Positions 1 to 64,000 of a stretch of DNA of 64,000 nucleotides are shown piece after piece. The stretch spans positions 1 through 64,000 of the forward strand of contig CAMAXI010000005.1 in NCBI GenBank assembly GCA_945862165.1, in the 5' to 3' direction. Below the pieces are notes generated by a model that had not been told where the DNA came from, searched no databases, and saw nothing but the letters and a program-made list of their open reading frames with translations. This stretch comes from Chryseobacterium gleum (GTDB taxonomy: Bacteria > Bacteroidota > Bacteroidia > Flavobacteriales_D > Crocinitomicaceae). A program made the position numbers and the translations under genes. Positions within the stretch are counted from its first letter, which is position 1. Every line of letters begins with the position of its first letter.

Positions 1-142
1 TACATTGGAAAAACAAAAAATCGAACAAAAAAATTACAATTCAGAGCCACCAACAACACCAGAGCCATTTATTCTTACCGCAATTATTTTGTTACTTGCC
101 ACATTAGTTGTTAAACGCATTGTACTAAAAACCAATGAATAA
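1..142 (+). CDS. batA: BatA C-terminus (partial, cut by window edge)
   Basis: An open frame enters the window and stops at 140-142. It encodes about 46 residues: a charged stretch, a proline/threonine-rich linker, then one hydrophobic membrane segment ending in KRIVLKTNE. The stop overlaps the batB start by 8 bases. A membrane-anchored tail directly before batB is what the C-terminus of BatA, the first von Willebrand A (VWA) protein of the Bacteroides aerotolerance operon, looks like. The VWA domain itself lies outside the window, so the name rests on position and tail topology. Confidence 0.6.
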   Translation, partial: TLEKQKIEQKNYNSEPPTTPEPFILTAIILLLATLVVKRIVLKTNE

Positions 143-1352
143 GTCGAAATATACCTATCCAATTACACAATTAGTGAAGAAGATCCTCTTGTTCGAAGGG
201 ATATTTATTGCTGTTTGTTTGGTACTTGGTGTTGTGATTAAAGCATTGGATTTTAAGAAAGCATGGGCGAAAGAATTTGTTCCAGATTCCATGCAAGAAG
301 GAGCAAAAGACTTCGCACAAAATTACGTAACCCAATCGCTAGATTTTAGTTTTTTACATCCTTTTTTTCTTTTTATACTCCTTTTGATTCCTGTATTTTT
401 CGGGATAGAATGGGGTTTTATGCGTTGGAAAAACAAAAAAATAAATGCTTTAGGATCTTTACAAACCCAAGCCATTTTATTGCCCGAGATACATCTGAAA
501 GCCTTATTTTGGAAGTATTTTTGGTTGAGAAATACCTTAGTTTTCTTCGCATTTGCATTATCACAACCTATTTTTGGAGAAGGTAAAGTAACAAGTACTA
601 ATCGAAATGCTGAAATTCTAATAGCATTAGATATCTCCAATTCCATGAATGTGCGCGACATTAATCCTACGGAATCGCGTTTGTCGATTGCTAAACGTTC
701 CTTAATACAATTAATCAATTCTTTACGTGGCGAAAAGATTGGTATCTGTGTATTTGCAGGAAATGCCTATGTGCAATTGCCGTTAACAGGTGATTACGAT
801 GCTGCGAAGATGTATGTCAATGAGATTGAAACGGATATGGTGTCTGAACAAGGAACTAACATTAGCGAAGCATTGTTGAATGCTGCACGTATGTATTCGA
901 AAGCAAAGAATTCCAAGTTATTATTGTTGGTGACAGATGGAGAAAATCACGAAGGGGGCATTGATGAATCCGTACAAATTTTGAAAGAAAATAAAGTTCA
1001 ATTGGCAATATTAGGTCTAGGTACAAAGCAAGGTGGTTATGTTCCGAACGACCCATACAAGCCTGAATTTGGCTACAAGATTTTAGAGAACGGAAAAAAA
1101 GTAGTGTCTAAATTGAATCCGAAAATGTTGGCAGAAATAGCGCAAAAGGCAAATGGTTTTGCAATTACAAGTGCGAGTAGTTTCCCAGACTTAGAAAACA
1201 TTGTGAATCAAATACGCGATTTAAAAACAGGTGAATCGGAAGTAAGCAATGTGGAAGTGAAACAGAATTGGTATCAAATCCCATTGTTTTTGGGGATGCT
1301 GTCGTTAGTGTTATATTTTGGGATTGGTAAAAAGTGGAAAGAAAATGAGTAG
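135..1352 (+). CDS. batB: BatB, membrane-anchored VWA-domain protein
   Basis: 405 residues. Membrane segments lie near residues 17-37, 73-92 and 131-146, then a VWA domain at about 160-345 and a last membrane segment near 381-397. The metal-ion-dependent adhesion motif DxSxS is intact as D166, S168 and S170. Bat proteins are thought to form an envelope complex needed for aerotolerance or stress resistance; the mechanism is not established. BatB is usually about 340 residues, and here the N-terminus carries roughly 70 extra residues, including an additional membrane helix. The ATG lies inside the end of batA, so translation is probably coupled. Identification is firm from the VWA domain and gene order. 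Confidence 0.9.
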   Translation: MNKSKYTYPITQLVKKILLFEGIFIAVCLVLGVVIKALDFKKAWAKEFVPDSMQEGAKDFAQNYVTQSLDFSFLHPFFLFILLLIPVFFGIEWGFMRWKNKKINALGSLQTQAILLPEIHLKALFWKYFWLRNTLVFFAFALSQPIFGEGKVTSTNRNAEILIALDISNSMNVRDINPTESRLSIAKRSLIQLINSLRGEKIGICVFAGNAYVQLPLTGDYDAAKMYVNEIETDMVSEQGTNISEALLNAARMYSKAKNSKLLLLVTDGENHEGGIDESVQILKENKVQLAILGLGTKQGGYVPNDPYKPEFGYKILENGKKVVSKLNPKMLAEIAQKANGFAITSASSFPDLENIVNQIRDLKTGESEVSNVEVKQNWYQIPLFLGMLSLVLYFGIGKKWKENE

Positions 1353-2139
1353 CATAAATTTTATCACAAAGTCCACAAAGCATACCGCAAAGTGCTCAGA
1401 GAAGTTAGTCCACAAAGTACTTTCTTGGAGAACTAATGCGCAAAAACTCTGTGTTCTTTGTGAAAAACACTCGGTGACCTTTGTGTTAAATAAACAAGTT
1501 TCTGTTTTACTTTTCGTCTTTTTCGTTTCCTCTCTTTCTTTTTCCCAATCTTGGCGTCAAACCTTAGAAACTGCTCGAAATCAATATGCTATCAAGAATT
1601 ATCCTGCAGCATACAAAACCTATCAGCAAGTAGCAAAACAACTTCCTACCAATATTCAATTAGATGCTGAAATTGGTCAAGCAGCCTATAAAGCTGGAGA
1701 TTATACCACATCTTCAAAGTATTTTTCTAAACAAAAAAATGCAGCAAGAACAAAAAAAGCTAGATTGAATCATAATTTAGGAAATGCTTATTTGCAGCAA
1801 AAAAACTACCAAAAAGCAATCGAAGCATATAAAAATTCTTTACGAACTAATCCAAGTGATGAAAAAACGCGTTACAATTTAGCTTTAGCGATGCAAAAGC
1901 AAAACAATCAACAAAAAAACAATAAAAATAAACAAGCTCCGAAAAAAGATCCGCCAAAAAACAATCAACCTAAAGAAGATAACCAAGAGAAAAAACAACC
2001 AGAAGAAGCAGATAAGCAATTAAAGCAAAATGCTACAGACCGTATTTTAGATGACCTAATGAAAAGAGAATTAGATACAAAACAAAAACATAGAGGTAAA
2101 CCAAATAAAAAAACAAATGAAAATGGGAAAGATTGGTAA
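1345..2139 (+). CDS. batC: BatC, TPR protein with repeat-extended N-terminus
   Basis: TPR protein of the Bat operon, with repeats at about 80-190 of this frame followed by a K/Q/N-rich low-complexity tail and a short conserved end around DDLMKRELDTKQ. The first ATG, 1345, overlaps the batB stop by 8 bases; an ATG at 1318 is also open. The first ~46 residues after 1345 are not a signal peptide: they are translated from a palindromic repeat at 1361-1489 and are rich in Lys, Cys and His. A typical signal peptide (LLFVFFVSSLSFSQS) begins only after the repeat, and an in-frame GTG at 1483 would place it exactly at the N-terminus (218 residues). The true start may therefore be GTG 1483. Function: presumed scaffold of the Bat envelope complex. 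Confidence 0.8.
   Translation: MSSINFITKSTKHTAKCSEKLVHKVLSWRTNAQKLCVLCEKHSVTFVLNKQVSVLLFVFFVSSLSFSQSWRQTLETARNQYAIKNYPAAYKTYQQVAKQLPTNIQLDAEIGQAAYKAGDYTTSSKYFSKQKNAARTKKARLNHNLGNAYLQQKNYQKAIEAYKNSLRTNPSDEKTRYNLALAMQKQNNQQKNNKNKQAPKKDPPKNNQPKEDNQEKKQPEEADKQLKQNATDRILDDLMKRELDTKQKHRGKPNKKTNENGKDW
1361..1489. repeat. Imperfect palindromic CACAAAG/CTTTGTG repeat inside batC
   Basis: The left arm (1361-1401) contains CACAAAG, CACAAAG and GCAAAG blocks; the right arm (1447-1489) contains their complements CTTTGTG and CTTTGTG and reads back as an imperfect inverted copy. Near the middle is a smaller palindrome, AAAGTACTTT (1414-1423). Composition and codon use are unlike the flanking gene. I recall similar ACAAAG/CTTTGTG palindromic repeats as common intergenic repeats in Bacteroidota genomes. 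The element keeps the batC frame open. No second copy was seen in this window. Confidence 0.7.
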
Positions 2140-3892
2140 ACTAATAACATCGATCCTTGTTTTACTATTAACAGTTAGCAGTTTCGTTTATGGTCAAAAA
2201 CCAAACATTCAACTTTCTGTGAATGTAAAACCGATTGAAGTAGGTCAAATGGTTGCATTTACGGTGAAGTCCAATGTAAATGGGAATATTTCGATTAATC
2301 TTCCCGCAACGTTTACAGAGGCGGGTGTCATGAATGGCATGGAACAAACCATGGATGGCAATGGAAACATGTTGATTTCTATTTCGTATACGCAACAAGG
2401 AGTTTTCACAAAACCTGGTAAATATACAATCACAGCAAGTGTGAAAGACAAGTCGAAAACCTATAAATCCAACGATTTGGCGATTTTAGTTCGTAAAAAA
2501 GGAGATGCAAAATCCAAAAAAAATTATGAGCAATCGGATGAGGATATTTCCAATTCCAACCTAAAAGAAGCAGTTTTCGGAATTATTGAAAAATCGAAAC
2601 GTAAATTGTATGAAGGAGAACCACTTCTTTTAGAAGCTAAAATATTCTCAAAAATTAACGTTACAAATATTATTCAATACCAACCATTTACAATTAAAGG
2701 CACTGTGGAAACCTTTGATATCGAGAAAACAGATAATGTTTCGATTAACCGAGAGAATTATAAAGGAAATACCTTTTTAACGTTTTCCTATGGCAAACAA
2801 TTAGTATTTCCTGCTACATCTGGTAAATACATTATCAAACCGTTTTCGATGGTCTTGCGCTATAATAATGGTGGATTTTTTGATCGGGATTTACAGTTTG
2901 AATCAAACGCTACCTTTGTAGATGTACTTCCCTTGCCAAAAGGCGCTCCGAAAGATTTTAATGGCGGTGTGGGTAAATTTAGCATTTCTACTAACTTATC
3001 TAAGAAAACAGCGAAAGTAGGCGATATTTTAACATATACTATCAAAGTAACAGGAAAAGGAAATATGCATGCTATTTCTAAACCAAAAATGAACTTACCT
3101 CCAAACTTAACCCTATATGGAGATCCAGAAATTAAAGAAGACATCGATTACACAGATGAAGGAGCAGAAGGCGAGAAAACGTATAAATTCTTTATCAAAG
3201 TAGTGGGTGGTGGAAAGGTGGAAATGAATCCTTTTTCCTTGAGTTACTTTGACCCATCTATTAAAAAATATGAGACACTAAAAGAAAAAACTATCTCCCT
3301 TGATTTAGAAGGAGAAATTGTAGCTTCAAAAGTAGATGTTACAGATTCTATTAGTGTACAAGGAGGCGAAGAAGTTTTAGCTGTTCCAGTTTCAGAAGAA
3401 AAACTAGCAGCAAAAGAATCGGTGCCACATTCTACTATTTGGATAGCACTCTTAGGAGTTTTGGTTTTGGTTTTGGGTGCGGTAATTTTCTTTTTATTGC
3501 ACAAACGTAAAAATGAAGTTGCAGTTAGTACGAATGTTGTTTCAGATGAACCAACGCTGTCGGGTGTTACCGAAGTGATTCCAGATTCAAATTTTATAAT
3601 TGCAGAAGCTCAACAACTCGCAAATCAAGGAAATTACAAAGCTGCTTACGGTGTGATTTCAAAATCTATCATAAAGAAAATGCACCAGAAATTAGGAGAT
3701 ACTTCAGAAAATATCTCTAAAGATAAATTAACCGAACGAATGAAATTAGATGGTATTTCTACATCCATTATCGAAGATTATTTTTGGGTGATTCGTTCCT
3801 GTCAAGAAGCAGAATATGCAATTTGGGATACCCATGAAAATTGGGAGGAGGTAGTAGCGAAAACAAAAAACATACTAGATTATTTAAAATAA
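2117..3892 (+). CDS. batD: BatD, oxygen-tolerance protein
   Basis: 591 residues: signal peptide (residues ~8-26, cleaved near VYGQ), tandem beta-sandwich domains to about residue 430, a membrane segment at ~441-462 (IWIALLGVLVLVLGAVIFF) and a cytoplasmic helical C-terminus of ~120 residues. This matches the BatD family. It follows batC with a 23-base overlap, giving the order batA-batB-batC-batD. A second ATG two codons downstream (2123) is an equally good start. Its 3' end overlaps the convergent RAYT gene by 13 bases. It probably presents a periplasmic surface to the VWA proteins BatA and BatB; that role is inference. Confidence 0.88.
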   Translation: MKMGKIGKLITSILVLLLTVSSFVYGQKPNIQLSVNVKPIEVGQMVAFTVKSNVNGNISINLPATFTEAGVMNGMEQTMDGNGNMLISISYTQQGVFTKPGKYTITASVKDKSKTYKSNDLAILVRKKGDAKSKKNYEQSDEDISNSNLKEAVFGIIEKSKRKLYEGEPLLLEAKIFSKINVTNIIQYQPFTIKGTVETFDIEKTDNVSINRENYKGNTFLTFSYGKQLVFPATSGKYIIKPFSMVLRYNNGGFFDRDLQFESNATFVDVLPLPKGAPKDFNGGVGKFSISTNLSKKTAKVGDILTYTIKVTGKGNMHAISKPKMNLPPNLTLYGDPEIKEDIDYTDEGAEGEKTYKFFIKVVGGGKVEMNPFSLSYFDPSIKKYETLKEKTISLDLEGEIVASKVDVTDSISVQGGEEVLAVPVSEEKLAAKESVPHSTIWIALLGVLVLVLGAVIFFLLHKRKNEVAVSTNVVSDEPTLSGVTEVIPDSNFIIAEAQQLANQGNYKAAYGVISKSIIKKMHQKLGDTSENISKDKLTERMKLDGISTSIIEDYFWVIRSCQEAEYAIWDTHENWEEVVAKTKNILDYLK

Positions 3893-4548
3893 AATCGATC
3901 TTTATCCCAGTTTACAACATTGTTTTTTATATAATTTGTAATGTTGTCGTGAGATTCTTCATTGCGTATTTTATTTTCATAAAATAGTTTTTGCCATTCA
4001 AATTCAAAACCTAAACGTCTTGTATGTTTTGTCACAGCAGATTTATAGGAGCCGACGATGGATGAAATAGAATTTTTTCCAATGTTTTGAAATCGTTTTT
4101 GCCCGATCGTTTTTCTATTATTTGTATCCCATGGGACATTATTTATATTTTGTTTGTATTCATTGTTTTGGGTATGATTCTGTAGGGATAGGGCATGCCC
4201 TATCCCTACAGAATCATCATTCCCTATAAAATTCCCCATCCCAACAATCCCATCATCCATATAATTATCATCCATCCATCCACCATTTAGTGTAATTATA
4301 CCATGAATATGATTCGGCATTACCACAAATGATTCTAATAGTACATTTTTGGCGTGATTTTTAATTTCGAACCAAAAAACATCTGCGAGAACACCAATCG
4401 GGGATAAATGCATTTTATTGTTTTGTATTTCCCCAAAATAATTTTTTTTCGCACAAATGGTTATGAAATAGGAGGAATCCCAACGATAATCCCAATTTTG
4501 TAATCGTATAGATTCATTTCTAAATTTGTTTTTATAGTAGGTAGCCAT
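3880..4548 (-). CDS. REP-associated tyrosine transposase (RAYT, Y1/IS200-like)
   Basis: 222 residues. The N-terminal half has the Y1 transposase core: a first strand (YFITICAKK) and the HUH metal-binding motif in VVMPNHIHGII. The C-terminal part has the helix that should carry the catalytic tyrosine (SIVGSYKSAVTKHTR). RAYTs are single-copy housekeeping relatives of IS200 transposases that act on REP palindromes. Between HUH and the tyrosine helix is a low-complexity insert (about residues 90-140) rich in G, D, M and N, part of which is encoded by a perfect 44-bp palindrome (4174-4217). The gene overlaps the end of batD. There is no partner orfB and no terminal repeats of a standard IS element, so it is called RAYT rather than an IS. 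Confidence 0.85.
   Translation of the reverse strand: MATYYKNKFRNESIRLQNWDYRWDSSYFITICAKKNYFGEIQNNKMHLSPIGVLADVFWFEIKNHAKNVLLESFVVMPNHIHGIITLNGGWMDDNYMDDGIVGMGNFIGNDDSVGIGHALSLQNHTQNNEYKQNINNVPWDTNNRKTIGQKRFQNIGKNSISSIVGSYKSAVTKHTRRLGFEFEWQKLFYENKIRNEESHDNITNYIKNNVVNWDKDRFYFK
4174..4217. repeat. Perfect 44-bp REP-like palindrome inside the RAYT gene
   Basis: Both arms are exactly complementary over 22 bases with no spacer, centred on GGGCATGCCC (4191-4200). The arm core GTAGGGATAGGGCATGC recurs with one change at 32385-32401. The palindrome is translated as part of the RAYT (around DSVGIGHALSLQN) and keeps the frame. A perfect palindrome of this length will not arise by chance and is the expected kind of target for a Y1 transposase of this family. 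Confidence 0.85.
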
Positions 4549-4632
4549 AGTTTTTCTTACTGAATTTAAGAAAATATATGATTTATTACAATTGAATTTA
4601 ATCTATTTTAACGTATTAATTCCAATAAAATT

Positions 4633-4640
4633 TACCTTTG
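4633..4640 (+). promoter_or_regulatory. Probable kbl promoter -7 box
   Basis: TACCTTTG matches the Bacteroidota -7 consensus TAnnTTTG and lies 34 bases before the kbl ATG. No TTG is found at the usual 17-20-base spacing upstream, so only the -7 half is supported. Confidence 0.5.
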
Positions 4641-4674
4641 CACCCTAAATTAGAATCAAATTAAAATCAAACAT

Positions 4675-5865
4675 ATGTACGGTAAAATGAAAGATTTTTT
4701 AGCGGAGGAGCTAAAAACAATTGAAGAAGGTGGAATCTTTAAGAAAGAACGTATCATTACCTCTCCTCAAGGAGCGCGTGTTACAGTTTCTTCTGGAGAT
4801 GAGGTAGTAATTATGTGTGCAAATAATTACTTAGGATTATCCTCCCATCCTGCGGTGATTCAAGGTGCAAAAGATGCATTGGATTCTCATGGTTATGGAA
4901 TGTCTTCAGTTCGATTCATTTGTGGGACACAAGATATTCACAAGACATTAGAAAAGAAGATTGCTGATTTTTACGGTACAGAAGATACCATTTTGTATGC
5001 TGCTGCATTTGATGCGAATGGAGGTGTTTTTGAACCATTATTTGGAGAGGAAGATGCAATTATTTCGGATGAATTAAATCACGCTTCGATTATTGATGGT
5101 GTTCGTTTATGTAAAGCGAAAAGATATCGTTACAAGCATTCCGACATGGCAGATTTAGAAACACAATTGATTGCTGCACAAGATCAACGTTTCCGTATTA
5201 TTGTTACAGATGGCGTATTCTCCATGGATGGTGATATTGCTAAAATGGATCAAATTTGTGATTTAGCAGACAAATACAATGCCTTGGTAATGACTGATGA
5301 GTGTCACTCTGCTGGTTTTATCGGTAAAACTGGTCGTGGTGTTCCTGAATATTTCAATGTTATGGACCGTGTAGACATTATTACTGGTACTTTAGGAAAA
5401 GCATTAGGTGGTGCAATGGGTGGTTATACAACAGGTAAAAAAGAAATTATCGAAATGTTACGTCAACGTTCTCGTCCTTATTTGTTCTCTAACTCCTTAT
5501 CTCCTGCAATTGTTGGTGCATCGATAAAAGTATTTGAAATCTTAAGTTCTACTACTGAATTACGCGACAAATTAGAATCAAACACGAAATATTTTAAAGA
5601 TAAAATCGTTGAAGCAGGATTTGATATTAAACCTGGAGATTCGCCAATCATTCCAATCATGTTATACGACGCTGCTCTTTCGCAAAAATTTGCGGATTTA
5701 TTATTGAAAGAAGGCGTTTATGCAATTGGATTCTTCTATCCAGTAGTTGCAAAAGGAGCTGCGCGTATTCGTACACAAATTTCGGCTGCGCATTCCATCG
5801 AAGACTTAGATAAAGCGATTGCAGCTTTTATTAAAGTTGGAAAAGAATTAGGGGTTATCAAATAG
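4675..5865 (+). CDS. kbl: Glycine C-acetyltransferase (2-amino-3-ketobutyrate CoA ligase)
   Basis: 396 residues, the normal length for this PLP-dependent alpha-oxoamine synthase. It converts 2-amino-3-oxobutyrate plus CoA to glycine and acetyl-CoA, the second step of threonine breakdown after threonine dehydrogenase. The PLP lysine is K242 in the TGTLGKALGG motif; the substrate/cofactor motifs CANNYLGL, HASIIDG and DECHSAGF are intact. Kbl is favoured over BioF or serine palmitoyltransferase by the N-terminal start and the SSVRFICGTQ motif. No threonine dehydrogenase gene is adjacent. A -7 promoter box lies upstream and a strong terminator follows, so it is probably transcribed alone. Confidence 0.93.
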   Translation: MYGKMKDFLAEELKTIEEGGIFKKERIITSPQGARVTVSSGDEVVIMCANNYLGLSSHPAVIQGAKDALDSHGYGMSSVRFICGTQDIHKTLEKKIADFYGTEDTILYAAAFDANGGVFEPLFGEEDAIISDELNHASIIDGVRLCKAKRYRYKHSDMADLETQLIAAQDQRFRIIVTDGVFSMDGDIAKMDQICDLADKYNALVMTDECHSAGFIGKTGRGVPEYFNVMDRVDIITGTLGKALGGAMGGYTTGKKEIIEMLRQRSRPYLFSNSLSPAIVGASIKVFEILSSTTELRDKLESNTKYFKDKIVEAGFDIKPGDSPIIPIMLYDAALSQKFADLLLKEGVYAIGFFYPVVAKGAARIRTQISAAHSIEDLDKAIAAFIKVGKELGVIK

Positions 5866-5882
5866 CACTTTATATTTAAAGT

Positions 5883-5917
5883 AAAAGGGCGATTTCAGTA
5901 TGAAATCGCCCTTTTTT
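5883..5917 (+). terminator. Rho-independent terminator after kbl
   Basis: A 15-bp stem (AAAAGGGCGATTTCA with its complement) closes a 3-base loop and runs into a T-tract. It lies 18 bases after the kbl stop. The mirrored A-tract means it may also serve pyk from the other strand. Confidence 0.9.
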
Positions 5918-5937
5918 GTTGTTAGAATTTTCAAGAA

Positions 5938-7356
5938 TTATTCTACGTAACTTAATTTCAACATATTAGTTTTACTATCTTCTTCCAATGGAATAGCAGC
6001 GATATTAATCACTAAATCACCAGTTTTTAATAATCCCTCTTTACGTAAAATATATTTTATATCCGCAATGGTATGGTCTGTGCTGTAATTTTTATCATAA
6101 TAAAATGCTTTTACCCCCCAAATAAGATTTAATTGGGTAAGAATTTGTTCGTTAGAAGTAAAAACATACACAGGTGCCTTTGGACGTTGTGAAGCAATTT
6201 TGTAAGCGGTATATCCAGAGAAAGTCATCGTGATAATCGCGTCAGCATCTACCCTTTGTTCCAAACGACATGCATTAAAACAAATGGAGTCCGAAATGAA
6301 ACGTGGATTTGTTTTACTAGGAGAAACTTCTTTGTGGTAAATTCCTTCAAAAGTTTCCATTTCTTGGATAATGTTGGACATCGCACGAATTGTTTCAATT
6401 GGAAAAGCACCAACGGATGTTTCACCAGACAACATAACACCATCTGTTCCATCTAAAACAGCATTTGCTACGTCATTAACTTCCGCACGTGTTGGAGAAG
6501 AATTTACAATCATACTTTCCATCATTTGCGTAGCAACAATGATCGGTTTTGCTTTCTCCATGCATTTTTTTATGAGCATTTTTTGGAGTAAGGGCACAGT
6601 TTGGAAAGGTACTTCAACACCTAAATCCCCTCGCGCTACCATTAATCCATCACTCGCGGCAATAATTTCATCGATATCGTCAATCGCTTCTGGCTTTTCA
6701 ATTTTAGCAATCACTTTTGCTTTTGCTCCTTTTTCTGCAATTAGGTGCTTTAATTCAATAATATCTCTTGCATTACGCACAAATGATAAACCAATCCAAT
6801 CTACATTATGCAGTAAAGCAAACTCTAAATCTGCTCTATCTTTTACTGTTAGCGATGGTAATGAAATATTCGTATTTGGAAGATTTACCCCTTTTTTGGA
6901 GGATAAAATCCCTCCGTGAATAATTTTACAGCTAATCTTATCTAAACCATTTGTATCAACAATTTCTAAACTTAATTTTCCATCATCTAAAACAATCTTT
7001 TCTCCAATTTTTACATCTTTTGGTAAATCTTTATAATTGATAGAAATATGGGAGGAATTACCGATACATTTATCTGTTGAAACAGTAATAATATGGCCTT
7101 TTTCTAATAAAATACCATTATTCTCTACTTCATCGACACGAATCTTTGGCCCTTGTAAATCCACAAGAATTGCTGTATTTAAATTCAATTCATCATTCAG
7201 AGAACGAATCAATTCGATTGCTTCCAAATGTTGATCATATGTACCGTGTGAAAAATTTAAGCGACATACATTGACACCTTCTAAAATCATTTCTTTAAGC
7301 ACTTCTCTTTTAGAGGACGCAGGACCAATCGTTGCTATTATTTTTGTTTTTTTCAT
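5938..7356 (-). CDS. pyk: Pyruvate kinase
   Basis: 472 residues. It catalyses phosphoenolpyruvate plus ADP to pyruvate plus ATP, the last step of glycolysis. The N-terminal KTKIIATIGPASS, the active-site stretch VIAKIEKPEAIDDIDEI with the catalytic lysine, and the GVMLSGETSVGAFPIE region are all present, followed by the C-terminal allosteric domain. Length fits the usual family range. The start ATG shares a base with the stop of the upstream IPExxVDY gene (TAATG), which indicates translational coupling. This pyk-IPExxVDY pairing recurs in Flavobacteriia as far as I recall. Confidence 0.96.
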   Translation of the reverse strand: MKKTKIIATIGPASSKREVLKEMILEGVNVCRLNFSHGTYDQHLEAIELIRSLNDELNLNTAILVDLQGPKIRVDEVENNGILLEKGHIITVSTDKCIGNSSHISINYKDLPKDVKIGEKIVLDDGKLSLEIVDTNGLDKISCKIIHGGILSSKKGVNLPNTNISLPSLTVKDRADLEFALLHNVDWIGLSFVRNARDIIELKHLIAEKGAKAKVIAKIEKPEAIDDIDEIIAASDGLMVARGDLGVEVPFQTVPLLQKMLIKKCMEKAKPIIVATQMMESMIVNSSPTRAEVNDVANAVLDGTDGVMLSGETSVGAFPIETIRAMSNIIQEMETFEGIYHKEVSPSKTNPRFISDSICFNACRLEQRVDADAIITMTFSGYTAYKIASQRPKAPVYVFTSNEQILTQLNLIWGVKAFYYDKNYSTDHTIADIKYILRKEGLLKTGDLVINIAAIPLEEDSKTNMLKLSYVE

Positions 7357-7787
7357 TATTCAAATATTATAAATTCAGTGGAAGGAAAATTGGTGGGTTC
7401 ATAGGAATAAGCCCCGTGAATTGTCGGTATCGTTTTTAATTTGTTTATTAATTCAGGAATTTTATAAAAATTGTTGTGTAGTAAAAAGAAAAAATAATCT
7501 ATTTGTTTATTTTCTGGGATCAAATATTTTGCGTCAAATTTATTTTTAATAAAAAACATTTCTACAAAATTTTCTTGATCTGAAAATTGATAAAAAGGAT
7601 GTTCTGATTTCTTCTCTCCTTTAGGATTGACAATTACAAAATCTTCCACACCTTTTTCAAGCCGAATATTTAGTAATTCATTCATTGCCCATACAATTCG
7701 GTAATCATTGTTCGGGGAAGAAATGCCAATCATATCGTAATCATAATCGACATCAAATTCTAATACGTGTTTCTTTTTCTTCGTCAT
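7356..7787 (-). CDS. IPExxVDY family protein
   Basis: 143-residue soluble protein without signal peptide or membrane segment. It carries the family signature near residues 90-98, here IPENKQIDY (Ile instead of Val), and an acidic N-terminal segment (EFDVDYDYDMIG). The function of the family is unknown. It is the first gene of a two-gene unit with pyk (1-base overlap), and upstream of it is a palindromic GGAATATTCC element, so the unit may be regulated there. Confidence 0.85.
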   Translation of the reverse strand: MTKKKKHVLEFDVDYDYDMIGISSPNNDYRIVWAMNELLNIRLEKGVEDFVIVNPKGEKKSEHPFYQFSDQENFVEMFFIKNKFDAKYLIPENKQIDYFFFLLHNNFYKIPELINKLKTIPTIHGAYSYEPTNFPSTEFIIFE

Positions 7788-7886
7788 TCTAGTTAACGAA
7801 TGTACAATTTTTAAACGAGAAACACTATTAGTAAATTGTTAACTTCTACCTATTTTAAAGGTTGATACGAGAGGGTCTTTCAATAA

Positions 7887-7913
7887 AATATTCCCTAAAA
7901 TTTGGAATATTCC
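7887..7913. promoter_or_regulatory. GGAATATTCC inverted-repeat element upstream of IPExxVDY-pyk
   Basis: AATATTCC (7887-7894) is inverted as GGAATATT (7904-7911) across a 9-base spacer, and the right half is itself part of a perfect 10-bp palindrome GGAATATTCC (7904-7913). It lies in the 157-base gap between rnc and the IPExxVDY gene. It could be an operator for the pyk unit. No TAnnTTTG box was found beside it. Confidence 0.35.
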
Positions 7914-7944
7914 TGTAAGAAATACGCATGAAAAAAGAACGAAT

Positions 7945-8667
7945 TTAAATTTCGTTTAATAATGAAAGCGATTCTTTGGATGCAATTTGTTCTGCTTCTT
8001 TTTTGGAACTTGCGGTACCAATTCCATATTTTACATCATTTATAAAAACCTCAATTTCATATAGATGTTGGTTGGAACTTTGAGAATCTTGGAGTACTCT
8101 AAAGTCTAATTCCCACCGGTTGCGTTGCGTTAAAATCAGTAGTTTGGATTTAAAGTCAATCTCTTCTGCAAGCAATTTTTTCACATCTACATATTTTCCG
8201 AAAATGTATTGTGTAATACTCTTTTTAACTGCTTCAAATCCACCGTCTAAATACATAGCACCAAAAAGCGCCTCTAGACAATTTCCTTCGATGGTTGCAA
8301 TATTCATGGAACGACCTTCTTGATACTGAATTACCGAACGTACTTTTAGTTTTTCGGCAATTTCCGACAAGATTTTCCGGCTTACAATTTTTGATTTTAA
8401 TTGTGTAAGATAGCCTTCATCTTCTTTTGGAAATTTAGCATACAGCCATTCAGCGATTACTGAACCTAAAATGGAATCCCCTAAAAATTCTAATCGTTCG
8501 TTAGATTCTAAATAATGCCCTTTTTGTAAGACAGATTTATGGGTAACAGCAATTTTGAAATATGCGATATCTTTTGGTCGATAACCAAATTGATCAATCA
8601 TGAAACGCGTTAAACGTAACTCGTCTTCCGAACGTTTTTGAGAACTTTTAAAAAGTTTACGAAACAA
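7945..8667 (-). CDS. rnc: Ribonuclease III
   Basis: 240 residues. It cleaves double-stranded RNA in rRNA and mRNA processing. The catalytic signature NERLEFLGDSILG lies near residues 57-69, with the second acidic cluster in EGNCLEALFGAMYLDGG; the C-terminal double-stranded-RNA-binding domain occupies roughly residues 165-240 (GIGTASSKKEAEQIASKESL). Full length. It starts 4 bases after the stop of fabF, so rnc is the third gene of an acpP-fabF-rnc operon, an arrangement common in many bacteria. Confidence 0.95.
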   Translation of the reverse strand: MFRKLFKSSQKRSEDELRLTRFMIDQFGYRPKDIAYFKIAVTHKSVLQKGHYLESNERLEFLGDSILGSVIAEWLYAKFPKEDEGYLTQLKSKIVSRKILSEIAEKLKVRSVIQYQEGRSMNIATIEGNCLEALFGAMYLDGGFEAVKKSITQYIFGKYVDVKKLLAEEIDFKSKLLILTQRNRWELDFRVLQDSQSSNQHLYEIEVFINDVKYGIGTASSKKEAEQIASKESLSLLNEI

Positions 8668-8671
8668 AGAT

Positions 8672-9925
8672 TTACCCTTTGAATTTTTTTACAATCACAG
8701 ATGTATTGTGTCCGCCGAATCCAAATGTGTTAGATAAAGCAACATTCACCGTTCTTTTTTGTGCTGTATGAAATGTAAAGTTTAATTTGTTATCTAATTC
8801 AGGATCGTCTGTAAAGTGATTGATTGTAGGAGGAACAATATCATTTTTAACCGCTAAAATACAAGCAATAGCTTCAATCGCCCCAGCAGCACCCAATAAG
8901 TGACCAGTCATGGATTTCGTAGAGCTAATGTTTAAGTTGTATGCATGTTCTCCAAACACATGTGTAATGGCTTTTGTTTCAGCAATGTCACCTAATGGAG
9001 TTGAAGTACCATGTACATTGATGTAATCTACTTCTTCTGGTTGCATTTCAGCATCTTCCAAGGCAGAGATCATTACATTACGTGCGCCTATTCCTTCTGG
9101 GTGTGGAGCAGTCATGTGGTATGCATCTGCAGAAAGTCCGCCGCCTGCTATTTCCGCATAAATTTTAGCACCTCTTTTTACAGCGTGCTCGTATTCTTCT
9201 AAAATAATAGCTCCAGCACCTTCGCCTAATACAAACCCATCACGTTCTGCATCAAAAGGACGAGAAGCAGTTTCTGGAGAATCGTTACGTGTAGACAATG
9301 CTTTTAAGCCGTTGAATCCACCCATTCCCATTTGGTTTACACCAGCTTCAGATCCACCAGTAATGATAGCATGTGCCTTACCTAAACGAATTAAATTGAA
9401 TGCATCAATAATTGCGTTACTAGCTGAAGCACAAGCAGAAACAGTTACGTAGTTTGGTCCACGGAAACCATATTTAATAGAAATTAACCCCGCAGCAATG
9501 TCCGAGATCATTTTAGGAATAAAGAAAGGATTGAATTTAGGTGTACCATCACCACCGAAGAAATTTTCTGCTTCGTCTTGAAACGTCTTTAATCCTCCGA
9601 TTCCAGAACCCCAAACTACCCCAATTTTATCCAAATTTGGATTTGCATCCATTAAGCCCGAGTCTGCTACGGCTTCAGAAGCTGAAACCATAGCATACTG
9701 AGCAAATTGGTCCATTTTACGTGCTTCTTTGCGGTCGATAAAATCTTCCACATTAAAGTTTTTCACTTCGCACGCAAATTGTGTTTTAAACAAAGACGCA
9801 TCGAACTGCTGAATAATTGCTGCCCCACTTTTACCTGCCAATAAAGCATCCCAATATTCCGTAACTGTGTTACCAATTGGGGTAAGAGCACCTAAACCTG
9901 TTACAACAACTCTCTTTAATTCCAT
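8672..9925 (-). CDS. fabF: 3-oxoacyl-[acyl-carrier-protein] synthase II
   Basis: 417 residues, the usual length. It condenses malonyl-ACP with acyl-ACP in fatty-acid elongation. The Cys-His-His triad is intact: C165 in VSACASASNA, His in NVHGTSTPLGD and His in STKSMTGHLLGAAGA. It sits between acpP (33-base gap) and rnc (4-base gap) on the same strand. FabF is preferred to FabB from the overall motif set and the acpP neighbour. Confidence 0.96.
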   Translation of the reverse strand: MELKRVVVTGLGALTPIGNTVTEYWDALLAGKSGAAIIQQFDASLFKTQFACEVKNFNVEDFIDRKEARKMDQFAQYAMVSASEAVADSGLMDANPNLDKIGVVWGSGIGGLKTFQDEAENFFGGDGTPKFNPFFIPKMISDIAAGLISIKYGFRGPNYVTVSACASASNAIIDAFNLIRLGKAHAIITGGSEAGVNQMGMGGFNGLKALSTRNDSPETASRPFDAERDGFVLGEGAGAIILEEYEHAVKRGAKIYAEIAGGGLSADAYHMTAPHPEGIGARNVMISALEDAEMQPEEVDYINVHGTSTPLGDIAETKAITHVFGEHAYNLNISSTKSMTGHLLGAAGAIEAIACILAVKNDIVPPTINHFTDDPELDNKLNFTFHTAQKRTVNVALSNTFGFGGHNTSVIVKKFKG

Positions 9926-9958
9926 ACAGAATGTCTTTTGTTTGTTAATGCGTTTTTA

Positions 9959-10195
9959 TTAGTTTACGTTTTTCTCGATGTAAGAAACAGCGTCACCTAC
10001 AGTTTGAATAGTTTCAGCTTGATCATCTGGAATAGCGATGTTAAATTCTTTTTCAAATTCCATAATCAATTCTACTGTATCTAGTGAATCAGCACCTAGA
10101 TCGTTTGTGAAGCTTGCTTCGTTTGTTACTTCGCTTTCTTCAACACCCAATTTATCTACGATAATGGATATTACTTTTGATTTGATTTCAGACAT
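9959..10195 (-). CDS. acpP: Acyl carrier protein
   Basis: 78 residues from the ATG at 10195 ([17 protein letters not shown]). A longer open frame reaches 10255, but its extra residues are not part of the family and acyl carrier proteins are almost always 77-80 residues. The phosphopantetheine attachment site is S37 in [10 protein letters not shown]. It carries acyl chains for fatty-acid synthesis. First gene of acpP-fabF-rnc, divergent from purN; the 207-base gap must hold its promoter, though no clean TAnnTTTG box was found for it. Confidence 0.96.
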
Positions 10196-10390
10196 CTTTT
10201 TTAATTTAATGATTAATTCAGCTTGCAAAGAAAGAATATATGGAGTAAAAAACAAAATTATTACGTATTTAATTCTACTAAAGAATTATTTATTTACAAT
10301 AAGTTATTGTCAATCAATAATTTAAGCTGTTTTGTTTTTTCTTTTTGAGAAAGATAAGACTGTTTTTAATGTTGCCTAAAAAATTGAAAT

Positions 10391-10398
10391 TAACTTTG
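10391..10398 (+). promoter_or_regulatory. purN promoter -7 box, predicts leaderless mRNA
   Basis: TAACTTTG matches TAnnTTTG and ends 4 bases before the purN ATG at 10403; a TTG at 10372-10374 gives a slightly short 16-base spacer. Transcription should start at or next to the ATG. Confidence 0.5.
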
Positions 10399-10402
10399 TT
10401 TC

Positions 10403-10990
10403 ATGAAACCAATTAAAATTGCACTTTTTGCTTCCGGAACTGGTTCAAATGCAGAGAAAATAATTCAATATTTTGCGCAAACAACATTGGTTGAAGTTGT
10501 TTTTGTGTTGTCTAATAAAGTAAATGCGCCAATAGTTTCAAGCGCAAAAGCTTTAGGAGTATCTGTAATCGTATGTACAAATACGGAGATAGAAGATCCT
10601 TCTTTTTTGGTTCACTTATGTAAAGATCACGACATCAAGTATATCATTTTAGCTGGTTTCTTGCGAAAAATACCAGATACACTAATAGCTGCCTACCCAG
10701 AAAAAATCATCAATATTCATCCATCCTTACTGCCTAAATATGGTGGGGCAGGAATGTATGGCACGTATGTACATGCAGCCGTTTATGCAGCAAAAGAAAA
10801 AGAAACAGGAATATCTATTCACTATGTTTCGGAAGAATTTGATTCCGGTCGGATTATTGCACAATATTCAGTTGCGATTAAGGCTGAAGACACTATTGAT
10901 ACTATCCAAGAAAAAGTCCATCACTTAGAATATCAACATTTTGCTCCAACGATTGAACGTGAAATTCAAAAATCATTCCACAGGTTTTAA
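10403..10990 (+). CDS. purN: Phosphoribosylglycinamide formyltransferase
   Basis: 195 residues. It transfers a formyl group from 10-formyl-tetrahydrofolate to GAR, the third step of purine synthesis. The phosphate-binding loop GTGSNAEKI is at residues ~12-20. The catalytic motif NIHPSLLPKYGG supplies Asn and His, and the catalytic Asp is in EEFDSGRI. Length is normal. It stands alone, divergent from acpP, and its 3' end overlaps the convergent rsmA by 18 bases. Confidence 0.94.
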   Translation: MKPIKIALFASGTGSNAEKIIQYFAQTTLVEVVFVLSNKVNAPIVSSAKALGVSVIVCTNTEIEDPSFLVHLCKDHDIKYIILAGFLRKIPDTLIAAYPEKIINIHPSLLPKYGGAGMYGTYVHAAVYAAKEKETGISIHYVSEEFDSGRIIAQYSVAIKAEDTIDTIQEKVHHLEYQHFAPTIEREIQKSFHRF

Positions 10991-11758
10991 TCCTTCTAAT
11001 AACAAGGTTAATTCGATAAAATCATCCACAGAAAGTTGTTCGGGACGTGTTTCTAAAAAACGATGTTCCACAACATTTCCTAATAAGAATGGTTTTATGG
11101 AATTTCGAATCATTTTTCTACGTTGGTTAAAACATGCTTTTACTACTTGAATGAAGAACTTTTCATCACAAGCTAGTTTATCGCGCTTATTTCTCGTCAA
11201 TCGTATCACCCCAGACTTTACTTTTGGCGGAGGATTGAATACGTTTTCATCTACCGTAAAGCAGTAGGTGATATCGTAAAAGGTTTGTAATAAAACACTG
11301 ATGATACCATAGGTTTTTGTTCCTGGTTTTACAGCAATACGTTCAGCGACTTCTTTTTGAAACATCCCCATGATTTCAGGAATCTGGTTTCGATATTCCA
11401 AACAGCGAAATAAAATTTGGGAAGATATATTGTAGGGGAAGTTTCCTACCACCGCAAAAGGTTCATCGCCAAAAAATGCGGCAAGATTTGCTTTCAAAAA
11501 ATCTGCTTCGAAAATTTTATCCTTTAATTGCGGGAAATGTTCATGTAAATAAGCGATCGAATCTCTGTCGACATCCATTGCCCATAAATCATTTTTTTCC
11601 TCTTCTAATAGGAAGACCGTTAGAGCACCCATTCCAGGGCCAATTTCTAAAACTTTTCGACAATCTTTGAATCCTCCAAATTGTTGCGCGATACGTTTAC
11701 TTACATTTTTGTCCACCAAAAAGTGCTGACCTAAATGTTTCTTTGCTTTTACAGACAT
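10973..11758 (-). CDS. rsmA: 16S rRNA (adenine1518-N6/adenine1519-N6)-dimethyltransferase
   Basis: 261 residues (KsgA). It dimethylates two adjacent adenines near the 3' end of 16S rRNA using S-adenosylmethionine. Seen: N-terminal KKHLGQHFLVD, the SAM-binding LEIGPGMGALT and the catalytic NFPY motif in VVGNFPYNISS. The start ATG overlaps the stop of the upstream DUF4286 gene by one base (TAATG), so the two are coupled. The 3' end overlaps purN. Confidence 0.95.
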   Translation of the reverse strand: MSVKAKKHLGQHFLVDKNVSKRIAQQFGGFKDCRKVLEIGPGMGALTVFLLEEEKNDLWAMDVDRDSIAYLHEHFPQLKDKIFEADFLKANLAAFFGDEPFAVVGNFPYNISSQILFRCLEYRNQIPEIMGMFQKEVAERIAVKPGTKTYGIISVLLQTFYDITYCFTVDENVFNPPPKVKSGVIRLTRNKRDKLACDEKFFIQVVKACFNQRRKMIRNSIKPFLLGNVVEHRFLETRPEQLSVDDFIELTLLLEGLKPVE

Positions 11759-12072
11759 TAAACGGTAAAATGTTCTACAACGGTTAATATCGTTCTAAAT
11801 GCAGCAAACTTGCCTTGGTATTTTTCAGTATGGTCTTTTTGTAAACGTGGTGCATGATCCCGTTGATACTCATCGTATTTCTCTTGGGAAGGACTTGTGT
11901 ACATAATGGAATAAGATATTCCACCTTCTTCTTCTCCATGAATGCGTGAAATTTTACTTTCTAGAAAACAGCCGCTTTGCAACACTTCAGGTATATGCGA
12001 AGCACGCATCCAAGCTAACCATTCTTGTTCGATTTGTGGGTCGATGCTCACAGTAACATTGTATAGTATCAT
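11758..12072 (-). CDS. DUF4286 family protein
   Basis: 104 residues from the ATG at 12072 (MILYNVTVSIDPQIEQEW). An alternative frame start six codons upstream is less likely because the family begins at the MILYN strand. It is a small ferredoxin-like-fold protein with the conserved ending IMYTSPSQEKYDEYQRDHA, whose function is unknown. It immediately precedes and overlaps rsmA, a pairing typical of Bacteroidota, so a link to ribosome or translation biology is possible but unproven. Confidence 0.88.
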   Translation of the reverse strand: MILYNVTVSIDPQIEQEWLAWMRASHIPEVLQSGCFLESKISRIHGEEEGGISYSIMYTSPSQEKYDEYQRDHAPRLQKDHTEKYQGKFAAFRTILTVVEHFTV

Positions 12073-12158
12073 ACCAACAAAATTAAACAAACTAATACGT
12101 CGATCCGAAAGTTTCCGAAAAATATTTTTAGTTTAATTAAACTTTGGGAATTTGGTTT

Positions 12159-12438
12159 AGTTGTAGAATGCGAAGTAAATAATTCGAATACCAATTATTT
12201 GCGTGGTAATTGTTCTTATAAACAGGGGGATTTTGAAAAATAACGTATTCATTATGCTTATGCAATGCAACTAAATAATACCTGTAGTAATTCCTCAAAA
12301 CATAAGTTTAGGTGCCGCATCAAACCCCTACTTTGTCATGTATGGAGGATTAGTTTACACCTTAAAATGGGAACATAAAAAGAATATATAAGGGATTTCT
12401 TTTAAAAATCAATTCCGATATGTATATTCGCGTGCTTA
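12159..12438 (+). pseudogene. Possible degraded gene remnant upstream of ppiD
   Basis: The 381-base gap 12073-12453 contains no intact gene. On the plus strand, protein-like segments occur in two frames broken by stops and shifts: one ending SYKQGDFEK, then after a frame change LGAASNPYFVMYGGLVYTLK, a stop, and GISFKNQFRYVYSRA. Alternating aromatic and small residues with GG resemble beta-barrel outer-membrane proteins. I cannot name the family. It could be chance coding in AT-rich DNA. Confidence 0.3.
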
Positions 12439-12453
12439 AAAAATTATCATAAG

Positions 12454-14646
12454 ATGGCTATTATTGGAAAAATACGTGAAAAATCAGGAATCACTTTCGT
12501 TTTATTAGGATTGGCGATGTTCGCATTCATTATGGGAGGATGGGACAATATGTTCGGTTCATCTAATCAACCTATTGGTTTAGGGGAAGTTTACGGAGAA
12601 AAAGTCGATCCAATGGAATATGACAAATTGGTTCAGTCTATGGTTCAATCGGATCAACAACAATACGCACAACAACAACGTCCTTATACCGACACAGATA
12701 AAAAACAATCTGAAAATCGTGCTTGGACGATGTTGGTAGAAGAGAAAATTTTGGAAGAAGAGTACGAAAAATTAGGTATCGACGTTAGTAAAAATGAGTT
12801 TGATGCATACTTATATGGAACAGATGGTTTTACTGTAATGCCAAATTTAGCGCAAAGTTTTGTGGATTCTTTAACCGGGCAATTTAATCCAAGATTGCTA
12901 GAGAAACGTATCCAGGAAATGGAAAGTTCTACAGATCCTCGTGTAAGCGCTGATTGGGAGACAACAAAAACAAGTTTCACCAACCAACGTAAAAACGAAA
13001 AATACTACCAAATTCTTTCTCAAGGAGTATATGTTACTAAATTGGAAGGTAAAGAAGAGTACAAAGCACAAAAAGAAGTTAAAAATGTATCTTATGTAGT
13101 ACGTCGTTATTCTGAAATCCCAGATGATCAAATCAAGGTATCTGAAGAGGAAGTTAAAGCATATTATGAGGAACATAAAAATGAGAAGAAATATGAATCT
13201 ACTGCAGGTAGAGATGTGAAGTATTTTGACATTAACATCGTTCCTTCTAAAAAAGATTCTACGGAGTTCAATAAAGTTTTAAAAACGATTAAAGATGGTT
13301 TCTCCAAATCGAAAGATGATTCTACGTTTGTATTGACAAATAGTGATTTAAAGTTCTTTACAAGTACACGTCAGTCAACTTTACGTCCAGAAGGGGATGC
13401 GAAAGCGCAACAAGGATTGACATTCCCTGCAGCTATGGATACGGTATTCAAAATGTCTGCACCAGGTCAAATTGTTGGACCTTATGTAGATAATGGTAAA
13501 TTCCGTATAGCGAAAGTTAGAGGATTCAATAATAATGTTTGTAAAGTAAGACACATTTTATTAAGTGCTCCTAAAGGAGATTCTTTGAAGTTAAGAGCAG
13601 TGCGTAAAATGGCAGATACATTGATTTTGAAAATCAACAAAGACAACTTTACAGAATATGTAAATAAATACAGTGAAGATCCAGGATCAAAAAGTACAGG
13701 TGGGGTTTATGAAAACTTTTTAGATTTCGAAATGGTTCCTCAATTCTCTAAATTTGCAGTTGAAAAACCAATTGGTACGATTGGAATGGTAACTACTGAC
13801 TTTGGAATTCACATTATGGAAGTGATGGATCGTCAATCTGTGAAATATCCGATCGTTTCTTTCATTGAAAAAACATTATTACCAAGTAATGATACTAAAA
13901 TGACAACTACGGATGATGCATTCGATGTTTTAAATGAATTAGACGAAAAAATTTACCGAAAAAACACACCAAAAGCGAAACTAGATTTATTTGATACGAT
14001 CGCAAAACAAAAAGGATATTTTTCTCGACCGCTAAAGATTTTAGATGAGAATCCATTTGCGCAAGGTTTTACAACTTCTTTAGCAGAAGATGCGATTTTA
14101 AAATTAGCGTATGACGAAAACACAAGTGTTGGTACCTTATGTTCTAAACCAATAATTGATGGAAATAGATATATTATAGCAATTGTTTCTTCTGTAAGAG
14201 AAAAAGGTGTGCCAGCATTTATTGATGTACAAGAATCTATGAAGATAGAGGTAATCAAACAGAAAAAAGCGGATCGTTTTATTGCTCAAATCGGGAAACA
14301 GAAAAATTTAAATGTACTTGCTAAAAAAGGAAGAACAATTGTAAATAAAGGAGAAGTTACTTTTGCAAATCCTCAATTACAAGGATATGAACCAGAAGCA
14401 GTAGGTACTTTATTCTCCGGATTAAAAGATGGTTCTACGGTATTAGTGAAAGGGGAACAAGGAGTGTATGTTATCCAAATAAACAAAACAATTAAAGCTC
14501 CTGCAACAAGTGATTATACGATGGAAGCAATGCAATTGTTAAACAGTGCACGTGGAAACCAACAAGGGGAAGCGAAAATGGCATTGATTAAATTAGCAGA
14601 TGTGAAGGATAACCGTAAGTTTGCTTTTTTAGGAATTAGAAGATAA
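12454..14646 (+). CDS. PpiD/SurA-like peptidyl-prolyl isomerase, membrane-anchored
   Basis: 730 residues. One N-terminal membrane anchor (residues ~13-31, ITFVLLGLAMFAFIMGGW) is followed by a SurA_N-like helical chaperone region and a parvulin PPIase domain near residues 340-460 (KVRHILLSAPKGD, then YSEDPGSKSTGGVYENF and FGIHIMEVMDR). A long C-terminal chaperone-like region follows. This is the PpiD architecture: a periplasmic foldase attached to the inner membrane that assists proteins emerging from Sec and bound for the outer membrane. Bacteroidota homologues are of similar length. It stands alone, with a strong terminator 33 bases after the stop. Confidence 0.88.
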   Translation: MAIIGKIREKSGITFVLLGLAMFAFIMGGWDNMFGSSNQPIGLGEVYGEKVDPMEYDKLVQSMVQSDQQQYAQQQRPYTDTDKKQSENRAWTMLVEEKILEEEYEKLGIDVSKNEFDAYLYGTDGFTVMPNLAQSFVDSLTGQFNPRLLEKRIQEMESSTDPRVSADWETTKTSFTNQRKNEKYYQILSQGVYVTKLEGKEEYKAQKEVKNVSYVVRRYSEIPDDQIKVSEEEVKAYYEEHKNEKKYESTAGRDVKYFDINIVPSKKDSTEFNKVLKTIKDGFSKSKDDSTFVLTNSDLKFFTSTRQSTLRPEGDAKAQQGLTFPAAMDTVFKMSAPGQIVGPYVDNGKFRIAKVRGFNNNVCKVRHILLSAPKGDSLKLRAVRKMADTLILKINKDNFTEYVNKYSEDPGSKSTGGVYENFLDFEMVPQFSKFAVEKPIGTIGMVTTDFGIHIMEVMDRQSVKYPIVSFIEKTLLPSNDTKMTTTDDAFDVLNELDEKIYRKNTPKAKLDLFDTIAKQKGYFSRPLKILDENPFAQGFTTSLAEDAILKLAYDENTSVGTLCSKPIIDGNRYIIAIVSSVREKGVPAFIDVQESMKIEVIKQKKADRFIAQIGKQKNLNVLAKKGRTIVNKGEVTFANPQLQGYEPEAVGTLFSGLKDGSTVLVKGEQGVYVIQINKTIKAPATSDYTMEAMQLLNSARGNQQGEAKMALIKLADVKDNRKFAFLGIRR

Positions 14647-14679
14647 TCTACTTTTAAAAACCACTTTAAATATTATTCA

Positions 14680-14709
14680 AAAGGTCGACGGAAAAGTCGA
14701 CCTTTTTTT
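14680..14709 (+). terminator. Rho-independent terminator after ppiD-like gene
   Basis: A 10-bp stem AAAGGTCGAC/GTCGACCTTT with a 6-base loop (14690-14695) runs into a T-tract. It directly abuts the uvrC promoter box. Confidence 0.9.
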
Positions 14710-14712
14710 GTT

Positions 14713-14720
14713 TAATTTTG
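14713..14720 (+). promoter_or_regulatory. uvrC promoter -7 box, predicts leaderless mRNA
   Basis: TAATTTTG fits TAnnTTTG and ends 5 bases before the ATG at 14726. The -33 region would fall within the terminator hairpin of the preceding gene, and no TTG is present there. Confidence 0.45.
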
Positions 14721-14725
14721 TTTGT

Positions 14726-16525
14726 ATGGCACCCGAACATTTGCAACTTAAATTGAAAACAATTCCTGAGCAACCAGGAATATATCAATATTTCGATAAT
14801 ACGGGTGTTATCATTTACGTTGGAAAAGCAAAGAATTTAAAAAAGCGCGTCACTTCCTATTTTGTTAAGACACAAGAAAACCTTAAGACACGTATTCTTG
14901 TTAAACAAATTGTGGATATCCAATATTTGGTAGTAGATACGGAGTTAGATGCATTATTACTTGAAAACAGTTTAATAAAAAAGTATCAGCCAAAGTATAA
15001 TATTCAATTGAAGGACGACAAAACGTATCCTTGGATTTGTATTAAGCAAGAACCCTTTCCGCGGGTGTTTTCTACTCGAACTTTAGTGCGGGATGGATCT
15101 TCCTATTTTGGTCCGTACACCAATGTGAAAATGGTCAATACCTTGGTGCAATTTATCAAGGAATTATACCAATTGCGTACATGCTCTTTTGATTTGTCGG
15201 ATCGCAATATTCAGCAAGAAAAGTATAAAGTATGCTTGGAATACCACATCGGAAATTGTAAAGCACCTTGTGTTGGAAAACAAACACAGCAAGAATACGG
15301 GATTTCAATTCAGCATATTGAAGCAATTTTGAAAGGACAGATTTCTACGGTCATTCAATATGTAAAAAAAACAATGCTAGAGTATGCAGAAGCCTACCGT
15401 TTTGAAGAAGCTCATCTGGTGAAAGAAAAGCTAGAATTACTTGAAAATTATAAGGCAAAGTCTACGATTGTTTCTCCGAAAATTCAAGCGGTGGATGTCA
15501 TTACCGCGATTGAAGATGAGAAAGCTTATTTTGTAAATTATCTAGTAGTATCTAACGGAGCAATCATTCATGGAATAACTTTAGAAGTTCAAAAAAAGTT
15601 GGACGAAGCGATAGCGGATGTGCTATTATTTGCATTACTAGAATTACGGGAGCGTTTTTCTAGTATTTCTAAAGAAATATTGACTTCGATTGCAATAGAT
15701 TCGCTTACTTCTGAATTCAAGTGCATTGTCCCACAAATAGGGGACAAGAAGAATTTAGTCGAGTTATCGTTACGCAACGCGAAGTTTTATCGCATAGAGA
15801 AATTTAAGCATCAAAAAATAACAAATCCAGAAGCGCATTCCGAGCGCATATTACGTACAATACAACGTGATTTACGTTTGGCTGAACTTCCAAAACACAT
15901 GGAATGTTTTGATAACTCAAACATTCAAGGAACAAATCCCGTTTCTGCGTGCGTTGTTTTTAAGGATGGAAAACCTTCCAAAAAAGACTATCGTCATTTT
16001 AATGTTCAAACTGTTGTTGGTCCGGATGACTTTGCGACGATGGAAGAGGCGGTATTTAGGCGCTATAGACGTTTATTAGACGAAAACGAACCAATACCAC
16101 AACTTATCATAATAGATGGAGGTAAAGGGCAGTTAAGCGCAGCCTTAAAGGCCTTGGAGAAATTAAATTTGCGTGGTAAAATTGCTATTGTAGGAATCGC
16201 GAAAAGGTTGGAGGAAATCTTCTTTCCAGGGGATAGTATTCCTATTTATTTAGATAAACGTTCAGAGAGTTTGAAAGTAATCCAATTTATGCGGAATGAA
16301 GCCCATCGTTTTGGTATTACGCACCATCGAAATCGTCGTAGTAAAGGGGCATTTGTCTCTGAATTAGAAGGAATACCTGGAATAGGAGAAGTAACTTTCC
16401 AGAAATTAATGACCACATTTAAAAGTTTAGCAGCTATAAAAAAAGCATCTAAAGAAGCTTTAGAACAGTGTGTTGGAAAATCAAAAACACTTGTTTTATG
16501 CGCATATTTTAAAAATTCACTCTAA
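14726..16525 (+). CDS. uvrC: Excinuclease ABC subunit C
   Basis: 599 residues from ATG 14726 (MAPEHLQLKLKTIPEQPGIY); an open frame extends six codons upstream only through a TTG. UvrC makes both incisions beside a DNA lesion during nucleotide-excision repair. The GIY-YIG nuclease domain is N-terminal (GIY 18-20, YVG 31-33). A UVR segment lies near 200-235, the RNase-H-like endonuclease domain begins around ECFDNSNIQG, and the helix-hairpin-helix DNA-binding region is at the end (LEGIPGIGEVTFQKL). No uvrA or uvrB is nearby. Full length. Confidence 0.95.
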   Translation: MAPEHLQLKLKTIPEQPGIYQYFDNTGVIIYVGKAKNLKKRVTSYFVKTQENLKTRILVKQIVDIQYLVVDTELDALLLENSLIKKYQPKYNIQLKDDKTYPWICIKQEPFPRVFSTRTLVRDGSSYFGPYTNVKMVNTLVQFIKELYQLRTCSFDLSDRNIQQEKYKVCLEYHIGNCKAPCVGKQTQQEYGISIQHIEAILKGQISTVIQYVKKTMLEYAEAYRFEEAHLVKEKLELLENYKAKSTIVSPKIQAVDVITAIEDEKAYFVNYLVVSNGAIIHGITLEVQKKLDEAIADVLLFALLELRERFSSISKEILTSIAIDSLTSEFKCIVPQIGDKKNLVELSLRNAKFYRIEKFKHQKITNPEAHSERILRTIQRDLRLAELPKHMECFDNSNIQGTNPVSACVVFKDGKPSKKDYRHFNVQTVVGPDDFATMEEAVFRRYRRLLDENEPIPQLIIIDGGKGQLSAALKALEKLNLRGKIAIVGIAKRLEEIFFPGDSIPIYLDKRSESLKVIQFMRNEAHRFGITHHRNRRSKGAFVSELEGIPGIGEVTFQKLMTTFKSLAAIKKASKEALEQCVGKSKTLVLCAYFKNSL

Positions 16526-16585
16526 ATTTTAAAAGGATATATTGTACTTTTAAACTTTCGTGGAACGTGTAACTTAACCTATCGT

Positions 16586-18652
16586 ATGATGCATTTAAAT
16601 AGAATAGTACTAATCCTTACATTTTTAGTTAATTTGACACTAGGGTTTTCTCAAGATATCGAGTTTTCTAGAGAGAATTTTAAAGATAAAAAAGACGAAT
16701 TAAAAGAAGCTTTAAAAAATATTGAAAAAGGGGATGTTTTTCTAAATTTAGAGCCCTATTATTTCAAAAATGCAATTCCTTTTTATTTGGATGCATATAA
16801 ATTGAATCCTAATAATTCCGTATTAAATTACCAATTAGGGAAAGCGTATTTATATTCTAATTTTAAAGATAAAGCCATTGATTTTTTAGTAAAAGCGTTA
16901 CAATTAAATCCACAGGTAGCTCCAGATATTAATCTGTATCTCGGTATGGGTTATCATATTGATATGCAATGGGATAAATCAATAGAAGCATTTAACAAAC
17001 ATTTGGCAATTTTACATCCGAAAGATGAAACAGGCGTCCGTGAAGAAATTCAAATTGCTATAAAACAATGTACTTTTGGAAAAGAAATAGCAGAACATCC
17101 TGTTCGTGTTAAAATTGACAACGTAGGTGCTGGTATCAATTCTCCTTATCCAGATTATAGTCCTGTAATTTCTGCAGATGAATCGATGATGTTGTTTACT
17201 TCGCGAAGACCTGAAACTACCGGAGGGGGAATGGATCCAATTATTAACGAACCGTTTGAAGATATATACATTGCAGAGCGATTAAATAATATTTGGGGAC
17301 AAGCAAAAAATATGGGAACTAATGTAAATACCGATGGACATGATTCTAATTGTGGTTTGTCAGCGGATGGACAAAAGTTCTTAATTTATAAAGATGTAAA
17401 TCGCGGGGATGTTTTTATAAGTGAGTTGGAAGGAGCTGACTGGTCAAAACCAGAGCGTTTAAATAAGAATATTAACACTGATTTTCATGAATCTTCCTCT
17501 TGTTTTTCTCCAGACGGCAATATTATTTATTTTGTTTCCGACAAACCAAAAACAGGTTTAGGAGGACGCGACATATACAAATCCCTTAAAGATGTCAAAG
17601 GAAAATGGGGGGAAGCAGTGAATTTAGGCGCAATAATTAATACCCCATTGGATGAAGAAGGCGTATATTTACATCCTGATGGTAAGACCTTATATTTCAG
17701 TTCGAAAGGACATAATTCCATGGGTGGTTACGATGTTTTTAAGTCTATTTTTGATGAAAACGCAAATACTTGGACAACTCCTCAAAACATAGGATATCCA
17801 ATAAATACTACGGATGACGATGTTTTCTTTACGGTGTCTGCAAGTGGAAAACACGCCTACTATTCTTCGGTACGTCCGGGTGGATATGGTGAGAAAGATG
17901 TATACTTGATTACTTTTTTAGGGGAAGAAAAGCGCGTACCTGCTATAAAAGAAGAACAATTGATTTCGAAAGTACCAGACTCCACGAAAGTATTAGTTGA
18001 ACCGATAAAGGAGGTGGTACAAGAGGCGCAATTAACCTTATTAAAAGGGATGATTTTAGACGAGAGTACACAAAAACCAATTTCTGCTACCATCGAAATT
18101 ATAGATAATGAAAAAAACGAAGTAATCGCTTCTTTTAAATCGAATAGTGTAACTGGTAAATACCTTGTATCTATGCCTGCAGGAAAAAATTATGGGATCT
18201 CGGTTCACAAAGATGATTACCTATTCCATTCTGAAAATTTTGATTTACCTAAATCTTCGGAATTTCAAGAAGTAGAAAAAGTGATTACTCTGAAGAACAT
18301 TGCAGTAGGAAATTCCATTGTATTAAAAAATATTTTCTTTGACTTTAATAAATCTACCTTGCGTAAGGAATCTGAAAATGAAATCCAAAAATTAGTGAAA
18401 TTGTTGAAAGATGTTCCAACGATGCAAATAGAGATTTCGGGGCATACCGATAATAAAGGTTCCGATGAGTACAATAAAAACCTTTCCAATTTACGAGCAA
18501 AATCCGTACTAGATCAATTGATTTTAAGTGGTATAGAAGCTTCTAGATTAACATCTATTGGATTTGGGGAAGAAAAACCAATCGCTACGAATGATACGGA
18601 GGAAGGAAGACAGCTAAATCGTAGAACCGAGTTTAAGGTACTAGCGAAATAG
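16586..18652 (+). CDS. porE: PorE-like OmpA-family protein of the type IX secretion system
   Basis: 688 residues with a signal peptide (residues ~6-23, cleaved near LGFSQ). Domains in order: TPR-like repeats (~50-150), PD40/WD-like beta-propeller repeats (~185-430, e.g. DYSPVISADESMMLFTSRR and ESSSCFSPDGNIIYFVSDK), a carboxypeptidase-regulatory-like beta domain (~485-560) and a C-terminal OmpA peptidoglycan-binding domain (~575-688, ISGHTDNKGSDEYN). TPR-propeller-CRD-OmpA is the arrangement of PorE, which ties the type IX secretion complex to peptidoglycan. Homologous OmpA/PD40 proteins of unknown role also exist in these bacteria, so the symbol is probable, not certain. No other secretion gene is adjacent. 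Confidence 0.72.
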   Translation: MMHLNRIVLILTFLVNLTLGFSQDIEFSRENFKDKKDELKEALKNIEKGDVFLNLEPYYFKNAIPFYLDAYKLNPNNSVLNYQLGKAYLYSNFKDKAIDFLVKALQLNPQVAPDINLYLGMGYHIDMQWDKSIEAFNKHLAILHPKDETGVREEIQIAIKQCTFGKEIAEHPVRVKIDNVGAGINSPYPDYSPVISADESMMLFTSRRPETTGGGMDPIINEPFEDIYIAERLNNIWGQAKNMGTNVNTDGHDSNCGLSADGQKFLIYKDVNRGDVFISELEGADWSKPERLNKNINTDFHESSSCFSPDGNIIYFVSDKPKTGLGGRDIYKSLKDVKGKWGEAVNLGAIINTPLDEEGVYLHPDGKTLYFSSKGHNSMGGYDVFKSIFDENANTWTTPQNIGYPINTTDDDVFFTVSASGKHAYYSSVRPGGYGEKDVYLITFLGEEKRVPAIKEEQLISKVPDSTKVLVEPIKEVVQEAQLTLLKGMILDESTQKPISATIEIIDNEKNEVIASFKSNSVTGKYLVSMPAGKNYGISVHKDDYLFHSENFDLPKSSEFQEVEKVITLKNIAVGNSIVLKNIFFDFNKSTLRKESENEIQKLVKLLKDVPTMQIEISGHTDNKGSDEYNKNLSNLRAKSVLDQLILSGIEASRLTSIGFGEEKPIATNDTEEGRQLNRRTEFKVLAK

Positions 18653-18659
18653 TTATTGA

Positions 18660-20327
18660 TTAATTAAATTTAATGGATTTCGAAGGGCTAATTCGCGTTA
18701 CGATATAAGAAGGGATTATTAACGCGACTAAACAAACGATAAGCGTTGCACTATTTAATACAATTAAAATTCCAATATTTAGCTGAATCGGAACAGCATT
18801 AAGGTAATACACTTCTGAATTTAAAGGGATAATTTTGAAATATTTCTGGAGAACGCAAAATCCAATTCCAATTACATTTCCCCATGCCATACCTCTCAAA
18901 ATTAAAAATCCTGCTTGGTGTAAAAACACTTTACGTATCGTCCAATTGGATGCACCTAAAGCTTTCATCATACCAATAAAGTTTGTTTTTACAAGAATCA
19001 TTACAAGTAAAGCAGAGCCCATGTTAATTACTCCAATGATGATCATTAAGCTTAAAATAATCCACACATTAATATCTAGAAAGCTCAACCAAACAAAAAT
19101 GTCACTTTGGCTATCTACAATACTTGTCACTTTTAATAAATGATTTTTTGGTCCACCAAGAAGGACTTGATTTTTTATAACTCGCACATCCTCTTCTAGA
19201 GAATTCCAATTATTGACGGCACATTCAAATGCACCTACATAGTTATGGTAACTTCCTTTTCCGTCGATTTGGGTAAATTCAATTGTTCGATCGCCGGCTG
19301 TAATCGAAAAGTGATACCCAGATTGGTCTAAATATTTTTTCTCAACCAAACCATCTACATTGGTTTTTATTGCTTGGTAATTGGAGGAATTATGGTGAAT
19401 TTTCACTTTTAAATATGCCGTATCTGGAATGCTCGTTTCGCCATCTTTTACATCCATAAACATCCAATAATCGGAAGCGATTACGCGTATAATTGTATCT
19501 TTTGTAGGGTAAAATCCATAAGCACCAATATTATCGTATCCATAGCCCCAGTCCAAACGATAATTCCCATTACCGCCGATAGGATTCGCTTGAATCACTA
19601 AGTTTCCATTATGTAAGGTATCGGATACAGTAACACTTATTTGCATCCCCCAATCGTTGAGTTGTTGAATGTGTCGTAAGTCTGCAATAATCATTTGTTT
19701 ATCTAATTCTTCATACCCAGTCTCATAGATACCAACAATTTTAAACATCTTTTTAATGGGCTTATTCTTAACGAAAAAAGTTCTAACCTCGTCGCCAAGT
19801 TTATAGTTTAGATCATTCGCGATTTTTGCGGAGATAAGTATTTCATCGGAAGTTGTCGTATTGTTATAAATAGGCAAGCGACCTTTTATCAAATTAGCAG
19901 CAAAAAAGGACCAATCATAGGATTTATCTACTCCTTTTACGAGTACTCCCTCGATTTCTTGTTGAATTTCCGGATTTTTTTCACTAATATTGGACTGTAG
20001 AAGGGCAGGTTTGTACGCAACAGGTTGTATGTGTTTTATCTTCTTTGTTTGAATTAAGGAAGGATAAAACGATTGATGAATGGAAATAGGTTCACTTTCG
20101 TAAATGGTATTTTCTCCTGCTTTTGAAATAACAGCATGAGCACCAAAACCAATAACTTTATCGCGAACTTCTTGTTGAAAGCCTTTAACTACAGCTAGGG
20201 TAATAATATTAACAATCATTGCGAGAGCAATACTAATAATAGAGATACGGACGATTGGTTGAGAAACTTTTTTCCCTTCCACTTCGTTTTTGAGAAGTTT
20301 ACGCGCTATGAAAAATTCAAATTTCAA
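18660..20327 (-). CDS. ABC transporter permease, FtsX/LolE (MacB) family
   Basis: 555 residues. N-terminal FFIARKLLKNEVEGKKVSQPIVRISIISIALAMIVNIITLAVVKGF is the usual start of LolC/LolE-like permeases (membrane segment ~30-50). Three membrane segments lie in the C-terminal FtsX domain (~410-440, ~460-490, ~510-540). Such permeases extract or move lipoproteins or substrates through the periplasm using an MacB-type ATPase. Most relatives are about 400 residues; here the periplasmic region is about 140 residues longer, including an aromatic/glycine-rich part near residues 235-370. No ATPase gene is adjacent. Confidence 0.85.
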   Translation of the reverse strand: MKFEFFIARKLLKNEVEGKKVSQPIVRISIISIALAMIVNIITLAVVKGFQQEVRDKVIGFGAHAVISKAGENTIYESEPISIHQSFYPSLIQTKKIKHIQPVAYKPALLQSNISEKNPEIQQEIEGVLVKGVDKSYDWSFFAANLIKGRLPIYNNTTTSDEILISAKIANDLNYKLGDEVRTFFVKNKPIKKMFKIVGIYETGYEELDKQMIIADLRHIQQLNDWGMQISVTVSDTLHNGNLVIQANPIGGNGNYRLDWGYGYDNIGAYGFYPTKDTIIRVIASDYWMFMDVKDGETSIPDTAYLKVKIHHNSSNYQAIKTNVDGLVEKKYLDQSGYHFSITAGDRTIEFTQIDGKGSYHNYVGAFECAVNNWNSLEEDVRVIKNQVLLGGPKNHLLKVTSIVDSQSDIFVWLSFLDINVWIILSLMIIIGVINMGSALLVMILVKTNFIGMMKALGASNWTIRKVFLHQAGFLILRGMAWGNVIGIGFCVLQKYFKIIPLNSEVYYLNAVPIQLNIGILIVLNSATLIVCLVALIIPSYIVTRISPSKSIKFN

Positions 20328-20358
20328 GTTCTCTATTTATGGATTACGAAAGTACACA

Positions 20359-21588
20359 ATGCTTTTGTCCTTAAAAAGTATTTTCTTGTTTTTGATCGTT
20401 ATCTTGACTGTTTCCTGGAAAAAACATTCGAATTATTCAAGTTCGTTAATCCCCATCCATCCAGCTAAAAAAGTAGATTCCTCCAATCATAAACCATTAG
20501 TTTTAGCGGTAGAGCGCTTGGATTTATATTTCGATTCATTGGTAGGAAAACGCGTAGCCATAGTTGGTAATCAAACTTCATTGATTGGGAAAACCCATTT
20601 GGTAGACACATTGATTAGTTTGGGTATCAAAATTCAAAAAGTATTTGCGCCAGAACATGGATTCAGAGGAGTAGCAGATAATGGCGAACATGTTTGGAAT
20701 GATCGGGATCCAAAAACGGGAGTGGATATTATTTCTTTGTATGGACATAATCGAAAACCGACAAAAGATCAGATGTCCGACGTAGACATCGTATTATTTG
20801 ACATACAAGATGTTGGTGTTCGGTTTTACACCTATATATCTACCTTGCATTATGTCATGGAAGCATGTGCGGAGAATAATATTCCATTAATTGTTTTAGA
20901 TAGACCAAATCCAAATGCGCATTATGTAGATGGGCCAGTTCGAGACGAATTTCATAAATCATTTATTGGCATGCATCCAGTACCGATAGTTTACGGAATG
21001 ACCATTGGCGAATATGCGGATATGATAAATAATGAATGTTGGTTAAGTGATAGTGTGGGATGTAATTTATATGTTGTTCCTTGTAAAAATTATACGCACG
21101 AAACAAAGTATATTTTACCAGTTCCACCGAGTCCTAATTTACGTTCCGACTTTGCGATTTCATTATATCCAAGTTTGTGTATTTTTGAAGGAACAACGGT
21201 AAGTATAGGGCGTGGAACAGACTCTCCTTTTGAAGTTTTTGGTCACCCATTATTTCCGGAGATGGATTTTAAGTTCACACCAATATCTGGTTTTGGCTCC
21301 AAGCGACCAGTGAATGAGAATAAGTTGTGCAATGGCTATGATTTAAAATGTTTAGGAATGCAAGATGTTAATAAACTCAACATTGATTGGATTATACAAG
21401 CTAAAAAATTGTTGGGAGATTCCATAACATTCATCGATCAACCGATTTTCTTTGATCGTTTAGCGGGAACTTCTAAATTTAGAATGCAATTGATCAATAA
21501 TGTTCCAGAAGAAGAAATTCGTAAGTCTTGGGAGGATGATTTGTTAGATTTTAAAGTAATTCGTAGAAAGTACTTAATCTATAAGTAG
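20359..21588 (+). CDS. NamZ-like exo-beta-N-acetylmuramidase (DUF1343)
   Basis: 409 residues from the ATG at 20359 (MLLSLKSIFLFLIVILTVSW, a signal peptide or membrane anchor). A longer frame starts at 20290, inside the divergent permease gene, and is unlikely. The DUF1343 core is clear: GKRVAIVGNQTS, FAPEHGFRGVADNGEHV, DIVLFDIQDVGVRFYTYIST and LVVLDRPNP-type motifs (here LIVLDRPNPN). Characterised members (NamZ) remove terminal N-acetylmuramic acid from peptidoglycan fragments. The convergent neighbour is an SGNH hydrolase, possibly also acting on cell wall. Assignment to family is firm, exact substrate is inferred. Confidence 0.85.
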   Translation: MLLSLKSIFLFLIVILTVSWKKHSNYSSSLIPIHPAKKVDSSNHKPLVLAVERLDLYFDSLVGKRVAIVGNQTSLIGKTHLVDTLISLGIKIQKVFAPEHGFRGVADNGEHVWNDRDPKTGVDIISLYGHNRKPTKDQMSDVDIVLFDIQDVGVRFYTYISTLHYVMEACAENNIPLIVLDRPNPNAHYVDGPVRDEFHKSFIGMHPVPIVYGMTIGEYADMINNECWLSDSVGCNLYVVPCKNYTHETKYILPVPPSPNLRSDFAISLYPSLCIFEGTTVSIGRGTDSPFEVFGHPLFPEMDFKFTPISGFGSKRPVNENKLCNGYDLKCLGMQDVNKLNIDWIIQAKKLLGDSITFIDQPIFFDRLAGTSKFRMQLINNVPEEEIRKSWEDDLLDFKVIRRKYLIYK

Positions 21589-21589
21589 T

Positions 21590-22753
21590 TTATTTCCAAA
21601 ATGCTTCCATAAATAATTCTCCTTGCAGTTTGTAACCTGCTGTCGTAAAATGAAGGTGATCAAAAATCATATAATTTTTTTTAATCCAATCATCTACCGA
21701 TCCATCTCCACCCATTATTTGGTGTAAATCCCAAAGCGCAATCGTTGGGTTCTCCATGGCAATCGTTCGAATGATTCTGTTTACCTCTGTTAATCTTTCT
21801 GGTCTTCGATCATCGTATTTTGTATCCGGAGCAGTGGTAAATAGGACAGCAGTTTTAGAGCTATATCGGGATAATTTCTCGGTAAACATTCTCACTTCGT
21901 GTACTAATTTTTGTTCATTTAGGGTGTCAATGTAGGAATCATTTGTTCCTAAAGAAACGATTAATAAATTTGGTTTAAGCGCACGGAACTGCTCCATAAA
22001 TAATGGAGTATTATTTACAAATTGTTTCAGTGCTGATCCTGCTACACCAAATTTATGGTAACTAATTCCACGTGTAGGATGGGAATTTAGTTTGATTGCA
22101 TAAATCAATAAGTCAGCTGTTTTAGTAAATTCTAGAGCATATTCTTTCTCTGTAGAACTAAAGGTAATTTCTGTAATTGCAGTGTTTTTACTGATAACTT
22201 GCGTATGAATTTTTCCTTTGTGTATTTTTAATGGAAGTGGATTTCCATCGTAAAAATGAAGGAGAGAAACCTTGTTTATTTCTGGATAGAAAGTATTGGA
22301 AGTAAACTTCAAACTACCTGTTTCAGAACCTAAATAAAAACCGAGTCCTGTGATACCTAAAAGTTTTGTTTCGGTGGGATATTTAATTGTAGCGCGTTTC
22401 CAAGTCCCTAAAGTATCGATTGGAAATACCTTTTGACTTTGTTTATTGAAGAATTGATACGGATACATCCATGCTTCTTCACTTTTCCCGTATTTTTTTT
22501 CTAATTGTCGTTTAATTTCCCCTGAAAATTGGCCTATTTCAATATGAGAATCACCGATATGCACGATGGAGAAAATAGAATCGTTCGAACTAGTAAGGTT
22601 CTCTAATGTTGCATACATCTCTTTTAATGCATTCCGATGTAAGATGGTATCGATTGGATTTTTTTGCGCGTTGAATGTATCTTTTGTAACGCCTTTTTGA
22701 CATTTTGCAGCTAAAAGTATTAGTATGACTCCTAAAAAAAGTAGTTTTTTCAT
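21590..22753 (-). CDS. Secreted SGNH/GDSL-family hydrolase
   Basis: 387 residues with an N-terminal signal sequence (MKKLLFLGVILILLAAKCQK); the Cys at ~18 suggests a lipoprotein, though AAKC is not a canonical lipobox. SGNH blocks: block I Ser in HIGDSHIE, Gly in GVAGSALKQF, Asn in LIVSLGTNDSY, and Asp/His in FDHLHFT near the end. Related Bacteroidota proteins are annotated as GDSL lipases or peptidoglycan O-acetylesterases. It ends 1 base after the convergent NamZ-like gene. Esterase activity is well supported, the substrate is not. Confidence 0.8.
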   Translation of the reverse strand: MKKLLFLGVILILLAAKCQKGVTKDTFNAQKNPIDTILHRNALKEMYATLENLTSSNDSIFSIVHIGDSHIEIGQFSGEIKRQLEKKYGKSEEAWMYPYQFFNKQSQKVFPIDTLGTWKRATIKYPTETKLLGITGLGFYLGSETGSLKFTSNTFYPEINKVSLLHFYDGNPLPLKIHKGKIHTQVISKNTAITEITFSSTEKEYALEFTKTADLLIYAIKLNSHPTRGISYHKFGVAGSALKQFVNNTPLFMEQFRALKPNLLIVSLGTNDSYIDTLNEQKLVHEVRMFTEKLSRYSSKTAVLFTTAPDTKYDDRRPERLTEVNRIIRTIAMENPTIALWDLHQIMGGDGSVDDWIKKNYMIFDHLHFTTAGYKLQGELFMEAFWK

Positions 22754-22837
22754 TCCTATAATTACCGATTGAACGCTCTAAAATACAAATTCTATTTAGT
22801 AACTTCACCGCATAGAACATACAAGGCTAGAATTAAG

Positions 22838-23773
22838 GTGAAAATTTACACGAATTTTGATGAAATAGGTAGGATACCCAATCCAGTGTTGACTATTGGA
22901 ACATTTGATGGTGTACATGTTGGTCACCAAAAAATCATAGAGCAACTCAATAAACGTGCAGCAGAAGTTGGAGGGGAGTCTGTTTTATTTACCTTTTTTC
23001 CACATCCTCGAATGGTTATACAACCTACGAATCACGGGATAAAACTCATTCAGACACAAGAGGAAAAAATTGAAAAGTTGGCGCGTTTAGGATTAAAACA
23101 TTTGATTGTTTTTCCATTTACAAGCGATTTTTCGGAGCTTACAGCAGAAGAATTTGTATCGCAATTTTTAGTTGCAAAATTACACGTACATACGATTATT
23201 GTTGGTTATGATCATCAGTTTGGAAAAAATAGAGAGGGCAATTTAGTATTTCTAACATCTCGCGCCTCGTATTATAATTTTGAAGTCAAAGAAATTTCCG
23301 CACAAGAAATAAACGATGTAAATATTAGTTCTTCTAAAATCCGTAAAGCTTTAGCAAAAGGAGATATAACAACTACGAATCATTATTTAAATGAATCCTT
23401 TCAAATACGCGGTACTGTAATTCACGGGAATAAATTAGGAAGAACAATTGGTTTTCCTACTGCAAATCTTCAAATTGATGATTCTTTGAAACTGATTCCT
23501 TGTAATGGTGTTTATGGCGTGGAGATACTTCTTGCAAATGGTCAGATTCATTTGGGGATGATGAATATAGGTGTTCGTCCAACTATTGATGACTCCAACG
23601 CGACTCACGTAGAGGTACATTTATTTGATTTTTCGGAGGAAATTTATAATCAAAAAATTCGTGTATCTTTGGTTGTACGTGTTCGCGATGAACAAAAGTT
23701 TATCCATGTGGATGCATTAAAAAATCAACTTGCGCAGGATGAAATATTTGTTCGCACTTTTTTTTCTAACTAG
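22838..23773 (+). CDS. ribF: Bifunctional riboflavin kinase / FAD synthetase
   Basis: 311 residues from a GTG at 22838 (first residues MKIYTNFDEIG). The frame is open further upstream but only through a TTG at 22771, and homologues start at KIY. The N-terminal FAD synthetase (nucleotidyltransferase) domain has GTFDGVHVGHQ near residues 20-30 and the later ISSSKIRKAL. The riboflavin kinase domain is C-terminal (GNKLGRTIGFPTANL, MNIGVRPT). It phosphorylates riboflavin to FMN and adenylates FMN to FAD. The 3' end overlaps the LRR gene by 35 bases. No FMN riboswitch was recognised upstream. Confidence 0.93.
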   Translation: MKIYTNFDEIGRIPNPVLTIGTFDGVHVGHQKIIEQLNKRAAEVGGESVLFTFFPHPRMVIQPTNHGIKLIQTQEEKIEKLARLGLKHLIVFPFTSDFSELTAEEFVSQFLVAKLHVHTIIVGYDHQFGKNREGNLVFLTSRASYYNFEVKEISAQEINDVNISSSKIRKALAKGDITTTNHYLNESFQIRGTVIHGNKLGRTIGFPTANLQIDDSLKLIPCNGVYGVEILLANGQIHLGMMNIGVRPTIDDSNATHVEVHLFDFSEEIYNQKIRVSLVVRVRDEQKFIHVDALKNQLAQDEIFVRTFFSN

Positions 23774-24323
23774 TACGCTTTACTCTTTTGCAGATAAAGA
23801 AGTAGATACTATACATTATGTCACTTTAGAACAGGCATATACAATGGAAATAGAAGCGGTAACAGCCATTGATTTATCGAAACGTAAATTAACAGCATTA
23901 CCCAAAGAATTGATGCAGTATAAATATTTGCGTCATTTGAATTTGAGTAAAAACAAATTAACCGAAATTCCTGAATTTTTATCCAGTTTTGTTTATCTAA
24001 TCGATTTGAATTTATCTAAAAATAATTTGACTGTTTTTCCTTCGGAAATCTGTAAAATGAAGTCATTAGAACAATTAGGGATCAGTCAGAATCCATTTTC
24101 GCACATTTCGGAATGCATCATTAATTTAGATAATTTGAAATTTATTGATTTATTTGAAACGCCCGTTGAAACATTTCCCAATGCATTTTTAGCAATGAAA
24201 AATTTGAAGCATATTGATATGCAAGGGATTGTTTATGGACCTACCTATCAACAAAAATGGATAAGAGGACTCCATTGGGTGAAAATAGAGTTTGATGCTC
24301 CTTGTGATTGTATGGAGAAATAG
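23739..24323 (+). CDS. Secreted leucine-rich-repeat protein
   Basis: 194 residues from ATG 23739, with a signal peptide (MKYLFALFFLTSTLYSFA). About five leucine-rich repeats follow at residues ~40-165, of the LxxLNLSKNxLTxxP type (LRHLNLSKNKLTEIP, LIDLNLSKNNLTVFP). The start lies inside ribF (35-base overlap, different frame), so expression is probably coupled. Likely a periplasmic or surface protein-binding module; the partner is unknown. Confidence 0.8.
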   Translation: MKYLFALFFLTSTLYSFADKEVDTIHYVTLEQAYTMEIEAVTAIDLSKRKLTALPKELMQYKYLRHLNLSKNKLTEIPEFLSSFVYLIDLNLSKNNLTVFPSEICKMKSLEQLGISQNPFSHISECIINLDNLKFIDLFETPVETFPNAFLAMKNLKHIDMQGIVYGPTYQQKWIRGLHWVKIEFDAPCDCMEK

Positions 24324-24348
24324 AGTTAAATTTAGGATAAATAATTAA

Positions 24349-26085
24349 TTAAAATCTAACCGTAACTCCTCCCATTATTTGTAGTGCTTGAACAGGATAG
24401 TTATACCATCTAAAATATTGTTGCGCAGCTAAATTGTTTATTTGTAAGAAAGCAGATATTCTTTCGGTGTATCTATATTCTGCACCAATATTTCCATCGA
24501 TAATTAAACCAAGGTCTTTAATATATTTTTTGTCCTCTATGGTAACCTTTGCTAAAGTAGAGTCAAATACTTGTGCTTTTCTTCCCCCTTCGCCATGAAG
24601 GTCGAGATGAAAACTGAATTGATTATTTAACACATAATTTCCACGTACAATGAACTGATAAATAGGTAAATTCCACGCATATGGATTATTATTTGCTTGG
24701 TAGTTAAAGAAGCGCCCAATCCCATCTACTTTTAATTTTTCGTTTAGTTGGTAGGAAACAGATGCTTCAGCAGTGAAAATTGTCATCGTATCATAAATCA
24801 CTTTGAATTGATTTCTGTGACGGTGGATTGCAGCTGAATCGCTAATGAATAATGCTTTATTTGCAACTTGTGCAAAACTTGCACTTACATTAAATTCCAT
24901 GCGTTTTGTTAAGATTCCTTTTATTCCAACGAAGCCCGTATAATTACTTTCATTGTTTAAGCTAGGATTGGATTGCATGAATGCATTTTGGGAAGTTAAG
25001 GCTTTAAAATTGTTTTGTTTCAATGCTCCTTTGATTCCAATATATGGGATTAATACATTTTCAAACATGGCGTATTTTACATCTACATTTGGAAAAATAT
25101 ATACTTTTTTGGAAGAAGAAAGAGAAGCGCTTATGTCCATACCTACTTGTACTTTTAAGCGATTTGATTTGGCATAGGTAGTAATAGAAGGTTTAATCGA
25201 AAATATGGTATTGGACACCTCTTTTGCGCTATCTAAAACATTCATTACTTTTCCATTAGTGCCATAGGTAAAATGATTACTAATTAAATGTATATCGGCA
25301 GCAAATAGGTTATTATTCTTACGGTACCAAAAATTATTAATAGAAGCAAAATTAGATTCATTGCCATAAAAGGAACTAAAATTTTCATCTTTTGGATGCG
25401 CATCTGATAGTTGGTATCCTTTGATTTGCATACTGTAGTTTAAGCGTAAACTATCCATCCGGTTGGACATAAACGTAACAGAACCACCTAATTCTTTGAA
25501 GCGTTGTGTAGTACTATCTTTATTTGCATTAGGATTTAAAACACCGTAACGATTCACGCCATAATTATCAAAATGAACGTCTCCCATGATAGAATACGTT
25601 AATTCCTTGATTCCACCAAAAGCATTATACGATGTTTTATCGAAATGCGCAGGAGCATATTTTTTAATTTCACCAAACGAACTCAAATGTTTGATGTTTA
25701 AACCATACACATATTTTCTAGAACGTGTATTATTGTAGTACAGTTCTGCAACAGGCATTAAAGGAGATGATAGTCCCGCTTTGATATATCCATTGTATAA
25801 TTTTGGTAATTTATTATCTGCTGAAACTTTCACATTTGCAGGAGCGATAGGCTCTAATTTAATGGATGTTTCATGTTTCATCGCTAAAAGGGGATATTCA
25901 ATTGCCTTATGTGTGATGATCGTATCAATTAATTTCGGGTTGCTCGTAATTCGTGAAGCAGGCTCTACTTGACGTGTAGCAATTACATTTAATTTAATGA
26001 TACTGCTGGAATCTTTCTCGTCTGTTTGTCCGAAGAGCGTTAAACTAACTCCAAAGAATAGTGCTATTAGTAGTAACTTTCTCAT
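24349..26085 (-). CDS. Outer-membrane beta-barrel protein (TonB-receptor-like, no plug)
   Basis: 578 residues: signal peptide (MRKLLLIALFFGVSLTLFGQ), a short periplasmic segment, then alternating amphipathic strands to the end, closing on an aromatic residue (GGVTVRF). It lacks the N-terminal plug and TonB box of true TonB-dependent receptors, although such proteins are often labelled as receptors. It follows the large TPR gene with a 1-base gap, so the two are almost certainly one operon and may form an envelope complex. Substrate unknown. Confidence 0.72.
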   Translation of the reverse strand: MRKLLLIALFFGVSLTLFGQTDEKDSSSIIKLNVIATRQVEPASRITSNPKLIDTIITHKAIEYPLLAMKHETSIKLEPIAPANVKVSADNKLPKLYNGYIKAGLSSPLMPVAELYYNNTRSRKYVYGLNIKHLSSFGEIKKYAPAHFDKTSYNAFGGIKELTYSIMGDVHFDNYGVNRYGVLNPNANKDSTTQRFKELGGSVTFMSNRMDSLRLNYSMQIKGYQLSDAHPKDENFSSFYGNESNFASINNFWYRKNNNLFAADIHLISNHFTYGTNGKVMNVLDSAKEVSNTIFSIKPSITTYAKSNRLKVQVGMDISASLSSSKKVYIFPNVDVKYAMFENVLIPYIGIKGALKQNNFKALTSQNAFMQSNPSLNNESNYTGFVGIKGILTKRMEFNVSASFAQVANKALFISDSAAIHRHRNQFKVIYDTMTIFTAEASVSYQLNEKLKVDGIGRFFNYQANNNPYAWNLPIYQFIVRGNYVLNNQFSFHLDLHGEGGRKAQVFDSTLAKVTIEDKKYIKDLGLIIDGNIGAEYRYTERISAFLQINNLAAQQYFRWYNYPVQALQIMGGVTVRF

Positions 26086-26086
26086 T

Positions 26087-29000
26087 TTAGTTTTGTTTTT
26101 CAGGTTGAACTTCTTCTATAATATCTTCTATATCGACAGGTTTACTTTCATCAATTTCGATTTCCGTTGGCTGTTCTACTGGGATAGGTTCTTCTGCTTT
26201 CGGTGGAATTTTCTTGAACATAACTTCTTCCAATTGTTTTTTCGCATCAGCAAGAATTCCATCTTCTTGGTGTGGATAATTTTCGATGATGGTGTTAAGC
26301 GTTTGTTCTGCTTGGAATAGGTCGCCTTTTTCGACAAATATTTTCGCGTCTAAAAGTAATCCTTTTGCAATCCAATAATCATACGCTGGTTTCATGGTCA
26401 TAACCTCTTTGATCTCATTGGATGCTTGATCAAATGCACGATCTGTAAAGCTCATTTCAGCAATTAAATAACGTGATTCTGCAGCTATTTCTGTTGTTGT
26501 ATTTGCGATTACGTAGTTGAGTGATTTTTTAGCGTCCGTATGTTTTGCTAAATGGTAACTAGAGACGCCTAATGCAAATTCTGCTTCCAATTTTATCGTA
26601 CTGGTTAATTGCGAAGAACTTAATACTTTGCCTGCATATTCAGAAGCAGTATTCCAATGTTCCGAAATGAAGTGGCAACGCATCAATCCAATATGGGTAT
26701 TTTTTAGAATATCTGCTTTAGAACTGATATTTTCTAATTTTGTATAGTAGGCTAGTGCCTCTTCGTATTTCTTGTTGTTGTATAAATATTTAGAAACACG
26801 AACTGCAGCAAGTTCGGAGAAATCGGTTGTTGGTCCATCTAATAATTTACGGTAAATTTTAATTGCAGTGTCTTCCTGTTTTAATTGAAAATGTGCATTT
26901 GCTAAATAAGAGGTCATCTCAATTTGAAATTTACCAGCAGGGAATTTATTTAAATATTTTTCTATTACAGGAATAGCTTGTGTATATGCACTATCTACAT
27001 AAGGATCAAAAGCCGCTTGGTAGTATATCTCTTCTTGCTGATCTTTTGAAAATTCAGCACAGTCGTATTGTGTTAAGATTTCTTCTACACGATCTGGTTG
27101 AAGTTGCGCTTTGAATAAATTAATTAATCCATTTACCGCATCCGCACATGTTTTACGATCCGAACTATACGATTCCAAAATCTTCTTAAACATTTGTTCT
27201 GCTGTTGTGTAATCGGATCGTTTCAAATAAATATCGCCGATTTCAATCATGGCGCTTTTCACTAAAATAGATTCTGGGTAATCCTTAATTACTTTTTCAA
27301 AATAGGTTAATGCCTTTACGTCTTGTTTTTGAAGTCGGTATGTCAACCCTAATTCATACATGGACGTCATTAAATATTTGGATTGCGTATAGGTGTTGAT
27401 TAAGTTTTCTAAATAAAGAATACTGTTTGCATAGTCTCCTTTGTATTCATATGCTTTAGAAATGTAGTATAAAGCTTGGTCTTCAAAACCATTTTTAAGG
27501 TCATACGCATCTTTGTAATATCTTATCGCTAAATCATTGTCTTTTAGCATATAATATGCATCTGCTAAACGCATGTAAGCATCCAATCTTTTTTCTTTAT
27601 TTTTCGAACTTTTAGATTCTTCCAAATACATTTTAAAAGATTCAATTACTGCTTTAAACTCTTGTTTTTCTAAATAAGCATACCCTAAACTATAGTATGC
27701 ATCTGCACGAAGATCATGCATATATACCGTATGAAAATCTAGGAACGATTTGAAACCTTGAATTGCTTTTATGTAATTTTTAGATAGAAAATGCGCTTCT
27801 GATTTCCAATATTTTGCTTTTGCAGAGATTACTAAATCAACAGGATGTTTGTCTACTAATTCGTATGCATCAATTGCTTTAAAATAATTTCCTTTTAAGA
27901 AAAGTTCGGTTCCTCGGTTATAGGCTATAATTTGATAAGCAGTACCAAGTTTGATGTCCATTTTAGCAATTTTATCCAAGGATTTTAGTGCTTCATCGTA
28001 ATTACTTGTCTGCGTATACACATTGATGAGGTATTCGTATACTTCTTGTTTACGCTTGGATTCCGGATATTTTTGTAGGTATAACGTCAATGCTTTTAGC
28101 GCCTCATTGAACGGGTTTACATCTATTTTGTAGGATAATACCGCGAAGTTATATAATGCATCTTCTTGCACTGCTGGACTAATATCTAGGTTTGAGGCTA
28201 CTTCAAACGCTTTACGCGCTGCTAAATTATCTCCTTTACGCAGGTAGCATTCGGCAATATGGTAGTAAGACAGTTGTCCCATTTCATCTTTAGTAGCGGT
28301 TACTCTATCTAATTGTTTGATTGCTTTATCGTATTGACCTGTTTTAAAGTAGGTGTATCCTAGTTTATAATCTTCTTCTCTCGATGATTTCGTTGCTTTA
28401 CTGTACTGTTCTAAATACGTAGTTGCTTTATCAAATTTTCCAGTTCGGTAGTAAGAATCTCCAATAATTTGGTTTACTTGTTTTTGGTTAGCCTTACTAG
28501 TGCTGTCGTTTAAAGTCGAAGCAAATTGTGCCACTTCTTCATATTTTCCTTGGTAGTAATAAATTTGACAGATATAATAGGGAACCATTGTACTGTACAT
28601 ATTGTCTGCTTTTAGTTTTAAGAAACCTTCTAGCGCAGTTTGATACGATTTGTCTTGATAGGCAATATGGGAGAAGTAATATAAAGCAGGAGCACCGAAG
28701 TGTGTTTTGCTATTTTTTACTTCATACAATGCATTTCTACTTTCTGGGAATTTTTTTAATTGAAAATAAGAATACCCAAGTTTAAAGAAATATTCATCGC
28801 GTTGTTCCCTTTGGATTTCTGATTTTTCTAATTTAGTGAGCCATAAAATAGTTGTCTTGTAGTCTTTTTTACCGTAGTAATAGGCACCTAATTTAAAGTA
28901 GATGGTTGCTTTGTAGATACTTTCTGGGTAATTTTTTATGAAATTTTCCACTAAAGCAACAGCATCATTTTGTTGTAATTCTAACGCTGCCATTGCTTCA

Positions 29001-29212
29001 TAATAGGAAGCTTTGGTATACGTAGGGTCATTTTTTTCGGCGCATTTATCCAAATAGGTTCTAAATTCTTGTCGTGCAGCACCATATTGTTCTTTTGCAA
29101 ACAAGTCTTGCGCACGTTCAAAAATAACGTATTCATTGGTGTACTTTGCAGTCATTTGCGCAGTTACAGGTAGGATAATAAAAAAAGTAAGGATAACCAA
29201 AAATCGGCTCAT
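26087..29212 (-). CDS. Giant periplasmic TPR protein
   Basis: 1041 residues from ATG 29212 (MSRFLVILTFFIILPVTAQ signal peptide). An in-frame start 18 codons upstream would bury the signal peptide and is disfavoured. Nearly the whole length is made of about 20 TPR motifs (for example YFKLGAYYYGKKDYKT, YYSLGYAYLEKQEFKAV). The C-terminus is an acidic proline/glutamate tail. Such solenoids act as binding scaffolds. It is the first gene of a two-gene unit with the beta-barrel protein and diverges from the ftsE-like gene. Confidence 0.82.
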   Translation of the reverse strand: MSRFLVILTFFIILPVTAQMTAKYTNEYVIFERAQDLFAKEQYGAARQEFRTYLDKCAEKNDPTYTKASYYEAMAALELQQNDAVALVENFIKNYPESIYKATIYFKLGAYYYGKKDYKTTILWLTKLEKSEIQREQRDEYFFKLGYSYFQLKKFPESRNALYEVKNSKTHFGAPALYYFSHIAYQDKSYQTALEGFLKLKADNMYSTMVPYYICQIYYYQGKYEEVAQFASTLNDSTSKANQKQVNQIIGDSYYRTGKFDKATTYLEQYSKATKSSREEDYKLGYTYFKTGQYDKAIKQLDRVTATKDEMGQLSYYHIAECYLRKGDNLAARKAFEVASNLDISPAVQEDALYNFAVLSYKIDVNPFNEALKALTLYLQKYPESKRKQEVYEYLINVYTQTSNYDEALKSLDKIAKMDIKLGTAYQIIAYNRGTELFLKGNYFKAIDAYELVDKHPVDLVISAKAKYWKSEAHFLSKNYIKAIQGFKSFLDFHTVYMHDLRADAYYSLGYAYLEKQEFKAVIESFKMYLEESKSSKNKEKRLDAYMRLADAYYMLKDNDLAIRYYKDAYDLKNGFEDQALYYISKAYEYKGDYANSILYLENLINTYTQSKYLMTSMYELGLTYRLQKQDVKALTYFEKVIKDYPESILVKSAMIEIGDIYLKRSDYTTAEQMFKKILESYSSDRKTCADAVNGLINLFKAQLQPDRVEEILTQYDCAEFSKDQQEEIYYQAAFDPYVDSAYTQAIPVIEKYLNKFPAGKFQIEMTSYLANAHFQLKQEDTAIKIYRKLLDGPTTDFSELAAVRVSKYLYNNKKYEEALAYYTKLENISSKADILKNTHIGLMRCHFISEHWNTASEYAGKVLSSSQLTSTIKLEAEFALGVSSYHLAKHTDAKKSLNYVIANTTTEIAAESRYLIAEMSFTDRAFDQASNEIKEVMTMKPAYDYWIAKGLLLDAKIFVEKGDLFQAEQTLNTIIENYPHQEDGILADAKKQLEEVMFKKIPPKAEEPIPVEQPTEIEIDESKPVDIEDIIEEVQPEKQN

Positions 29213-29366
29213 ATTCTTCAATTTTGAAATAGTAAATTTAAAGTGCAAAATCGCTATGAAAAGCACCGATTTTAAAAGTTTTACACGTGGTCGTGTTAAG
29301 ATAATCTTTAGAACGATTCTTTTATAGAATTATTATTTATGAAATTTACACTAAATACATGCTATT

Positions 29367-30074
29367 ATGGAACAAGTAATTTCTTTAAAAAATTGCACAA
29401 TAAAACAACAAGAGAAGGAGGTTTTATCGTCTGTAAGTTTGGACTTGAACGAGAATGATATCGTCTATCTAATCGGGAGGACGGGTACAGGTAAGAGTAG
29501 TATTTTAAAGTTGTTATACGGAGAATTATTATTGACTGAAGGGGAAGGGTCAGTTGTTGGTTTTGATTTGCGAACATTAGGAAAAAAGGATATCCCGATG
29601 TTACGTCGTAAAATTGGAATTGTCTTTCAGGATTTTCAGTTATTGACAGATAGAACGATTTACGAAAACTTGGCTTTTGTTTTAAAAGCTACAGGCTGGA
29701 TCGATAAAGGGTTAATAGCTACTCGTATAAATGAGGTTTTAGCCATTGTTGGTTTAGAGAATAAATTACAAACAATGCCTCATGCGCTTTCAGGAGGTGA
29801 ACAACAACGAGTAACGATTGCGCGTGCTTTGTTGAATAAACCAGAATTAATTTTAGCAGATGAACCTACGGGAAATTTAGACCCTGAAACTTCAGAAGAA
29901 ATAATGCGTGTATTAATGGCGATTGCACAAGAACAAAAAACAGCAGTTTTGATGGCGACACACGACATGTCGTTGGTAGAAAAATTCCCACATCGTGTGG
30001 TACGTGTTGAAAATAATACCTTAAAAGAAATAGAAGGTATGAGCGCATTTAATCCGTTTGAGACGAAGTTTTAG
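29367..30074 (+). CDS. ftsE: FtsE-like ABC transporter ATP-binding protein
   Basis: 235 residues. Walker A is GRTGTGKSS (37-45), the Q-loop is in IGIVFQDFQLL, the ABC signature is LSGGEQQRV, Walker B is ELILADEPTGNLD and the switch His is in MATHD. FtsE with FtsX regulates peptidoglycan hydrolases at the division site. In Bacteroidota FtsE is often encoded away from FtsX, and no ftsX is adjacent here (the permease at 18.7 kb is LolE-like). The ATPase call is firm; FtsE over a LolD-type ATPase rests on length and neighbour pattern. Confidence 0.82.
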   Translation: MEQVISLKNCTIKQQEKEVLSSVSLDLNENDIVYLIGRTGTGKSSILKLLYGELLLTEGEGSVVGFDLRTLGKKDIPMLRRKIGIVFQDFQLLTDRTIYENLAFVLKATGWIDKGLIATRINEVLAIVGLENKLQTMPHALSGGEQQRVTIARALLNKPELILADEPTGNLDPETSEEIMRVLMAIAQEQKTAVLMATHDMSLVEKFPHRVVRVENNTLKEIEGMSAFNPFETKF

Positions 30075-30075
30075 T

Positions 30076-31266
30076 ATGCATCCTAAAAACGCCTTTCTTT
30101 TTATCTTCATTACCATTGTAATTGATTCTACAGGTTTAGGTATTATCATTCCATCCTTACCAAGTCTAGTTGCGGATATAGCCCATATCAGTATCAAAGA
30201 ATCCGCAAAATACTACGGACCAATCTTGGGATGTTATGCGTTTATGCAGTTTTTGTTTTCTCCGATTATTGGCGCTTTAAGTGATCGTTTTGGCAGAAGA
30301 CCAATTTTGTTACTATCCTTGTTTGGTTTAGGGGTTGATTATGTGTTTATGTATTTTGCACCTTCGCTTATGTGGCTAGTTGTAGGTCGCTGTTTGGCTG
30401 GGATGTTTGGAGCAAGTTATACAACAGCAACCGCTTATATTGCCGATATTTCTACACCGGAAACGAAAACCAAAAACTTTGGGATGGTTGGTGCTGCATT
30501 TGGGATAGGTTTCGTAATTGGTCCCGCAATCGGAGGACTTTTAGGAGATTTTAATATGCGTGCACCATTTTTGTTTGCTGCTGGTTTATCCTTATTGAAC
30601 TTGATTTATGGTGCAATCGTACTAAAAGAATCTTTGTCTTTGGAAAATCGTCGTGCCTTTTCTTGGAAACGTTCGAATCCAATAGGTGCTTTTTTTCAAT
30701 TGAAGAAATACAAAAAGTTTGCCTGGGTTTTTGGAGTGTTATTTCTATTGTTTTTAGGCGCTATGGCTATACAGAGTACCTGGAATTATTACACGATTGA
30801 AAAATTTGGATGGAAAATCCGTGACGTAGGTTATTCGTTAACTGCAGTTGGTGTTTGCATCGCGATTGTTCAAGGTGGTTTAGCGGGTAAAATTTCCAAG
30901 AAACTTGGGGATGAAAAAACAGCAACTTTAAGTATGGTTATTACCGTATTTACGATGTTAGCAATTGCTTTTGCTGCAAATAGTTGGATGTTATATGCAT
31001 TTATGCTTCCTTATGCTTTTTCTGGTTTAGCAAATCCTGCGATTAGTTCAATTATGTCTAATAAAACATCTGAAAACGAACAAGGAGAATTACAGGGAGT
31101 CATGACGAGTGTTTTGAGTATTGCAGAAATTATTGGCCCACCCATGATGATGGCTATTTTCTATTTCTTTTCTACCCTTTCTAATCCAATTTTAGGTATG
31201 CCATTTGTCTTTGGTAGTTTGTTTATTTTTATTGCACTTATATTGTTTCGAAAAGTTGTAAAATAG
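30076..31266 (+). CDS. MFS transporter, TetA-like drug exporter family
   Basis: 396 residues from ATG 30076, two bases after the ftsE-like stop (TAG-T-ATG); a TTG start 18 bases earlier is less likely. Twelve predicted membrane helices. The MFS motif A is present between helices 2 and 3 (GALSDRFGRRP), and the antiporter-type motif C region is GAAFGIGFVIGPAIGG. It resembles the TCR/Tet group of proton-coupled exporters. Its substrate cannot be read from sequence, and it should not be taken as a proven tetracycline resistance gene. Confidence 0.85.
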   Translation: MHPKNAFLFIFITIVIDSTGLGIIIPSLPSLVADIAHISIKESAKYYGPILGCYAFMQFLFSPIIGALSDRFGRRPILLLSLFGLGVDYVFMYFAPSLMWLVVGRCLAGMFGASYTTATAYIADISTPETKTKNFGMVGAAFGIGFVIGPAIGGLLGDFNMRAPFLFAAGLSLLNLIYGAIVLKESLSLENRRAFSWKRSNPIGAFFQLKKYKKFAWVFGVLFLLFLGAMAIQSTWNYYTIEKFGWKIRDVGYSLTAVGVCIAIVQGGLAGKISKKLGDEKTATLSMVITVFTMLAIAFAANSWMLYAFMLPYAFSGLANPAISSIMSNKTSENEQGELQGVMTSVLSIAEIIGPPMMMAIFYFFSTLSNPILGMPFVFGSLFIFIALILFRKVVK

Positions 31267-31273
31267 AATAAAA

Positions 31274-31303
31274 TGACTAAATTTGTCATGAATATATTTG
31301 TCA
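31274..31303 (+). promoter_or_regulatory. fic promoter with overlapping operator-like repeats
   Basis: An inverted repeat TGACTAAATTTGTCA (31274-31288) is followed by a second TTTGTCA half-site (31297-31303), 15 bases after the first. The -7 box TATATTTG (31293-31300) overlaps the second half-site and ends 4 bases before the fic ATG. This suggests a leaderless mRNA repressed by the HTH domain of its own product. Confidence 0.5.
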
Positions 31304-31304
31304 A

Positions 31305-32354
31305 ATGAAAGCGCTATTAAAAACAACTCGTCAAAATAAAGGATTAAAAATCCGTGAACTTGCTCATTTAATGGGTGTTGACCAGGCTATTGTCAGTAAA
31401 ATAGAAAGTGGAGTACGTCAGGCTACGAAAGAGCAAATCTTAAAATTAGCATCGATCTTAGAAATTCCAGAAGAAATCTTGCTTCCTCTTTGGATTAAAG
31501 AGCGTTTAATGAATGAACTACAATACGAACCATACGCAGCGCAAGCAATTAATATGGTTCAAGAAGAATTAGGAAATTATATTACAAAGCAAGTACCTTC
31601 ACTTTCACAATCCTTACAAGAAAAATTAAATCACATTGATTCTTTAAAGGCGCAATTAGACACTTTTCGTCAATACGATAGCTACCGCATTGCACAAGCT
31701 TTAGAGTTGGAATATACCTTTGAAAGTAACCGTATCGAAGGAAACACACTTACTTTACGTGAAACTGATTTGGTAATCAATGAAGGGTTGACCGTTTCTG
31801 GGAAAAGTATGCGTGAACATTTGGAGGCGATTAATCATCAGGAAGCCATTTTGTATGTCAAAGAATTGGTGCAAAAGAAAACCAAAATTAACGAACGTGA
31901 AGTGTTGGTGATGCATAACCTAATCTTACGCGGGATTATGCCGGAATATGCGGGTAAATACAGAAATATACAAGTCATGATCAAAGGGAGCGCACATATG
32001 CCTCCACAACCTTTTTTGGTTGCGAAGCAAATGGAAGAATTATACCTTTGGTATGTTACAAATTACAAAACATATCACCCGGTGTTGTTGGCTGCAGAAA
32101 TGCATGAACGTTTGGTAACGATTCACCCTTTTGTAGATGGTAATGGGCGCACATCACGTTTACTAATGAATTTGATTTTATTAAGTAATGGATACGTAAT
32201 CGCAAATATTAAAGGGGATTACGAAACACGTATGCAATATTATACAACTTTAGAACAAGCACAGACTACGGATTCTAAAGAAGAATTTCATCATTTTATT
32301 GCGGATGTAGAAATTGAATGTTTGCAGAAGTATTTGAAGATATTGGGAGCGTAA
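31305..32354 (+). CDS. Fic family protein with N-terminal HTH (XRE) domain
   Basis: 349 residues. Residues 1-62 form an XRE-type helix-turn-helix (IRELAHLMGVDQAIVSKIESG). A linker helix follows, then a Fic domain with the full active-site motif HPFVDGNGR at 274-282. Fic enzymes transfer AMP from ATP to target proteins. An inhibitory (S/T)xxxE(G/N) motif, S141 to E145-G146 (SNRIEGN), lies N-terminal to the Fic core, making this a class II self-inhibited Fic protein. The HTH-Fic fusion and the operator-like repeats overlapping the promoter suggest autoregulation. Target unknown. Confidence 0.9.
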   Translation: MKALLKTTRQNKGLKIRELAHLMGVDQAIVSKIESGVRQATKEQILKLASILEIPEEILLPLWIKERLMNELQYEPYAAQAINMVQEELGNYITKQVPSLSQSLQEKLNHIDSLKAQLDTFRQYDSYRIAQALELEYTFESNRIEGNTLTLRETDLVINEGLTVSGKSMREHLEAINHQEAILYVKELVQKKTKINEREVLVMHNLILRGIMPEYAGKYRNIQVMIKGSAHMPPQPFLVAKQMEELYLWYVTNYKTYHPVLLAAEMHERLVTIHPFVDGNGRTSRLLMNLILLSNGYVIANIKGDYETRMQYYTTLEQAQTTDSKEEFHHFIADVEIECLQKYLKILGA

Positions 32355-32377
32355 CGATTGGATTATTTTTCACGCAT

Positions 32378-32419
32378 ATTTATTGTAGGTATAGGGCATG
32401 CACTATACCTACAATAAAT
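32378..32419. repeat. 42-bp REP-like palindrome related to the one in the RAYT gene
   Basis: The arms are complementary over 21 positions with a single mismatch (32395/32402). The core GTAGGTATAGGGCATGC differs from the RAYT palindrome by one base, and the opposite arm carries the matching change, so pairing is kept. It lies between the convergent fic and hemD genes, 24 bases after the fic stop, the usual position of REP elements. It may also serve as a transcription barrier. Confidence 0.75.
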
Positions 32420-32429
32420 GCGATACATT

Positions 32430-33974
32430 TTATACTTCAATTTTTATTTCAAACGAAATCACCTTTGTTTCTCCAGCTTTCAAACGTTGTATTCCTTCTT
32501 TTTGTGTAAAATCTTGCTTCGTATTTATAGAATCAGAAATTCCCAGCCAAGGTTCGATACATACGAAAGGAGCATTTGGTTTAGCCCAAAGTCCAAGGTA
32601 GTCGAATTCAGAGGTATCCATTTTTAATGCTACAGAATGATTTTTCGATTTCAAAGCAATCACCTTTGACTTCAAGTTTTTGAAGATAAGCGCATCTTTT
32701 GCAAATATTTCTGAATTAAGCGGAAGTGTTTTAGTTTCTTTTAAATAGGAAATCGATTCATTTTCAATGAGTCCTTCCTTACTTACTAGCCACGTTTTGT
32801 CGGTTTCAGGGACTTCAAATTCGATATAATAATCTTCGTAGCTTTCGTCTTCAAAGAATGGACAATTGAATCCTGGGTGTCCTCCAAGGGAGAAGTACAT
32901 CGGGTTTTGCGTATCGTGATTGATAATGCTATGTTCTACTTTTACCCCATCTTCTTGCAAGATATATCGAATAATAAATTCATAGTTAAACGGATAATTC
33001 TTCAAAGATTCTTCCGTGTAAATAGAACGAAATTCAATGCAATTTTCCCCAACGATTTTGCTTTCTAAAGTTGCATTATTTCGTATAAATCCATGTTTGG
33101 GGACAGAATAAGTATTTCCTTCGAACAAAAACTGTCCGTCTTTCAAACATCCAATAATAGGAAATAACACTGGTGCATGACTACCCCAAATGGCAGGATT
33201 TGCTTGCCACATAAACTCCACATTTTTTTCTTTGGAGAATAAACTGCATAATTCTGCACCTATTTTGGTGACAGAAATTTTGAAGGAGGAGTTTTGGATG
33301 GTGAGCATGGTATTCTTTAATTTTAGTTTATTCACTATTTCAGATTCATTTGCGTGCAATAAAGTATAAGTGCAGGTAATACCATTTTCTAGTAAACACT
33401 GTTTCGTGGTTTCTCCCCAGGCGATTACATGGGTTGTATTAGGGATCTCATTTTCTTTCAAATACCCTTCTACGTTTGAGGGACTCGTAAATGCTATATA
33501 ATCAAATTCTTGTTCTATTTTTCGTGCATGAATATGAGTTTCGTATACGATACAACATTCTATTTTAGATGGGTTTAGGTGTTTTAAGATTGTTTTTTTA
33601 CTTTCTTTTACCAATAAGATAGTACATGTTTTTTCTCCTAACCAATGTGCGAATTTTTTGGAAATGGTTTCCGGCTGACCTGCATTTTCTCCAACAAAAT
33701 CAACGTGTATTCCTTTTGAATTTAGATGAGTTTTTGTGCTTTCTCCGATACATGCTACAGTAGTATTTTCTGAAATTTTAGTTTGTTTAAGAAAATAATC
33801 TACGGCTCGTTTACTACTAAAGAAAAGCACTTCGGATGTTGGAAATTTTTTAAGTTCAATCGGGGAAAACGACAAAAAAGAATGGTATACAATTTCAATA
33901 TTCTGAGATATACAGTAGTCGTATAATGCTCCTTTATCGTCTTTAGATTTTGTAATTAAGATTGAACGAATCAC
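32430..33974 (-). CDS. hemD: Uroporphyrinogen-III synthase fused to aldose 1-epimerase-like domain
   Basis: 514 residues with two domains. Residues 1 to ~220 are HemD, which closes hydroxymethylbilane to uroporphyrinogen III (ILITKSKDD, VLFFSSKRAVDYFLK, FDYIAFTSPSNVEGYL). Residues ~223-514 form a galactose-mutarotase/LacX-like domain beginning MLTIQNSSFKISVTKIGAEL, with the catalytic-type motifs KHGFIRN and SLGGHPGFNCP. No stop codon separates them; an in-frame ATG at 33308 could start the second domain alone. The first domain overlaps hemC by 4 bases, so it is the third gene of hemA-hemC-hemD. I know of no established HemD-epimerase fusion. A sequencing indel is possible. Confidence 0.85.
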   Translation of the reverse strand: MIRSILITKSKDDKGALYDYCISQNIEIVYHSFLSFSPIELKKFPTSEVLFFSSKRAVDYFLKQTKISENTTVACIGESTKTHLNSKGIHVDFVGENAGQPETISKKFAHWLGEKTCTILLVKESKKTILKHLNPSKIECCIVYETHIHARKIEQEFDYIAFTSPSNVEGYLKENEIPNTTHVIAWGETTKQCLLENGITCTYTLLHANESEIVNKLKLKNTMLTIQNSSFKISVTKIGAELCSLFSKEKNVEFMWQANPAIWGSHAPVLFPIIGCLKDGQFLFEGNTYSVPKHGFIRNNATLESKIVGENCIEFRSIYTEESLKNYPFNYEFIIRYILQEDGVKVEHSIINHDTQNPMYFSLGGHPGFNCPFFEDESYEDYYIEFEVPETDKTWLVSKEGLIENESISYLKETKTLPLNSEIFAKDALIFKNLKSKVIALKSKNHSVALKMDTSEFDYLGLWAKPNAPFVCIEPWLGISDSINTKQDFTQKEGIQRLKAGETKVISFEIKIEV

Positions 33975-34867
33975 GCCTCTACACTTGCATTCTTTAGATC
34001 AGAAACAATCTGTGCAACTACAGTATCTAAATTTTCAGGCTCGTAATAATATCCTTTTGCTGCTACATTAGAAGAAGTCGCGTGGGAAACAAACACCTGT
34101 TTTTCGTTAGGACAATATACACCTAAAGGTAGTTGACATCCGCCATCCAATAAGTTTAGTACTTTGCGCTCAACGCCAATACGTTTAGCAACATCTGTGT
34201 GATTTAAGTGTTGCATAATTTCCGCCATGCGTGTATCGTCTTCGCGAATTTGAAGTCCTAGAACCCCTTGCGCAGGAGCAGGAACAAATTCCGTTGGATT
34301 CAGTACTTCTACAAAAAATTCAGAGAGATCTAATTGTAAACGATCAACACCTGCTTTTGCTAATACAATTGCATCGTAGTTTCCATCGCGTAATTTTTGA
34401 ATACGTGTTGGAACATTTCCGCGTAAATCACGGATATTTAAGTCATTTCTAAAACGAAGAATTTGTGATTTTCTGCGAGCAGAGGAAGTTCCTATGGAAG
34501 CATCTAATGCTAAATTCCAAGGTTGTGTTGTGTCTACTTTAGATTTAGCAATCAATAATAAATCGGATGGATCCTCGCGTTCAGATACTGCAGCTATAAT
34601 TAATCCTGCTGGTGGATTAGTTTCTAAATCTTTGTGTGAATGCACCGCTAAATCGATGCTTTTATCTAATAATGCGGATTCAATTTCTTTGGTGAAAAAT
34701 CCTTTTCCTTCTAATTTATCGAAGCTTAAATGTTGAATGGCATCTCCTTGGGTAATAATAACCTTAATTTCAACCGTATGACCGAGATTTTCCAATTGAC
34801 GTTTAACATGATTTGCTTGCCACAAAGCCAAGTCACTTCCTCTGGATCCAATGGTAATTTTTTGCAT
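33971..34867 (-). CDS. hemC: Hydroxymethylbilane synthase
   Basis: 298 residues from ATG 34867 (MQKITIGSRGSDLALWQA); an open frame runs 11 codons further but family members start here. It joins four porphobilinogens into hydroxymethylbilane. The dipyrromethane cofactor is attached to C244 in DGGCQLPLG. The catalytic aspartate region is VHSHKDLE. It follows hemA by 4 bases and overlaps hemD by 4 bases. Expected to supply the HemD domain directly. Confidence 0.95.
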   Translation of the reverse strand: MQKITIGSRGSDLALWQANHVKRQLENLGHTVEIKVIITQGDAIQHLSFDKLEGKGFFTKEIESALLDKSIDLAVHSHKDLETNPPAGLIIAAVSEREDPSDLLLIAKSKVDTTQPWNLALDASIGTSSARRKSQILRFRNDLNIRDLRGNVPTRIQKLRDGNYDAIVLAKAGVDRLQLDLSEFFVEVLNPTEFVPAPAQGVLGLQIREDDTRMAEIMQHLNHTDVAKRIGVERKVLNLLDGGCQLPLGVYCPNEKQVFVSHATSSNVAAKGYYYEPENLDTVVAQIVSDLKNASVEA

Positions 34868-34871
34868 ACGT

Positions 34872-36098
34872 TTACGATTTAAGCATAATTTCTTTAGCAA
34901 GTTTCATGGGCATACTCATGTATTTTTTTTCCATGTAACCAATAATTTTATCTAATACCTCGCGCGAATCATCGTCTAGGGTTTGTAATTCTTTTTTAAA
35001 TACTTCGTTCACCGCAGTTGCACGTATATCTTTTACCATATTTGGTACTTCACGCATGGCAATTTCTACTTGGCGCATTTTGTGGATATACATAAAAGAT
35101 TCGACAGCATCGGAAAGTATTTGTTCTACATGCACGATTTCTTTAGAACGTTCTAATAAATTTCGATCAGATATTTTTTGAAGATAATCAATTGAAATAT
35201 GCGTTACATGATTGTTTTTTACAATTTCGGCATCTAAATCATGCGGAATAGCAATATCTATTACTACTTTTTTTGTTTTCTCTCCTTGAAGTAAGTGTGT
35301 ATATATTTCTGGCGTAATTATAGGTGCTTCCGAACCAGTGCAGGTAATAATAATATCAAATCCTTTCTCAAAAGTATGTAGCGTATCTAATCCGTATCCA
35401 CTACCATGTAAGTCTTTTGCGAGCGCTTCCGATTTTTCTACCGTACGATTAAATACAGTAAAATTTTTAAAACCGTGCTTTCTTAAAAATTTGGCCATGT
35501 TGCTATTGGTCATACCAGCACCAATCATCAGTACCCGTGCATCCAGGGATATGTCCATGTCACGCAAGGTGTGGTAAGCAAGAGCGACAACCGATACTGG
35601 TTTATTTGCGATGCTTGTTTCCGTGTAAACCCTTTTTGCAGTTTCTACCGTATGGCGCATCACCACGCGAATAAAATCACCGGTAAGTCCCATTTCTTTA
35701 GAAGTGTCAAATGCGTTTCTCACTTGGGTAATGATTTCACGTTCCCCTACAATCATGGAATCGATAGAGGAAGCAACTTGAAGTATATGTTCAATTGCAA
35801 GCACGCCAGAATAGGATTCTACGGCGTTTTCAAAGTTTGATATTTGGGAAGTTTCGTAGTGTGGATAAAGCGTTTGGAAGAAATTTTGGATGAAGTTCTC
35901 GTCTACAATTTTTGCAGTACAAAAAAGAAATTCTACACGATTACACGTTGAAAGAAACATCAATTCGTTAATTTCCATCCTTTGTTTGAACACGCTAAGC
36001 ACTTCCCTTTGTTTGTCTAATTCAATATGAAGCTTTCCTACTTCACTGACGTCCATATTTTTATGGGTAAACGCAAGTATATGAAACTGTTCTAACAT
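34872..36098 (-). CDS. hemA: Glutamyl-tRNA reductase
   Basis: 408 residues. It reduces glutamyl-tRNA to glutamate-1-semialdehyde, the first step of C5-pathway heme synthesis. The nucleophile is C52 in the STCNRVEFL motif. An NADPH-binding Rossmann region includes VLMIGAGMTNSNMAKFL, and a C-terminal dimerisation helix follows. It leads the hemA-hemC-hemD operon. The 182-base upstream gap to the divergent SPFH gene shows no clear TAnnTTTG box on this strand. Confidence 0.95.
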   Translation of the reverse strand: MLEQFHILAFTHKNMDVSEVGKLHIELDKQREVLSVFKQRMEINELMFLSTCNRVEFLFCTAKIVDENFIQNFFQTLYPHYETSQISNFENAVESYSGVLAIEHILQVASSIDSMIVGEREIITQVRNAFDTSKEMGLTGDFIRVVMRHTVETAKRVYTETSIANKPVSVVALAYHTLRDMDISLDARVLMIGAGMTNSNMAKFLRKHGFKNFTVFNRTVEKSEALAKDLHGSGYGLDTLHTFEKGFDIIITCTGSEAPIITPEIYTHLLQGEKTKKVVIDIAIPHDLDAEIVKNNHVTHISIDYLQKISDRNLLERSKEIVHVEQILSDAVESFMYIHKMRQVEIAMREVPNMVKDIRATAVNEVFKKELQTLDDDSREVLDKIIGYMEKKYMSMPMKLAKEIMLKS

Positions 36099-36280
36099 CC
36101 TCTCTTCTTTTACGAGTTCAAAATTGGGTTTTTACGCTAGTTTTTTTGTCATAGAATTGTCAGAGTCCGTAATTTAGAATTAGTTTAAATAATTAAAGAG
36201 AATTATTTGCTTTGCTTTGCATTTAGCATGAAACATGTTAACTTTATCCAAACAAAAATCATAAACTATAATTTTAAATC

Positions 36281-37207
36281 ATGAATCCATTATTAATCCT
36301 TTTAATTATCGTAGTAGCCATTATAGCTACTTCTTTTGTTGTAGTGCAACAAGGAACCATATCTGTTATCACCATGTTTGGTAAGTATCGCCGTATACTT
36401 TCACCAGGACTTAATTTTCGTATACCGTTGATTGAGAAGGTTGCAACAAACATTTCTATTCAAAATAGATCCTTGGAAATGGAATTTCAAGCAATTACAC
36501 AAGATCAGGCGAATGTGTATTTCAAAGCGATGTTGGTATATTCTGTACTAAATGCAGACGAAGAAACCATCAAAAATGTAGCCTTTAAGTTTGTCAACCA
36601 ACAAAACTTTTCGCAAGCGTTAATTAGAACGATTGAAGGTTCAGTTCGTGGATTTGTAGCGACTAAAAAACAAGCAGAAATTTTATTATTACGTCGTGAA
36701 ATCGTAGACGATGTGAAAGAAAGTTTAGATCAAACATTAGAAACGTGGGGATTTCATTTAATTGATTTACAGTTGAATGATATTACTTTCGATGAAGAAA
36801 TTACTAATTCAATGGCTAAAGTGGTTGCTTCCAACAACTTGAAAGCGGCTGCTGAAAATGAAGGACAAGCATTATTGATTACAAAAACTAAAGCAGCAGA
36901 AGCAGAAGGGAATGCTATCAAAATTTCAGCAGAAGCAGAACGTCAAGCTTTACAATTAAAAGGACAAGGGATTGCTTTATTCCGTGAGGAGGTCGCGCAA
37001 GGGATGAGCGATGCTACCCAAAAAATGCGTGATGCAAACTTGGATCCTTCGATGATATTATTTTCGATGTGGACGGAATCTATCAAAGAATTTGCTGAAA
37101 AAGGAAAAGGAAATGTGATTTTCTTGGATGGTTCTCCAGATGGTATGGAAAAATCCTTGGATCGTATTATGGCATTGGATCAATTGAAAGTTGTGAATAA
37201 GAAATAG
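36281..37207 (+). CDS. SPFH/Band 7 (stomatin-like) membrane protein
   Basis: 308 residues: one N-terminal membrane segment (~2-24), an SPFH domain (~25-190, VQQGTISVITMFGKYRRILSPGLNFRIP), and an alanine/glutamate-rich coiled helix (~190-240, AAENEGQALLITKTKAAEAEG cut to its core) typical of stomatin or HflK/C relatives. Such proteins form membrane microdomain scaffolds. No NfeD partner or FtsH gene is adjacent, so it is more likely a stomatin/virion-core-like member than HflC. It stands alone between divergent hemA and feoA. Confidence 0.85.
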   Translation: MNPLLILLIIVVAIIATSFVVVQQGTISVITMFGKYRRILSPGLNFRIPLIEKVATNISIQNRSLEMEFQAITQDQANVYFKAMLVYSVLNADEETIKNVAFKFVNQQNFSQALIRTIEGSVRGFVATKKQAEILLLRREIVDDVKESLDQTLETWGFHLIDLQLNDITFDEEITNSMAKVVASNNLKAAAENEGQALLITKTKAAEAEGNAIKISAEAERQALQLKGQGIALFREEVAQGMSDATQKMRDANLDPSMILFSMWTESIKEFAEKGKGNVIFLDGSPDGMEKSLDRIMALDQLKVVNKK

Positions 37208-37219
37208 TAGGAATTAAAT

Positions 37220-37257
37220 TATACCTTTTTTGTGGTATAGCATTTTCCTTTTTTTCA
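37220..37257 (+). terminator. Weak terminator after SPFH gene
   Basis: TATACC (37220-37225) pairs with GGTATA (37234-37239) across an 8-base loop and is followed by a T-rich tract at 37242-37257. The stem is short, so confidence is modest. Confidence 0.45.
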
Positions 37258-37260
37258 TCT

Positions 37261-37268
37261 TAAGTTTG
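37261..37268 (+). promoter_or_regulatory. Probable feo operon -7 promoter box
   Basis: TAAGTTTG matches TAnnTTTG and lies 21 bases before the feoA ATG. No -33 TTG is at standard spacing. No convincing Fur box was recognised. Confidence 0.45.
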
Positions 37269-37289
37269 TAACTAAAATTAGAGCAATTA

Positions 37290-37511
37290 ATGAAGCAAAC
37301 TTTGGCAACTAGCAAACGCGGTAACATATTTCATGTGCGATCCGTTCAACAATCCGCAATTTCTGCAAAGTTGATTGAAATGGGTTTGTATGTTGGTCAA
37401 GAAGTTGAAATTCTTTTTAGTGCTCCCTTTGGGGATCCAATTGCCGTAAATGTGGGCGGTTATATCTTATCGCTTCGACTCAATGAAGCAGCTTTGATTG
37501 AAGTAGCCTAG
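37290..37511 (+). CDS. feoA: Ferrous iron transport protein A
   Basis: 73-residue SH3-like FeoA protein with the core KLIEMGLYVGQEVEILF and GDPIAVNVGGYILSLR. It is a small cytoplasmic protein thought to interact with FeoB and modulate ferrous iron uptake. First gene of feoA-feoB-membrane protein; feoB begins 43 bases later. In many Bacteroidota FeoA is fused to FeoB; here it is separate. Confidence 0.93.
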   Translation: MKQTLATSKRGNIFHVRSVQQSAISAKLIEMGLYVGQEVEILFSAPFGDPIAVNVGGYILSLRLNEAALIEVA

Positions 37512-37554
37512 TGTTTTTCTAAAACTATTGTATTTTTGTTGTAATCAAGAAAAG

Positions 37555-39510
37555 ATGAACGTTAACAAAATTGCTTTAGTTGGTAACCCGAATACCGGAA
37601 AAACTTCCTTATTTAATGCTTTAACCGGTTTAAATCAGCAAGTTGGTAATTTCCCGGGAGTTACGGTAGATAAAAAAGTCGGTAAGTTAAAACTACAAAA
37701 TCGTACCATAGAAATTATTGATTTACCGGGAACTTATAGTATTTACCCGCGATCGAAAGACGAAGAGGTGGTGTATGATATTCTTTCCAATCCACGACAT
37801 CCTGATTTTCCAGATGCAGTTTGTGTAATTGTAGATTCTTCCAATCTAGAACGTAATTTATTACTCTTTACACAGGTGTATGCTTTGGCAATTCCAACGG
37901 TTTTGGTTTTAAATATGTCGGACATTGCTTTCCGTAAGGGTAAAAAAATTGCTATTGAAAAAATCCGCGAACAATTTCCGGAGGCGAATATCATTGTAAC
38001 AAATGCACGTATCAAATTAGGTGTAAAACAATTAATTGATATTTTAGAGAAAAGAATTAATCCACGAAATGATGTACCGAAAGTATTAATTTCTAAAGCG
38101 GATGTGATTGCACAACAACAAGATACAGAAAATAAGTTCCAAGAAATAAACGAATTAGTTAAATCCTGTGTTGTGCAAGACAGTTCGTTAAAAACTAGAC
38201 ACAAAGTAACCCGTTTGGATAAATTATTTGTTCATCCAATTTGGGGTTATACCATATTTTTGCTTGTTTTATTAGCACTTTTTCAGCTGATTTTTACCTT
38301 GGCAACTTTTCCAATGGACTTGATTGATACTCTATTTGGAAGCTTAAGCGCATATTTACATGGTTTTTTACCATCAGGTCTCTTTACTGAATTACTTGCC
38401 AACGGTATTGTTCCTGGAATTGGTGGTGTTATCATTTTTGTTCCGCAAATCGTATTGTTATTTTTCTTCATCGGTATTTTGGAAGAAACGGGGTATATGT
38501 CGCGCGTGGTATTTATCATGGACCGAATCATGCGACCTTTTGGGCTGAATGGTAAAAGTGTTGTTCCTTTATTATCTAGTGCAGCTTGTGCAATTCCTGG
38601 AGTCATGGCGAGTCGTACAATCTCCAATTGGAAAGAACGTTTGATTACGATTTTAGTCGCGCCACTGATGAGTTGTAGTGCGCGTATTCCAGTATACACC
38701 CTACTCATCTCATTGGTTATTCCAAATCGTATGGTATTTGGTTTTTTGAATTTGCAAGGATTAACCTTTTTTGCGTTGTATGCTTTGGGAATTATAAGTG
38801 CTTTACTCGTTTCTGTGGTTTTGCGCATGTTTATCAAAACGAAGGAAGAAAGTGTGTTATTGTTAGAATTACCGGATTTAAAATCTCCGCGATGGAAGAA
38901 TGTAGGTATTACAGTTTTTGATAAAGCACGATTATTTTTGGTTGGTGCAGGAAAGATTATCGTAGCGATTTCGATTGTTTTGTGGGCATTAGGAACTTTT
39001 GGTCCAACGGAACGCATTCAGAGTGCAGTACAAAAAATAGAAAAACCGGTAAAAAAGAATGCAGTCCAATTGGCTGCTTACGAAAAACAGTTAAACGCAG
39101 TAACATTTGAAAATTCGTATATCGGGATTTTAGGTAAAACAATTGAACCGGCAATTAAACCCTTGGGATATGATTGGAAAATTGGCATTTCATTAATTAC
39201 CTCTTTTGCTGCGCGTGAAGTTTTTGTTGGTTCAATGGCTACAATCTATAGCGTAGATGCGGATGGAGAAGAAACACGTTCCTTGTTGGAAAAAATGAAA
39301 CAAGAGAAAAATACCGATGGTCAACCAGTGTATACTTTAGCAAGTGGTTTATCCTTGATGGTGTTCTATGTTTATGCTATGCAGTGTATGGCTACTTTTG
39401 CGGTTGTTAAACGGGAGACAAAAAGTTGGAAATGGCCGATAATACAATTGGTGTATATGGGTGTTCTAGCATATATTTCAAGTTGGATTATTTTTCAAAT
39501 TTTTTCGTAA
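37555..39510 (+). CDS. feoB: Ferrous iron transport protein B
   Basis: 651 residues from ATG 37555 (MNVNKIALVGNPNTGKTS). An upstream TTG-led extension is not family-like. The N-terminal G domain has G1 GNPNTGKTS (10-18), G3 DLPGT (56-60) and G4 NMSD. The membrane part contains the two Gate motifs with conserved cysteines (LSSAACAIPGVMASR and APLMSCSARIPVY). FeoB imports Fe2+ across the inner membrane. A loop of about 50 residues lies between the late membrane helices (EKPVKKNAVQLAAYEKQLNA cut), as usual. The stop overlaps the next gene (TAATG). Confidence 0.95.
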   Translation: MNVNKIALVGNPNTGKTSLFNALTGLNQQVGNFPGVTVDKKVGKLKLQNRTIEIIDLPGTYSIYPRSKDEEVVYDILSNPRHPDFPDAVCVIVDSSNLERNLLLFTQVYALAIPTVLVLNMSDIAFRKGKKIAIEKIREQFPEANIIVTNARIKLGVKQLIDILEKRINPRNDVPKVLISKADVIAQQQDTENKFQEINELVKSCVVQDSSLKTRHKVTRLDKLFVHPIWGYTIFLLVLLALFQLIFTLATFPMDLIDTLFGSLSAYLHGFLPSGLFTELLANGIVPGIGGVIIFVPQIVLLFFFIGILEETGYMSRVVFIMDRIMRPFGLNGKSVVPLLSSAACAIPGVMASRTISNWKERLITILVAPLMSCSARIPVYTLLISLVIPNRMVFGFLNLQGLTFFALYALGIISALLVSVVLRMFIKTKEESVLLLELPDLKSPRWKNVGITVFDKARLFLVGAGKIIVAISIVLWALGTFGPTERIQSAVQKIEKPVKKNAVQLAAYEKQLNAVTFENSYIGILGKTIEPAIKPLGYDWKIGISLITSFAAREVFVGSMATIYSVDADGEETRSLLEKMKQEKNTDGQPVYTLASGLSLMVFYVYAMQCMATFAVVKRETKSWKWPIIQLVYMGVLAYISSWIIFQIFS

Positions 39511-39647
39511 TGCAAGAAATTTTAGTTGTACTTTTTATTGTCTTTGCGATAGTATATTTAGGCAAAAAAGTTTATCATTGGTTCAAGCCAAAATCAACCG
39601 CTTGTGAGACTTGTTCTTTCGGTAAGGCGAGTCAAAATAACCCATGA
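39510..39647 (+). CDS. FeoB-associated Cys-rich membrane protein
   Basis: 45 residues: one membrane helix (~4-22, ILVVLFIVFAIVYLGKKVY) and a short tail with a CETCS motif (two cysteines). This matches the FeoB-associated Cys-rich family found directly after feoB in many Bacteroidota and Firmicutes. Its ATG overlaps the feoB stop by one base, so the two are translationally coupled. It may help load or gate Fe2+ through its cysteines; this is inference. Confidence 0.82.
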   Translation: MQEILVVLFIVFAIVYLGKKVYHWFKPKSTACETCSFGKASQNNP

Positions 39648-39653
39648 TTCGTT

Positions 39654-39683
39654 TTGAGTTCGTCTTAAAATTTTGTAAATTTG
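39654..39683 (+). promoter_or_regulatory. Promoter of the zeta-like toxin pair
   Basis: TTG (39654-39656) and TAAATTTG (39676-39683) are separated by 19 bases, the best complete -33/-7 pair in this window. It sits 24 bases before the antitoxin ATG, so the toxin pair is transcribed independently of feoAB. Confidence 0.6.
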
Positions 39684-39707
39684 TTAAAGACGCCTAATTC
39701 AAGAGAG

Positions 39708-39899
39708 ATGAAAATTATTGTGAGCGACGAAAAGCCAAAATTTTTAGATACGATTTCTTTTTCCGACTATAAGACTAAAGTGGAGGAGATCTTTAATGCT
39801 GAAGTTATGTCTCATAAGGAATACCAAAACAATGATTCAGTTGAATTAGTATTGAATGATTCACAAAAAGCATATAACAATTGCAAAAACCACATTTAA
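39708..39899 (+). CDS. Putative antitoxin to the zeta-like toxin
   Basis: 63 residues from ATG 39708, preceded by the purine-rich AAGAGAG. The protein is acidic and helical (FLDTISFSDYKTKVEEIF) with no family I recognise. It overlaps the zeta-like kinase gene by 19 bases, the arrangement expected of an antitoxin before its toxin. It resembles neither the epsilon antitoxin nor PezA, which carries an HTH. Antitoxin role is inferred from position only. Confidence 0.55.
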   Translation: MKIIVSDEKPKFLDTISFSDYKTKVEEIFNAEVMSHKEYQNNDSVELVLNDSQKAYNNCKNHI

Positions 39900-40498
39900 T
39901 TATCATCGCAGGATGTAATGGTGCTGGAAAATCAACTTATTCTAGAGCATTAGTAAATTTGGTTATTCCATTTGATTACGACAAACAATTTCTTAAAAAT
40001 TACGAAAATTTATTGGATAGTGATATACGAGATGTAATGGCATCTAATCTTACTATTAATCAATTTACGGAACAAATTGAAAAGGCTTTTGAGAGCAGAA
40101 GTTCTTTTTGTTATGAAACTAATTTTCATGAAAACCCTCTGTATTGGGCTACAAAGGCCAAAGAATTAGGATATAAATTAGATTTAATCTTTTTCTGTTT
40201 GTCGACCATCGAAATTGCAGAAAAAAGGGTGAATTACAGAACAAAGAATAAAGGACATTTTGTTTCTAATCAAACCATTAAAGAGCGTTGGAAGTTAGGA
40301 TATAAAAATGTAAATCTGTATTATTCATTTTTTGACTACGTTTTGTTTATAGATAATTCGATTGATTATTCACTTCCAAATGAATTATTTGAAATTATTA
40401 AAAGAGATGAAAATGAATTAGAGTATCGGAAATTTGTAGGTGAATTACCTAAATATTCAAAAACAAGATTTCCTGCTATCTTTGATTTAATAAGTTAA
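39881..40498 (+). CDS. Zeta-toxin-like P-loop kinase
   Basis: 205 residues. Walker A is GCNGAGKST (11-19) directly after the first strand, then the FDYDKQF segment, the SFCYETNF segment corresponding to the catalytic region of zeta/UNAG kinases and a C-terminal helical part. Zeta toxins phosphorylate UDP-N-acetylglucosamine and block wall synthesis; other members phosphorylate different substrates. The only usable start before Walker A is TTG at 39881, because a stop lies two codons upstream in frame. A weak start codon would limit toxin output. Overlaps the putative antitoxin gene. Confidence 0.75.
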   Translation: MQKPHLIIIAGCNGAGKSTYSRALVNLVIPFDYDKQFLKNYENLLDSDIRDVMASNLTINQFTEQIEKAFESRSSFCYETNFHENPLYWATKAKELGYKLDLIFFCLSTIEIAEKRVNYRTKNKGHFVSNQTIKERWKLGYKNVNLYYSFFDYVLFIDNSIDYSLPNELFEIIKRDENELEYRKFVGELPKYSKTRFPAIFDLIS

Positions 40499-40502
40499 AT
40501 TT

Positions 40503-41384
40503 ATGAAACCACTTCAAACAGGAGATTTAATATTCATCGTCGCACCAGCGAAAGCCATAGAAGAATCGCATATTACCTTTGCAAAATCTTTGTTTGAATC
40601 GCGTGGATATCGTGTTCACATTAGCAAGCATTGTTTGGGTGCACATCATTATTTTTCTGGAACTGATTTGGAGCGTGCATCTGACTTGCAAGAGGCATTA
40701 GATAATCCGGAGGTGAAAGCAATAATTTGTGCAAGGGGAGGTTATGGTTGCGTTCGTATTTTAGATCATTTGCAATGGGCCGGATTTATTCGGGAACCAA
40801 AATGGTTAGTAGGTTTTTCGGATGTTACTGTCTTACATCAACATATAGGGATGTTAGATTTACCAAGTATTCATGCATCGATGCCTTTGAATTATAAAGA
40901 AAATACACCAGAGGCAATTGACTCCTTATTTGATGCGTTAGAGGGTAATCAACTAACCTACAATATTGCTGCTAATAGTTATAATAAACGAGGAGAAGCG
41001 ACAGGAAAATTAGTAGGAGGTAACCTTTCAATTTTGTATAGTTTACTCGGCACGGACGATTGTATCGATTATTCGGAGTGTATTTTATTTATCGAAGATT
41101 TGGCAGAACAATTATACCATATCGATCGTATGTTTTATGCTTTTGCAAAGGCAGGAATTTTCGATAAATTAAAAGGCTTAATCGTTGGCGGGATGACCGA
41201 TTTAAAAGATACTGCCGTACCTTTTGGACAAGATATTTACGAATTGATTTTGTCACATTTTACGTATCGTAATATCCCTATCGTTTTTGATTTTCCAGCT
41301 GGTCATATCAACGATAACCGTGCTTTAATCATCGGAAAAGAAGTCCAATTACACGTTGCTGAAAATGTTTGCCTAACTATTTAA
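40503..41384 (+). CDS. ldcA: LD-carboxypeptidase (peptidase family S66)
   Basis: 293 residues, the usual length. Serine peptidases of this family remove the terminal D-Ala from murein tetrapeptides during peptidoglycan recycling; MccF relatives cleave microcin C. The nucleophile region is KAIICARGGYGCVRI (residues ~75-90) and LVGFSDVTVLH; the C-terminal Glu/His of the triad fits LFIEDLAEQLYHIDRM and DFPAGHINDNR. The gene follows the zeta-like toxin by 4 bases. Which substrate is used cannot be decided. Its 3' end overlaps the convergent hemoglobin gene by 8 bases. Confidence 0.87.
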   Translation: MKPLQTGDLIFIVAPAKAIEESHITFAKSLFESRGYRVHISKHCLGAHHYFSGTDLERASDLQEALDNPEVKAIICARGGYGCVRILDHLQWAGFIREPKWLVGFSDVTVLHQHIGMLDLPSIHASMPLNYKENTPEAIDSLFDALEGNQLTYNIAANSYNKRGEATGKLVGGNLSILYSLLGTDDCIDYSECILFIEDLAEQLYHIDRMFYAFAKAGIFDKLKGLIVGGMTDLKDTAVPFGQDIYELILSHFTYRNIPIVFDFPAGHINDNRALIIGKEVQLHVAENVCLTI

Positions 41385-41730
41385 TCCCTGTTTTATTCTG
41401 TATTGTCCAAGCAAGTAAGGTTGCTCGTTGTTTTGCCATTTCCGCTTTTTCCCCGGAAAATAATGCATCTACGGTTTCATTAAACAAACTGACCCAACGT
41501 TCAAAATGTACTGGAGATAAGGGCATATGCATGTGTTTATCCGTCACGTTCGTAGTATATCCAGGCTCATCCAACAGTACAAACGACCAAAAATGAACCA
41601 TTTTAGGCATGTGTGCTTTAAAGTCCAAATTTTTAAAAAACGGCGCTAGACTTTCGTCAGTAAGTACGCGACCATAGAACGTATCAACTAGATTTTCAAC
41701 GTCTTGCTTGGTAGTTATATCTATTTTCAA
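41377..41730 (-). CDS. Group III truncated hemoglobin
   Basis: 117 residues, the normal length for trHb3. Markers: LVDTFYGRVLTDESLAPFF at the N-terminus, MPKMVHFWSFVLL with the tryptophan and the proximal histidine in PLSPVHFERW. It binds oxygen or nitric oxide; roles in NO or peroxide handling are reported for this group. Convergent with ldcA; downstream of the carbonic anhydrase-like gene on the same strand with a 25-base gap. Confidence 0.9.
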   Translation of the reverse strand: MKIDITTKQDVENLVDTFYGRVLTDESLAPFFKNLDFKAHMPKMVHFWSFVLLDEPGYTTNVTDKHMHMPLSPVHFERWVSLFNETVDALFSGEKAEMAKQRATLLAWTIQNKTGIK

Positions 41731-41755
41731 ATCAACTAATTTTCAAATTTTCAAA

Positions 41756-42268
41756 TTATTTAAACCAACCAGCGTACATCACATAGTTGTCGGCTATTCG
41801 TTGTACTTCACCTTTGAAAAGTTCTGGAGATAAAGTCTTCACTTTTTTAGCGGGAACACCTGCGTATACACTCCATGCTTCTACGCGTGTACCTTCCAAT
41901 AGTACAGCGCCTGCAGCTATTATACAGTTGGATTCGATATAACAATTATCCATGACAATTGCACCCATGCCAATCAATACGTTATCTTCAACAGTACACC
42001 CATGTACTAACGCGTTATGACCTACGGAAACATTGTTGCCTAGATTCGTTTTAGTTTTTTCATAGGTAGCATGAATTACCGCACCATCCTGAATATTTAC
42101 TTTATTTCCAAAAGTGATGGAATTAACATCTCCACGTACAACCGCAGAATACCACACCGAACACTGATTGCCCATGCTTACATCTCCAATAATCGTTGCA
42201 TTTTCAGCAAACCAACAATCTTCTCCATATTTTGGTGCGAAACCTCTACATTCTTTAATTAAAGCCAT
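41756..42268 (-). CDS. Gamma-carbonic anhydrase-like left-handed beta-helix protein
   Basis: 170 residues from ATG 42268 (MALIKECRGFAPKYGEDCWF); a start 14 codons upstream is possible but adds non-homologous residues. Hexapeptide repeats run from ~residue 20 to 130 (ENATIIGDVSMGNQCSVW, GNKVNIQDGAVIH). Candidate zinc ligands are the histidines in AVIHATYEKT, VSVGHNALVHG. Family members are called gamma carbonic anhydrases or PaaY-like; activity of any given member is uncertain. Confidence 0.85.
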   Translation of the reverse strand: MALIKECRGFAPKYGEDCWFAENATIIGDVSMGNQCSVWYSAVVRGDVNSITFGNKVNIQDGAVIHATYEKTKTNLGNNVSVGHNALVHGCTVEDNVLIGMGAIVMDNCYIESNCIIAAGAVLLEGTRVEAWSVYAGVPAKKVKTLSPELFKGEVQRIADNYVMYAGWFK

Positions 42269-42324
42269 AAAATGAGTTTTGAGTGACGTGTCTTGAGTGA
42301 CGTTTGACACAAATATAGAGAGAA

Positions 42325-43080
42325 TTACAAACTAAAATAGCTTATTCCTAACATTAATAAGGACATTTCTAACAAGATGCCATATACCTTTGGACGAATG
42401 TCTTTTTGAACTAATAAAGTGATTATTGGTGTACCAACAGCGAGTATAAATAAATCTTTATGGCTTGGAATTAGAGGAATTAAATTACTTCCGATGAAAA
42501 AGAATACTAGCGATGTAATTACTATCGCTTTTGCAGGTTTTACACCGATTACTTGTGGGATAGTTTTTCGTTTAGCAGAATCTATGCGAATATCTCGAAT
42601 ATCAAATCCTAATGCTATAGCAAAAAGATAGAAAACATGAAGTAGTATAGCTGGAGAGAAATTCTCTTTTGTTGGGGAGTTAAACCAGGGGAAAATACAG
42701 CAAACAAAAGTCCAAATGCCAACAACCAAGCCTATTTTTAGGAATGGAATATCTCGAATAGCCAGAGAGGAGGTTTTTATTTTAAAGGAATATAGGACAC
42801 CAATAATTCCTGAGATACCTAAAATTAAAAAAGAAACAAAAGTAGATGCTATCTGAATTGCTAGTCCAAGTGTAATCAGCAACAGAACAAGCATTGCGAT
42901 ACGAATTAGAATTGGTCTTTTGTTTTCGGTCAATAAATAATGGTTGTAAACGAGAAATATACCGAGAAAAGTGAGGATACCATTTTCTTTCACATTACCA
43001 TAATGAAAATGGGAAGATATCCCGATACTTAAAGATGCTCCAGCAAATGCAACGATCCAAAACTTTGGAAAATTAGGCAT
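42325..43080 (-). CDS. UbiA-like membrane protein, divergent
   Basis: About 251 residues from ATG 43080 (MPNFPKFWIVAFAGASL). Eight or so hydrophobic helices. The second Asp-rich motif of UbiA prenyltransferases is recognisable (GFDIRDIRIDSAKRKTIPQ), but the first NDxxD motif is not seen. Bacteroidota carry many such paralogues labelled UbiA-like of unknown role. It starts 8 bases inside the end of the GT9 gene, so it belongs to the minus-strand run tatA-gatA-mltD-GT2-GT9. A prenyl-linked lipid is a plausible substrate, unproven. Confidence 0.7.
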   Translation of the reverse strand: MPNFPKFWIVAFAGASLSIGISSHFHYGNVKENGILTFLGIFLVYNHYLLTENKRPILIRIAMLVLLLITLGLAIQIASTFVSFLILGISGIIGVLYSFKIKTSSLAIRDIPFLKIGLVVGIWTFVCCIFPWFNSPTKENFSPAILLHVFYLFAIALGFDIRDIRIDSAKRKTIPQVIGVKPAKAIVITSLVFFFIGSNLIPLIPSHKDLFILAVGTPIITLLVQKDIRPKVYGILLEMSLLMLGISYFSL

Positions 43081-44095
43081 GCAAAAGCTTCTCGAAAACA
43101 CGTTGTACGGAGATGTGTTCTATGCAGTCACATGCTTGTTTTTTTGCACACTTCGGACACTTTTCATCGTGTACCAATATAGAAACATGCTGTCCCAAAG
43201 CGCGCCATCTTCCAGGGTGAATCGGTTTTCGAGGTGAAAATAAACCAATAGTTGTTTTACCGAGTATTCCAGCGATATGAAGCGGACCAGTAGAACAAGC
43301 AACTAAACCATCTGCAGTTGCAATTAAGGTAATTAGTTGGTCTAAGGATAGTTTACCTGTTGAGTCTAAAATTAATGGATGCACAGGTATTTCTGAGCGA
43401 AATTGACTACCTTCTTTTTCAGTCCCCGAGAAAATTACTTGAATACCATTTTCAACTAATTTCTCTGCTAACGTAACATAGTTTGAAACACCCCATTCTA
43501 CTGCGCTTCCTTGTGATTTAGGATGTAGTAGTATTGTTTTGTTACCCGCAGCTAAAAAAGTGGAAATATCTTGCGGTAAATCGATAGTTGGAGCTTGAAA
43601 AGAGCTTAAGTAAGTAGAGTTTTCGGCAATACTCGGTAATGTTTTGACACCCAAATGTCTTAGTAATTCAAAATTGAGTTGCGACTCATGTAACTCTGAA
43701 TTTTTTCGCGTAAAATTGGGCCGCAAATTACACGTCAACAAGTGGTAAACACGATGGGAAGTACCAATACGATGGGGTATTTGCGCTCTGCGTAATAGGC
43801 TTGCGATTTCTTTATTCGGAAAAACATGAATAGCCGTATCTATATTTTTTTCTTTAAAAAATCGAACGCGTTCTTGTAAGGGTAAATTTTGGATATCCTT
43901 CCAATCTAATACCTCATCAATTTCTGGAAGACAACGTAAAATAGGCTCAGTATAGGTATTTCCTAAAAATAATAGTTTACAATCTGGAAATTGGCGTTTT
44001 ATCCATACACAACAAGGTAATGTAAGTACAACATCTCCAATACTGTCGATACGACTAATTAAAATAGTTTTGTTATGTAAATCGAGCAGTTTCAT
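43073..44095 (-). CDS. Glycosyltransferase family 9 (heptosyltransferase-like)
   Basis: 340 residues. Two Rossmann-like halves: N-terminal ILISRIDSIGDVVLTLPCC and the nucleotide-sugar part with KTILLHPKSQGSAVEW and ACSTGPLHIAGILGK. The C-terminus carries a cysteine-rich segment (CPKCAKKQACDCIEH) seen in many family members. GT9 enzymes add heptose or related sugars to the lipopolysaccharide core. The start overlaps the GT2 stop by 4 bases and the end overlaps the UbiA-like gene. Confidence 0.88.
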   Translation of the reverse strand: MKLLDLHNKTILISRIDSIGDVVLTLPCCVWIKRQFPDCKLLFLGNTYTEPILRCLPEIDEVLDWKDIQNLPLQERVRFFKEKNIDTAIHVFPNKEIASLLRRAQIPHRIGTSHRVYHLLTCNLRPNFTRKNSELHESQLNFELLRHLGVKTLPSIAENSTYLSSFQAPTIDLPQDISTFLAAGNKTILLHPKSQGSAVEWGVSNYVTLAEKLVENGIQVIFSGTEKEGSQFRSEIPVHPLILDSTGKLSLDQLITLIATADGLVACSTGPLHIAGILGKTTIGLFSPRKPIHPGRWRALGQHVSILVHDEKCPKCAKKQACDCIEHISVQRVFEKLLHA

Positions 44096-44868
44096 TTACT
44101 TAAAGATACACCTTTTGATCGATGTAAACTACGAAGTTTTCGATATTTTGTAAAGGTCGCAAACGCAGAAATTCTGCAAATTTGAAACCCGACTTTTCCA
44201 TCTAAAAAACCTTTTTTTATAAAATAATCTTTGATAAATTTTACAATCGGACTTAGGTATAATATCAGCAATGGTGCCTTTTTTCCTTTTTGATATTGTG
44301 CTTTTGCTAAGATATCTGTAAAATAGGTAACCTGCTTATAATGATCTTCTAGTGTATAATAGCTATAATGTAAAATATCCCCTTCTAGTTGCTGTGTTTG
44401 ATTAAATTCTTTCTGTAATTCAAATTTATCATGTGGATTATCTCCACCCCAACTTCCTAAACGTGAATCCCATAAGCGTAATTTTGTATCTGGATACCAT
44501 CCACAATGATGCACCCAAGATCCACAATAGTTGGTTAAGCGATGCATGGTATAACCGTTGAATTTCCAGTTTGTTTTGGTCGCTAGAATGGATTGTTTGA
44601 GTTTTTCATCCAATGCTTCATCTGCATCTAGGGAAAGTATATGTGGGAATTTTGCTTGGGTAATAGCCCAATTTTTTTGTTCAATATGTCCTTCAAAAGC
44701 ATGTTGTACAAAATGAACGTTGTATTTTTTACAAATTTCTTCTGTTTTGTCTTTGGAAAATGAGTCCACAATAACAATCTCATCCACCACTCCTTGTAAG
44801 GATGCTAAACATCTTTCAATGTTTCGTTCTTCATTGAAGGTGATTATGACTGCAGAAATGGGTGTCAT
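44092..44868 (-). CDS. Glycosyltransferase family 2 (WaaE/KdtX-like)
   Basis: 258 residues with the GT-A fold: ISAVIITFNEERNIERCL at the N-terminus, the VDSFSKDKTEEIC segment and the metal-binding SLDADEALDE. The pattern with WAITQAKFPH and the C-terminal KGFLDGKVG resembles WaaE/KdtX beta-glycosyltransferases that modify the lipopolysaccharide core. It overlaps GT9 by 4 bases and follows the lytic transglycosylase by 6 bases. Confidence 0.88.
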   Translation of the reverse strand: MTPISAVIITFNEERNIERCLASLQGVVDEIVIVDSFSKDKTEEICKKYNVHFVQHAFEGHIEQKNWAITQAKFPHILSLDADEALDEKLKQSILATKTNWKFNGYTMHRLTNYCGSWVHHCGWYPDTKLRLWDSRLGSWGGDNPHDKFELQKEFNQTQQLEGDILHYSYYTLEDHYKQVTYFTDILAKAQYQKGKKAPLLILYLSPIVKFIKDYFIKKGFLDGKVGFQICRISAFATFTKYRKLRSLHRSKGVSLSK

Positions 44869-44874
44869 AGGTAT

Positions 44875-46737
44875 TTATTTCACACGTAAAATTTCACCTA
44901 CACGAATTGTGTTCGGATCTGTTTTTGGATTTAATTCGTGAAGTTCTTCTGGCGTTAATGAGTGGTTCTCTGCGATATGGTTAAACATATCCCCAGGTTT
45001 AACGGTATAAAAACGTTTTTTTTCGATTGGTTTTACTCGCTCTACAGGTTTTTGTTTACCACCTAGTTCAGGCTGAAACAATTTGACATTAATTAATATC
45101 TTCAATTTCTGATCGATATTTAACCAAGAAGATGTAAGTCCGTTCCACGTTTTGATGTTTTCAAGTGTTACGCTGTAACGTTCTGCAATTGTTTCGATAG
45201 ATTCATTTCGCGCAACTGTATGAAAAATGGTAACAACTGAATCAAAAACAATGGGTTTCGAGGGTACTTCCGTTATCGGTTTTGTTTCAATAATTTCAAC
45301 TTCTTTTTCTTTTATTTTTTCAATTGGTTTTGGTGTAGGTTTTACGATTTCAATCGGTTTCTCGGAAACAACATTTGTTGGGGTAGAGGTAATCGTAGGT
45401 TTAGGGTTACTAAATTTAATTATTTTTAGATTTCTACCTAAAGGTGCAGTATTGTTTCGTAAATAATTCCATTTCTTGACTTCTTCAATCGTAACTTCAT
45501 ATTTTACAGAGATACTATGTAATGTTTCCCCACGTGCAACACGATGCCAAATAGTGGTAGGTTTATCGGAAACAGTAGGAGATGCTATAATTGGAGTTTT
45601 TAGCACTACTCCGTTACTATCTAATATTACTTTAGAGGTATCTACAACTTCCACTGGCTTCGGTTTTGGAGCATATATGCTTTTTTCCAAATTATACAAG
45701 GAATCACCAAACGAAACTAATTTACCGATTTCAGAAAAAGGACCTGTTATGCATTGCTTTGGATCTGTTCCAGGGATATAGCGCGTTTTATAGATAGGAT
45801 TTAATGCTGCAACTTCATCTTCCGACCAAGCAGTTAATTTTTCAATCGTTGACATGTGTATACCTTTCGATAAACATATCGTATCTAATTGATAAAATGT
45901 ATTTTTTGCGGCAGCGGGTTTTATATTATGTTCTTTATGGTAGGTGAGTAAGTAGGCAGCAGCGATAAAATTTGGAACATATCCTTGGGTTTCTCGTGGT
46001 AAATATGGACGAACTTCCCAATAGGTTCTTTTTCCCCCAGATCTACGAATTGCTTTATTTACATTTCCTGGTCCTGCATTATATGCTGCTAAAGCTAAGT
46101 TCCAGTCGCCATAGATACCATATAATTTATTCAAGAATTTACAAGCAGCTTCGGTAGCTTTTACCGGGTCCATACGGTCATCAATGTAGGAGTTTTCTGT
46201 AAGTCCATACATTTTACCCGTTCCATACATGAATTGCCATAAGCCTAATGCTCCAGCAGGCGATTTTACTTGTGGACGAAGTCCACTTTCGATGACGGAT
46301 AAGAATTTTAATTCGATTGGCATGTCGTATTTTGCCAATGTTTGTTCGTATAAATCAAAATAAAGTTTAGATCTACCCAATACAATTTTTGCAAATCCTC
46401 TTCTGTTTTTCACGAAGAATTTGATCATGCCTAAGGTGATATCGTTACAGTCTAGATGAAAAGGGGATAATGCATTAATTTTTTCCAATCTTATGCAATA
46501 TTCATCGTCTGAAATATCTCCAATATTATCCGAATCCATTTCCAGTGCATCGATAAGCGAATCTACTTTTTTATCGTTAGCAACACTGGAATAGTAGTCC
46601 ATTAATGTTTCGTCAAGCATTTTCAGATATGCTTCACTATCCATCGGATGTTTAACCGTAGGTTTAGGGTTTCTCGTTTGAGAAAAAGAGGTCAGTTGAA
46701 TGCCAAGCAAACAAAGTATGAATACAAGACCTCTCAT
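44875..46737 (-). CDS. MltD-like lytic transglycosylase with three LysM domains
   Basis: 620 residues: signal peptide (~1-20), a soluble lytic transglycosylase domain (~135-285) with catalytic E150 in VIESGLRPQ and the conserved AGALGLWQFM and LALAAYNAGPGNV motifs, then three LysM peptidoglycan-binding modules (near 395-440, 505-550 and 570-620, e.g. WHRVARGETLHSISVKY). It cleaves the glycan strand and forms 1,6-anhydro-muramic ends. A proline/lysine-rich linker lies between the second-last modules. Gap to gatA is 7 bases. Confidence 0.92.
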   Translation of the reverse strand: MRGLVFILCLLGIQLTSFSQTRNPKPTVKHPMDSEAYLKMLDETLMDYYSSVANDKKVDSLIDALEMDSDNIGDISDDEYCIRLEKINALSPFHLDCNDITLGMIKFFVKNRRGFAKIVLGRSKLYFDLYEQTLAKYDMPIELKFLSVIESGLRPQVKSPAGALGLWQFMYGTGKMYGLTENSYIDDRMDPVKATEAACKFLNKLYGIYGDWNLALAAYNAGPGNVNKAIRRSGGKRTYWEVRPYLPRETQGYVPNFIAAAYLLTYHKEHNIKPAAAKNTFYQLDTICLSKGIHMSTIEKLTAWSEDEVAALNPIYKTRYIPGTDPKQCITGPFSEIGKLVSFGDSLYNLEKSIYAPKPKPVEVVDTSKVILDSNGVVLKTPIIASPTVSDKPTTIWHRVARGETLHSISVKYEVTIEEVKKWNYLRNNTAPLGRNLKIIKFSNPKPTITSTPTNVVSEKPIEIVKPTPKPIEKIKEKEVEIIETKPITEVPSKPIVFDSVVTIFHTVARNESIETIAERYSVTLENIKTWNGLTSSWLNIDQKLKILINVKLFQPELGGKQKPVERVKPIEKKRFYTVKPGDMFNHIAENHSLTPEELHELNPKTDPNTIRVGEILRVK

Positions 46738-46744
46738 CTTTTTA

Positions 46745-48163
46745 TTAGTTATGTTTAAACTTAGTTTCTAAATATGCTGAGAAATCATACAGATCTTTTT
46801 CTGTGAATGGTGCAGACATAAATTGAATTCCAAAAGGCATTCCGTCATTTCCTTTCCCGTAAGGCAATGAAATCGCTGGGTTACCAGTTAAGTTTGCATG
46901 TACGGTAAAGATATCTTGTAAATACATTTGGATTGGATCATTTACAGCATTCAATTCAAAAGCAGTTGCAGGTGTTGTAGGAGTCAATACAAAATCAAAA
47001 TCCTCAAAAATTGCCTTTGTTTTTTTTTGTAATACCCTTCTAACTTTTTGTCCTTTAGAATAATATGCTTCGTAAAATTCATTCGATAGAACGAATGTTC
47101 CCGCCATGATTCTACGTTTTACTTCCGGACCAAATCCTTCTGAACGTGATTTTTTATAGGTTGCTTCCACACCTACTGCATCTTTTGCACGGTATCCATA
47201 ATGAACACCATCAAAACGAGATAAGTTAGAAGAAGCTTCTGCAGTAGAAAGTACGTAATAGGTAGGAACCATGTAATCCAAATACGGGAAAGAAACAGGT
47301 TCAACAGTATGTCCGTCTGCTTTTAATGTTGCAATCACTTCGTCCATACGTGCTTTCACTTCTGGTTGCATACCTTCCATTTCATACGCTTCTTGAATGT
47401 AAGCAATGCGTTTTTTATCTGAAGTAGGAGTCAATGTATACGAACCAACTTCTCTGGAAGTCGATGTACTATCCATTGGGTCTTTACCAGACATAATTTC
47501 TGTCACCAAGGCATTGTCTTCCAAGGTATTTGTAAATGCTCCAATTTGGTCGAACGAAGAAGCATAGGCAATTAAACCATAGCGACTAATTCTTCCATAG
47601 GTAGGTTTGATTCCGTAAGTTCCAGTAAAAGATGCAGGTTGACGGATAGATCCACCAGTATCACTACCTAACGAAACCGTACAAAGGTGTGCAGCTACAG
47701 AAGCAGCAGAACCTCCGGAGGAACCACCAGGTACCGTATTTGTATTTAGAGGGTTACGTACTGGACCAAAAGCGGAGTTTTCGTTGGAACTACCCATTGC
47801 AAATTCGTCGCAGTTTAATCTTCCGATGACAATCGCATCTTCGTTTAGTAAACGCTCTAAAGCTGTTGCTGTGTATAAAGATTCAAAACCTTCTAAGATT
47901 TTAGAAGAGGCAGATACTTTGTGGCCTTTGTAACAAATATTATCCTTGATACCAATGACCATACCTGCTAAGCGACCAGCATTACCCGCTTTGATTTTTT
48001 CATCTACGCGTAATGCATTTTCACGCACAGAGTCTGTAAATACTTCTAAAAAAGCATTTAGTTCTTTGTGTGCATCGATACGTTTCAGGTAACTTTCCGT
48101 TATTTCCAATAAAGAAACACCTGAAGCAAGTGCAGACTTTACTTCAGCAAAATTTTTATACAT
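46745..48163 (-). CDS. gatA: Asp-tRNA(Asn)/Glu-tRNA(Gln) amidotransferase subunit A
   Basis: 472 residues from ATG 48163 (MYKNFAEVKSALASG); a longer frame to 48220 runs into tatA and is rejected. The amidase triad is intact: K73 in VIGIKDNI, S148 in PGGSSGGS and S172 in SDTGGSIRQ. GatA hydrolyses glutamine and delivers ammonia for tRNA-dependent amidation. gatB and gatC are not in this window. It starts 10 bases after tatA and is followed closely by the lytic transglycosylase. Confidence 0.95.
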   Translation of the reverse strand: MYKNFAEVKSALASGVSLLEITESYLKRIDAHKELNAFLEVFTDSVRENALRVDEKIKAGNAGRLAGMVIGIKDNICYKGHKVSASSKILEGFESLYTATALERLLNEDAIVIGRLNCDEFAMGSSNENSAFGPVRNPLNTNTVPGGSSGGSAASVAAHLCTVSLGSDTGGSIRQPASFTGTYGIKPTYGRISRYGLIAYASSFDQIGAFTNTLEDNALVTEIMSGKDPMDSTSTSREVGSYTLTPTSDKKRIAYIQEAYEMEGMQPEVKARMDEVIATLKADGHTVEPVSFPYLDYMVPTYYVLSTAEASSNLSRFDGVHYGYRAKDAVGVEATYKKSRSEGFGPEVKRRIMAGTFVLSNEFYEAYYSKGQKVRRVLQKKTKAIFEDFDFVLTPTTPATAFELNAVNDPIQMYLQDIFTVHANLTGNPAISLPYGKGNDGMPFGIQFMSAPFTEKDLYDFSAYLETKFKHN

Positions 48164-48173
48164 AGAAGGAGAA

Positions 48174-48341
48174 TTAAGCTTCTTTTTTGTCCTCGTCTGT
48201 AGATTCTCCTTTAGAAGCATCTTTGAATTCTTTCATCCCTTTTCCAAGGCCTTTCATTAATTCTGGAATTTTTTTACCTCCAAATAATAAAAGTACAACT
48301 GCAAGAATTAATATGATTTCTGTAGCACCAAATTTTCCCAT
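48174..48341 (-). CDS. tatA: Sec-independent (Tat) translocase protein TatA
   Basis: 55 residues, ATG at 48341 and TAA at 48174-48176. The N-terminal membrane helix ([19 protein letters not shown]) is followed by the amphipathic helix with [18 protein letters not shown] and a short acidic/lysine tail, exactly the TatA/E layout. TatA oligomers form the translocation pore for folded twin-arginine substrates. First gene of a long minus-strand run; a -7 promoter box lies 30 bases upstream. tatC is not adjacent. Confidence 0.92.
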
Positions 48342-48370
48342 TTCGAATAGTATATATATTTAACGAAGTA

Positions 48371-48378
48371 CAAAGTTA
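48371..48378 (-). promoter_or_regulatory. tatA promoter -7 box
   Basis: On the minus strand TAACTTTG (TAnnTTTG) lies 29 bases before the tatA ATG. A TTG is present upstream only at short spacing (11 bases). It is the likely promoter of tatA-gatA and perhaps the following envelope genes. Confidence 0.45.
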
Positions 48379-48418
48379 CTCAATAAAAACAATTTTCGGG
48401 GTACGATTCTCAATCTTT

Positions 48419-49303
48419 TTAGCCTTCGTTGAGGGAAGAAATAGCTTCTTTTAAATCGGTATGTTTGAATGTAAAACCTTCTTTTGTTAATTTTTCATGA
48501 CTTGCTTGAACGCCCTCTAAGAGGAGCATTGACATTTCTCCAAAGAGTAGTTTTACCATAAATGCAGGTAGGTTCGGCAACCTTATTTTTTTAGAAATAC
48601 TTTCCGCACAAATTGCTGTAAATTCCTTATTGGTGGATGTCTCTGCAACTGCATTAAATGCTCCTGCAAGTTGGTGTTGTAACACAAAATCAAAAATACG
48701 CTCTAAATCTACATAATGTATCCAAGGCATTGCTTGATTTCCATCTCCTAAAGCTGCACCAAAACCAGCTTGAATAGGTTTCATAATTTCTACTAATGCG
48801 CCACCTTGCTTGTCTAATACAGGACTAATACGAATTTTACTAACCAAACAGTGCGGACTAAAAAGCTCTGACGTTTCCTCCCATTGTTTGACCAGTTGAG
48901 AAACAAAGTCCGTCCCGAAGCCATCGGTTTCTGTATAGACTTTTGCTTGATTCAAGGGATAACAATTAATCCCTGAAGCAGTAATGTAATGACTTAGTTT
49001 TGGAAAATATTGGATGTTTTCCAAAAGAAATTGAGCAGGTTGAATACGTGAATCTAACAATTCCTTTTTGTAGGAGTTCGACCATCGTTTTCCGGCCAAA
49101 GATGTACCACACAAGTTAATGAGGTGGGTGATGGTTCCTAATTTTTTGGTATCGATTTCATGTGTACTTGGATTCCAGAAGATGTGGTTTGAAGCAGTTG
49201 GTTTGCGTGTAAGGATAAACACAACATTTTCAGTGGATTCGAGGTAAGTCGTTAATCGTTTTCCGATGAGGCCGGTTCCTCCAGCGATAAGGATGTTGTT
49301 CAT
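48419..49303 (-). CDS. TIGR01777 family SDR epimerase (YfcH-like)
   Basis: 294 residues. Rossmann start NILIAGGTGLIGKRLTTYL; the family-typical HLINLCGTSLAGKRWSNSYK and SGINCYP (the usual SAxGxYG segment, here with Ser-Gly-Ile-Asn-Cys-Tyr) follow, plus the C-terminal DUF1731 part (RLPNLPAFMVKLLFGEMSMLL). A nucleotide-sugar-epimerase-like fold of unknown substrate, sometimes linked to cell-division inhibition (SulA-like naming). The altered SAIGYYG motif is noted. It ends 78 bases before tatA starts on the same strand. Confidence 0.85.
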   Translation of the reverse strand: MNNILIAGGTGLIGKRLTTYLESTENVVFILTRKPTASNHIFWNPSTHEIDTKKLGTITHLINLCGTSLAGKRWSNSYKKELLDSRIQPAQFLLENIQYFPKLSHYITASGINCYPLNQAKVYTETDGFGTDFVSQLVKQWEETSELFSPHCLVSKIRISPVLDKQGGALVEIMKPIQAGFGAALGDGNQAMPWIHYVDLERIFDFVLQHQLAGAFNAVAETSTNKEFTAICAESISKKIRLPNLPAFMVKLLFGEMSMLLLEGVQASHEKLTKEGFTFKHTDLKEAISSLNEG

Positions 49304-49321
49304 AGGGGTGAAGATAAAGAT

Positions 49322-49690
49322 TTACTTTGCCAAAGGATAATTTTTTATTAAAATACTCGCTGAAATATGTAGCATATGTTCCAATTCTCGGATCATATCT
49401 ACCGTCAATTTTTTCTTTCTATTTAGTACTTCTGAAACAGCACTTTTTCCTCCTAATATACCAACTAAATCTTTTTGTTTGAGATTCATTTCTTCCATTC
49501 TAATCTTGATTGCTTCAATAGGATCTGGTGCTTCGATAGGATAGTATTTGTTTTCATAGTTTTCAATCAACATAGAAAGAATTTCCGCTTCATTACCATC
49601 TTCCGTGTCAATGGGTGCGTCAAAAATGATTTCTAAACGCTTTAATGCATTACGGTAATCTGCTTCTGATTTGATTAGTTTAATTTCCAT
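49322..49690 (-). CDS. higA: HigA-like antitoxin (XRE)
   Basis: 122 residues. The C-terminal half is an XRE helix-turn-helix (KQKDLVGILGGKSAVSEVLNRKKKL) with a preceding dimerisation/toxin-binding part, the COG5499 HigA layout. It follows higB by 4 bases, the toxin-first order typical of HigBA, and should both neutralise HigB and repress the shared promoter, which has an inverted repeat at 50015-50041. Confidence 0.88.
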   Translation of the reverse strand: MEIKLIKSEADYRNALKRLEIIFDAPIDTEDGNEAEILSMLIENYENKYYPIEAPDPIEAIKIRMEEMNLKQKDLVGILGGKSAVSEVLNRKKKLTVDMIRELEHMLHISASILIKNYPLAK

Positions 49691-49694
49691 GTGC

Positions 49695-49991
49695 TTAAAT
49701 TGTATATGCGTTTATTTTATCGTATTCTTGATGTGTCCCAATAAAACGAATAAATGCCCATTGTTTTTCAAAATTGAATTTTACGATTAATCGGTAAGAA
49801 TTTCCTTTTATGTTAAAAACAACTCTGCTATCTTTCAAAATACTTGCGTTTACATAGGTGTTTTTTATATCATTTGGAGATTCCCACCTTAATATTTTGG
49901 CATTTTCATACCATGTTTTCAAATATTGTTCAGAATCTGGATACTTTTCCCAAAATTCTCTTAGCGTGCTTTTAGCAATAATTCTATTCAT
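49695..49991 (-). CDS. higB: HigB-like mRNA interferase toxin
   Basis: 98 residues. RelE/HigB-family toxin (HigB_toxin type): RIIAKSTLREFWEKYPDSE, the central VVFNIKGNSYRLIVKFNF strand pair and the C-terminal FIRFIGTHQEYDKIN with the catalytic-type His/Tyr end. These toxins cut mRNA on the ribosome. The antitoxin gene follows 4 bases downstream. Confidence 0.88.
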   Translation of the reverse strand: MNRIIAKSTLREFWEKYPDSEQYLKTWYENAKILRWESPNDIKNTYVNASILKDSRVVFNIKGNSYRLIVKFNFEKQWAFIRFIGTHQEYDKINAYTI

Positions 49992-50003
49992 TTTCTACTT
50001 ATT

Positions 50004-50041
50004 CAAAGGTAATAAAAAAGTTCTTGTTTTTAGAACTTTTT
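50004..50041 (-). promoter_or_regulatory. higBA promoter with HigA operator-like inverted repeat
   Basis: The minus-strand -7 box TACCTTTG (50004-50011) is 12 bases before the higB ATG. Immediately upstream is a 10-bp inverted repeat AAAAAGTTCT/AGAACTTTTT (50015-50024 and 50032-50041) with a 7-base spacer, where a HigA dimer could block RNA polymerase. It could also act as a weak terminator. Confidence 0.5.
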
Positions 50042-50111
50042 GAATTCTTTTATTTAAGTTAGCTAAATAGTTGATTTGTTACAAGGGAATAGATTTAAAA
50101 TATTGAAGTTT

Positions 50112-50144
50112 TCAAAAACAAAAAAGAAGCCTTGTGAGCCTCTT
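50112..50144 (-). terminator. Terminator of the secreted-protein gene
   Basis: On the minus strand an 8-bp stem with two G-U pairs (AAGAGGCT and its partner, 50124-50144) is followed by a T-rich tract (50112-50123). It lies 5 bases after the stop at 50150. Confidence 0.65.
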
Positions 50145-50149
50145 GAATG

Positions 50150-51790
50150 TTATTTTGTGATTGAAAGTTGACCGATGAATTTGGGCTTTTTCCCATCATT
50201 TCCCATCAGAGTTAATACAGTAGAACCTAGGTAATAAAAATTATCAACTCCTTGAAATTCATGTTTTTCAGGAGTAAAGAATTTTTCTTCAAAATTTTTA
50301 GATTTTTTATTATTTACATGGATGAAATTAATTTCTGTTTGTCCAGTTTCATGATTTGTAACCCAATAATACAAGCGATTATGTTTCATTTCAACTTCAT
50401 CATCATCTGCTCCAACACCAAATATTCGTTTGGTATCTTTAACATCCCAACCAAATATTAGAAATGAATGTGAATTTGTATTCAGACTGAACATATCATC
50501 AGAACTTATTACATCAACGTATGAAGTAGTTCTTTTTATCGGTGTCATGAATTTTTCAATAGCATTATTTGAAAAAACGATAGGAACGATATCATCTTTG
50601 TATATATAAGTATATGTACTAGATCCTGTTTGACTATTTGTAAATGTATTATTTTGTACAAGTGTTTTTGTTGCGAATAATATTAATTTACCATTAGAAT
50701 TTATTAATTCGTCAATTTCATAGTTCATTAAATTTTTGTCTGTTTTATTGTTTCCAAATAGAATATAAGCTTCTTTTTTATCCAATTTTGGATATAAAGT
50801 GTTTAATTGTTCTTGATTGAATTCTATGAAATTTACTTTCGAAGGTTTGAATAGGGTCTCATCTATTTCAAATGTAAATATGCCGGATTTCTTTTCAGAT
50901 AGATTTTCAGTTTCTTTTGTGATATATGTACCTATGTATTTTGTTACATTATTTTCTGTGTATGATTTTAAGGACATAATCAATTTTCCTTCAATTTTAT
51001 TTCCAAGCGTTAGTTTTTTGTTTAAAGTTGGGTTTATTATCAAAAAGTTTTTTTGAGCTTTGATAAATAAATTTCCATCATTTAATTGAGAATAATCGCC
51101 ATAAATCGGTAGTATTTCGTCTGATTTCGAACTATATGGTACTTCTAAATTTATGTTTTTAGTTATTGCTAAATTGGGATTGATTGTTCGTATTTCAATT
51201 TTATAATTTTTATTTTGTGTTGCCTCCGTTGCACTACTTTCGCTAACAATTATAATATTTTCTCTCGTAGGGTTTGTACATATTATGAAAGCAGGGTCTT
51301 TTACTTTGTATTCATTACATGGTAGTTCACATATTTTTTTTAATGGTTGTAATGGCTTAAGTGTAAGGTCAAAAGTTTGACAATATAATTCTGACTTTAG
51401 CATAGAAACTGTTTGTTGGCTATACCAAAAAACATACATTACATTGTTTTGAATTACAGATTTATAATACTCTAAATTGGAATAGACTTTTTCAGAAGTT
51501 TTTGTATCTGGAAACCCCATTAAATTTACTGCTAATTCTTCTTTTTTTGTAGATTTATTATACGCGATAAGTTTACATTTAATATTTGATTTGGAATTAT
51601 CGTCCAATAATTTAGTTTTATAATCATAAATATTGGCATATATATAGTTATCGCTTTCTCCAATTAATTGATTCAAAAATCCATTTTCTTTTTTGTATTC
51701 GATTTTATCTGACCACTCCAAATTCAAACTTTGTCCGAAGCTTATCACACCTACAAACAACATACATACTAAAGCAATTCCTTTTTTCAT
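50150..51790 (-). CDS. Secreted protein of unknown family
   Basis: 546 residues from ATG 51790 (MKKGIALVCMLFVGVISFGQ, a clear signal peptide); the frame opens 13 codons earlier but through lysine-rich residues unlikely at a secreted N-terminus. The rest is strand-rich, with repeated DSDNYIYANIYDYK-like and YWVTNHETGQTEINFIHVN-like blades, suggesting a beta-propeller, but no family was recognised. Its promoter region is shared with the divergent small XRE regulator and contains a palindrome, which suggests a regulated pair. Confidence 0.7.
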   Translation of the reverse strand: MKKGIALVCMLFVGVISFGQSLNLEWSDKIEYKKENGFLNQLIGESDNYIYANIYDYKTKLLDDNSKSNIKCKLIAYNKSTKKEELAVNLMGFPDTKTSEKVYSNLEYYKSVIQNNVMYVFWYSQQTVSMLKSELYCQTFDLTLKPLQPLKKICELPCNEYKVKDPAFIICTNPTRENIIIVSESSATEATQNKNYKIEIRTINPNLAITKNINLEVPYSSKSDEILPIYGDYSQLNDGNLFIKAQKNFLIINPTLNKKLTLGNKIEGKLIMSLKSYTENNVTKYIGTYITKETENLSEKKSGIFTFEIDETLFKPSKVNFIEFNQEQLNTLYPKLDKKEAYILFGNNKTDKNLMNYEIDELINSNGKLILFATKTLVQNNTFTNSQTGSSTYTYIYKDDIVPIVFSNNAIEKFMTPIKRTTSYVDVISSDDMFSLNTNSHSFLIFGWDVKDTKRIFGVGADDDEVEMKHNRLYYWVTNHETGQTEINFIHVNNKKSKNFEEKFFTPEKHEFQGVDNFYYLGSTVLTLMGNDGKKPKFIGQLSITK

Positions 51791-51803
51791 TTTCTTTTTT
51801 TTG

Positions 51804-51849
51804 CAAATATATAAATCAGTTGTATACAACCGATTATTTACAATCAGTT
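51804..51849. promoter_or_regulatory. Shared operator/promoter between secreted protein and XRE gene
   Basis: A 22-bp near-perfect palindrome (51814-51835; AATCAGTTGTATACAACCGATT has 2 imperfect positions) is followed by another AATCAGTT half-site at 51842-51849. The minus-strand -7 box TATATTTG (51804-51811) lies next to it, 13 bases before the secreted-protein ATG. The XRE gene starts at 51881, so the regulator could repress both directions. Confidence 0.55.
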
Positions 51850-51880
51850 ATTTGTACTTTTTTGCAATTAATTTTCCCTC

Positions 51881-52114
51881 ATGGAAAAGCGAATTCGAAA
51901 AACAACAATGCATCCCGAAGTAATTGCCTTGGGGAAACGTATTGAGTCGATCATAAAATCCAAGAATTTGAAAACCCGTTATGTTGCCTACGATGCCGAT
52001 TTAGATGTGGAGAATTTACGCAAGTACATCAAAGGTCGCCAAGAAATGAAATACACTACTTTTTTACGTATCGCTAAAGCTTTGAGTGTTAGTCCTTGTG
52101 AGTTGGTGGAGTAG
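51881..52114 (+). CDS. Small HTH (XRE) transcriptional regulator
   Basis: 77 residues, almost wholly a single XRE domain (LKTRYVAYDADLDVENLRKYIKGRQEMKY cut to core: VENLRKYIKGR), with KYTTFLRIAKALSVSPCEL as the end of the domain. Divergent from the secreted-protein gene with a shared palindrome, so it is the probable regulator of that locus. No toxin partner is adjacent. Confidence 0.82.
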   Translation: MEKRIRKTTMHPEVIALGKRIESIIKSKNLKTRYVAYDADLDVENLRKYIKGRQEMKYTTFLRIAKALSVSPCELVE

Positions 52115-52133
52115 GGTTTTGCTATTTTGAATA

Positions 52134-52472
52134 TTACTCTCCCAAGAATTCTGAAACCTCAATTTTTAATTTTGGGATATTGACTTCTAGGATACTCCAA
52201 ATTAAATCGTCAGAGATTACATCATATCCATGAATAATTCTGTTTCGCGTTCCAATAATTTGATAGGCATCTGAAAGAGAAAAGTCAGGTTCTTTTTTTA
52301 CGATTCTGTTTACTGCTTCGCCGATAATTTCTAAATCTCTTTCAACAGCTCGCTTTGTTTTGATGTCATTGACATACATTTCAAAAGTGTAGTTATCATC
52401 AAAATAACTTTCAATCTCAATAATGGATTGTAATATGTCATAAAGCCAAGATTTTATTTCATTATCCAGCAT
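52134..52472 (-). CDS. hepT: HepT-like toxin (HEPN ribonuclease)
   Basis: 112 residues with the HEPN Rx4-6H motif: R-N-R-I-I-H in GTRNRIIHGYDVIS (RNRIIHGY). HepT RNases are inhibited when the partner MntA attaches AMP to the Tyr of this motif. The gene overlaps mntA by 11 bases on the same strand. Full length for the family. Confidence 0.88.
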   Translation of the reverse strand: MLDNEIKSWLYDILQSIIEIESYFDDNYTFEMYVNDIKTKRAVERDLEIIGEAVNRIVKKEPDFSLSDAYQIIGTRNRIIHGYDVISDDLIWSILEVNIPKLKIEVSEFLGE

Positions 52473-52764
52473 AAATGATTTTTTTAGTGTTTTGAAGCAC
52501 TTCCAGAAAAAAAGGATTTTTTAAGGCTGATTTTTCTAGTAAATCTACTTTTCGTTGAAAAAGATCTTCTAAAGATTTCTTGAAATTGAAATAGTTTCCA
52601 GCATATTCTTTTCGTTCTATAGATGAAAAATCTACTACTAAATCAATATCACTTGAATCGTTGAAATTATCCGTAAGTACTGAACCAAATACCGCTAACT
52701 CTCCAACAGAATGTTTGAGACAAAGTTCATGGATTTGAGCACTATATAATTGCAGCGGATTCAT
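52462..52764 (-). CDS. mntA: MntA-like nucleotidyltransferase antitoxin
   Basis: 100 residues of minimal nucleotidyltransferase. The GSx10DxD motif is exact: G-S, ten residues, D-I-D in FGSVLTDNFNDSSDIDLVVDF (cut here to its key residues), followed by VDLLEKSALKNPFF. MntA transfers AMP to HepT and silences it. It precedes hepT, overlapping by 11 bases. Confidence 0.88.
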   Translation of the reverse strand: MNPLQLYSAQIHELCLKHSVGELAVFGSVLTDNFNDSSDIDLVVDFSSIERKEYAGNYFNFKKSLEDLFQRKVDLLEKSALKNPFFLEVLQNTKKIIYAG

Positions 52765-52800
52765 AAAACAAATATAAACCTTTTTTGAAGTTTACAAAAA

Positions 52801-52827
52801 CAAAAAAAGAGGCCTTTTTAGCCTCTT
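52801..52827 (-). terminator. Terminator downstream of fbp
   Basis: A 7-bp stem AAGAGGC/GCCTCTT (52807-52827) with a T-tract on the minus strand. It lies 21 bases after the fbp stop and separates fbp from the MntA/HepT pair. Confidence 0.75.
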
Positions 52828-52847
52828 CGTTTAGTAATATTTTTTGT

Positions 52848-53867
52848 TTATACTTCTACCGAAGTAGTATCTAAACATTCTTGTAATTTCTCTACCATTT
52901 GTTTAGAACCTACGATGAATCCTACACGTTGGTGTAGTTCCGTTGGTTGGATGCTCAAAATGCGTTGCGTACCATCCGTTGCTAAACCTCCTGCTTGTTC
53001 GATCACAAACGCTAATGGGTTACATTCATACAATAAACGCAATCTTCCTTTTGGTGCTGCTGGTGTGGTAGGGTAGAAGTAGATTCCACCTTTGATTAAG
53101 TTACGGTGAAAATCAGCCACTAAGGAACCGATATAACGACCAGAATATGGACGACCTGTAGATGCATCTTCTTCTTGGCAATATTCGGTATATTTTCTAT
53201 ATCCTGGGTGACAAACAGCAATGTTTCCTTCGTTCATCGAGTAGATACGACCTGTTTCCGGAGTTTTCATGTTTGGGTGTGACAAGCAGAATTCTCCAAT
53301 AGATGGGTCCAATGTAAATCCATTGACACCATTTCCGGTAGTATATACTAACATCGTAGAAGACCCATATAATACATATCCACCAGCCACTTGTTTGTCG
53401 CCAGGTTGTAACATATCTTCTAAGGTTGCTTCTGAACCAATTGGGGAAAGACGGTGATAAATAGAGAAAATTGTACCAATAGATACATTTACATCAATAT
53501 TAGAAGAACCATCTAATGGGTCAAATAATACAACATATTTACCATTTTTAGACATTTCGCTTTTAAAAGCCATGTAGTTGTCGTTTTCTTCCGAACCGAT
53601 ACCACAAACTTCCCCACCAAGTTCAAACATTTTAATGAATTGGTTATCTGCAACAACGTCCAATTTTTGTTGTTGTTCACCTTGTATATTGATTTCTCCT
53701 TGTGCGCCTAAAATGTTGTCGACCAAACCAGCACGACGAACGTCACGTGTTACAATTTTTGCAGCAACAGCAATATCGTTTAATAAACGAGATAATTCAC
53801 CTGAAGCACCCGGAAAATCCGCTTGCTTCTTCATAATAAATTCGTTAAGAGTTGTAAGTTTTGACAT
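52848..53867 (-). CDS. fbp: Fructose-1,6-bisphosphatase class I
   Basis: 339 residues. The metal/phosphate signature [15 protein letters not shown] is intact, together with [12 protein letters not shown] and [14 protein letters not shown]. It hydrolyses fructose-1,6-bisphosphate to fructose-6-phosphate in gluconeogenesis. Length and motifs are normal for class I. It follows serS by 44 bases, which holds a small CCTCC/GGAGG hairpin, and a terminator follows. Confidence 0.95.
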
Positions 53868-53911
53868 AGGTAGTTGGTATTTGTATCCTCCCTCAAGGAG
53901 GGAAACTAAAG

Positions 53912-55183
53912 TTAATTAATAACGGTAAAATTTAAATATTTATGTAAACATTCTGGAATCACAATTCCTTCGGGTGTTTGGTTATTTTCTAGTAAGGCAG
54001 CAACGATACGCGGTAAGGCCAATGCACTTCCATTTAAGGTATGACATAATTGCGTTTTCTTATCTTCTGTTTTGAAACGTAATTTCAAACGGTTTGCTTG
54101 GAAGGTGTCAAAACGGGAAACGGAACTTACTTCTAACCATTTTTCTTGCCCTGCAGAATATACTTCAAAATCGTACGTCATTGCAGACGCGAATCCTGTA
54201 TCTCCACCACACAAACGTAAAATACGGTAATGTAACCCTAATTTAGCCAATAAACCTCTTACGTGTTCTACCATTTCATCTAATGCTTTTGCAGCATTTG
54301 AAGGGTGTTCGATACGAACGATTTCTACTTTATCAAATTGGTGTAAGCGATTTAAACCACGTACATCTTTACCGTAAGAACCTGCTTCACGACGGAAACA
54401 TGGTGTATAACCAGTTAATTTAATGGAAAAGTTCTCATTCGGAAGAATTACGTCGCGGTAGATGTTTGTTAATGGAACCTCTGCAGTAGGGATGAGGTAT
54501 AAATCATCCTCCCCAATGTAGTACATTTGTCCTTCTTTATCTGGTAATTGTCCAGTTCCATATCCACTAGCTTCATTCACAACCAAAGGCGGAATGAATT
54601 CTTCGTACCCTGCTTTATCTGCTTCGTCTAAGAAAAACGAAATCAATGCGCGTTGTAATTTAGCGCCTTTTCCTTTGTAAATCGGGAAACCAGCACCAGT
54701 TACTTTTACACCAGTTTCGAAGTCGATTAAATCATATTTTTTAGTGATTTCCCAGTGAGGCAATGCTTCTCCAGAGAAAGTAGTTTTACTGCCAACTTCT
54801 TCCACAGTCACATTATCTAATTCATTTTTACCAGCAGGAACTAATTCATTTGGAACGTTTGGAAGTTGATACATTAATTGTTGCATTTCCTCTTCCACCG
54901 CTTGTACAGCCGCTTTTAATAAGGACTCTTGCTCTTTTAAGGTAACAGTTTTTGCTTTTGCTTCATTCGCTTCCGCCTGTTTTCCTTGTTGAAAAAACTC
55001 ACCTACTTGTTTTGCAATACGATTTAACTCGGCAGAAATAATTTCTAATTCCGTTTTTTTCGCTCTCCATACTGTGTCTTTTGTTAATATAGCATCTACA
55101 GTTGCTGTAGCGTCGATGTTTCTTTTTTGTAAACCTTGTAAGACAGCATCTTTCTCAGTTCTTAAGCGTTGTATTTCAAGCAT
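53912..55183 (-). CDS. serS: Seryl-tRNA synthetase
   Basis: 423 residues. N-terminal helical coiled-coil arm (~30-100, [18 protein letters not shown]), then the class II core: motif 2 in [15 protein letters not shown] and motif 3 in [17 protein letters not shown]. It charges tRNA-Ser with serine. Complete and of normal length. The 427-base region upstream of it, up to rpmA, is discussed under the small two-helix entry. Confidence 0.95.
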
Positions 55184-55351
55184 TGAATTGTGATTTATAT
55201 TCTGTGCGAATTTAATATAAATTGAGGGGAAAAAGTATTAAAACTTAACTTTTTAGTGCTGAAGTATAAATTTTTGAATATAAGTGTTCGATACTATCAA
55301 ACAAATTTGTTCTATGCCAACAAACAACTTTAGGGAAAGCTAGATCTTCTT

Positions 55352-55525
55352 TTACTTTTTACGTTTTAAAACAATGATTTGAGATATAATAACAAAAACA
55401 AAAGAAGCTGTAAGTGTTATAAATGTAAAATTTTTCAAGTAACCTAGTCCAAAAAGTACAGAAATTACTATTTCAAATAGGATACAAAATAGGATGTAAA
55501 TGTAGTGTGACTTAAGACTTTTCAA
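55352..55525 (-). CDS. Possible small two-helix membrane protein
   Basis: A 57-residue frame beginning at TTG 55525 and ending at 55352-55354. Two hydrophobic stretches (IYILFCILFEIVISVLFGLG; FITLTASFVFVIISQIIVL) are flanked by lysines, the pattern of a helical hairpin. No ATG exists in frame, so it may be a remnant or spurious. The rest of the 55184-55610 gap holds only AT-rich DNA and the terminator at 55561-55586. Confidence 0.3.
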   Translation of the reverse strand: MKSLKSHYIYILFCILFEIVISVLFGLGYLKNFTFITLTASFVFVIISQIIVLKRKK

Positions 55526-55560
55526 TTTTGATTCTTCTAAAATTAAATATTTAACACAAC

Positions 55561-55586
55561 AAAGGCGAACATCACTGCTCGCCTTT
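55561..55586 (-). terminator. Terminator after rpmA
   Basis: An 8-bp stem AAAGGCGA/TCGCCTTT with a 10-base loop lies 24 bases after the rpmA stop on the minus strand; the following tract is only partly T-rich. The hairpin closely resembles that at 63951-63974. Confidence 0.65.
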
Positions 55587-55610
55587 ATTAATTTTTTTGT
55601 AATTCTTTAC

Positions 55611-55880
55611 TTATGCTTCTGTAGTTTCAAATGGAACTATAGATACAAAAGAACGATTATCTTTTTTCTTACGGAATTCAACTAATCCATCTGTTAATGC
55701 ATAAATAGTGTGATCTTTTCCGATCCCAACATTTTTACCTGGATGGTGTTGTGTTCCTCTTTGACGGATAATGATGTTTCCAGCGATAGCTGCTTGACCA
55801 CCAAAGATTTTAACGCCTAAACGTTTACTTGCTGATTCACGACCGTTGTTTGAACTTCCGGCTCCTTTCTTATGTGCCAT
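55611..55880 (-). CDS. rpmA: 50S ribosomal protein L27
   Basis: 89 residues beginning [16 protein letters not shown], the conserved L27 N-terminus reaching the peptidyl-transferase centre, and containing [15 protein letters not shown]. Gap to rplU is 44 bases; the two form the rplU-rpmA operon. Confidence 0.97.
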
Positions 55881-55924
55881 AATTTTTTGTTTTGTATTCT
55901 GATTTAACCCAGAATAAGATTATT

Positions 55925-56236
55925 TTACGCTTTAATATCTGAAATAGTGATAGAAGTGAAAGATTGACGGTGACCGTTTTTCTTCTTGTATCCTTTTCTT
56001 CTTTTTTTACGGAAAACAATTACTTTGTCTCCTTTAACGTGCTCGTTTACCGTTGCGGTAACTTTAGCTCCATTTATAGCTGGGGCGCCTAAAGAAATTT
56101 TTCCTCCGTTATCTACTAAAAGCACTTTTTCAAATTCTACATTTGAACCTGCTTCAGCTGCTAAACGGTGAACAAAAATCTTTTGATCTTTTTGCACTTT
56201 AAACTGCTGCCCTGCTATCTCTACAATTGCGTACAT
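55925..56236 (-). CDS. rplU: 50S ribosomal protein L21
   Basis: 103 residues with the L21 core [15 protein letters not shown] and the lysine/arginine-rich [14 protein letters not shown] near the end. First gene of rplU-rpmA; a full promoter is seen upstream. Confidence 0.97.
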
Positions 56237-56264
56237 ATAGCTTGTTTTAAAATTATTTGAACAT

Positions 56265-56292
56265 CAAAGATATAAAAAAAAGTTTTCCACAA
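56265..56292 (-). promoter_or_regulatory. rplU-rpmA promoter
   Basis: On the minus strand TTG (56290-56292), a 17-base spacer and TATCTTTG (56265-56272) form a complete -33/-7 promoter, 28 bases before the rplU ATG. Confidence 0.6.
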
Positions 56293-56314
56293 TCTATTTA
56301 TTGAAAAAAAAACA

Positions 56315-59300
56315 TTAATCTTCGTAATTATTTTTCAATAAACGTTCTTTAATTTCTTCTAAATGTTTTGCTTTGCCTTTATTTCGTGTATTTATGGCAG
56401 TTTGTGTAAAGTAGCGATGGTTTGTTAAGAACGACACTTGTATCTCATCCCATTTACGATCACTACTGATTTTTCCATTTTCTCGCAGTTCCACGCGTAA
56501 TTTATCGGCGATTTCATGGAAGTCTTCACGTCCCAAATAATCCAAATCCGCATCACAAATAATTTCTTCTAAATGGTTTTTAGGGAGATGTGGAATAGCG
56601 GTCACGTAAATTAATTCCTTTATAATTGCAATGTGTTCTTTCGAATACCCATAATTCGGTAAAATTTCTTCTGCCAAACGTGCACCATTTGGTTCATTAT
56701 TATCATAGGCCTCTATAAAACCGGCATCGTGGTAGGATGCAGCGGATTTCAACAAGAACAATCCTTCATCGGTAACACCCTCTAATAATGCAATACGTTC
56801 AATTGATTTTACAACATCTACTGTATGTGTAATACTATGGTAGTGTAATTTTGGAGAAAGTTGTTCTTCCAAGACCTTCATTATATGGTGTTCAGCTTTG
56901 TAATAATTGATACTACTGTATTGGTGTAAGTTCAGTATTTGATGAAAACGCTCATTCGGGTATAAACCTTTTCCTTCTATGGACAGTTCCGGTTTGATTC
57001 CCTCAACGGTATACATATCAATCAAACCTTGACTCTTTGTTTTCGCTTTTCCACGGAATGTACAAATAAAGTATGGTTCGATGTATTTAAAGGTTTGTCC
57101 GGAAATATTTACTTTTCCAGGTTCTCCCAACATTTCCATTCGTTGTGCTTGATTCACCGTAGAACCCCAAATATCGTAGGCTAGTTTCTCCGTACCGATG
57201 ACACCAGCGGTAACCTCACCAGTATTGATTCCTAGACGTAAGTTCCAAACTTGTCCCCCTTCTGCAATTGCTTTATCGCGCATTTGTTGCATGGTGTCTT
57301 GGATTTGTAAGGCAGCCAAACACGCATCCACAGGGTTGGTTTTGTTTCGTACAGGCACTCCTCCAGCACACATATATGCATCCCCAATCGTTTTGATTTT
57401 CTCTAGATTATTTCGTACAATGATTTCATCGAATTTACGGAAATAGATGTCTAGTTCACTTACCAATTGCGAAGGCGTCATGGTCTCTGCAATTTTAGTA
57501 AATCCAACAAAATCGGTAAACAAGACCGATACACGACTGTATGCACGTGCACTTGCTCTTCCTGTTGCTTTTATCTCTTCATACGTCGAAACAGGAAGAA
57601 TATTTTTTAATACTTTTTCTGTTTTTTCTTTCTCAATTTCTAGTAATTTTTTTTGTTCTTCGAGGTTGTTTTTCTTTTCCTCGATCATTTCTTTTTGTTT
57701 CTCAATTTTTACATTTTGTTCTCGAATTTCACGTGTACGTTCTGCGATTTTCATTTCCAATTTAACTTGTTGTCTGCGCTCGTATTCAATTTTTTTACGG
57801 AAATAGAAGATGGTTAATAAAGCAATACCCATTGCAATACCAATCCAGAACCAAACTGTTTTCCAATAAGGGGTTTCTACGGTAATTGTTAAAGTTGCTG
57901 GTCGTTCGCTCCAAGGTCCATTCGCAAATTTTGCATATACTTTTAAAGTGTACTCCCCTGGTTGAATAGAATTTAAGTGTAATTGATTGGTGTTTCCTAA
58001 AAACACTTCTTCTTTTTCTTCTTCGGAACCTTCAAGCAAATATTTATACGAAATTAAATTTGGGTTACTTAATTCGGTTGCCATAAATTTCAAGGTAACA
58101 CTCCGTTTTTTATAAGGTAAATGGATGTGTTTCATATAAGGAATAGCAGTGGTCAACAATCCTCTACTTTCTTGTGGTTTTAACCAATTTTCCTCTAATT
58201 TGATTTTTGTAAAGAAAACATCGACCATTTTTTCTTTGCTAGATAGATTGTGTGGGTCAAAAAAGTTATATCCATAAATCCCTCCAAAGTATAACATTCC
58301 AGTTTTGGACTTAAAATATGCTCCTTGATTAAACTCATTCGACATCAAACCATCTTGTTCTGTAAAATTTAGAACAGCCTCTGATTTAGTGTTAAATTTG
58401 GATATTCCTTTATTCGTACTTAACCAAATATTATTACTATTGTTTTCATTTAGAATCGCATAGATAACATTGTTTGGAAGTCCATTTTTCTTATTGTATA
58501 ATTTTCCTTTTTTTGTTTTTAAATTCCATTTTATCAACCCAGCACCCATCGTACCTAACCAAAAAGTGTTTTCGTCTTCTTGATAGATGGAAGCAATGTA
58601 TTCTTTGGAAATGTTTGCAATTTGAGCATTGTATTTATAAGGCTTGATGAATAATTCCCCCTCTTTGTTTTCTGTTAATTTAAATAATCCTCCTGTGCCG
58701 GCATTAAACCAGAAGTCGTCATTTAAGTCTTTAAAAATTAATTTACAAACCCCACCACCGATTGTTTTGCTTGGATTTTCTTCATCGTGTTCAAACACTT
58801 TAAACGTTCCTGTTTTTTGGTTATACAGTAAAACGCCCCCTTTTGTCGCTAAAAAATATTGACCATCCTTATATTTTTGGATTTGATAAATACGTTCAAA
58901 GTTTGCCGAATTTGGTACTCCACGAAATGGAATTTTGGTAAATGAATAGGATGTCTCAGAATTAATTTTTAATAAATTTAATCCATCGCTAGCTGCAAGA
59001 AGTATATTGTTTGCATCAAATGCATACATACTAAGGAAGATGGAATTATTGGTTTTTTTATTGAAATTAAGTTGTCGAAAGTATTGTGTAAATTTCCCCG
59101 TACGATTATCATAACGAGATACAGAATTATCAGACCCTACATAGAAGTATCGATTGGTAGGTTCTTCCGTAAAACTCCAAACACTTGCGGAGGGAATACC
59201 ACGCGTTAAATCTTGACTTGGACCATTTCCAAGAAAACCTTGATTTAGTGGATCAAAACTACATAATCCTCGTTCTGTACCTACCCAATAGGTGCTGTTT

Positions 59301-60244
59301 TTATCCCGCATTAATACACTAGCAGCATTGTATAATAGCGCATGTTTTTGAAAAATATCTTGGGAAGATTGATAGATGTTTACCTGATTTTTTTTTGTCC
59401 CGTGTTCTAATGTAAATAGACCGTCTGATTTTGAGGTTATTATAAATTTATGTTCGTTCAGGATAAGGATATCATGTATTTCTAACCAACCGAAGGTATC
59501 GTCTAATTTTCGAAAACAGGGTCTAATTTTTTTACTATGTTTATTTAAGAAATAAAGACCTTGGTTGGAACAAATAATCCAATCAGAATTATCAAATGCT
59601 TTAATGGAATAGGCTTTAAATTGACGATCAGTTTTTGCTTTTGCAATAAGCGGATAACTTTTTTGTTGTGGTATGTAATAAATAAAAACTCCTTTATCTT
59701 CGGTGCTTATTAATAACTCTTGTGGTGAAATTAAGGTAACAAATACTATTTTTTCGGTTGGCAGTTTTGCTTGTTTAATCGAATGAATTTTTTCGGTTTT
59801 TGCATCAAAAAATAGTATCCCAGTATTATAACTACCAATCCATATATTTCCAGATTTATCTTCAACAATTGATTTTACTTGAAGTACCTCTCGGTTTGGC
59901 GCGAGAAAAGTTTTAAAATTTTCGGTAGTTGGATCGTATTGTGTAAGTCCGTTAGATGTACCAAACCATAACATCCCACTTGTTGATTTTATAGCGCTTA
60001 AAAAATCCCCATTTTCGATTCCTTCAGAATTATCTGGTGTAAATGTTTCGAATGTTTGTCCATCATATCGATTTAAACCATCTTGTGTTCCAATCCAAAG
60101 TGATCCAATATTGTCTTGAATTAAGGTGCTAATTGCCGATTGGGATAATCCATCACTAATCGTATAGTTTCTAAAACGATACGCGTTTTGGGAAATGGAG
60201 AATGTACTAAATATAAGTAGGAAACAAAGGAATAAAAAACGCAT
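56315..60244 (-). CDS. Propeller sensor, class III adenylate cyclase and HD domain in one protein
   Basis: 1309 residues. Signal peptide (~1-19), two-component-regulator propeller repeats to ~680 (IGSLWIGTQDGLNRYDG), a Y_Y_Y domain (~710-790), a membrane segment (~795-817), a coiled coil (~820-890), a class III cyclase domain (~900-1080) and an HD domain (~1130-1240). Cyclase residues are complete: metal Asp D911 and D955, base-selecting K951 and D1024 (ATP type), and N1031/R1035 for the transition state, so it should make cAMP. The HD domain has H1136/H1140 and H1172-D1173, then CDADLD. A periplasmic ligand is inferred. It ends before the rplU promoter. Confidence 0.9.
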   Translation of the reverse strand: MRFLFLCFLLIFSTFSISQNAYRFRNYTISDGLSQSAISTLIQDNIGSLWIGTQDGLNRYDGQTFETFTPDNSEGIENGDFLSAIKSTSGMLWFGTSNGLTQYDPTTENFKTFLAPNREVLQVKSIVEDKSGNIWIGSYNTGILFFDAKTEKIHSIKQAKLPTEKIVFVTLISPQELLISTEDKGVFIYYIPQQKSYPLIAKAKTDRQFKAYSIKAFDNSDWIICSNQGLYFLNKHSKKIRPCFRKLDDTFGWLEIHDILILNEHKFIITSKSDGLFTLEHGTKKNQVNIYQSSQDIFQKHALLYNAASVLMRDKNSTYWVGTERGLCSFDPLNQGFLGNGPSQDLTRGIPSASVWSFTEEPTNRYFYVGSDNSVSRYDNRTGKFTQYFRQLNFNKKTNNSIFLSMYAFDANNILLAASDGLNLLKINSETSYSFTKIPFRGVPNSANFERIYQIQKYKDGQYFLATKGGVLLYNQKTGTFKVFEHDEENPSKTIGGGVCKLIFKDLNDDFWFNAGTGGLFKLTENKEGELFIKPYKYNAQIANISKEYIASIYQEDENTFWLGTMGAGLIKWNLKTKKGKLYNKKNGLPNNVIYAILNENNSNNIWLSTNKGISKFNTKSEAVLNFTEQDGLMSNEFNQGAYFKSKTGMLYFGGIYGYNFFDPHNLSSKEKMVDVFFTKIKLEENWLKPQESRGLLTTAIPYMKHIHLPYKKRSVTLKFMATELSNPNLISYKYLLEGSEEEKEEVFLGNTNQLHLNSIQPGEYTLKVYAKFANGPWSERPATLTITVETPYWKTVWFWIGIAMGIALLTIFYFRKKIEYERRQQVKLEMKIAERTREIREQNVKIEKQKEMIEEKKNNLEEQKKLLEIEKEKTEKVLKNILPVSTYEEIKATGRASARAYSRVSVLFTDFVGFTKIAETMTPSQLVSELDIYFRKFDEIIVRNNLEKIKTIGDAYMCAGGVPVRNKTNPVDACLAALQIQDTMQQMRDKAIAEGGQVWNLRLGINTGEVTAGVIGTEKLAYDIWGSTVNQAQRMEMLGEPGKVNISGQTFKYIEPYFICTFRGKAKTKSQGLIDMYTVEGIKPELSIEGKGLYPNERFHQILNLHQYSSINYYKAEHHIMKVLEEQLSPKLHYHSITHTVDVVKSIERIALLEGVTDEGLFLLKSAASYHDAGFIEAYDNNEPNGARLAEEILPNYGYSKEHIAIIKELIYVTAIPHLPKNHLEEIICDADLDYLGREDFHEIADKLRVELRENGKISSDRKWDEIQVSFLTNHRYFTQTAINTRNKGKAKHLEEIKERLLKNNYED

Positions 60245-60419
60245 AACGATAATTTGTTCGAATTTAACGATTTTGGATTAATTTACACATACTTCTATCA
60301 GCTCTTTGGTTTGTCGGGATATGTTTTAAAATTGTTCGCTGACTTATTTATTCGTAACTTAACGTAAGAATCTTTCCAAACTACTAATAAATCTTATATT
60401 AGTACTAATTATAACAACT

Positions 60420-62555
60420 ATGTCTAGAAAATCCAAACATATAAACTCAAAGTCTAAAACGAAAGACAGTTTAACCTATTCCATACGCAAACTCTTTGAG
60501 AAAAATTTCGGGAAGGAATTAACCCACCAAGAAGTATGTTCTTCTTTGAGTGTACGTGAAAATGAATTACGTAAACAAGTATATGATGCCCTTCGTTATT
60601 TATGCACCTCTAATTTCTTGAAAGAGAAAACGCATGGTGTATTTATGTTGAATAAAGAGGTGGTTACTTTAGAAGGAGAACTTCAAATAACTGCGCGAGG
60701 GGCAGGATTTTTATTAACAGGAAATAAAGCAACAGATGTATTTATTGCACCTCAAAATTTGGGTCAGGCAATGAATGGCGATTTGGTGCGTGTTATTTTA
60801 TCGAAAGATGGCGGAGGACGGAGAGAAGGAATTGTGATCGAATTGTTACATCGTGAACGCACACAGTTTGTTGGAACAATTTTGATGAAAGAAAACTTTG
60901 CGTACTTAATTCCGGATAATCAAAAGTCAGGCGTACAAATTCAATTACCTAAGGAGAAGTTAAATGGTGCTAAAGACCAGGATAAGGTGATTGCTAAAAT
61001 TACTGTTTGGCCAAAATCTGCCGAATTTCCGTTTGGAGAAGTAGTGGAAGTTTTAGGGAAAAAGAATTCCAATAATATTGAGATGATTGGCATTCTTTGT
61101 TCGCAAGGAATCGATTATAAATTTCCGCAGGAAGTCATCGAAGCAGCCGAATTAGTTACCATGGAATTAGATCCGGAGGAGGTTGCAAAACGAAGAGATT
61201 TTAGAGGGATTACGACTTTTACAATAGATCCAATCGATGCAAAAGATTTTGATGACGCTATTTCCATTGAATATTTGGCAAATGATAACATCGAAGTTGG
61301 TGTGCATATTGCCGATGTGAGTTATTATGTACGCGAAGGGTCTGTATTGGATAGAGAAGCAGCAAAGCGCGGAAATTCAGTGTATTTAGTGGATCGTGTG
61401 GTTCCAATGTTACCAGAACAAATATCAAATTTAGCATGTTCGCTTCGACCAAATGAAGACAAATTTACATTTTCAGCAGTATTTGAATTAACAAAAGCGG
61501 GTGAAATTGTGAAGCAATGGTTCGGAAAGACCGTAATTCATTCCGATCGTCGCTTTACCTATGAAGAAGCACAAGAAATTTTAGAGGGAGCAGAGGGTGA
61601 TTTTAAGCCAGAACTTCATTTATTAGATAGTATTGCCAAAATTCATCGCAATATTCGACTGAATCATGGGGCATTGAACATAGAATCGGAAGAAGTACGC
61701 TTTAAGTTAAATGAGGAAGGAAATCCAGAGGGTGTGTATTCTAAATCATCGAAAGATGCGCATAAGTTAGTGGAGGAATTCATGTTAATGGCCAACAAAC
61801 ATGTTGCGTTGTATATTCATTCGAAAGAGAAAAACAAAGATGTTATCCCATTTGTTTATCGTTGTCACGACAAACCAGATCCAGCGAAGATTGAAACTTT
61901 CAAAATGTTTATCCAAAAATTTGGTCACGAAATAAAGATTGGAAAAATCGAAGACGTTGCGAAGTCTATCAATAATTTATTTAAAGAAATTGTAGATAGC
62001 AATGAATACTCCTTAGTGCAAACCATGGCTATACGATCGATGGCAAAAGCGAGTTATGAAACGAATAACATCGGACACTTTGGATTAGCCTTTGATTATT
62101 ATGCGCATTTTACCTCACCAATACGTAGGTATGCCGATTTATTGGTGCATCGTATTTTATTAGAAGAATTGACCCATAAAAAACATTCCTACGGAAAAGA
62201 GCTAGGAATGGTTTGTAAACATATTTCTAAGATGGAACGTAAAGCAGTGGAAGCTGAACGTGAGTCGACCAAATATTTCCAAGCCTTATTTATGAAAGAT
62301 CATTTAGGCGAGGTATTTGAAGGGACAGTTTCGGGAGTTTCGGATTTCGGAATGTTTGTGAAATTGAATGAAACACATTGTGAAGGCATGATTTCGTTGC
62401 AGGATATACCAGGCGATCGTTTTGTTTTTGATGCAGAACATTTTTGTATTGTTGGGACTCGAAGTAAGAAACAGTATAATTTTGGGGATGCAGTAGAAGT
62501 TCAAGTGATTGCAGTTGATACACGTAAACGTCAAATCACACTGGAATTAGTTTGA
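60420..62555 (+). CDS. rnr: Ribonuclease R
   Basis: 711 residues. N-terminal cold-shock domains, RNB catalytic domain (~250-580) with the four metal-binding Asp D270, D276, D278 and D279 in DPIDAKDFDDA, then a C-terminal S1 domain (VFEGTVSGVSDFGMFVKL). A 3'-5' processive exoribonuclease that degrades structured RNA. The lysine-rich start (MSRKSKHINSKSKTKD) is usual. Divergent from the cyclase gene; the 175-base gap holds AT-rich DNA without a clear box. Its 3' end overlaps the convergent HTH gene by 9 bases. Confidence 0.94.
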   Translation: MSRKSKHINSKSKTKDSLTYSIRKLFEKNFGKELTHQEVCSSLSVRENELRKQVYDALRYLCTSNFLKEKTHGVFMLNKEVVTLEGELQITARGAGFLLTGNKATDVFIAPQNLGQAMNGDLVRVILSKDGGGRREGIVIELLHRERTQFVGTILMKENFAYLIPDNQKSGVQIQLPKEKLNGAKDQDKVIAKITVWPKSAEFPFGEVVEVLGKKNSNNIEMIGILCSQGIDYKFPQEVIEAAELVTMELDPEEVAKRRDFRGITTFTIDPIDAKDFDDAISIEYLANDNIEVGVHIADVSYYVREGSVLDREAAKRGNSVYLVDRVVPMLPEQISNLACSLRPNEDKFTFSAVFELTKAGEIVKQWFGKTVIHSDRRFTYEEAQEILEGAEGDFKPELHLLDSIAKIHRNIRLNHGALNIESEEVRFKLNEEGNPEGVYSKSSKDAHKLVEEFMLMANKHVALYIHSKEKNKDVIPFVYRCHDKPDPAKIETFKMFIQKFGHEIKIGKIEDVAKSINNLFKEIVDSNEYSLVQTMAIRSMAKASYETNNIGHFGLAFDYYAHFTSPIRRYADLLVHRILLEELTHKKHSYGKELGMVCKHISKMERKAVEAERESTKYFQALFMKDHLGEVFEGTVSGVSDFGMFVKLNETHCEGMISLQDIPGDRFVFDAEHFCIVGTRSKKQYNFGDAVEVQVIAVDTRKRQITLELV

Positions 62556-62876
62556 TTCTTTCGATTGTTTTTTGAGTAATTTAAGGTGTTCCTCCATCAA
62601 TTGATAATATTTTTCTTTCCAGGATTCTTCTTCTTTTGATTTTTCATCTTGGGAGTCATTTAAATTATGCTTTCCAGCGGATAATCCATGGATTTCATCC
62701 TTAAAATCGTAGTAAATTATCTTACCAATTTGTACAACAATGTGTAAAGGTACATTTGGATTTTGAAATAATAGATAGATCCATTGTCTACTTTTGCCTA
62801 TCCTACGAGCGATAGAAGTTAGAGGTATACCACTATTTCGTAGAGCCTTTTCAATTATTTCACCTCTATGTTCCAT
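62547..62876 (-). CDS. HTH regulator with C-terminal coiled coil
   Basis: 109 residues. The N-terminal helix-turn-helix (LTSIARRIGKSRQWIYLLFQNP) resembles phage and Cro-like domains; the C-terminal half is charged and helical (EKSKEEESWKEKYYQLMEEHLKLL), likely a dimerising coiled coil. Family not named with confidence. Upstream is an unusual cluster of TTACA-type boxes (62898-62960), a candidate operator for this gene. A near -7 box (TATACTTG) ends 4 bases before the ATG. Confidence 0.78.
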   Translation of the reverse strand: MEHRGEIIEKALRNSGIPLTSIARRIGKSRQWIYLLFQNPNVPLHIVVQIGKIIYYDFKDEIHGLSAGKHNLNDSQDEKSKEEESWKEKYYQLMEEHLKLLKKQSKESN

Positions 62877-62897
62877 GAGGCAAGTATACGAACGAAA

Positions 62898-62960
62898 GTG
62901 TAAATAAGTAAATTACATTAATTCAACATTATTTTACATTATTTTACATATAATTTACAC
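62898..62960. promoter_or_regulatory. Cluster of TTACA boxes upstream of the HTH gene
   Basis: An outer inverted repeat GTGTAAAT (62898-62905) and ATTTACAC (62953-62960) encloses TTACAT at 62913, 62934 and 62944, the last two in a 10-base tandem repeat (ATTTTACATT). Five related boxes within 63 bases is unusual and fits cooperative binding by a small HTH protein. Confidence 0.5.
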
Positions 62961-63072
62961 TAAAAAGCAATTAATTGACTATCAGTTTGCTATTAATTAA
63001 CAAATTTATAGGGAGATTACACAAAAGAGTAAAGCTGGTTTTGGATTAATTCGTTAAATTATATTTACTTTA

Positions 63073-63891
63073 TTAAAATCCTTTTGCTACTAATATGTTT
63101 GCCATTTCAGTTTGCACTTTTTGCGCTTCTTCTCTTGCTTTTTGCGCAAAATCTTGCCCACTCGATGCGTACAATATTGCGCGTGAAGAGTTTACTAATA
63201 ATCCACAGTCTTTGTTCCAACCATACTGACAAACATCCTCTAAACTTCCACCTTGTGCACCAACTCCAGGCACTAAAAAGAAACTATCTGGAACGATCGC
63301 GCGAACTTCTCCAATTTGTTCAGCACGTGTAGCTCCAACGACATACATCATGTTTTCAGGAGTTCCCCAAGTACTTGTTTTACGTAGTACCGATTTATAA
63401 AACGCTTCCCCGTTTTCATCTTTGATGGTTTGGAAATCCATGGCACCTTTGTTAGAAGTGAGTGCAAGAACAATTGCCCATTTTCCTGGAAATTCCAAAA
63501 AAGGCGTTACACTATCTTCCCCCATGTATGGCGCAATTGTTACAGAGTCAAAGGGTAAATATTCAAAAAATGTTTTAGCGTAATAGGTGGAAGTATTTCC
63601 AATATCTCCGCGTTTTGCATCTGCAATGGTGAAGATATCTTTTGGAATATAGTTTACTGTTTTTTCTAATGAAGCCCAGCCCTTTTCCCCATATTGTTCG
63701 TAAAAGGCGATGTTGGGTTTATATGCCACACAAAAATCTTTGGTTGCATCAATAATTGCTTTATTGAACTCAAAAATGGGGTCTTCGGTATCTAATAAGC
63801 GTGCTGGAATTTTGTTAATATCTGTGTCTAGTCCAACACAAAGGAAAGATTTTTTAGTGCGTATTTGTTCAATTAATTCGTGACGTGTCAT
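63073..63891 (-). CDS. pyrF: Orotidine-5'-phosphate decarboxylase (type 2)
   Basis: 272 residues from ATG 63891 ([20 protein letters not shown]); an ATG four codons earlier (63903) is also possible. The catalytic motif [10 protein letters not shown] and [16 protein letters not shown] mark the type 2 form typical of Bacteroidota. It decarboxylates OMP to UMP, the last step of pyrimidine synthesis. The 196-base gap to the HTH gene holds the TTACA cluster. Confidence 0.95.
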
Positions 63892-63913
63892 TAGATTGGG
63901 CATTTATTTGTGG

Positions 63914-63921
63914 CAAAGATA
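63914..63921 (-). promoter_or_regulatory. pyrF promoter -7 box
   Basis: On the minus strand TATCTTTG (TAnnTTTG) is 10 bases before the ATG at 63903 and 22 before 63891. No -33 TTG at standard spacing was found. Confidence 0.45.
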
Positions 63922-63945
63922 CCAAAAGAAAGAAATTCTGGGGCA

Positions 63946-63974
63946 TAAAAAAAGCGAACATTTCTGCTCGCTTT
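63946..63974 (-). terminator. Terminator of a minus-strand gene entering from the right
   Basis: Stem AAAGCGA/TCGCTTT (63951-63957 and 63968-63974) with a 10-base loop and a long T-tract on the minus strand. It ends the transcript of a gene beyond the window, just before the pyrF promoter. Confidence 0.75.
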
Positions 63975-64000
63975 CTTCTCATTAAAGTTGCAATTAATAT

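Follow-up and report, generated by a model that had tools for sequence, protein, structure and literature searches.

The 64-kb window (the whole stretch of DNA analysed here, 64,000 nucleotides) encodes a REP-associated tyrosine transposase (RAYT)-like protein whose gene carries a REP in its own reading frame, and many dispersed copies of the same REP family sit within 5–17 bp of further perfect palindrome that differs in sequence between sites. With somewhat better than even confidence we read this system as an in-frame REP in a subclass-2.4-like RAYT with a dispersed family, around which the outer palindromic arms would arise by fold-back copying of one flank. The part for which we found no earlier description is the outer arms that differ per site, the embedded REP itself being already known.

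A RAYT-like gene with a REP in its linker

The minus-strand ORF at 3880–4548 encodes a predicted Y1/HUH protein of 222 aa that matches NCBIfam NF047646 (REP-associated tyrosine transposase) at E 3.5e-10 and 40 bits, short of the curated cut-off of 80. A Pfam search gave no match at E 0.001, and E. coli TnpArep, at E 0.15, was the only PDB sequence matched up to E 1. Two motifs of TnpAY1 subclass 2.4 are present, NH[IFV]H as N79-H80-I81-H82 (4303–4314 on the minus strand, located by translation and alignment with coordinates by arithmetic) and WQ as W185-Q186, while the Y motif reads YIKNNV against the consensus YIxNNP, keeping the tyrosine and NN and lacking the proline; the second RAYT of the same genome has YIINNP. 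The Tyr helix is present, and alignment to other RAYTs and to E. coli TnpArep places the putative catalytic tyrosine at residue 206 (3931–3933, minus strand, again by arithmetic). We read the protein as a RAYT resembling TnpAY1 subclass 2.4. The gene is single-copy in its own genome, with next relatives 40% and 35% identical over comparable length, and has a syntenic orthologue in the same-genus genome G010 (97% amino acid identity, same gene context) which keeps the palindrome described below; next to the palindrome, in-frame indels of 18 and 51 nt distinguish the two genes. Over 222 codons the orthologues are separated by 12 synonymous and 6 nonsynonymous changes (dN/dS 0.11), indicating that the gene is maintained under purifying selection.

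The original prediction that a perfect 44-bp palindrome lies within the RAYT frame without breaking it was borne out: positions 4174–4217 pair as 22 + 22 and are in frame within the 222-codon ORF, in the linker between the HUH and Tyr motifs. No other perfect even palindrome in the window has arms reaching 9 bp, and the longest palindrome arm in 100 order-1 Markov sequences of window length was 12. Its predicted 42-bp relative at 32378–32419 is likewise present between convergent genes (the plus-strand ORF ends at 32354 and the stop of the minus-strand ORF lies at 32430), with 20 of 21 positions paired and the one unpaired position near the centre, and the cores differ as had been stated, a G-to-T change being mirrored by C-to-A in the opposite arm. 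The repeated unit is not the whole palindrome but a 28-bp core with GTAG at both ends, located at 4182–4209 in the embedded copy and at 32385–32412 in the partner (13 of 14 pairs). The embedded core, GTAG...CTAC, pairs at 14 of 14 positions and has the stem ends of a double-foot GTAG REP (a 5' GT[AG]G matched by its complement at the other end). The outer 8 bp of the embedded copy (4174–4181 and 4210–4217; 7 bp in the G010 orthologue) and the outer 7 bp of the partner (32378–32384 and 32413–32419) are locus-specific arms. The 17-base core by which the original prediction proposed to trace the family, searched at up to two mismatches in the 2.89-Mb genome, gave 13 forward and 8 reverse matches (21 in total, at 13 places) against none for the reversed pattern, and the family is thus dispersed in the same genome, as double-foot GTAG REPs are.

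The RAYT interpretation made beforehand stands with regard to the RAYT-like gene, the match of its palindrome to a dispersed REP family and the palindrome kept in the G010 homologue, but its view of an embedded, translated REP as new was abandoned because a REP in frame within the RAYT gene is a trait of TnpAY1 subclass 2.4 reported by Quentin et al. 2018 (PMC6006769, where it is entered as 2.4 (4)). As described there, RAYTs of this subclass resemble that of the window in their HuH and WQ motifs and variable linker, and the systems agree in double-foot GTAG REPs, the in-frame REP and Bacteroidetes among the hosts; the window's RAYT departs from them in having YIKNNV for YIxNNP and no flanking REP at 3000–5600, and its REP family in the locus-specific palindromic arms around the cores, of which the sections of PMC6006769 covered here make no mention. 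The GTAG-tagged REPs of Di Nocera et al. 2013 (PMC3733652) are, as presented in that article, short palindromes of which some copies are intragenic, and share these features with the family studied here, which differs in carrying GTAG at both ends, in its few copies and in its site-variable outer arms. Within 3000–5600 of the window no REP flanks the RAYT-like gene, and the embedded copy is the only strong palindrome. The REPtron (Nunvar 2010), a RAYT flanked by two inverted REPs, differs in this respect from the window's RAYT, around which inverted REPs on both gene sides were not found in the same interval.

Embedded palindromes are found in other RAYT-like genes as well: 12 of 24 RAYT-like ORFs, drawn from 33 loci by an HUH filter that missed some palindrome-bearing RAYT loci (e.g. 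L030, L034, L038), contain palindromes of 11 pairs or more. In the window's own genome, the second RAYT (C1:203949) carries GTAGAGACGCAATGCATTGCGTCTCTAC, which is also dispersed, with 38 matches against 3 in the control when its 15-base half is scored at up to two mismatches. The third RAYT (L027, G000:C1:457510-458244) carries GGGGATGTTGCAGTGCAACATCCCC; its linker encodes DVAVQHP twice, the first of these copies forming a 12-pair palindrome with no GTAG at its start.

Locus-specific palindromic arms

All nine places measured in the window's own genome (G000) extend 5–12 bp beyond the core; four other places with two mismatches each lay outside this measurement, one of which (C9:91795) later showed 5 bp. 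Extensions of at least 5 bp were found in 17 of 23 rows in G010 and in 10 of 25 rows of a second family in G000, many of the remaining rows in both cases being degenerate cores. In a pool of 81 distinct units, which includes orthologues and disregards flank similarity, 66 have arms of at least 5 bp (mean 8.0), compared to 2.0% (mean 0.70) when flanks were shuffled among units. Thinning the set of similar flanks and adding later loci left 66 dispersed units, among which a few RAYT-embedded units remained after the filter; 49 of the 66 extend at least 5 bp, and pairing, which is 0.92 at the position adjoining the core, has dropped to background (about 0.3) by position 14. Seven RAYT-embedded units extend by 0, 0, 0, 0, 2, 5 and 8 bp, the last being the window's own copy, and the units read outside the genus have arms of 7–8 bp in G215 and G117 and of 0–3 bp in G168, G160, G343, G218 and G360. 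On the 5' side of GTAG, the first two flank positions are rich in pyrimidines (72–75%).

Among the 39 sites whose arms reach 5 bp or more, to which this comparison was limited, arms at sites with identical core halves are 45% alike over 8 positions versus 41% expected from composition (89 pairs), and those at sites with different cores are 39% alike (652 pairs). Agreement at 7 or 8 of the 8 positions was seen in 6 of the 89 identical-core pairs versus 19 of the 652 different-core pairs. This near-chance likeness at identical-core sites indicates that the arms are largely made or kept at each site, and the idea that they are carried along with the REP was largely rejected on the same figures, with a small shared part possible. 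Sites S15–S17 share a (C)CCA/TGG(G) foot. The arms were also considered as the edge of a long decayed inverted repeat, which was rejected since the flanks outside the perfectly paired part gave no general excess, only 1 of 65 scoring above the 95th percentile of the control; a reading of S1 as a 55-nt inverted copy was withdrawn, its score lying within the control range.

Among the openly licensed papers searched, no title or abstract opening described locus-specific arms around REPs. In quasipalindrome correction, or template switching at hairpins, one arm of an inverted repeat is rewritten from its partner arm. The arms described here are similar in that one arm appears rewritten from the other, and differ in that the rewritten part lies outside the conserved repeat core and recurs at many family members.

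Paired changes at orthologous sites and the origin of the arms

The comparison of orthologous sites covered 17 sites, each in up to four genomes (G000, G010, G008 and G001), along with further G010–G000 pairs; sites S9–S17 had been preselected for arms of at least 5 bp. Counting one comparison per site at fixed positions over 16 orthologous sites, and leaving out S13, the RAYT site, the G008 allele of S27 and the sites with differing REP families (S3, S8, S19, ileS), the first six arm positions hold 14 complementary double changes, no other doubles and 5 singles, where 2.8 doubles are expected if the sides are independent. The core positions of the same sites hold 9 complementary doubles (1.6 expected) and 20 singles. 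This count replaces an earlier one of 55 paired versus 42 single changes (18 sites, all comparisons), which likewise left out the sites with differing REP families and was biased because arms were counted only where both alleles pair.

At two sites a native arm faces its newly made inverted copy. At S11, the right flank in G001 matches that in G000 and G010 (0 mismatches) and in G008 (1 mismatch), and the left flank is new and mirrored, pairing over 8 positions beyond a single unpaired base at the foot. At S14, the two flanks of G008 are unlike each other; its left flank recurs in G010 with a 6-bp mirror on the right side, and its right flank recurs in G000 with an 11-bp mirror on the left side, the G000 core being slightly different. 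The G008 allele could be a recombinant within the REP. From these two sites, on which the polarity of arm copying rests and which were compared with no outgroup, we infer fold-back synthesis as the cause of the arms. At many dispersed copies one flank would thereby have been rewritten as an inverted copy of the other, lengthening the hairpin. More specifically, the 3' foot (CTAC-3') of an extruded single-stranded hairpin may bend back and prime synthesis along the neighbouring flank X, which would yield X-GTAG...CTAC-X', with later mutations copied from arm to arm. Synthesis from the 3' foot of the hairpin would be a simple single cause of mirrored, site-specific flanks. The explanation is weakened because arms are weak or absent in many units outside the genus and in most RAYT-embedded copies, and our confidence in it is slightly lowered by the arm-likeness data, which leave room for a small shared part; the core positions, at which singles outnumber doubles (20 vs 9), count against it. 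When arms were sought in relatives with empty sites, neither arm was recognisable at most sites.

The mode of REP spread is stated in PMC8266576 to be unresolved, and E. coli TnpAREP is reported there to cleave 5' or 3' of REPs. A part for the RAYT in arm formation is our guess from this reported cleavage: nicking by the RAYT at the foot might supply the primer end. In a more far-reaching version, which we put forward tentatively and consider doubtful, the arms are a footprint of RAYT action in which the foot is opened, the 3' end primes synthesis on the target flank and religation yields X-REP-X', old REPs being the preferred targets. If so, an inverted duplication of the target flank would mark Y1-type REP insertion or exchange; and should the arms be inverted copies of the target flank, insertion or exchange would leave a recognisable scar by which the process can be polarised.

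Paired changes in the arms would also be produced if the hairpin were transcribed and its RNA stem useful, for example in mRNA end protection or attenuation, in which case compensatory substitutions would keep the arms paired and no templated copying would be involved. The location of the window's second copy between convergent genes fits this explanation; however, arms of 12–17 bp are wholly different between sites with an identical core, the multi-base mirrored arms at S11 and S14 occur in one relative and not in another and do not readily follow from stepwise compensation, and the 14 complementary doubles stand against only 5 singles at the six arm positions of the 16 sites. We therefore regard selection on a transcribed hairpin as unlikely to account for the arms.

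Distribution of the REP family and of the RAYT

The two same-genus genomes with this RAYT, G000 and G010, have 21 and 41 core matches, and the other 11 genomes of the genus, several of them incomplete, have 0–14. This distribution, with the perfect palindrome of the embedded core and its retention in G010, agrees with the model of the original prediction, namely a self-contained REP-mobilising unit in which the RAYT would use the embedded copy as donor for seeding the genome. Against that model, copies of the family occur in relatives lacking a close RAYT relative, including G008 (14 core matches, yet a single RAYT match at E 1e-10, of 37% identity; genome 90% complete) and G004 (9 core matches; genome incomplete), and the RAYT gene itself is single-copy and syntenic. 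We consider a donor role of the embedded copy very unlikely.

Among named genome contigs the perfect core was found in 30 stretches, mostly metagenome assemblies of Flavobacteriia, Flavobacteriales and Chryseobacterium, and including one Saprospiraceae, one Chitinophaga and one Anaerolineae contig. A contig titled Chryseobacterium gleum (L186, 6581) has a perfect core with arms of 7 bp within an open frame of 733 codons that lacks the RAYT motif. The exact pattern of the second family is present in 8 of 392 genomes of the phylum, the window's own included. In G168, from another family of the phylum, copies of the second REP lie close together in repeated arrays, share flanks and have arms of 0–1 bp (L222, L224, L226, L227).

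Sites shared by different REPs

A REP in G010 lies in an ORF fragment whose best match is NCBIfam TIGR00392, isoleucine--tRNA ligase (E 1.9e-51, 175 bits, below the whole-protein cut-off as the match is a fragment). Of 16 genomes searched for this ileS site (L094 2119; L228–L240), 13 were aligned, and G004, G006 and G009 gave no match. Six genomes of the genus (G000, G001, G005, G008, G003 and G010) carry in-frame palindromes of four types there, and seven genomes have none (G011, G012 and five from other genera). The left arm of the G003 allele resembles native coding sequence, and a second half-REP follows the right arm; a 12-mer test for which arm is native at the site was weak. Different REP families also occupy one site in different genomes at S3, S8 and S19, which together with ileS suggests that new REPs are drawn to occupied sites or that certain sites are targeted repeatedly.

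Such sharing of sites, along with terminator-like arms in some copies (e.g. AAAAACCCA/TGGGTTTTT at S17), would be expected if REPs inserted into the tips of pre-existing hairpins such as terminators, the arms being old stems, but we judge this the least probable of the explanations considered, given that no unit-less allele held both arms within 1 mismatch except in relatives with a degenerate copy of the unit (S3, S28, S24), that S11 and S14 show one arm only, and that the 5' flank has the pyrimidine bias given above.

Half-REPs lie beside an arm in L234, L122 and L124. A half-REP of at least 9 nt beside an arm was found in 6 of 61 units vs 2.9% of controls, and one of at least 12 nt in 3 of 61 vs 0.1%, a modest excess over controls on which half-REPs were rejected as a general signature. 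At L182 (6880–6990) a ladder of three 22-bp steps, each consisting of an arm and a half REP, runs into a full REP. The half-REPs at L234, L122 and L124 and this ladder suggest, the excess being modest, that the hairpins do arise and disturb replication.
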